Shown piece by piece: positions 1 to 20,049 of a stretch of DNA of 20,049 nt. The position numbers and the translations under genes are program-made. The stretch is from a virus: positions 1 to 20,049 of IMG/VR virus record IMGVR_UViG_3300031696_000089; one strand, given 5' to 3'. Position 1 is the stretch's first letter. Each line of letters begins with the position of its first letter. The notes below the pieces were generated by a model. It was not told the DNA's origin. It made no database searches and worked only from the letters and a program-made list of their open reading frames with translations.

Positions 1-1
1 A

Positions 2-724
2 GTCTGTAGCGATTACGAACTTCAAACAGAGTTCTTTTTTCTATTTAACGAATCGTTAATTACTCGCGCTCGGAATTATTGTGTTGATGAATTTATGCGA
101 AGCGACTACACACATTTAATGTTTGTTGATGCCGACATTGGTTTCAACCCACACGATATTCTTGCTCTTGCAGCGATTGCTGATCCAGATACAGATAAAG
201 ATATTGTGTGTGGTGCCTATCCAAAGAAAGTTATTTCATGGGAAAAGATCAAGCGAGCCGTCGATAAAGGTTTTGCTGATGAGAACCCACAGAAGTTAGA
301 AAACTATGTTGGTGATTATGTTTTCAACCCAGCAGATGGTAGCCCAGAGATACCTTTGAATGAGCCTGTGGAAGTGCTTGAAGGTGGTACTGGATTTATG
401 ATGATTCAACGAAAAGCCTTTGAAAAATATGAAGCGGCATATCCTGAATTTAAATATTTACCAGATCATGTCCGTTCTGATAACTTTGACGGCACTCGTG
501 AGATTATGGCATATTTTGACTGTGTGATTGAGCCTAAATCAAAACGCTATCTATCAGAAGATTATATGTTCTGTCAGTGGTCCCGTAATGCTGGAATCAA
601 AGTTTGGATGTGTCCATGGATGCGTTTGAATCACACTGGTTCATATCAGTTTGGTGGTTCACTTATTGATCTTGCTAACATTGGTGTTTCTGCTACTGCA
701 GATCCCAACGAGAAACTAAAATAA
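2..724 (+). CDS. Glycosyltransferase-like protein (GT-A fold), 5' end outside the window
   Basis: The frame is open from base 2, so the gene starts upstream of the window. An internal ATG lies at 95, but the frame before it reads as good protein (ITRARN, then VDEF) and is probably part of the gene. A hydrophobic strand followed by D-A-D (codons at 128-136, in MFVDADIGF) looks like the metal- and sugar-nucleotide-binding DxD motif of GT-A glycosyltransferases. A later E-G-G-T-G-F-M stretch and an S-E-D-Y-M-F-C stretch fit the acceptor and catalytic half of such folds. Similar Anp1/GT2-like proteins occur in T4-like phages. The substrate is unknown; modification of DNA, of a virion protein or of a host glycan are all possible. 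It ends 6 bp before the promoter of gene 45, so it belongs to an upstream transcription unit. The fold call is moderately sure and the role is open. Confidence 0.6.
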   Translation, partial: VCSDYELQTEFFFLFNESLITRARNYCVDEFMRSDYTHLMFVDADIGFNPHDILALAAIADPDTDKDIVCGAYPKKVISWEKIKRAVDKGFADENPQKLENYVGDYVFNPADGSPEIPLNEPVEVLEGGTGFMMIQRKAFEKYEAAYPEFKYLPDHVRSDNFDGTREIMAYFDCVIEPKSKRYLSEDYMFCQWSRNAGIKVWMCPWMRLNHTGSYQFGGSLIDLANIGVSATADPNEKLK

Positions 725-729
725 ATCTA

Positions 730-758
730 TTGACTTTACTCGTGAATTGACATATACT
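730..758 (+). promoter_or_regulatory. Sigma70-type early promoter of the gene 45-44-62-regA operon
   Basis: The -35 TTGACT (730-735) is separated by 17 bp from the -10 TATACT (753-758). The start site would be near 765, giving a leader of about 27 nt with the GGAG ribosome site at 781-784. A second TTGACA at 747-752 has a weaker partner, GATTAT, at 770-775, so tandem promoters are possible. Confidence 0.8.
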
Positions 759-791
759 TAATTATTATTGATTATAACATGGAGCTAAATT

Positions 792-1442
792 ATGAATATT
801 TCTGACAATACACTAACTGTTCTTAAAAACTTTTCGAGCATCAATCAAAATCTTGCCGTGAAGTCTGGTAATAAAATCCGTACAATCTCCCCACAGAAGA
901 CTGTAATGGCTGTTGCTCAGGTTGAAGACAAGTTTGATTCGCCGTTTGCAATCTATGACCTCAACCAGTTTTTGAGTGCAATTAGTTTGTTTGACAATCC
1001 AAGTTTTACATTTGAATCTCAAAATGTTCAAATTGCAAATGGTAAATCATCAATCAATTATTTCTTTGCTGATGAGTCAATGGTAATGACTGCTCCTGAT
1101 CGTGATATTGAGCTTCCCGATACGCTTGTCGAGTTTAAGTTGACTACCGATATTTTCAAATCAACAATGCAAGCAGCAAGTGTTCTTCAAGCTCCAAATT
1201 GGTCTGTTGTTGGTAATAGTTCAATTATCGAAATCGTTGTTGGTGATGTAAGGAACGATACGTCAAATAACTATCGTGTTACAGTTGGTGAAACATCTCA
1301 ATTGTTTGATGTTACATTCAAAGTTGATAACTTGTTAATGATGCAACGTGATTATAATGTTGCTATATCGTCAAAAGGTATTAGCCACTTCACAACAGAG
1401 AAAGGTGATCTCAGCTATTTTGTTGCAACTGAAAGCAAGTAG
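792..1442 (+). CDS. 45: Sliding clamp, DNA polymerase processivity factor (gp45)
   Basis: This 216-residue protein matches the T4 gp45 clamp in length (T4 about 228) and gene order, directly ahead of gp44, gp62 and RegA. The clamp is a trimeric ring that holds gp43 on DNA; in T4 it also acts as the mobile activator of late transcription. The sequence opens with an NTLTVLKNFSSIN helix and strand typical of gp45 and has the alternating strands expected of the clamp fold, including KSGNKIRTISPQKTVMA near residues 24-40. The ATG at 792 has GGAG at 781-784. A consensus early promoter lies directly upstream. The protein is diverged, so the call leans on synteny as well as sequence. Confidence 0.9.
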   Translation: MNISDNTLTVLKNFSSINQNLAVKSGNKIRTISPQKTVMAVAQVEDKFDSPFAIYDLNQFLSAISLFDNPSFTFESQNVQIANGKSSINYFFADESMVMTAPDRDIELPDTLVEFKLTTDIFKSTMQAASVLQAPNWSVVGNSSIIEIVVGDVRNDTSNNYRVTVGETSQLFDVTFKVDNLLMMQRDYNVAISSKGISHFTTEKGDLSYFVATESK

Positions 1443-1479
1443 TTATATTTTTTTATTATGAATCTGTGGAGTTTATATT

Positions 1480-2415
1480 ATGGACAATTTGTTATGGGTC
1501 GAAAAATATCGACCAGCTAAAATCGAAGACTGCATTCTTCCTGCTGATCTCAAAAAAACATTCGGTGAGTTTGTCAAGAAGAATTATATACCAAACTTGT
1601 TATTGACAGGTGGACCTGGCGTTGGTAAAACAACTGTTGCAAGAGCCATGCTTGAAGAATGCGGTTTCGATTATATTGTGATCAATGGTAGTATGAATGG
1701 TAACATTGATACGCTACGAAATGAGATACAAAACTTTGCTTCAACTGTGTCCCTCACAGGCGCTCGAAAGTACGTCATCCTAGACGAAGCAGACTATCTC
1801 AATCCTCAGTCAACTCAACCAGCACTTCGTAACTTTATGGAAGAGTTTAGTTCGAACTGTGGTTTCATTATGACTTGTAACTTCAAGAATCGAATTATTG
1901 AGCCTCTTCACTCTCGTTGCTCGGTTATTGAGTTTAAGATAGGCAGTAAGGATAAACCTGAAATTGCTTCTCAATTTATGAAGCGTGTTGGTAATATTCT
2001 TACAACAGAAAAGATTGAGTTTGATCAAAAAGTCGTTGCCGAACTTATCATGAAACACTTTCCAGATTGGCGTCGAGTTATCAATGAGTTACAGCGTTAT
2101 GCTGCTTCTGGTGTTATTGACACTGGTATCCTTGTCAATATGTCAGAAGACAATTATAAGAAACTTGTTGGCTTTTTGAAAGACCGTAACTGGAAAGAAA
2201 TGCGTAAATGGGTCGGTACGAATAGTGATATTGAACCAACTGTATTATACCGTAAACTATATGATACAGCTTCAAACTTTATGTCTGACAGAGCAGCACC
2301 GCAACTTGTTCTTCATATTGCAAACTATTCTTACAAGTCAGCTTTCGTTGCTGATCAAGAAGTAAATCTTGTTGCATGTTTGACAGAAATTATGTCTGAT
2401 TGTGAATTTAAGTGA
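1480..2415 (+). CDS. 44: Clamp loader large subunit, AAA+ ATPase (gp44)
   Basis: This 311-residue protein (T4 gp44 is about 319) is the ATPase that opens the gp45 clamp and places it on primer-template DNA, working as four gp44 with one gp62. The N terminus LLWVEKYRPAKIEDC is the usual RFC/clamp-loader box II. Walker A GGPGVGKTT lies at residues 44-52, Walker B LDEAD at 101-105, a sensor-1 TCN near 132-134, and the arginine-finger SRC motif at 145-147. The C-terminal part is the helical collar. GGAG precedes the ATG in the 37 bp gap after gene 45. No promoter or terminator is visible in that gap, so the gene is co-transcribed with 45. Its stop codon overlaps the gene 62 start. Confidence 0.96.
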   Translation: MDNLLWVEKYRPAKIEDCILPADLKKTFGEFVKKNYIPNLLLTGGPGVGKTTVARAMLEECGFDYIVINGSMNGNIDTLRNEIQNFASTVSLTGARKYVILDEADYLNPQSTQPALRNFMEEFSSNCGFIMTCNFKNRIIEPLHSRCSVIEFKIGSKDKPEIASQFMKRVGNILTTEKIEFDQKVVAELIMKHFPDWRRVINELQRYAASGVIDTGILVNMSEDNYKKLVGFLKDRNWKEMRKWVGTNSDIEPTVLYRKLYDTASNFMSDRAAPQLVLHIANYSYKSAFVADQEVNLVACLTEIMSDCEFK

Positions 2416-2795
2416 TGGCAAATCCATATGAATATATTAACGCAATCAACTCTGGTAAAAAAATCTCTAAGGATAATTTTAATGAGAAAGGATATGTACC
2501 GTTTATAACTAATAGACAGTTCTCTTATTTTCAAGATACAATCTTTGCTGCTAATGAAATGAATGCAAACCATCATATGAGTGGCGAATCTCAATTTTCT
2601 TTTTTTATAAATATTATTAGACCTAAGAAAAGATTTTCAAAATGGTCTAAGACTGAACATCACAATGACCTACTAGCTATAGTAGAATACTTTGATTATA
2701 GTTATGAGAAAGCTAAATCTGTCATGGATATTTTGTCTACCGAACAAATTAATAATATTAAGAAAAAATTGAGTAAAGGTGGATTGAAAAAATGA
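2415..2795 (+). CDS. 62: Clamp loader small subunit (gp62), short form
   Basis: A 126-residue protein sits exactly where gp62 lies in T4. The segment FSFFINIIRPKKRFSKWSK resembles the T4 gp62 stretch around FNYLMAAVPRGKRYGKWAK, and the C terminus is helical and lysine-rich. gp62 has no ATPase site; it bridges the gp44 subunits in the clamp-loader ring. I chose ATG 2415, in the TGATG overlap with the gene 44 stop, over GTG 2412; both fit translational coupling, which would help set subunit ratio. The protein is about 60 residues shorter than T4 gp62 (about 187), mainly at the N terminus. The end overlaps regA by ATGA. Confidence 0.87.
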   Translation: MANPYEYINAINSGKKISKDNFNEKGYVPFITNRQFSYFQDTIFAANEMNANHHMSGESQFSFFINIIRPKKRFSKWSKTEHHNDLLAIVEYFDYSYEKAKSVMDILSTEQINNIKKKLSKGGLKK

Positions 2796-3196
2796 ATTTT
2801 GATATAAACAATCTCGTCGAGGTAAGATTAAGTAATCCTGACGATTTCCTCAAAGTCAGGGAAACTCTCACCCGAATTGGTGTAGCATCTAAGAAAGATA
2901 ATAATCTTTATCAATCTTGCCATATTCTTCATAAGCAAGGCAGATACTATATTGTCCACTTCAAAGAGTTATTTGCTCTTGATGGAAAACCATCCAATTT
3001 TTCAGAATCTGATATTGCTCGGCGAAATACAATTACAAATCTCCTAAAAGAATGGGATCTAATTGAGATTGTTAATCCATCTCAAACAGAAAGCCCAATA
3101 TCTCCAATCAGCCAGATCAAAGTCCTTCCGTTTAAAGAAAAAAATGAGTGGGAACTTATTGCAAAGTATAATATTGGAAAGAAAAAACCAGAATAA
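2792..3196 (+). CDS. regA: Translational repressor of early genes (RegA)
   Basis: This 134-residue protein closely matches T4 RegA (about 122 residues). NPDDFLKVRETLTRIGVAS and LYQSCHILHKQGRYYIVHFKE, residues about 15-60, are nearly the T4 sequence, and a closing WELIAKYNIGKK segment is also shared. RegA binds around the start codons of many phage early mRNAs, including those of clamp and clamp-loader genes in T4, and blocks ribosome loading. It is therefore probably the feedback regulator of its own operon. The start overlaps the gene 62 stop (ATGA), implying coupled translation. A short extra tail, KKKPE, follows the T4-like C terminus. The target sites here cannot be defined by eye. Confidence 0.97.
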   Translation: MNFDINNLVEVRLSNPDDFLKVRETLTRIGVASKKDNNLYQSCHILHKQGRYYIVHFKELFALDGKPSNFSESDIARRNTITNLLKEWDLIEIVNPSQTESPISPISQIKVLPFKEKNEWELIAKYNIGKKKPE

Positions 3197-3200
3197 CGTC

Positions 3201-3257
3201 TTTTTTTTTAATAAAACCATTAAAATGGTTGACTTATTAATCATTGTATAGTATTAT
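3201..3257 (+). promoter_or_regulatory. Sigma70-type early promoter with upstream T-tract (cassette copy 1)
   Basis: The -35 TTGACT (3229-3234), a 17 bp spacer and the -10 TATTAT (3252-3257) form a strong promoter starting near 3264. A run of nine T at 3201-3209 lies upstream and could act as an UP-like element. An inverted repeat AACCAT-TAAA-ATGGTT (3215-3230) touches the -35. The whole layout recurs at 12131-12204. Confidence 0.82.
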
Positions 3258-3291
3258 TAGTATAATGAATGATTATGAAAGAGATATTGAT

Positions 3292-3720
3292 ATGACAAAC
3301 AAAGTTAACACATTTGATGAAAATATTTTTTCTGATTTACATAAGGATGCCTATGGGTTTCGTCCTCGTAATCATCGGTTTTACGATGCCGATACCACTT
3401 CTGCTGAGAAGCAGAAGATCTGGGATGCAGCTATTCTGGATATGAATATCAAGCAAGAAGCTGAAGAAGCTCACACTGCTATTAAATTAGAAGAGTTTAA
3501 GGCTGAAGTTGATATAGTCATCAACCCCTTTGGTGCTGGAGACCGTGCTACTGCTCTTAGATGGATCACAGATTGTGACACCTTTGAGCATAGTCAAGAT
3601 GTTGAACATTGGGTCTACAATCGTGGCATCTTGTTTACCGACTATGGCAGAACATTAGTTAAGGAACTAATGGGCATTGTTAAGTTTACAAACGACGAAG
3701 AAGATTTAGAAATGGTTTAA
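3292..3720 (+). CDS. Conserved T4-like phage protein of unknown function
   Basis: The 142-residue product begins MTNKVNTFDENIFSDLHKDA. The FSDLHKDAYGFRPR and DVEHWVYNRGILFTDYGRTLV segments resemble conserved hypothetical proteins I recall from other phages, but I know of no assigned role. The N-terminal half is acidic and predicted helical, and a second helical block ends in an acidic tail. The reading frame is open back to a TTG at 3244, and another ATG lies at 3265. I chose ATG 3292 because the promoter's predicted start site is near 3264 and AAAGAG at 3278-3283 is correctly spaced. It seems to be a single-gene early unit. Confidence 0.8.
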   Translation: MTNKVNTFDENIFSDLHKDAYGFRPRNHRFYDADTTSAEKQKIWDAAILDMNIKQEAEEAHTAIKLEEFKAEVDIVINPFGAGDRATALRWITDCDTFEHSQDVEHWVYNRGILFTDYGRTLVKELMGIVKFTNDEEDLEMV

Positions 3721-3733
3721 TTTGAAAAATCTA

Positions 3734-3762
3734 TTGACTTCTTTAATGACATGCGGTATTAT
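3734..3762 (+). promoter_or_regulatory. Sigma70-type early promoter of the small winged-helix gene
   Basis: The -35 TTGACT (3734-3739), a 17 bp spacer and the -10 TATTAT (3757-3762) are near-consensus. The predicted start is near 3769, leaving a leader of about 150 nt before the gene at 3919. The CTATTGACTT context is shared with the promoter at 730. Confidence 0.8.
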
Positions 3763-3768
3763 TAATAA

Positions 3769-3918
3769 TAACACGAGTGAGTATAAACATTGATCTATTG
3801 AGAATGATCATTAACGGTCAAGCCTGTAACGTGTATAAATTTAAGACGCAGGTAGGAATGATGGAAGCCTTCACTAGAAAGATCATCTTTTTATAAATTA
3901 AATGAAAGAGACTATAAT
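3769..3918 (+). other. Long 5' leader with possible RNA structure and a 12-codon reading frame
   Basis: This is about 150 nt of transcribed non-coding sequence between a consensus promoter and the next gene. ACACG (3771-3775) can pair with CGTGT (3830-3834). Inside that, TTGATC around 3790-3795 can pair either with GATCA (3806-3810) or with GGTCAA (3815-3820), and these pairings exclude each other. A 12-codon frame (3858-3896, MMEAFTRKIIFL) starts after a GGTAGGA site. Two late-box-like TATAAATT sequences occur at 3834-3841 and 3892-3899. Whether this is a regulatory leader, a leader peptide or a small RNA is unresolved. Confidence 0.4.
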
Positions 3919-4164
3919 ATGACTAAAACTGAAAAAGTACTTGCTGCATTTAAAGCTGGTGAAAAACTAACTGCAAAGCAAATTGAATCTCGTTTCAATG
4001 TAGGCAATGCTAGAGCTACCGTTTCTGCACTTCGTTTTCAAGGTTTTGCTATCTATGCAAATCCAACAACAAACAGTAAGGGTGAGAAAAAGAGCTTCTA
4101 TCGTCTCGGTACTCCTTCTCGTGAAGTTGTTGCCGCTGGCTACCGCGCATTAGCGGCAGCATAA
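3919..4164 (+). CDS. Small winged-helix/HTH-like protein, putative DNA-binding regulator
   Basis: The 81-residue product reads as a compact winged-helix. There is a helix (TEKVLAAFKAGE), then KLTAKQIESRFNVGNARATVSALR as a helix-turn-helix (residues about 17-40), then a basic wing region (NSKGEKKSFYRLG, about 52-64) and an alanine-rich C-terminal helix. The spacing A-x-x-I-x-x-R-F-x-V-x-N-A-x-x-x-V-x-x-L-R is typical of a recognition-helix layout. GAAAGAG at 3904-3910 is the ribosome site. It has its own strong promoter and its own terminator (4172-4210), so it is probably made early and in quantity. Its targets are unknown; host or phage promoters are candidates. The fold call is fairly good, and a regulatory role is an inference. 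Confidence 0.72.
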   Translation: MTKTEKVLAAFKAGEKLTAKQIESRFNVGNARATVSALRFQGFAIYANPTTNSKGEKKSFYRLGTPSREVVAAGYRALAAA

Positions 4165-4171
4165 AGTAATC

Positions 4172-4222
4172 CGAAGGGTGAGTTTTTTAATTTTCCTTCC
4201 TCACCCTTCGCAAACTTTTTTT
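4172..4222 (+). terminator. Intrinsic terminator after the winged-helix gene
   Basis: A perfect inverted repeat CGAAGGGTGA (4172-4181) / TCACCCTTCG (4201-4210), extendable by one G-C pair, has a long pyrimidine-rich loop and is followed by CAAAC and a run of eight or more T. It should stop early transcripts before hsp20. Confidence 0.85.
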
Positions 4223-4253
4223 TATTTCTTTTAAACATTTCTCAAACTATTTT

Positions 4254-4261
4254 TATAAATA
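4254..4261 (+). promoter_or_regulatory. T4-type late promoter of hsp20
   Basis: A perfect TATAAATA octamer lies between the terminator and hsp20. No sigma70 -35 accompanies it. By T4 geometry transcription would begin near 4267. The extended context TTTATAAATAATA is like the other late boxes in this window. Confidence 0.7.
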
Positions 4262-4266
4262 ATAAT

Positions 4267-4287
4267 GAAGATGCCTTATGGGTCTTC
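4267..4287 (+). promoter_or_regulatory. Predicted 5'-terminal stem-loop of the hsp20 late mRNA
   Basis: GAAGAT-G-CC pairs with GGGTCTTC across a TTAT loop: eight pairs, one G-U, one bulged G. The hairpin begins almost exactly where a transcript from the TATAAATA box would start. It leaves the ribosome site AAAGGAGGT, just before the ATG at 4325, free. Such 5' hairpins can shield mRNAs from decay; that role is an inference. Confidence 0.45.
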
Positions 4288-4324
4288 GCATATTAATCTC
4301 GCTTAACTTTAAAAGGAGGTAACA

Positions 4325-4792
4325 ATGGTTACTTACGACTCAATCCGCAAATTCGATCCATTCTTTGTAGGCGCAGACCGACTTTGGAGACATGTAGATG
4401 ATCTCCATAAAATGGCAGCAACAAATCAATCATCGAATTACCCACCCTACAATATCATAAAAAATGATGAAGATCATTACACTATAGAAATGGCAGTGGC
4501 TGGTTTCACTGATGAAGATATTGATGTGACGCTTGAAGATGCTCAAATTACAGTTACGGGTAAGGCAAAAGAACAAGATGATACCAAACTTCTCCACAGA
4601 GGGATTGCTAATAGATCATTCACTCGGCAGTTTACTCTCGCTGATACAATTGAAATTGAGGCAGCAAATCTACAACACGGAATGCTCATACTCAGTCTCA
4701 AAAATATCATCCCCGATTCTAAAAAATCTAAGAAAATTAAGGTTACGACCGGAAGTAAAATTCCTAACGAAAAAGAAATCTTAACTGAATAA
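4325..4792 (+). CDS. hsp20: Small heat-shock protein, alpha-crystallin/Hsp20 family
   Basis: This 155-residue protein has a complete alpha-crystallin domain at about residues 40-142. It opens with YNIIKNDEDHYTIEMAVAGF, has the DIDVTLEDAQITVTGK strand pair and the RSFTRQFTLAD segment, and ends with the A-N-L-x-x-G-M-L-x-L-S-L form of the family's A-x-x-x-G-x-L motif. Hsp20 proteins are ATP-independent holdases that keep unfolding proteins soluble. Hsp20 genes are common in marine T4-like phages. The ribosome site AAAGGAGGT is the strongest in the window. A late promoter lies upstream and terminators lie on both sides, so it is set up for late, high expression, possibly to help capsid assembly or protect late proteins. 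Confidence 0.95.
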   Translation: MVTYDSIRKFDPFFVGADRLWRHVDDLHKMAATNQSSNYPPYNIIKNDEDHYTIEMAVAGFTDEDIDVTLEDAQITVTGKAKEQDDTKLLHRGIANRSFTRQFTLADTIEIEAANLQHGMLILSLKNIIPDSKKSKKIKVTTGSKIPNEKEILTE

Positions 4793-4800
4793 ATTATGTG

Positions 4801-4827
4801 AGGGGGACTTTTCAGTCCCCCTCTTTT
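4801..4827 (+). terminator. Intrinsic terminator after hsp20
   Basis: A perfect 9 bp stem, AGGGGGACT (4801-4809) / AGTCCCCCT (4814-4822), has a TTTC loop and is followed by CTTTTCT. It ends 4 bp before the -35 of the gene 43 promoter, so late hsp20 transcripts stop before polymerase. Confidence 0.93.
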
Positions 4828-4830
4828 CTA

Positions 4831-4859
4831 TTGACATTATTACGTAATTGGTATATATT
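4831..4859 (+). promoter_or_regulatory. Sigma70-type early promoter of DNA polymerase gene 43
   Basis: The -35 is consensus TTGACA (4831-4836), the spacer is 17 bp and the -10 is TATATT (4854-4859). The predicted start falls at about 4866, which is the A of the gene 43 ATG. The spacer holds a perfect palindrome ATTACGTAAT (4839-4848) that could be an operator. Confidence 0.83.
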
Positions 4860-4865
4860 TACATT

Positions 4866-7379
4866 ATGAATAAATTTTATACAAATGTTTTTCGTTATGG
4901 CAATAATATTCTGTATGTTGGTTATGCCAACGGTCACAGAATTAAAGAGTCGGTCAAGTTTAACCCTACTTTATTTCTTAAAACAAATAATCCATCGAAG
5001 TATAAAACTCTCGATGGTATTACGGTAGACTCAGTTGAGCCTGGTACGATGCGTGATTGTAAAGAGTTCATTGAAACTCATAGCGCATCTAATTTTACTG
5101 TCTATGGTAACACCGATTACGTTGCTCAATATATTAACAGTCGGTTTCCCAATACCTGTACCTTTGATCGAGACACGCTTAACGTATCTTCTATCGATAT
5201 TGAAGTACAATCTGATCAAGGTTTCCCACACCCAAAAGATGCTGCGTTTCCTGTTACAGCAATTACTATGAAAAATAATATTGATCACACTTATCATACT
5301 TGGGGTGTGGGTGAATATGATTCATCAAAATGTATTATCAATAATGTCAAAGTTAACTACGTTCAATGTAAAGATGAACATGCATTACTGAATAAATTTA
5401 TCGCGCATTGGCAGATGAACCATCCAGACCTTATCACCGGTTGGAACTCCGACGGGTTTGATATTCCTTATCTTATCAATCGTATTGCTAAGTTGTTTGG
5501 TGATGAAGAACTTAAACGATTGTCGATACATCATATGATGCCAAATGCGAAGACTGATAAGTTTTCTGGTGAAGTTTCGTTTACTATTCCTGGTATGGCT
5601 CATCTTGATTATATGCGTCTGTTCAAAAAGTTTATGTTTATTCCGATGGAATCATATTCACTCAACCATGTGGGTAGTGTTATTCTCGGTGAGAAAAAGA
5701 TTGACTATTCGGAGTTTACATCTCTGAATGAATTGTATACAAAAGATTATCAAAAGTTTATTGACTACAATATCAAAGATGTTGAACTTGTAGAACGGCT
5801 TGATGAAAAGCTCGGTCTTATTTCTCTTTGTATGACTCTGGCTCATAAAGCTAACGTCAACTATGAAGTTGCATTTGGCTCTACAAAAATATGGGACACC
5901 TTCATCTATAATATTTTACAAAAACAAAATATTGTCCTCAGCCCACAGAAACCTGTATTCAATGACAGGCGTATCGAAGGTGCTTATGTCAAAGAACCCA
6001 TCAAAGGTTTACACGAATGGGTTTGTAGTTTCGATTTGAACAGTTTGTACCCCCATATTATTATGCAATGGAACATGAGTCCAGAAACTGTTGTTGATGG
6101 TGTTTACCCAGGAGTGAATGTTGATTCTCTTTTAAGTGAAACAAAGTTTGACATTCCAACCGACACTTGTGTTGCTGCAACAGGTCAACTTTTCTCTACA
6201 AAGAAGAAAGGTATCTTCCCAGCTATCATTGATAAGTTGTATGCCGAGCGTTCTGATATTAAAAAGAATATGCTTGATGCTAAACAAGAACTTGAGAACC
6301 TTAACAAAACCGATAAGCTCAAAAAGTTTGAACTTGAAAAGATTATCAGTCAATGTGATAATCAACAGATGTCAATTAAGATCCTCATGAACTCACTTTA
6401 TGGTGCGCTGAGTAATACATACTTTCGCTACTACGATATTCGTATTGCCGAAGCAATTACCATCTCTGGTCAGTTTGCGGTTCGTTGGGCTGCGAATAAT
6501 GTAAACGAATATCTCCAGGATGTTTTAAAAACAAAAAAGGATTACGTTCTCGCCAGTGACACCGACAGCATCTATGTTAGCCTTGGTGATCTTGTTGGCA
6601 AATCTATTCAAGGCGATGATGAAAAGATTTGTGCTTTTGTAGACAAGGTAGCAGAAAAAAAGATTGAGCCGTTACTTGATTCTTGTTATGAAAAACTTAT
6701 GAATGCTGTCGGTGCTCGCGAACAACGTATGGTAATGAAACGTGAAATCATTGCGAGTAAAATGATCATCACTGGTAAGAAACGATATATCGCTAACGTG
6801 CTTAACAGCGAAGGTGTACAATATGCCAAACCTAAGATGAAGATTACTGGTATCGAATCAGTTCGTTCATCTACTCCGCAAGTTTGTCGTACACTGATTG
6901 AAAAAACTTTAGATGTAATTATCAACGGAAGTGAAACCGAAGTTCAGAATTTTATCGCTGAAGCACGATTTGCGTTTAGAAAGCTCAGACCTGAAGAAGT
7001 AGCGTTTCCACGTGGGGTATCAGATATTGAGAAGTATACTGACAAATCTGGACCTAATGGATATACTAAAGGCACTCCAATCCATGTTCGTGCCGCGATT
7101 TTGTATAACCAAACAATCATAAATAATAAACTAGATAAGAAGTATCCGTTGATAAAAAGCAAAGACAAAATCAAGTTTTCTTATTTGAAAGTTCCAAATA
7201 GGATAAAAGAAAACGTGATTGCTTTTCCAGATGTTTTACCTATGGAACTCAACCTTGAAAATTATATTGACTACGATATGCAGTTCAATAAATCATACCT
7301 TGAACCGATGAAACATATCCTTGAAGCTATCGACTGGTCAACAGAAAAAACAAATACAATCGAGGACTTTTTTACATGA
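4866..7379 (+). CDS. 43: Family B replicative DNA polymerase with 3'-5' exonuclease (gp43)
   Basis: The 837-residue product (T4 about 898) copies phage DNA and proofreads it, tethered by gp45. Counting from ATG 4866: Exo I D111-I-E113 (SSIDIEV), Exo II F198-D199 (GWNSDGFDIPYL), Exo III Y301-xxx-D305 (YNIKD), Pol A D390 in SFDLNSLYPHI, Pol B KILMNSLYG (505-513) and Pol C DTDS (565-568). All catalytic acids are present, so both activities should work. A TTG at 4848 is in frame but lies inside the promoter; MNKFYTNVFRYGNNI aligns with the T4 start MKEFYISIETVGNNI, which fixes ATG 4866. No Shine-Dalgarno sequence precedes it, and the promoter places the RNA start at or next to the ATG. The 3' end overlaps the next gene by ATGA. 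Confidence 0.98.
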   Translation: MNKFYTNVFRYGNNILYVGYANGHRIKESVKFNPTLFLKTNNPSKYKTLDGITVDSVEPGTMRDCKEFIETHSASNFTVYGNTDYVAQYINSRFPNTCTFDRDTLNVSSIDIEVQSDQGFPHPKDAAFPVTAITMKNNIDHTYHTWGVGEYDSSKCIINNVKVNYVQCKDEHALLNKFIAHWQMNHPDLITGWNSDGFDIPYLINRIAKLFGDEELKRLSIHHMMPNAKTDKFSGEVSFTIPGMAHLDYMRLFKKFMFIPMESYSLNHVGSVILGEKKIDYSEFTSLNELYTKDYQKFIDYNIKDVELVERLDEKLGLISLCMTLAHKANVNYEVAFGSTKIWDTFIYNILQKQNIVLSPQKPVFNDRRIEGAYVKEPIKGLHEWVCSFDLNSLYPHIIMQWNMSPETVVDGVYPGVNVDSLLSETKFDIPTDTCVAATGQLFSTKKKGIFPAIIDKLYAERSDIKKNMLDAKQELENLNKTDKLKKFELEKIISQCDNQQMSIKILMNSLYGALSNTYFRYYDIRIAEAITISGQFAVRWAANNVNEYLQDVLKTKKDYVLASDTDSIYVSLGDLVGKSIQGDDEKICAFVDKVAEKKIEPLLDSCYEKLMNAVGAREQRMVMKREIIASKMIITGKKRYIANVLNSEGVQYAKPKMKITGIESVRSSTPQVCRTLIEKTLDVIINGSETEVQNFIAEARFAFRKLRPEEVAFPRGVSDIEKYTDKSGPNGYTKGTPIHVRAAILYNQTIINNKLDKKYPLIKSKDKIKFSYLKVPNRIKENVIAFPDVLPMELNLENYIDYDMQFNKSYLEPMKHILEAIDWSTEKTNTIEDFFT

Positions 7380-7777
7380 GTAACATCCCAGCAGAATATG
7401 CAAATATGGACTTTGGTTTCAGCGCAGTTGATGAAGCAGAGTTTAAATCTAATCAACATGAAGCCGAAACTACACCGCCTGCAATTGACGAAAATGATCT
7501 CAATCGGATTGTATTAAATTCTCTTGCTCCACTTGAAGACAAAATTGATCGTCTGCTGACAAGACAACAGACTGATGAGTCTGATGATATTCAGTTTGCT
7601 ATTGCTCAAGCTGAAGAAGAAATTAAGGGCAAAGTTACACAACTTGAAAAAATCATTATGCCATTACTTGTTAACTTAATGAAGACGGCTGATAAAGAGT
7701 ATATACATTGGCCAAATCGAGAGAAGCAAGTTCAAGGTACTATTGATAAAGTGTTGGCGTTAACTCGAGGTACATAA
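7376..7777 (+). CDS. Conserved phage protein downstream of gene 43, unknown function
   Basis: The 133-residue product is acidic. It has a disordered N terminus (residues 1-40), then helices with heptad character (LNSLAPLEDKIDRLLTRQQ and AQAEEEIKGKVTQLEKIIMPLL, about 48-102), and a C-terminal block with IHWPNREKQVQGTIDKVLALTRG. The I-H-W-P-N-R segment resembles proteins I recall from other marine T4-like phages, but I know of no function. Start and stop are both coupled: ATGA with gene 43 and TAATG with the following membrane-protein gene. A helper that oligomerises through the coiled coil, perhaps for replication, is possible but unproven. Confidence 0.8.
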   Translation: MSNIPAEYANMDFGFSAVDEAEFKSNQHEAETTPPAIDENDLNRIVLNSLAPLEDKIDRLLTRQQTDESDDIQFAIAQAEEEIKGKVTQLEKIIMPLLVNLMKTADKEYIHWPNREKQVQGTIDKVLALTRGT

Positions 7778-8787
7778 TGATAATTGCAATTCTTACACTA
7801 TTTGTTGCTCTTGCAATATCAGGGGTAGCAGCCTGGTACTCTATTGTTGGTTTGATGGCAATCTTTTCATCAGCCGCATTTGCTATCGCAATAATGGGAG
7901 TAGTGCTTGAAGTTGGAAAACTTACAACAGCTTCGTGGCTATATCAAAATTGGAATACCTCTCATAGATTGCTACGAGGGTATTTAACAGCATCAGTTGT
8001 CGTTCTGATGTTCATTACATCGATGGGTATATTTGGTTTTCTTTCTAAAGCCCATATTGATCAGATGATTGTTTCAGGCGACAATTCTCTAGAGACTTCA
8101 ATTATTCAATCTCGAATTGATAGAGAGCAGGGAGTAATAAACGATGCGATCAAGGTTATCACGCAACTCGATTCGGCGGTCAAGACGCTCACAGAGTATG
8201 ATCGTATCCGAGGAGAAGACGGAGCAATTGCCGTACGAAAGTCGCAAAAAATTGAACGAGATGAACTACGAGGAATCATTGATTTATCATCAGAGAACAT
8301 ATCCAAATTTAGAATAGAAAAAGTTCAATTGGAAAAACAACAACTAGGGTTCGAAGCTGAAGTTGGACCAATCAAATACATTGCTGCTCTTTTTGTAGAT
8401 GACCCAAAAACAATTATTGAAGATGCAGTAAGATGGGTTATTCTAACTATTATATTTGTGTTTGATCCTCTTGCCATTCTACTTTTGATTGCTGCAAATA
8501 TTAGCTTATCTAAACCAAAGATGATGAGAACAGCTGTTAATGTTAAAGAACTTGATCAAGAATGGACCGAGATAAATGTAGAGACAGAAGGTTCAGAACC
8601 TGAATTTGTTATTAAAAATAAAGACTCGGAAAATACTGTCGAGTGGAGTGAGGAATTAGAACCAGATAAAGAAGTAAGAAAAGAAAAGAAAATTCGCAAG
8701 ACAAGAAAGAGAAAACTTGTAGCAAATACTGATTACGGTTCAATAACAGATATAAGAAAAAAGAAAAAAAGTTTTAAAAAAGATTGA
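7777..8787 (+). CDS. Polytopic membrane protein with a long coiled coil and a basic tail
   Basis: The 336-residue product has three hydrophobic segments near its start (about residues 3-20, 23-46 and 68-88). An extended charged coiled-coil region follows (about 95-205; E/K/Q-rich, with ELRGIIDLSSENISKFRIEKVQ). A fourth membrane segment is at about 217-243 (WVILTIIFVFDPLAILLLIAA), and the roughly 95-residue C-terminal tail ends in clusters of K and R (KKIRKTRKRK, then RKKKKSFKKD). Similar DUF4407-like architectures occur in phages and bacteria without a firm role. The basic tail could hold DNA or RNA at the inner membrane. It is translationally coupled to the gene before it and so belongs to the polymerase operon. 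Confidence 0.82.
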   Translation: MIIAILTLFVALAISGVAAWYSIVGLMAIFSSAAFAIAIMGVVLEVGKLTTASWLYQNWNTSHRLLRGYLTASVVVLMFITSMGIFGFLSKAHIDQMIVSGDNSLETSIIQSRIDREQGVINDAIKVITQLDSAVKTLTEYDRIRGEDGAIAVRKSQKIERDELRGIIDLSSENISKFRIEKVQLEKQQLGFEAEVGPIKYIAALFVDDPKTIIEDAVRWVILTIIFVFDPLAILLLIAANISLSKPKMMRTAVNVKELDQEWTEINVETEGSEPEFVIKNKDSENTVEWSEELEPDKEVRKEKKIRKTRKRKLVANTDYGSITDIRKKKKSFKKD

Positions 8788-8812
8788 CATTGTAGTCTAT
8801 TTATATTATAGT
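8784..8812 (+). promoter_or_regulatory. Sigma70-type early promoter of the small membrane protein-uvsX-gp41 operon
   Basis: The -35 is consensus TTGACA (8784-8789), the spacer is 17 bp and the -10 is TATAGT (8807-8812). The predicted start is near 8819. The perfect inverted repeat TAGTAAT-A-ATTACTA (8812-8826) straddles the start point, as an operator would. The -35 overlaps the stop codon region of the preceding gene. Confidence 0.77.
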
Positions 8813-8838
8813 AGTAATAATTACTAGAAAGGAATAGC

Positions 8839-9024
8839 ATGGAATGGCAAACGGTCGTCGGATCCATTGTTGGAATTTTATTGATTTTTTGTATACCTAT
8901 TATGATATTAGTTGTAGCAACAATAATATCTAAAGTATTTTGGTTACAAAAAAATCATAAAGTGATTTTTGGTGTTACAATTTTTGTATTATTATACAGT
9001 GTTTTAATTTTAATTATGAGGTGA
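8839..9024 (+). CDS. Small membrane protein with two transmembrane segments
   Basis: The 61-residue product has two hydrophobic helices (about residues 7-33 and 42-60) joined by a short basic loop, FWLQKNHK. A GAAAGGA ribosome site precedes the ATG. It is the first gene after the promoter at 8784, and its TGA overlaps the GAGGTG ribosome site of uvsX, so the two are translated together. I do not recognise a family. Superinfection exclusion and membrane anchoring are possibilities only. Confidence 0.7.
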   Translation: MEWQTVVGSIVGILLIFCIPIMILVVATIISKVFWLQKNHKVIFGVTIFVLLYSVLILIMR

Positions 9025-9026
9025 AT

Positions 9027-10121
9027 ATGGTTTCCGTACTCGAAAAATTAACGAAAAACTCTACCATCAAGCTAACATCTATTATTACCGAATCTAAAGT
9101 TTTTGGTAAGAAAGAAATGGCTCCGACCCCTGTCCCAATGATTAATGTGGCATTGTCAGGTCATATTGATGGTGGTCTAGTTCCTGGTATGCTCATGCTT
9201 GCAGGTCCGTCAAAACACTTTAAGTCAGCGTTTGCTCTGCTCATGGCAGCTGCATATCAAAAGAAATATGATGATGCTGTCATCTTATTCTATGATTCTG
9301 AATTTGGTACTCCTCAAGCATACTTTGAATCGTTTGGTATCGATATGGATCGCGTTGTCCATACTCCTATTACTGACATTGAAGAACTCAAATTTGATAT
9401 TACAAACCAACTTAGAAATATTGAGAAAGGTGATCGTGTTTGTATCGTTATTGATTCAGTTGGTAACCTTGCTTCCAAGAAAGAAGTTGAAGATGCTCTG
9501 AATGAAAAATCAGTTGCTGATATGACTCGTGCAAAGCAGATGAAATCTTTGTTTCGTATCATTACTCCTCATCTCAATCTTAAAGATATTCCTCTCGTTG
9601 CAGTTAATCATACTTACAAAGAAATTGGATTGTTTCCGAAAGATATCGTATCTGGTGGTACTGGTGCTTATTATAGTTCTGATGCTATCTGGATTGTTGG
9701 TCGTCAACAAGAGAAAGATGGCAAAGAGATTAAAGGTTACCATTTTGTAATTAACATTGAGAAGTCTCGACATGTTCGTGAGAAGTCTAAGATTCCAATC
9801 ACCGTTACATTTGAAGGCGGTATTAGCAAATGGTCTGGTCTACTCGATGTTGCGGTTGAAGGTGGTTATATTACAAAACCAAAGCTAGGTTGGTATGAAC
9901 CTTTTAATCCAGCAACAGGTGAAGTTCTATCTGATAAACTTCTACGAGCAAAAGATATCATCGATGATAAAGATTTCTGGTTGAAGATGTTTGAAAAAAC
10001 TAATCTGAAAGATTATATTCACAATAGATACAGTATGGATGCTTCAGGTTTGATTATGCGTGATGATAAAGATAAAGTAACAGTAGAAGATAAGGTTGAA
10101 GAGTATGACGATTCAGAATGA
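9027..10121 (+). CDS. uvsX: RecA-like recombinase (UvsX)
   Basis: The 364-residue product (T4 UvsX is somewhat longer, about 390) is the ATP-dependent strand-exchange protein that drives recombination-dependent replication. Walker A GPSKHFKS is at about residues 60-67 and is close to the T4 form GPSKSFKS. FYDSEFG (about 88-94) carries the acidic residue after strand 2, Walker B CIVIDS is at 139-144, and AVNHTYKEIG lies in the loop-2 region. The C terminus is acidic, as in RecA/UvsX. A GTG at 9021 is in frame, but GAGGTG at about 9017-9022 serves as the ribosome site for ATG 9027, so I chose the latter. The gene overlaps the next one by 17 bp. Confidence 0.97.
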   Translation: MVSVLEKLTKNSTIKLTSIITESKVFGKKEMAPTPVPMINVALSGHIDGGLVPGMLMLAGPSKHFKSAFALLMAAAYQKKYDDAVILFYDSEFGTPQAYFESFGIDMDRVVHTPITDIEELKFDITNQLRNIEKGDRVCIVIDSVGNLASKKEVEDALNEKSVADMTRAKQMKSLFRIITPHLNLKDIPLVAVNHTYKEIGLFPKDIVSGGTGAYYSSDAIWIVGRQQEKDGKEIKGYHFVINIEKSRHVREKSKIPITVTFEGGISKWSGLLDVAVEGGYITKPKLGWYEPFNPATGEVLSDKLLRAKDIIDDKDFWLKMFEKTNLKDYIHNRYSMDASGLIMRDDKDKVTVEDKVEEYDDSE

Positions 10122-10428
10122 TTATGAAGTTTTATTTGACGAATATCCCGATGAAAAACTTGCTAGAATTAAGTTGACTTCTGGTCAATGGAATGGTACA
10201 ATATATAATTACCACACTATTAGATTTCTTGAAGAAGAGAATGATGATGCTGTTCTTAAATTTGAATATGATATTATCCATACACCAGAAGATTTAGATG
10301 TTGATAGTCTTACCGAAGAAGATAAGAAAGCGTTTGAAGACTATCTTGGTGATATTTTAGTATCAATAATTGAGGAGACTACATCGGATGAGACTGGAAC
10401 AGACAGTAATAAGCAACCTGATTTATGA
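10105..10428 (+). CDS. Conserved acidic phage protein between uvsX and gp41, unknown function
   Basis: The 107-residue product is strongly acidic. A beta-rich N-terminal half (YEVLFDEYP, then ARIKLTSGQWNGTIYNYHTIRF, and AVLKFEYDII) is followed by a helix (EEDKKAFEDYLGDILVSIIEE) and a disordered tail. I do not recognise it beyond its position. The frame is open from TTG 10096, but ATG 10105 has AAGG at 10092-10095 and is preferred. It overlaps uvsX by 17 bp and gene 41 by 41 bp, so its expression is locked to both. A partner of the recombinase or helicase is a reasonable guess from context only. Confidence 0.76.
   Translation: MTIQNDYEVLFDEYPDEKLARIKLTSGQWNGTIYNYHTIRFLEEENDDAVLKFEYDIIHTPEDLDVDSLTEEDKKAFEDYLGDILVSIIEETTSDETGTDSNKQPDL
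10174..10202 (+). promoter_or_regulatory. Possible internal promoter ahead of gene 41
   Basis: TTGACT (10174-10179), a 17 bp spacer and TACAAT (10197-10202) lie inside the coding sequence of the preceding gene. The form matches the intergenic early promoters in this window. Chance occurrence in AT-rich coding sequence is possible. Confidence 0.35.
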
Positions 10429-11800
10429 TGAAGAATACACGAGGAGAGTTCTACCTTTCTTAAAGCCAGAGTATTTTCAAGATCAAACCGAAAAGGTTTT
10501 GTTTCAAGAGATCGATAAGTTTGTCGAGAAATATAATGGTCTACCAACGAAAGATACTCTTCTTATTGAACTCAATAAAAAGGATGATATTCCAGAAAAT
10601 ACTTTTGCAAGTATCATTGAGTATATGGATGGTCTTACTTTTGAGAAAAAAGATAGTGCGTGGTTGATTGATAGTACAGAAGAATTCTGTAAACAAAAAG
10701 CAATCTATAATGCGATTGTAAACTCTATTGAAATTCTTGACGGTAACTCTCAAAATGTAGATAGAGGTAACATTCCAACTTTATTAACTGAAGCTCTTGG
10801 TGTTTCTTTTGACGATCATATTGGTCATGACTTCATTGAAAATGCTGACGAACGGTTTGAGTTTTATAATAAGAAAGAAGATAAAGTTCCTTTTGATCTT
10901 GAATACTTCAATCTTATAACTGGTGGTGGATTACCTAATAAGACTTTGAATATTATAATGGCTCCAACTGGTGCTGGTAAAAGTTTGTTTATGTGTCACT
11001 TCGCGGCTGCTAATATGCTTGCTGGTAAGAATGTATTGTACATCACTTTAGAAATGGCAGAGGAACGAATTGCTCAACGTATCGATGCGAATCTATTGAA
11101 TATTCCTATTGCTGAACTTGAAGGATTTCCTAAAAAGATATATGATGATAAGATTAATAAACTTCGATTAAAGACTGGTGGTAAACTTATCGTTAAAGAA
11201 TACCCGACTGCGACTGCTGGCTCAGGTCACTTTCGTCATCTTCTAAATGAACTTCATCTTAAAAAGAACTTCCGACCTGATATCATTTATATTGATTATC
11301 TTAATATTTGTTCATCTGCTCGATTGAAGTTTGGTGCAAATGTAAATAGTTATTCATATATCAAAGCGATTGCTGAAGAACTTCGTGGTCTTGCTGTTGA
11401 AAAAAATCTACCGATTGTGAGTGCTACTCAGATCAATCGTAGTGGTTCAACTAATAGTGATCCTGGTCTTGAAGATACATCAGAGTCATTTGGTTTGCCA
11501 GCTACTGTCGACTTTATGTGTACTTTGATTTCAACTGAAGAGATGGAAAATCTTGGTCAAGTTATGGTTAAACAGTTAAAGAATCGTTACAATGATATAA
11601 CAACCAATAAGCGATTCGTGGTGGGAATCGATAGAACGAAAATGAGATTATTTAATACCGAGCAATCTGCCCAAGAAGATATTATGAATGATAAACCTGT
11701 GATGGATAACAGCACATATGGTGAAAGACACAAAGAAGAGGATCAAATGAAATGGATGACAAAGAAAGCAGGAAAGAGAGACTTCAGCAACTTAGTTTAG
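10388..11800 (+). CDS. 41: Replicative DNA helicase, DnaB/RecA superfamily (gp41)
   Basis: The 470-residue product (T4 about 475) is the hexameric 5'-3' helicase of the T4-type replisome and the partner of the primase. The N-terminal helical domain (about residues 1-145) starts MRLEQTVISNLIYDEEYTRR. The motor has Walker A APTGAGKS at 192-199, the catalytic-glutamate strand YITLEMAEERIAQR (about 218-231), Walker B IIYIDYLN with D303, and a sensor strand SATQINRSG. ATG 10388 is preferred to TTG 10370 because GAGGAG at 10372-10377 is its ribosome site. It overlaps the preceding gene by 41 bp and the following small gene by 49 bp. The helicase loader gp59 and primase gp61 are not in the window. 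Confidence 0.97.
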   Translation: MRLEQTVISNLIYDEEYTRRVLPFLKPEYFQDQTEKVLFQEIDKFVEKYNGLPTKDTLLIELNKKDDIPENTFASIIEYMDGLTFEKKDSAWLIDSTEEFCKQKAIYNAIVNSIEILDGNSQNVDRGNIPTLLTEALGVSFDDHIGHDFIENADERFEFYNKKEDKVPFDLEYFNLITGGGLPNKTLNIIMAPTGAGKSLFMCHFAAANMLAGKNVLYITLEMAEERIAQRIDANLLNIPIAELEGFPKKIYDDKINKLRLKTGGKLIVKEYPTATAGSGHFRHLLNELHLKKNFRPDIIYIDYLNICSSARLKFGANVNSYSYIKAIAEELRGLAVEKNLPIVSATQINRSGSTNSDPGLEDTSESFGLPATVDFMCTLISTEEMENLGQVMVKQLKNRYNDITTNKRFVVGIDRTKMRLFNTEQSAQEDIMNDKPVMDNSTYGERHKEEDQMKWMTKKAGKRDFSNLV

Positions 11801-11928
11801 AATTGAGTTCTATGGAAGAACATGATCGGGACATTTTTCTCCGAAATTGTAGAATTGAACTTAGATATGCGGATGGTTACGCTGGTGAATTTTATCAAAA
11901 CTATTTAGAGGCAGCAAAATATGTATGA
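11752..11928 (+). CDS. Small acidic protein overlapping the end of gene 41
   Basis: ATG 11752 opens a 58-codon frame inside the last 49 bp of gene 41, with an AAGAGG-type ribosome site about 10 bp upstream. The product begins MDDKESRKERLQQLSLELSS and continues as an amphipathic, charged helix ending NYLEAAKYV. A shorter start at ATG 11812 (38 codons) is possible. The frame ends inside the next gene (its start, 11921, lies before this stop, 11928), which is the coupling pattern seen throughout this cluster and supports it as real. I do not recognise a family. The protein probably forms helical hairpins. Confidence 0.6.
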   Translation: MDDKESRKERLQQLSLELSSMEEHDRDIFLRNCRIELRYADGYAGEFYQNYLEAAKYV

Positions 11929-12109
11929 GATCCAAGAGTCCAACAATGTATATGATATAGTTGATAGTGGAAACAATAAGATTGTAGGACACACTAAGAA
12001 CAAAAAAATTGCGTCTCGAGTCGTTCGAATGTTAAAAAACAAAGGATTTAAAGGTAATATTCCTGGTTTTTTCTTAAATGAAATAATTAATTTTGATGTA
12101 AAATGCTAA
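11921..12109 (+). CDS. Small basic protein, unknown function
   Basis: The 62-residue product has a beta-strand start (YEIQESNNVYDIVDSGNNKIVG), then a basic helix (KNKKIASRVVRMLKNKGFKG) and a hydrophobic end. The pattern, a beta hairpin displaying a residue label and then a helix with A-x-x-V-x-x-x-L, is common in tiny phage proteins with no known job. It overlaps the preceding gene by 8 bp. No separate ribosome site is obvious, so translation may depend on re-initiation. It is the last gene before the promoter at 12158. Confidence 0.62.
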   Translation: MYEIQESNNVYDIVDSGNNKIVGHTKNKKIASRVVRMLKNKGFKGNIPGFFLNEIINFDVKC

Positions 12110-12130
12110 GTGATTGATATTAAACAAATC

Positions 12131-12186
12131 TTTTTTTTATTAAAACAAAGAAACTTGTTGACTTATTTAATTATATGTACTATTAT
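12131..12186 (+). promoter_or_regulatory. Sigma70-type early promoter with upstream T-tract (cassette copy 2)
   Basis: The -35 TTGACT (12158-12163), a 17 bp spacer and the -10 TATTAT (12181-12186) are preceded by a run of eight T (12131-12138). The T-run, -35, -10 and the early transcribed word TGAATGATTA (12195-12204) keep the same spacing, within 1 bp, as in the cassette at 3201-3275. Confidence 0.83.
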
Positions 12187-12225
12187 AATTATAGTGAATG
12201 ATTAATACTTGATAAGGAAAACAAA

Positions 12226-12606
12226 ATGACTAACTTTGTAAAAAACAACTTCGAATTTGACGGCATGTACCTTAACTATGCTGGACCCTTTGCAGGTCAG
12301 AAAACCTATGATGAAGTCTATGGTGCAGACAAAATTCATCCTTCGCGAATCGGTAAAAAGAAAGAAGCATTTATTGCTCGCTTCAAGTATTCCTCCGGAG
12401 GAATGAGTGCATTTAAGAAATTCTTGTGTAATAACTTCACTATTGAAGAGTATCTTGATCTGCTAGAAAGCGGCCTAGCTCCAATCACAGCTCTTGAAAC
12501 TAAGGGTTATATTACCCCAGTTATTAAAAAAATGCTGAAGGAACAAGGTTATCCTCAGACCCAAGAAGGTCAAACTCAAATGTTAAAAGAATGGAGTTTT
12601 GTATAA
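12226..12606 (+). CDS. Unrecognised early protein, 126 residues
   Basis: The product begins MTNFVKNNFEFDGMYLNYAG, continues through an F-A-G-Q-K-T-Y-D-E-V-Y-G segment and a basic KKKEAFIARFKYSS stretch (about residues 45-58). It has a helical C-terminal half with FTIEEYLDLLESG and ITPVIKKMLKEQGY. AAGGA about 9 bp before the ATG is the ribosome site. It has its own strong promoter, so it is probably an abundant early protein. The basic strand followed by helices could bind nucleic acid. I cannot assign a family. It overlaps a tiny membrane-protein frame by TAATG. Confidence 0.72.
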   Translation: MTNFVKNNFEFDGMYLNYAGPFAGQKTYDEVYGADKIHPSRIGKKKEAFIARFKYSSGGMSAFKKFLCNNFTIEEYLDLLESGLAPITALETKGYITPVIKKMLKEQGYPQTQEGQTQMLKEWSFV

Positions 12607-12683
12607 TGATTACACGTATTGCTGAGTTTGTATCTCTACTTTCACTTTTTGCCTTTGGTTATTTTCTCATGGTGGCAATTTAA
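12606..12683 (+). CDS. Putative 25-residue single-span membrane peptide
   Basis: A 26-codon frame starts in the TAATG overlap with the preceding stop. Its product, MITRIAEFVSLLSLFAFGYF plus five residues (LMVAI), is almost entirely one hydrophobic helix with a single R near the N terminus. Size and coupling fit a phage micro-membrane protein. The alternative is a chance frame. It ends about 24 bp before the next promoter. Confidence 0.48.
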   Translation: MITRIAEFVSLLSLFAFGYFLMVAI

Positions 12684-12706
12684 TTTAATAAAAATGAAAA
12701 CAACCC

Positions 12707-12735
12707 TTGACTTATTAAATTAAATAAGTTATAAT
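12707..12735 (+). promoter_or_regulatory. Sigma70-type early promoter, near-perfect consensus
   Basis: TTGACT (12707-12712), a 17 bp spacer and TATAAT (12730-12735, exact consensus) direct transcription from about 12742 into the gene at 12782. The TTGACTTATTAAA context is shared with the promoters at 3229 and 12158. Confidence 0.86.
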
Positions 12736-12781
12736 AGAATATAAGAACTAATTGAAACTAACTTGAAATGGAATTTATATT

Positions 12782-13066
12782 ATGAATAAAAAAGATTTAG
12801 TCGCAAAAACATCCGAATTGATTTCTCAAATGGACAACGATCAAATTAATCAAATAATTACCGCTATTAACTCAAAGCGTAGTTCAAATCAACGGGCAAA
12901 AACCAAACAACTTAATGTTGGTGACGTTGTTAAGTTTAATCCTTCAAATGGTGGAGAGACAATAGTAGGAAGTATTCTTAAAGTTAATCAAAAAACTGTT
13001 TTACTTAAAACTACACTAGGCGAGAAATGGAAAGTTTCAGGCACCTTACTCAGCTTGGTTGATTAA
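12782..13066 (+). CDS. Small protein with an SH3/KOW-like C-terminal domain
   Basis: The 94-residue product has an N-terminal helical part (DLVAKTSELISQMDNDQINQ, then INSKRSSNQRAKTKQ) and a C-terminal barrel-like segment (about residues 44-94). There, VGDVVKFNP, IVGSILKVNQKTVLLKTTL and WKVSGTLLSLVD show the strand spacing of KOW/SH3-like domains that contact nucleic acid or protein. The linker is rich in K and R. It follows a near-consensus promoter, so strong early expression is likely. The precise role is unknown; RNA binding or interaction with host polymerase would be typical for such folds but is not shown here. Confidence 0.68.
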   Translation: MNKKDLVAKTSELISQMDNDQINQIITAINSKRSSNQRAKTKQLNVGDVVKFNPSNGGETIVGSILKVNQKTVLLKTTLGEKWKVSGTLLSLVD

Positions 13067-13072
13067 GATTAT

Positions 13073-13291
13073 ATGAAATTGCTTAAATATATTGGAGAGA
13101 TTGGGGGTATCGTCGGTGCTTTAATGGTAGCGACGAATACCCCTCTTTCTGCTTATGGGTACATTTTCTTCACCGCCAGCTCTGTCGCATGGACAATTGC
13201 TGCTTGGCGTATGAAGGAATGGTCTTTAATGAGAATGTCCCTCGCCTTTACCACAATTAACTTTATTGGTATTTACAACTGGTTTGTCTAA
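13073..13291 (+). CDS. Small membrane protein, possibly PnuC-like fragment family
   Basis: The 72-residue product has two or three hydrophobic helices (about residues 8-24, 27-45 and 54-71) with W, R and E residues between them (AAWRMKEWSLMRMS) and ends NFIGIYNWFV. The N-I-x-G-I-Y-x-W ending recalls the C-terminal part of PnuC-type nicotinamide riboside transporters and small uncharacterised membrane proteins of marine bacteria. The resemblance is loose and I would not name it. The start follows the preceding stop by 6 bp, with no clear ribosome site. The end overlaps the next start by TAATG. Confidence 0.65.
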   Translation: MKLLKYIGEIGGIVGALMVATNTPLSAYGYIFFTASSVAWTIAAWRMKEWSLMRMSLAFTTINFIGIYNWFV

Positions 13292-13785
13292 TGCATATGT
13301 CGATTATGGGTGGATCTAAAACTCAAAAAGAACTTATAACAAATGTATCTCATTGGGTTGCTAATGAAGTTCTTGGACCTCGTCTTTCGCGGGTGGTTGA
13401 TATTGATTACACAATCACACGAAGATTAGATGCTGATGGTTGGTGTATATGGGAAGATAGTACTTTTCGCCCTCGTGAATTTTCCATAGAACTTCGATCC
13501 GAACAATTATACCCTGAACTGATCCTTACTATTTGTCACGAGATGGTTCATGTTCGTCAAATGGCTCGAGGCGAGTTAAAAGAAAATGGTCTCAATAAAG
13601 GCGGTAAATATCACTATCAAACATGGAAAGGTATCAGGGTGAGAAAAAATATTGCCTATGCCAAACAACCATGGGAGACAGAGGCATATAAATTACAACA
13701 GCCTCTCTATGATAAATTCATTGATGAATGCGGGTTTGTATATACTAAATCAATGCAAGCAAGAGATGAAAGGATATGTAAATGA
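13291..13785 (+). CDS. SprT/WSS1-like zinc metallopeptidase-like protein
   Basis: The 164-residue product carries the zinc-metallopeptidase motif H83-E-M-V-H87 (ICHEMVHVRQMARGE). About 40 residues later comes P-W-E-T-E-A (127-132), where a downstream glutamate could be the third metal ligand, as in gluzincins. The upstream RPREFSIELRSEQLYPELILT segment is the expected strand and helix before the active site. SprT-like phage proteins are small proteases or metal-binding proteins. In cells the family (Spartan/WSS1) cleaves DNA-protein crosslinks, but no DNA-binding zinc ribbon is visible here. Start by TAATG coupling; a second ATG lies at 13297. Activity is likely from the intact motif. The target is unknown. 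Confidence 0.82.
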   Translation: MHMSIMGGSKTQKELITNVSHWVANEVLGPRLSRVVDIDYTITRRLDADGWCIWEDSTFRPREFSIELRSEQLYPELILTICHEMVHVRQMARGELKENGLNKGGKYHYQTWKGIRVRKNIAYAKQPWETEAYKLQQPLYDKFIDECGFVYTKSMQARDERICK

Positions 13786-13991
13786 ACCATGATGATACCA
13801 CAGATATGATTGGATCAGTAGTTCGAGATATTGCTGCCTGGGATCTGTTGCGTAATGGTGATTATCCCGACGAAGGTGCGATTGATGATTGGATCTATGA
13901 GTTTCAAATTGGTGGAACTAAAGAAGAGTATATGGCTATTTGTAAAGAGTATTGGGATGAATATCTAGGAACCGATCATACATTACATTAA
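13782..13991 (+). CDS. Small acidic protein, unknown function
   Basis: The 69-residue product is very acidic, with many D and E, and aromatic-rich. It is mostly helical: TTDMIGSVVRDIAAWDLLRNG, then AIDDWIYEFQIGGTKEEYMA and EYWDEYLG. It overlaps the metallopeptidase gene by ATGA, so the two are made together, and it ends just before a late promoter. Strong negative charge could mean a DNA-mimic or a partner protein for the protease, but nothing in the sequence decides this. Confidence 0.66.
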   Translation: MNHDDTTDMIGSVVRDIAAWDLLRNGDYPDEGAIDDWIYEFQIGGTKEEYMAICKEYWDEYLGTDHTLH

Positions 13992-13992
13992 T

Positions 13993-14000
13993 TATAAATA
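13993..14000 (+). promoter_or_regulatory. T4-type late promoter of the 14032-16504 operon
   Basis: A perfect TATAAATA lies directly after the stop of the previous gene and 31 bp before the ATG at 14032, with no -35 box. The expected start is near 14006. Its position at the switch from small accessory genes to head-related genes supports it. Confidence 0.72.
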
Positions 14001-14031
14001 TATGAAAGTAATAGCGAATTAGGGTAATTTT

Positions 14032-14718
14032 ATGAAAACATTTAGCGCATATTTAGAGGAAGCCAATAAAGGTTTTCAATACGAATTGGATCTTCATAAA
14101 ATATTAACAGGTCAAAATATATCTCCTCCAAATTTTAGCCCTGCTGGTGGTGGGCATGGACCAGACGGAATGTTCATGTATCGAGGTAAACCGTACAATT
14201 ATGAAATCAAGTTAGATCAAGCAGCAGATTATGGTCAAGTAGAATTGAGATATAAAGATGGTTCATGGGATTTCGGTGGAAAAAACGAAGAAGCAAAGAT
14301 ACTTTATACTTCACTTGGCGTATTAGATTTTGTTAACAAAAATTGGGGCGCTTCTGGTGCACCAAGAAAAGAAACAATTCCTACTAAAGAATTCACACAA
14401 GAAGATGTAAGCTATGACTATAGCAACTTTAAAGATGCTTTTATGAGTATACCCGCTTCCGCTTTATCATCCCATTATGCTAAAAAGGGAACTTACTATA
14501 TTCAAGTTGGTAAAGCTGGTTTTTATCATTTAGAAAAAGATGTTGCAAAAATAGGAACGCAAAAGTTTGATGCTACTCTTAAATTGAGAATTAGAATTAA
14601 AAGAAGAACATCAAAAAAATTAAACGGATATGGATTCTTAACAGCATTAAAGATTGATAAAAAAGCCAAAACATCTAAACACAATTTAGATAAAAGTTTG
14701 GAGTTTTTAAAAAAATAA
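14032..14718 (+). CDS. Predicted PD-(D/E)XK nuclease-like internal head protein
   Basis: The 228-residue product begins MKTFSAYLEE-A, which closely parallels the T4 internal-protein capsid-targeting sequence MKTYQEFIAE-A: same length, same LxE/IxE cut site before A11. After it come GFQYELDLHKIL (E18), G-P-D (43-45) and Y-E-I-K (57-60), then a glutamine-rich QAADYGQVEL. This order of E, PD and ExK matches the restriction-endonuclease-like core. The C-terminal third is basic. If the reading is right, the protein is packaged in the prohead, trimmed by the prohead protease and could enter the host with the DNA. It is the first gene of a late operon. A DNA-modification or host-DNA-degradation job is an inference. 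The family is not recognised. Confidence 0.66.
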   Translation: MKTFSAYLEEANKGFQYELDLHKILTGQNISPPNFSPAGGGHGPDGMFMYRGKPYNYEIKLDQAADYGQVELRYKDGSWDFGGKNEEAKILYTSLGVLDFVNKNWGASGAPRKETIPTKEFTQEDVSYDYSNFKDAFMSIPASALSSHYAKKGTYYIQVGKAGFYHLEKDVAKIGTQKFDATLKLRIRIKRRTSKKLNGYGFLTALKIDKKAKTSKHNLDKSLEFLKK

Positions 14719-15944
14719 TGCTTAATCTTAAATCATTCATAGTCGAAGAAAAGAATACGCACATGACTCACATTGAGGAGCTTATGTTCCTTGGTGGTGT
14801 TGATGGTACGCGCCAAGCGATTAACTTTCTTCGTGATCTTCGTGATATGCTCAAGGGCAATGCCACTTCTGCTGTTGATATTACAGTTAAGTGGGATGGG
14901 GCTCCAGCTATCTTTGCTGGTGTTGATCCTGCTGATGGAAAGTTTTTTGTGGCAAAAAAAGGTCTCTTCAACAAAGAACCTGCCATGTACAAAACGCCAG
15001 CAGATATTAAGAAAGCATTATCAGGTGAACTAGCTAAGAAGTTTACTATTGCACTTGCTGAGTTCTCCAAGCTCGGTATCAAAAAAGGTGTATATCAAGG
15101 TGATATGATGTTCACAAAGGGCGATGTGAAGATTGAAACTATTGATGGTCAAAAGTATTATACATTCCAGCCCAACACAATTGTCTATGCAGTTCCAGTC
15201 AGTACACCACTTGGTCGCCAGATTGCAAAAGCCAAGATTGGTGTTGTGTGGCATACGACATATACAGGTAGTACAATACAAAATATGTCTGCTGCATTTG
15301 GTAAGGGTATTGCTAGTAAGTTTAAAAAGACTGCTACTATATGGATGGATGATGCTACATATCGTGACATCTCTGGTAAGGCAACATTCAGCAAGGAGGA
15401 ATTATCTCAATTTGACACCATGCTTTCTGATGCTGGTAAGTTGTTTCAAAAGATGAATGGTGATGCTTTCCGTACAATTACTCAAGATGAAGAGTTACGT
15501 CAGAAAGTAATGACGTTTGTAAACACATATGTTCGTGGTAGCAAAGCATTCCCAGACAGTGATAAGATGGCTACTGGTCTTGTATTATACCTTAATGAGT
15601 GGTTTCAGAAAGAGATTGATAAGAAGAAAACTGAGAAAGCAAAAGATGCTTGGAAAGAACGTCGAAATATATTGGTGAATAAGGTTGCAATGAATAAAAG
15701 CCAGTTAGTTGCCATGTTTAGCTTAATGAAGATTCTTGTTGAATTGAAGGGCATGGTTATTAATCAGCTTGACAAAACGCAGGAAGTCGACACTCTTTTG
15801 AAAACAGCAAAGGGGTTCCAAGTTACAAAACAAGAAGGCTTTGTAGCAATTGATAAATTAAAAGGCGGGGCAGTTAAACTTGTTGATCGTCTTGAATTTA
15901 GTAGAGCTAACTTCTCGCCAGACATAATCAAAGGCTGGCAATAA
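14718..15944 (+). CDS. DUF6267-like phage protein with a KxDG nucleotidyltransferase-like motif
   Basis: The 408-residue product resembles a family common in T4-like marine phages (recalled as DUF6267) without settled function. The first ten residues, MLNLKSFIVE, again look like a capsid-targeting sequence ending in I-V-E. Residues 58-61 are K-W-D-G, followed by APAIFAG. This recalls motif I of covalent nucleotidyltransferases (DNA/RNA ligases, KxDG). VYQGDMMF (125-132) could stand for motif III. The EGxVxK motif IV is not evident, so ligase chemistry is uncertain. The C-terminal half (about 230-400) is helical and lysine-rich. It is coupled to the preceding gene by TAATG and belongs to the late operon. 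Confidence 0.7.
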   Translation: MLNLKSFIVEEKNTHMTHIEELMFLGGVDGTRQAINFLRDLRDMLKGNATSAVDITVKWDGAPAIFAGVDPADGKFFVAKKGLFNKEPAMYKTPADIKKALSGELAKKFTIALAEFSKLGIKKGVYQGDMMFTKGDVKIETIDGQKYYTFQPNTIVYAVPVSTPLGRQIAKAKIGVVWHTTYTGSTIQNMSAAFGKGIASKFKKTATIWMDDATYRDISGKATFSKEELSQFDTMLSDAGKLFQKMNGDAFRTITQDEELRQKVMTFVNTYVRGSKAFPDSDKMATGLVLYLNEWFQKEIDKKKTEKAKDAWKERRNILVNKVAMNKSQLVAMFSLMKILVELKGMVINQLDKTQEVDTLLKTAKGFQVTKQEGFVAIDKLKGGAVKLVDRLEFSRANFSPDIIKGWQ

Positions 15945-15947
15945 TAA

Positions 15948-16325
15948 TTGTCAGCAATACGTGGCAGATACACCCCCGCTAATCCTAGTAAGTACAGTGG
16001 TGACATAAACAAAATAACGTACCGCTCAATGTGGGAACGGAGATTTATGTTGTATTGTGACCGTTCTCCTAATATACTATCATGGAGTTCAGAGGAATTA
16101 CATATTCCATATATCTCTCCAAAGGACGATAAGTGGCACAACTATTACCCAGATTTCTTGGTAACTATTAAAGATACTGTCACTAGAACAGTGTTAGTTG
16201 AGATTAAACCGCACTACCAACGGAGTTATAGAGTTAACGAGGCTAAATGGAAATACGCAGAAGACTATTGTAAAATTAACAACTATGAGTTTAAAGTATT
16301 AACAGAGAAGGAGTTGTTCTATTGA
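15948..16325 (+). CDS. 4: Head completion protein, gp4-like nuclease fold
   Basis: The 125-residue product resembles T4 gp4, a small head-completion protein (about 150 residues) that T4 needs to make stable, DNA-filled heads. GRYTPANPSKYSGD and YRSMWERRFMLYCD are family hallmarks, as are SEELHIPYISP and NYYPDFLVTIKD. E30, the P68-D69-F70 segment and E85-I-K87 form a PD-(D/E)XK-type site, as in TnsA-like endonucleases. The start is TTG 15948, three bases after the previous stop; no ATG lies before the conserved region. Residue positions count from this TTG. The expected role is trimming DNA or blocking its loss at the portal during packaging. Confidence 0.87.
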   Translation: MSAIRGRYTPANPSKYSGDINKITYRSMWERRFMLYCDRSPNILSWSSEELHIPYISPKDDKWHNYYPDFLVTIKDTVTRTVLVEIKPHYQRSYRVNEAKWKYAEDYCKINNYEFKVLTEKELFY

Positions 16326-16504
16326 GGATCCGCAAGCGTAAACTTTTCCGTTGGGCTATTGATACAGCAGATGGAATTAACTTCTGGTTCCAAGATAAGT
16401 TTAACTTGAACCCAAAGAGAACAGTTATGGAACAAAAACAAAATCTAGTTTCAATGAAAGAGTTAGACGACACCATTGGAAAAGCACTAGGTATTGTTAA
16501 TTAA
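16322..16504 (+). CDS. Small basic protein with TTG start, unknown function
   Basis: The 60-residue product reads (M)RIRKRKLFRWAIDTADGINF and continues as a helix ending KELDDTIGKALGIVN. The TTG at 16322 overlaps the preceding stop codon, and AAGGAG at 16308-16313 is a good ribosome site 8 bp upstream, which argues for translation despite the weak start codon. The N terminus is very basic. It is the last gene before the late promoter at 16512. No family is recognised; a small structural or DNA-condensing head protein is possible. Confidence 0.6.
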   Translation: MRIRKRKLFRWAIDTADGINFWFQDKFNLNPKRTVMEQKQNLVSMKELDDTIGKALGIVN

Positions 16505-16511
16505 TTGTTAT

Positions 16512-16519
16512 TATAAATA
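16512..16519 (+). promoter_or_regulatory. T4-type late promoter of the 820-residue head protein gene
   Basis: A perfect TATAAATA sits in the 54 bp gap before the ATG at 16559. The longer context, GTTATTATAAATAATA (16507-16522), is nearly identical to the box at 19625. AAGGGAG just before the ATG is the ribosome site. Confidence 0.75.
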
Positions 16520-16558
16520 ATACTGAAATAACCACCGTTAAGCCCAAGGGAGACACGG

Positions 16559-19021
16559 ATGAGTAAAACAGTATTCACTTTTGGTCGTATGAATCCACCT
16601 ACGATTGGTCACCAAAAATTAGTTGATAAGGTCAAAGCCGAAGCTAAAAAGCAAGGAGCGATGCCGCATGTCTACCTATCCCATACACAAAATGCTAAAA
16701 AAGATCCTCTCGACTACAATACAAAAATTAGATTTGCTCGAAAAGCATTTGGACCAAGTGTTACTAAATCCGCATCTAAAACCATTATCCAAGTCCTCCA
16801 AGAACTTGAAAAAATGGGACACACAGAAGCCACACTCATCGTTGGATCAGACAGAGTAGGCGAATTCAAAACACTCCTCAATAAATATAACGGCAAAGAT
16901 TTTACTTTTAAAAAGTTAAGTGTAGTTTCTGCTGGGCAACGTGACCCTGATGCAGAGGGTACTGCTGGTATGTCGGCTACAAAGATTAGAGGGTTGGCAC
17001 AAGCGGGTGAGCTTGAAGAATTTGGTAAAGGTTTACCGTCAACCTTTAAAGCTAACGACACAAAAGCAATTTACAACAAGGTAAGAAAAGTCATGGGTAT
17101 CACAGAATCAGTAGAAATTGAAGACGAAGACTTTGAATTTACAGAACAAGAACTCGATGCGTTTATTGAAATGACGGATCTTGAAGGTCTTGACGAACAA
17201 ACAGATATCGACGAAGACTTCGAAACGCTGATTGAACAGATAGAACTTTCTGAACGTGCACCATTGACAGTGCAACAGAGATTAAAAATTGGTCGTCGTA
17301 TGAAACGACTTGCTCCAAAGATGCAGCGCAAAAAAGAAATTCAAAAGAAAAAAATGGCGGATAAACCTCGCCTTGAAAAACGATCTCGTAAAGCTGCTAT
17401 TAAACTTCTTCGTACAAGGTTTGCTGGTAAACAAGGTGCTAACTATGCATCTCTTTCTCCTGGAGCTAAGATTTCTGTTGACCGTATTATTCAAAAGAAA
17501 ATGAGTATGGTAAACACAATTAGTAAACGTATGTTGCCAAAAGTTCGTAAAGCTGAGATGGATCGATTGAAGGCTGCTCGTAGTAGTAAGAAAGTTGTTG
17601 GTACTGCAAACGAAGCATTTGAAGCATATCTTGAGGAAGCATGTTGGGATGGATATAAAAAAGTTGGTATGAAAAAGAAGGGTGAAAAAATAGTACCCGA
17701 CTGTGTACCAGAAGAAGTTATTTTTGAAGATGAGGATAAAGAAACTAACCAGAAGCTACTCTATATGCTCCGTCAAGCATTTACAGATGCTACAGAACGT
17801 CAGTTAGTTATTCGTGCATTGAAGGGCGGCCAGAAATCACTACAGAACCCGAAGCTACGTCCATTCATTCTCAAGTTACTTAATCGCTTGCTTGATGCTA
17901 CTCAATCCGACCCAACGATGTTTGTTAAGATGAAAGACCGTCTTCGTCGTATGGCTCAAGATGATTCTAAAAAAGAAACAGATGAGTCTCTAAAGGTTGT
18001 AGAGAGTTTTAAAACAAAGTCTGCTAAATCTGGGGTGCCTCTTGATATTATATTTGAGTGCTTCCTGCGTGAGGAAGACTCTTCTCGTGGATTTGATCGT
18101 GTAAACTCATTCATTGCTGGCGGTAAAGCGTGGGAGATTGATAAAGACCTTGCTTCAAAGGTAAGAGAAGAAGTTGAGCTTAATGAAACAAAGACACATT
18201 TTGTATATCAAAAAAATGTTGATAAAACAAAAACAATAGTGCATCGTGGTGATGAAAAATCTTCGAGAGAATGGATTAGTAAGAACTCAAAACACTATGA
18301 TCATGAAGGTAAAAACTTCGTGATATACAAAGGTAAGCCTGGAAATGTATCACTACGGGATGTCGTGGAAGTAAAGTCTCCTGTTGCTATTGGTAAGAAA
18401 CCTATCTTCGATCCTAAGAGTACAGAGTTCAGAAACGTATCTAAAAAACAAAAGAAACTTGATCAGACTTCTAATGAAGATGTTGATGCAGCTAAAGATA
18501 AAATTGCTCGTGAAAAAGAAGCTGATAAAGTAAAACATGACAGGATGATAGATCAAGCTCGTACAAGAGAAACACAAGCAAAGAACCGTTCGACCAATGA
18601 ATCATTAGACGATGTTTTTACCGCTTTTTTAGATGAAGAAGGTGGTGCTGGAGAGTTTGGAACATCTAAGTTAAAGAAAAAATATAGTAAAGATACACCC
18701 TACGCAGAAGAAACATATGATGGTAATGAGTTTGAAGAAGCGTATGGGATGATGTGGTTCAATGAAGATGAAGAACTCGACGAAGCAGAATATCAAGGTA
18801 ACAAAGTTACACTTGGTAAACCATCAGCTGGAGATGTCAAAAAGTTCAAAGTTTATGTTAAAAACGAAAAGGGAAATGTAGTTAAAGTTAATTTTGGTGA
18901 CCCCAATTCGACAATCAAAAAACATATACCTGCTCGACGTAAAAGTTTCCGAGCTAGACATAATTGTGATAATCCTGGACCAAGAACGAAAGCACGTTAC
19001 TGGTCTTGTAAAAATTGGTAA
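16559..19021 (+). CDS. 820-residue modular head-associated protein: nucleotidyltransferase domain plus repeated cleavage-site-like modules
   Basis: Residues 1-180 are a HIGH-superfamily nucleotidyltransferase of the NMNAT/cytidylyltransferase type. FTFGRMNPPTIGHQ carries T15-x-G17-H18 and GMSATKIRGLA (137-147) is the ISSTxxR-like motif. After an acidic stretch, residues 236-345 are a basic helical module (RLKIGRRMKRLAPKMQRKKE onward). Then CWDGYKKVGMKKKGEKIVPDC (362-382), GFDRVNSFIAGGKAW (511-525), GAGEFGTSKLKKKYSKDTPY (696-715) and a C-terminal KKFKVYVKNEKGNVVKVNFGD to RARHNCDNPG..RYWSCKNW block follow. I recall such modules scattered through head or prohead proteins of marine T4-like phages. 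AYLEE-A (356-361), FLREE (502-506) and FLDEE (690-694) match the prohead-protease LxE motif. The protein may be cut into several packaged parts. Confidence 0.72.
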   Translation: MSKTVFTFGRMNPPTIGHQKLVDKVKAEAKKQGAMPHVYLSHTQNAKKDPLDYNTKIRFARKAFGPSVTKSASKTIIQVLQELEKMGHTEATLIVGSDRVGEFKTLLNKYNGKDFTFKKLSVVSAGQRDPDAEGTAGMSATKIRGLAQAGELEEFGKGLPSTFKANDTKAIYNKVRKVMGITESVEIEDEDFEFTEQELDAFIEMTDLEGLDEQTDIDEDFETLIEQIELSERAPLTVQQRLKIGRRMKRLAPKMQRKKEIQKKKMADKPRLEKRSRKAAIKLLRTRFAGKQGANYASLSPGAKISVDRIIQKKMSMVNTISKRMLPKVRKAEMDRLKAARSSKKVVGTANEAFEAYLEEACWDGYKKVGMKKKGEKIVPDCVPEEVIFEDEDKETNQKLLYMLRQAFTDATERQLVIRALKGGQKSLQNPKLRPFILKLLNRLLDATQSDPTMFVKMKDRLRRMAQDDSKKETDESLKVVESFKTKSAKSGVPLDIIFECFLREEDSSRGFDRVNSFIAGGKAWEIDKDLASKVREEVELNETKTHFVYQKNVDKTKTIVHRGDEKSSREWISKNSKHYDHEGKNFVIYKGKPGNVSLRDVVEVKSPVAIGKKPIFDPKSTEFRNVSKKQKKLDQTSNEDVDAAKDKIAREKEADKVKHDRMIDQARTRETQAKNRSTNESLDDVFTAFLDEEGGAGEFGTSKLKKKYSKDTPYAEETYDGNEFEEAYGMMWFNEDEELDEAEYQGNKVTLGKPSAGDVKKFKVYVKNEKGNVVKVNFGDPNSTIKKHIPARRKSFRARHNCDNPGPRTKARYWSCKNW

Positions 19022-19027
19022 AAAAGT

Positions 19028-19468
19028 ATGTACGAATATAAATGTAATATAGTAAAAGTAATTGACGGTGACACAGTCGACGTGGATATCGACCTTGGAT
19101 TTGGTATGTGGATGCTAGACGAAAGAGTTCGTATTATGGGCATTGATACACCAGAAAGTCGAACTCGTGATCTAGTAGAAAAGAAGTTTGGACTTGCTGC
19201 AAAGAAACGTCTCAAAGAACTCTTAGGTAAATCAGCTGTTCTTGCTACCCAAGTCAATAAAAACGGGGAAGACATGAAGGGCAAGTTTGGTCGTATCCTT
19301 GGTGACTTCAATGTATATGACCCTGCAACAGATAGTTGGCGTAAATCAGGCGAAGTTTTAATCAGTGAAGGTCATGCTGTTGCATATCTTGGTCAGAACA
19401 AAGAAGATATTCAAGAAGCCCACATGGTCAATAGAAAAAGATTGCTAGATAATGGAGTTGTTGATTGA
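19028..19468 (+). CDS. Staphylococcal-nuclease-like (thermonuclease, SNase) protein
   Basis: The 146-residue protein is a single SNase domain with no signal peptide or membrane segment. The core motif VIDGDTVDVDIDLGF (residues 11-25) carries the metal-binding aspartate D15. RIMGIDTPESR holds R35, D40, T41 and E43 at the same numbers as the S. aureus enzyme, and KFGRILGDF supplies R89, the counterpart of R87. All catalytic residues are therefore present. The enzyme would degrade DNA or RNA in a calcium-dependent way, in the host cytoplasm if it is not exported. It lies in the late block next to other nuclease-like genes. A role in host DNA breakdown, RNA turnover or tidying of packaged ends is open. 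The ATG at 19028 follows the previous stop by 6 bp. Confidence 0.93.
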   Translation: MYEYKCNIVKVIDGDTVDVDIDLGFGMWMLDERVRIMGIDTPESRTRDLVEKKFGLAAKKRLKELLGKSAVLATQVNKNGEDMKGKFGRILGDFNVYDPATDSWRKSGEVLISEGHAVAYLGQNKEDIQEAHMVNRKRLLDNGVVD

Positions 19469-19620
19469 GTGAGATATTATCAAAAACATATTGTCAGAAT
19501 TGTGGTAGAAAAAGCCACTGTGGCATTCCACTTTATGAAGATTACCGCACTAAATATTATAAGTTGCTAGGCCAAATAGAGGTTTGTAAGCACTGTCGTT
19601 GTGGTAAATGTAGCAAATAG
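19465..19620 (+). CDS. Small cysteine-rich, zinc-ribbon-like protein with TTG start
   Basis: A 51-residue frame starts at TTG 19465, overlapping the nuclease stop, with GGAG at 19454-19457 spaced 7 bp away. The product has C-x2-C (YCQNCG), a further C seven residues on, then C-x2-C-x-C-x2-C near the C terminus (EVCKHCRCGKCSK). That is seven cysteines plus histidines, enough for one or two zinc sites. No alternative ATG exists before the cysteines. It fits the small Zn-finger proteins found in many T4-like genomes, but I cannot name it. Coupling to the nuclease suggests shared expression. Confidence 0.6.
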   Translation: MSEILSKTYCQNCGRKSHCGIPLYEDYRTKYYKLLGQIEVCKHCRCGKCSK

Positions 19621-19624
19621 TTAT

Positions 19625-19632
19625 TATAAATA
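19625..19632 (+). promoter_or_regulatory. T4-type late promoter of the gene at 19665
   Basis: A perfect TATAAATA within GTTATTATAAATAATA lies 33 bp before the ATG of the last gene. It lacks a -35. GAGGA at about 19652-19656 is the ribosome site downstream. Confidence 0.73.
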
Positions 19633-19664
19633 ATAGAAATTAAACCCATTAGAGGACAGTTAAA

Positions 19665-20049
19665 ATGCCGAATTATTTTTCAAAACCAGATGCACTTGTC
19701 GATGCAGTTCGCGCTGTTCTTACAGGTCAACCAGTTGAAACACCAAAAAAACTTAACGAAACAAATAAAAACGATAAGTCAGATGATGGCGAAGGTCTGG
19801 ATGCAGTTCAACCAAAGGCTGTAAAAAAGAAATTTAAAGATCGCAAAGATAAAGACATTGATAACGATGGCGATACTGATAGCTCTGACGAATATCTTCA
19901 TAAACGCCGTAAAGCTGTTTCAAAAGCTAAAAAAGGTGAAGATAAAGACTCTAGCAAAGAAGACGAAGAGAACGGTAAGAAGAACAAAGTAAGCGGTAAG
20001 AAAGATAGTATCGATACTGATCCTAAGATGGATGACCAGAGGATGACAT
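19665..20049 (+). CDS. Lysine- and acid-rich head-region protein with an EF-hand/dockerin-like loop, 3' end outside the window
   Basis: The frame opens at ATG 19665 and has no stop before the window ends (128 residues seen). The first 20 residues (MPNYFSKPDALVDAVRAVLT) form a helix. The rest is highly charged and disordered, with alternating K and D/E, like T4-type prohead core proteins. Residues 64-76 contain D-I-D-N-D-G-D-T-D-S-S-D-E, with acidic side chains at positions 1, 3, 5, 7, 9 and 12 and a glycine at 6: a calcium-loop pattern like an EF-hand or dockerin repeat. Comparable DxDxDGD stretches occur in other T4-like head-region proteins. It lies under its own late promoter. A scaffold or core role is an inference. 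Confidence 0.68.
   Translation, partial: MPNYFSKPDALVDAVRAVLTGQPVETPKKLNETNKNDKSDDGEGLDAVQPKAVKKKFKDRKDKDIDNDGDTDSSDEYLHKRRKAVSKAKKGEDKDSSKEDEENGKKNKVSGKKDSIDTDPKMDDQRMT

Follow-up and report, generated by a model that had tools for sequence, protein, structure and literature searches.

A predicted precursor polyprotein with candidate head-protease sites between its modules in a T4-like marine virus

The 820-residue protein encoded by one open reading frame (ORF) of a marine virus of bacteria, kin to phage T4, is probably the precursor of several internal-head modules, i.e., virion cargo, which would be cut at their linkers by an S77-family prohead protease. One long protein combines an enzyme with six or seven small modules here, and because a signal of the head-protease type precedes most of these modules, it is probably packed into the head and cut there. 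Its packaging, its cuts, and delivery into the host are what we infer from the comparisons below. An earlier note on this DNA had read the ORF as a head polyprotein; this stood at the family level, at which multi-module chains with protease-type sites in their linkers are found, but not for one of its three sites (FLREE).

The window, i.e., the whole stretch of 20,049 bases that was analysed, contains, by its predicted proteins, a T4-like replication block, the genes of which were assigned by their sequences and by synteny to HTVC008M (Table 1). The ORF is intact and starts with ATG; a gene for the S77 prohead protease is absent from the 20-kb window. Two neighbouring genes encode further proteins of interest. 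A relative of the 14032 protein, Melnitz 15, has the N-terminus MQGFKTFLSEA, and relatives of the DUF6267 neighbour exist with strict targeting-type N-termini. Since DUF6267 and an NTase/B-like part form one profile in PHROG 455, the latter neighbour, too, is involved in the fusing and splitting of genes.

Table 1. Features of the window, with predicted modules and candidate cut sites of the 820-residue protein (slash, predicted cut)
Feature	Position	Strand	Basis or remark
Clamp and clamp loader	792-2415
DNA polymerase	4848-7379
RecA/UvsX-like protein	9021-10121
Replicative helicase	10370-11800
Separate neighbour protein, targeting-type N-terminus MKTFSAYLEE/A (cut mark after LEE)	14032..14718	+	sequence
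DUF6267 neighbour protein, N-terminus MLNLKSFIVEE	14718..15944	+	fused to NTase/B-like part in phrog_455
Entire ORF, putative polyprotein precursor of modules packaged in the head	16559..19021	+	820 aa; full-length relative L002
Module K, predicted HIGH-type nucleotidyltransferase fold, residues 1-180	16559..17098	+	PF01467, phrog_3041, Foldseek
Candidate cut site ITE183/S after NTase	17099..17107	+	LxE-type residues there in many relatives
Acidic disordered linker, residues 184-235	17108..17263	+	pLDDT; pI
Candidate cut sites LIE226 and LSE232/R before module B	17228..17254	+	equivalents in relatives
Module B, basic helical, residues 236-342	17264..17584	+	phrog_455 C-terminal part; own HMM
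Candidate cut site LEE360/A (FEAYLEE/A) before module C	17618..17641	+	C-junction enrichment; low pLDDT
Module C, CWDGYKxVGMKKKGxxxVPxCVPE, residues 362-387	17642..17719	+	phrog_727, phrog_4359; own HMM
Weak candidate cut site IFE390/D before module D	17720..17728	+	LYE/ITE there in L002-L006
Module D, helical, residues 394-467	17738..17959	+	own HMM; AF2 helices
Module S, DUF5824-like but divergent, residues 475-545	17981..18193	+	own HMM E=1.1e-15
FLREE, residues 502-506, rejected as cut site	18062..18076	+	aligns with VYNRGMAAW helix of relatives in module S
Candidate cut site LNE543/T, EEVELNE linker, after module S	18179..18187	+	EEVELxE linker in L008, Melnitz proteins
Small alpha/beta module, residues 546-606	18194..18376	+	AF2, moderate confidence
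Module R, long helix, residues 622-678	18422..18592	+	own HMM 641-677; AF2 helix 622-678
Candidate cut site LDE693 (FTAFLDE/E)	18617..18640	+	disordered 690-737
Module G, GTxKLxKKYxxDTP motif, acidic disordered segment	18641..18736	+	motif recurs in relatives; disordered
Best candidate cut site LDE742/A, directly before module W	18776..18784	+	W-junction statistics
Module W, YQGxxVxLxxP...ARYWSCxxW, residues 744-820	18788..19018	+	phrog_7595; own HMM

The claim that a nucleotidyltransferase (NTase) is joined to several unrelated modules was borne out by HMMs built here, which place seven modules in the protein (K, residues 5-179; B, 236-337; C, 362-385; D, 399-462; S, 482-531; R, 641-677; W, 744-820). 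Concerning module K, the match to PF01467 lies just under the gathering cut-off (E=7.8e-4) and that to phrog_3041 is strong (E=9.5e-57); among NCBIfam families, a weak nucleotidyltransferase-type match is the sole addition. A PDB sequence search with the NTase gave no match at E<=0.01, and fold comparison was therefore used, in which Foldseek matched the domain to adenylyltransferases of the phosphopantetheine and NaMN types (E about 1e-4). HIGH-type nucleotidyltransferases are defined by a Rossmann-like fold together with (T/H)xGH and (I/S)S/A-T-x-(I/M)R motifs; the predicted fold of module K is Rossmann-like and the motifs TIGH and SATKIR are present, such that, judged from model and profiles, module K is assigned to the HIGH-type nucleotidyltransferase fold. 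The window copy of module S has no match to PF19141 at the Pfam gathering score, the family being matched by the relatives L002, L008, and L020, and the module is named DUF5824-like because the link comes from our own HMM only. Module W is extremely conserved (28 invariant columns among 24 sequences) and has no PDB fold match at E<=0.001 (best 0.42). No peptidase family is found among the Pfam or PHROGs matches of the window protein.

In the AlphaFold2 model (mean pLDDT 74, pTM 0.39, alignment of 36 sequences), modules K, B, D, S, and W are predicted confidently, residues 546-606 form an alpha/beta part of moderate confidence, and residues 622-678 a long helix. Segments with pLDDT below 50 include residues 185-194, 202-233, 343-352, 362-385 (module C, at which the alignment is shallow), 604-619, 677-685, and 690-737. 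The folded modules are thus parted by low-confidence linkers, within which most candidate sites fall; the low confidence stems partly from lack of data, since several linkers are sparsely covered by the alignment.

Three (Y/F)-L-x-E-E-type motifs described before lie where they had been placed (FEAYLEE/A at 354-361, FECFLREE at 499-506, FTAFLDEE at 687-694). The pattern [FY]xx[FYCH][LI]xE occurs three times in the window protein, whereas shuffling predicts 0.04 copies and not one of 2000 shuffles reached three. The remaining proteins of the window (5017 aa) contain it twice, once at the start of the protein at 14032. The likeness of the FSAYLEEA found there to FEAYLEEA is likewise real, the two matching at 7 of 8 residues (18 of 24 bases). 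Bare [LI]xE is modestly raised (14 vs 7.9 expected, P=0.019), a count that is unconvincing by itself because elsewhere in the window proteins attain about 10 per 820 aa. As a universal signal, the internal FxxFLxE element was rejected: many multi-module relatives possess none and have just LxE in their linkers, and it is therefore the L-x-E before modules that is regarded as the general feature.

The three motifs fare differently as cut sites. FEAYLEE/A (360/361) lies directly before module C in a stretch of low pLDDT, and 50 of 57 C junctions carry [LIMV]xE; this proposed site is supported. FLDE/E (693/694) is graded plausible: it belongs to a disordered stretch, and at this position L004 and L006 have FESLFLEEPRV, L002 and L003 no LxE (FESLWANI). 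FLREE (502-506) does not mark a module boundary, for it lies inside folded module S with pLDDT of about 90-95.

Several sites had been missed in the earlier note, namely LDE/A at 742/743, ITE/S at 183, LIE/LSE at 226/232, LNE/T at 543, and possibly IFE/D at 390. Judged by the sequences at its junction, LDE742/A is the best-supported candidate of all. After the end of the NTase many relatives have LKE, LSE, IKE, LAE, or LHE, and in the window protein pLDDT is low from residue 185 onward. Equivalents of the 226/232 sites are FADYLEELRQP and FGEYLDEVRKP in relatives and, in separate B ORFs, N-terminal MKTFKDYLIEKP. The LNE543/T site is situated at a helix edge with moderate pLDDT. At the S junction, the window copy has VVE only.

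Fifty-five loci matched the whole protein, and scans with modules W and S yielded 160 more. At the junctions, [LIMV]xE starting at most 15 residues upstream of a module was counted after removal of near-identical upstream contexts (60% over 20 residues, a filter that takes out near copies only). Before four mutually unrelated modules the motif is far commoner than in shuffled sequences: it was found at 84 of 95 W junctions (35.3 in shuffled sequences, SD 4.6), at 64 of 74 S (DUF5824) junctions (25.3, SD 3.7), at 50 of 57 C (CWDGYK) junctions (15.5, SD 3.3), and at 36 of 52 junctions of a module P (14.7, SD 3.1); for D (4/9 vs 2.7, SD 1.3) the difference is not significant. The W junction reads hydrophobic-x-E followed by A or S (P3 hydrophobic in 74%, P1 Glu in 73%, P1' Ala/Ser in 89%), and some W junctions lack LxE. 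When 72 nonredundant proteins with several modules were pooled, [LI]xE was in excess between the modules and outside them generally (671 vs 446.9 expected, SD 18.1) but depleted within them (59 vs 92.9, SD 8.2). Both the junction enrichment and this contrast between linkers and modules place L/I-x-E at domain boundaries, as is expected of S77 substrates. The conservation of the junctions could in part be due to shared ancestry, which the filter removes partly.

These counts bear on the possibility that the ORF does not encode a head protein but a cytoplasmic fusion of small host-takeover modules, with L-x-E a by-product of acidic linkers or of module N-caps. The gene lies near the replication genes uvsX and helicase and not near capsid genes, and the bare [LI]xE count is just mildly raised, as such a fusion would have it; however, composition-preserving shuffles leave the junction signal unexplained, which is why acidic linkers alone do not account for it, and the linkers can be aligned to the leaders with which modules encoded on their own begin. 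We consider a cytoplasmic fusion very improbable.

The leaders in question are seen when relatives are compared. The best full-length relative (L002, 853 aa) covers residues 1-820 of the query with 46% identity in the best segment. Across relatives the same modules are reordered (C follows S in L010), split into own ORFs, or fused. Module W is encoded separately in L007, L020, L028, L029, L041, and as HTVC008M gp131, module B in L192, L201, L161, as Melnitz 17, and as C48C1 CDS88, and module S as C48C1 CDS90 and in L093. A comparison suggested earlier, for single modules in homologues that keep the flanking motif, gave a positive result, e.g., with MLTFTQFIAE/AEYQGKK, MLKFSDYVREATYQGKK, and MKTFKDYLIEKPLT. 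Lone W proteins start with MLTFTQFIAEA-EYQGKK (L028) or MLKFSDYVREA-TYQGKK (L007), other lone modules with MKFLDYIAED... or MITFKKYLEEK.... For module B, the lone form has MKTFKDYLIEKP-LTPSQR (L192), the fused form EFADYLEELRQP-LTIAQR (L002), and the window protein ETLIEQIELSERAP-LTVQQR. On these alignments, the leaders of lone modules and the linkers of fused ones are to be regarded as the same element.

In the T4 record, ipII and ipIII share the N-terminus MKTYQEFIAE/A, which resembles the lone-module leaders; the first ten residues of IPIII are enough for head targeting, and T4 gp21 cleaves after L/I-x-E (PMC9026906). At the first Met, a strict leader is found in 20 of 94 module-starting ORFs, compared with 79 of 1253 other ORFs; among these 79 are many DUF6267, P-loop kinase, and similar proteins, which may also be cargo. 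The N-terminus of the window protein itself reads MSKTVFTFGRMN and has no capsid-targeting sequence, its leaders being internal only; orthologues with an N-terminal leader exist (MKTFKASLTEATK in L012, MKKFSAFLNEAE in S-SM1).

Concerning the protease, S77 was found in 11 of 40 relatives, most of which are fragmentary; ten of the 11 are positive for gp23 over threshold, and in the eleventh gp23 is partial or split. Five of ten isolate records possess S77, i.e., all four T4-like Kyanoviridae and the Flavobacterium phage immuto. Before W, the S77-positive isolates have LEE/A (HTVC008M), LTE/A (C48C1), LDE/G (immuto), and MME/S (Melnitz), whereas in five S77-negative Pelagibacter or Roseobacter phages that do not belong to the T4-like group (Kolga, Aegir, CRP-901, HTVC111P, and HTVC106P), W starts at residue 2-4 without a leader (4/4 positive with, 5/5 negative without; Fisher P=0.008, from few and partly related lineages; the W proteins of Kolga and Aegir are identical). 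Among large contigs, those with S77 that carry W have L-x-E, and G005 and G011, without S77, gp23, or T4 portal, have W without L-x-E; yet contig G004 (L075), without S77, gp23, and gp20, has LWE/A before W. As contigs without S77 are often fragments, the association at contig level is taken as supportive only. An HK97-type protease (PF04586) as an alternative was not found in the S77-negative contigs.

A single chain of the polyvalent type might also be packaged and injected unprocessed, with targeting or binding to the core as the sole role of its L-x-E linkers. Known polyvalent proteins have 2-15 domains, and packaging without processing occurs in some of them, e.g., the N4 virion RNA polymerase (PMC5512222); the FxxFLxE element, moreover, looks like a targeting sequence. 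That the P3-P1-P1' pattern at W junctions, hydrophobic-x-E-A/S, fits the specificity of the T4 protease, that the leader is missing where S77 is absent, and that T4 targeting sequences are themselves cut off by gp21 (PMC9026906) argue for cutting, and we hold an uncut chain to be unlikely.

In two T4-like cyanophages, virion proteomes contain a relative of the enzyme part. Virions of S-SM1 yielded a 'putative citidylyltransferase' (T4-GC190; PMC3037559), and the gene that bears the label GC 190 in S-SM1 has the N-terminus MKKFSAFLNE/AERSF. The cytidylyltransferase ORF154 was detected in virions of S-CREM2, with possible carry-over noted by its authors (PMC10665884). The kinship of both proteins is to the NTase domain and does not extend to the whole chain. 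Together with the S77 association, the two proteomes also speak against the cytoplasmic fusion. They bear equally on a sacrificial, scaffold-like core protein that is cut many times, as are gp22, gp67, and gp68, and whose fragments leave the head: T4 core proteins are cleaved into multiple fragments at L/I-x-E (PMC9026906), and acidic linker peptides are predicted in the window protein. The NTase relative is kept in mature virions of the two cyanophages, however, W is extremely conserved and persists as a lone gene in non-T4 phages, and gp22-like scaffold genes normally adjoin gp21/gp23, all of which makes a sacrificial role quite improbable.

In the favoured reading of a cargo precursor, modules that other phages of the group encode separately, each with an (L/I)-x-E leader, would be strung on one chain, which would be drawn into the prohead core. 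There, the S77-family prohead protease, a homologue of T4 gp21 whose gene would lie elsewhere in the genome, would cut in trans after L/I-x-E in the flexible linkers, best at LDE742/A and then at LEE360/A, LSE232/R, ITE183/S, LNE543/T, and LDE693/E. Cutting would free the nucleotidyltransferase (20 kDa) together with a number of small modules, most of them basic. With cuts at all seven sites, the predicted fragments would have 20.1 (pI 9.9), 5.8, 14.7 (pI 11.5), 3.4, 17.7, 17.3, 5.7, and 8.9 kDa (pI 10.3). The acidic linker peptides (e.g., the predicted 49-aa peptide 184-232, pI 4.1) would be lost or kept as small peptides, and the mature modules would enter the host along with the DNA. The charge pattern would fit DNA-associated cargo with acidic spacers.

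The predicted organization shares features with several known systems, and there are differences to each of them. Similar to T4 IPI-IPIII are the short leader ending in (I/L)-x-E/A, the small, mostly basic cargo, and the S77-family protease in relatives; in T4, however, each gene has one cargo and one leader, whereas here several modules share a chain and the sites are internal. The window protein is not filed as a T4 internal protein, as it has no N-terminal leader. T4 Alt, a head-packaged and injected enzyme with L/I-x-E sites, is processed by gp21 at both ends (ITE-6 and LTE-619; PMC5694885), but is one enzyme with trimmed propeptides and no chain of separate modules. With the polyvalent proteins of Iyer et al. 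2017 (PMC5512222), the family shares several unrelated, shuffled domains on one chain of a mobile element, predicted to be packaged and injected; in that work release is attributed to an embedded peptidase (frequent, not universal), whereas here none is found and cutting would occur in trans by the head protease. Substrates of the S80/gp245 type in phiKZ and SPN3US likewise have x-x-E cuts in head and ejection proteins, several per propeptide, but nearly all known cuts are removals of N-terminal propeptides and the motif is A-x-E, not L/I-x-E (PMC10052503). The virion cytidylyltransferases of cyanophages (T4-GC190 of S-SM1, S-CREM2 ORF154) have a related NTase domain and are found in virions, but are shorter (387 aa in S-SM1) and lack modules B, D, S, and W.

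Such a polyprotein was not described in the literature searched, which did not extend to subscription papers and preprints. In tailed phages, propeptide trimming and scaffold clearance are the known tasks of head proteases. If the present reading is true, the head protease would also parcel out a string of injected cargo in a very abundant group of marine phages, relatives of which have Pelagibacter, Methylophilales, and picocyanobacteria as hosts. Many multi-module genes now called 'hypothetical', a large class, would then be explained, L-x-E junctions would constitute a sequence rule predicting packaged small proteins, and the modules could be listed at once as candidates for injected factors that act early.

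Besides the NTase polyprotein itself, further strings of small modules with linkers of the EEVELDEA type were found in the relatives, at L008:8687-10945 and at L238 (Melnitz 20, 21, from an S77-positive isolate phage), where they adjoin the polyprotein gene. A P-loop kinase (AAA_33/Zeta-like) occurs fused within the polyprotein, after LDE/LTE-G, and also as an ORF of its own (L020:5887-9141, L021:5884-9816, L057:7291-7953); P-loop kinase and nucleotidase-like proteins are among the other ORFs that bear leaders.

The C-terminal W module, for which fold comparison with the PDB gave no match, exists as a lone gene of 79-93 aa, very conserved, in phages of Pelagibacter and Roseobacter that do not belong to the T4-like group (L240, L241, L242, L244, L245). 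L-x-E is absent where the module joins other proteins at nine loci (L084, L088, L095, L099, L104, L110, L113, L114, L128); S77, gp23 and the T4 portal were not found in the two long contigs among them, which therefore probably belong to a different phage lineage.

Genes neighbouring the proposed polyprotein in the window
Position	Product	Leader	Other features
14032-14718	separate protein, phrog_26930	MKTFSAYLEE-A, targeting-type (hyphen, candidate cut site)	PD-(D/E)xK-nuclease-like run
14718-15944	DUF6267 protein	MLNLKSFIVEE	KWDGAPA motif
15948-16325	TnsA-like/gp4-like head-closure protein		adjoins candidate cargo genes

The first of these neighbours, whose nuclease-like run reads GPDGMFMYRGKPYNYEIKLD, is possibly a packaged nuclease. 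KWDGAPA resembles KxDG, a motif of ligases and of the nucleotidyltransferases related to them, and the DUF6267 protein is a candidate for a further cargo enzyme, since a strict leader is present in many of its relatives.
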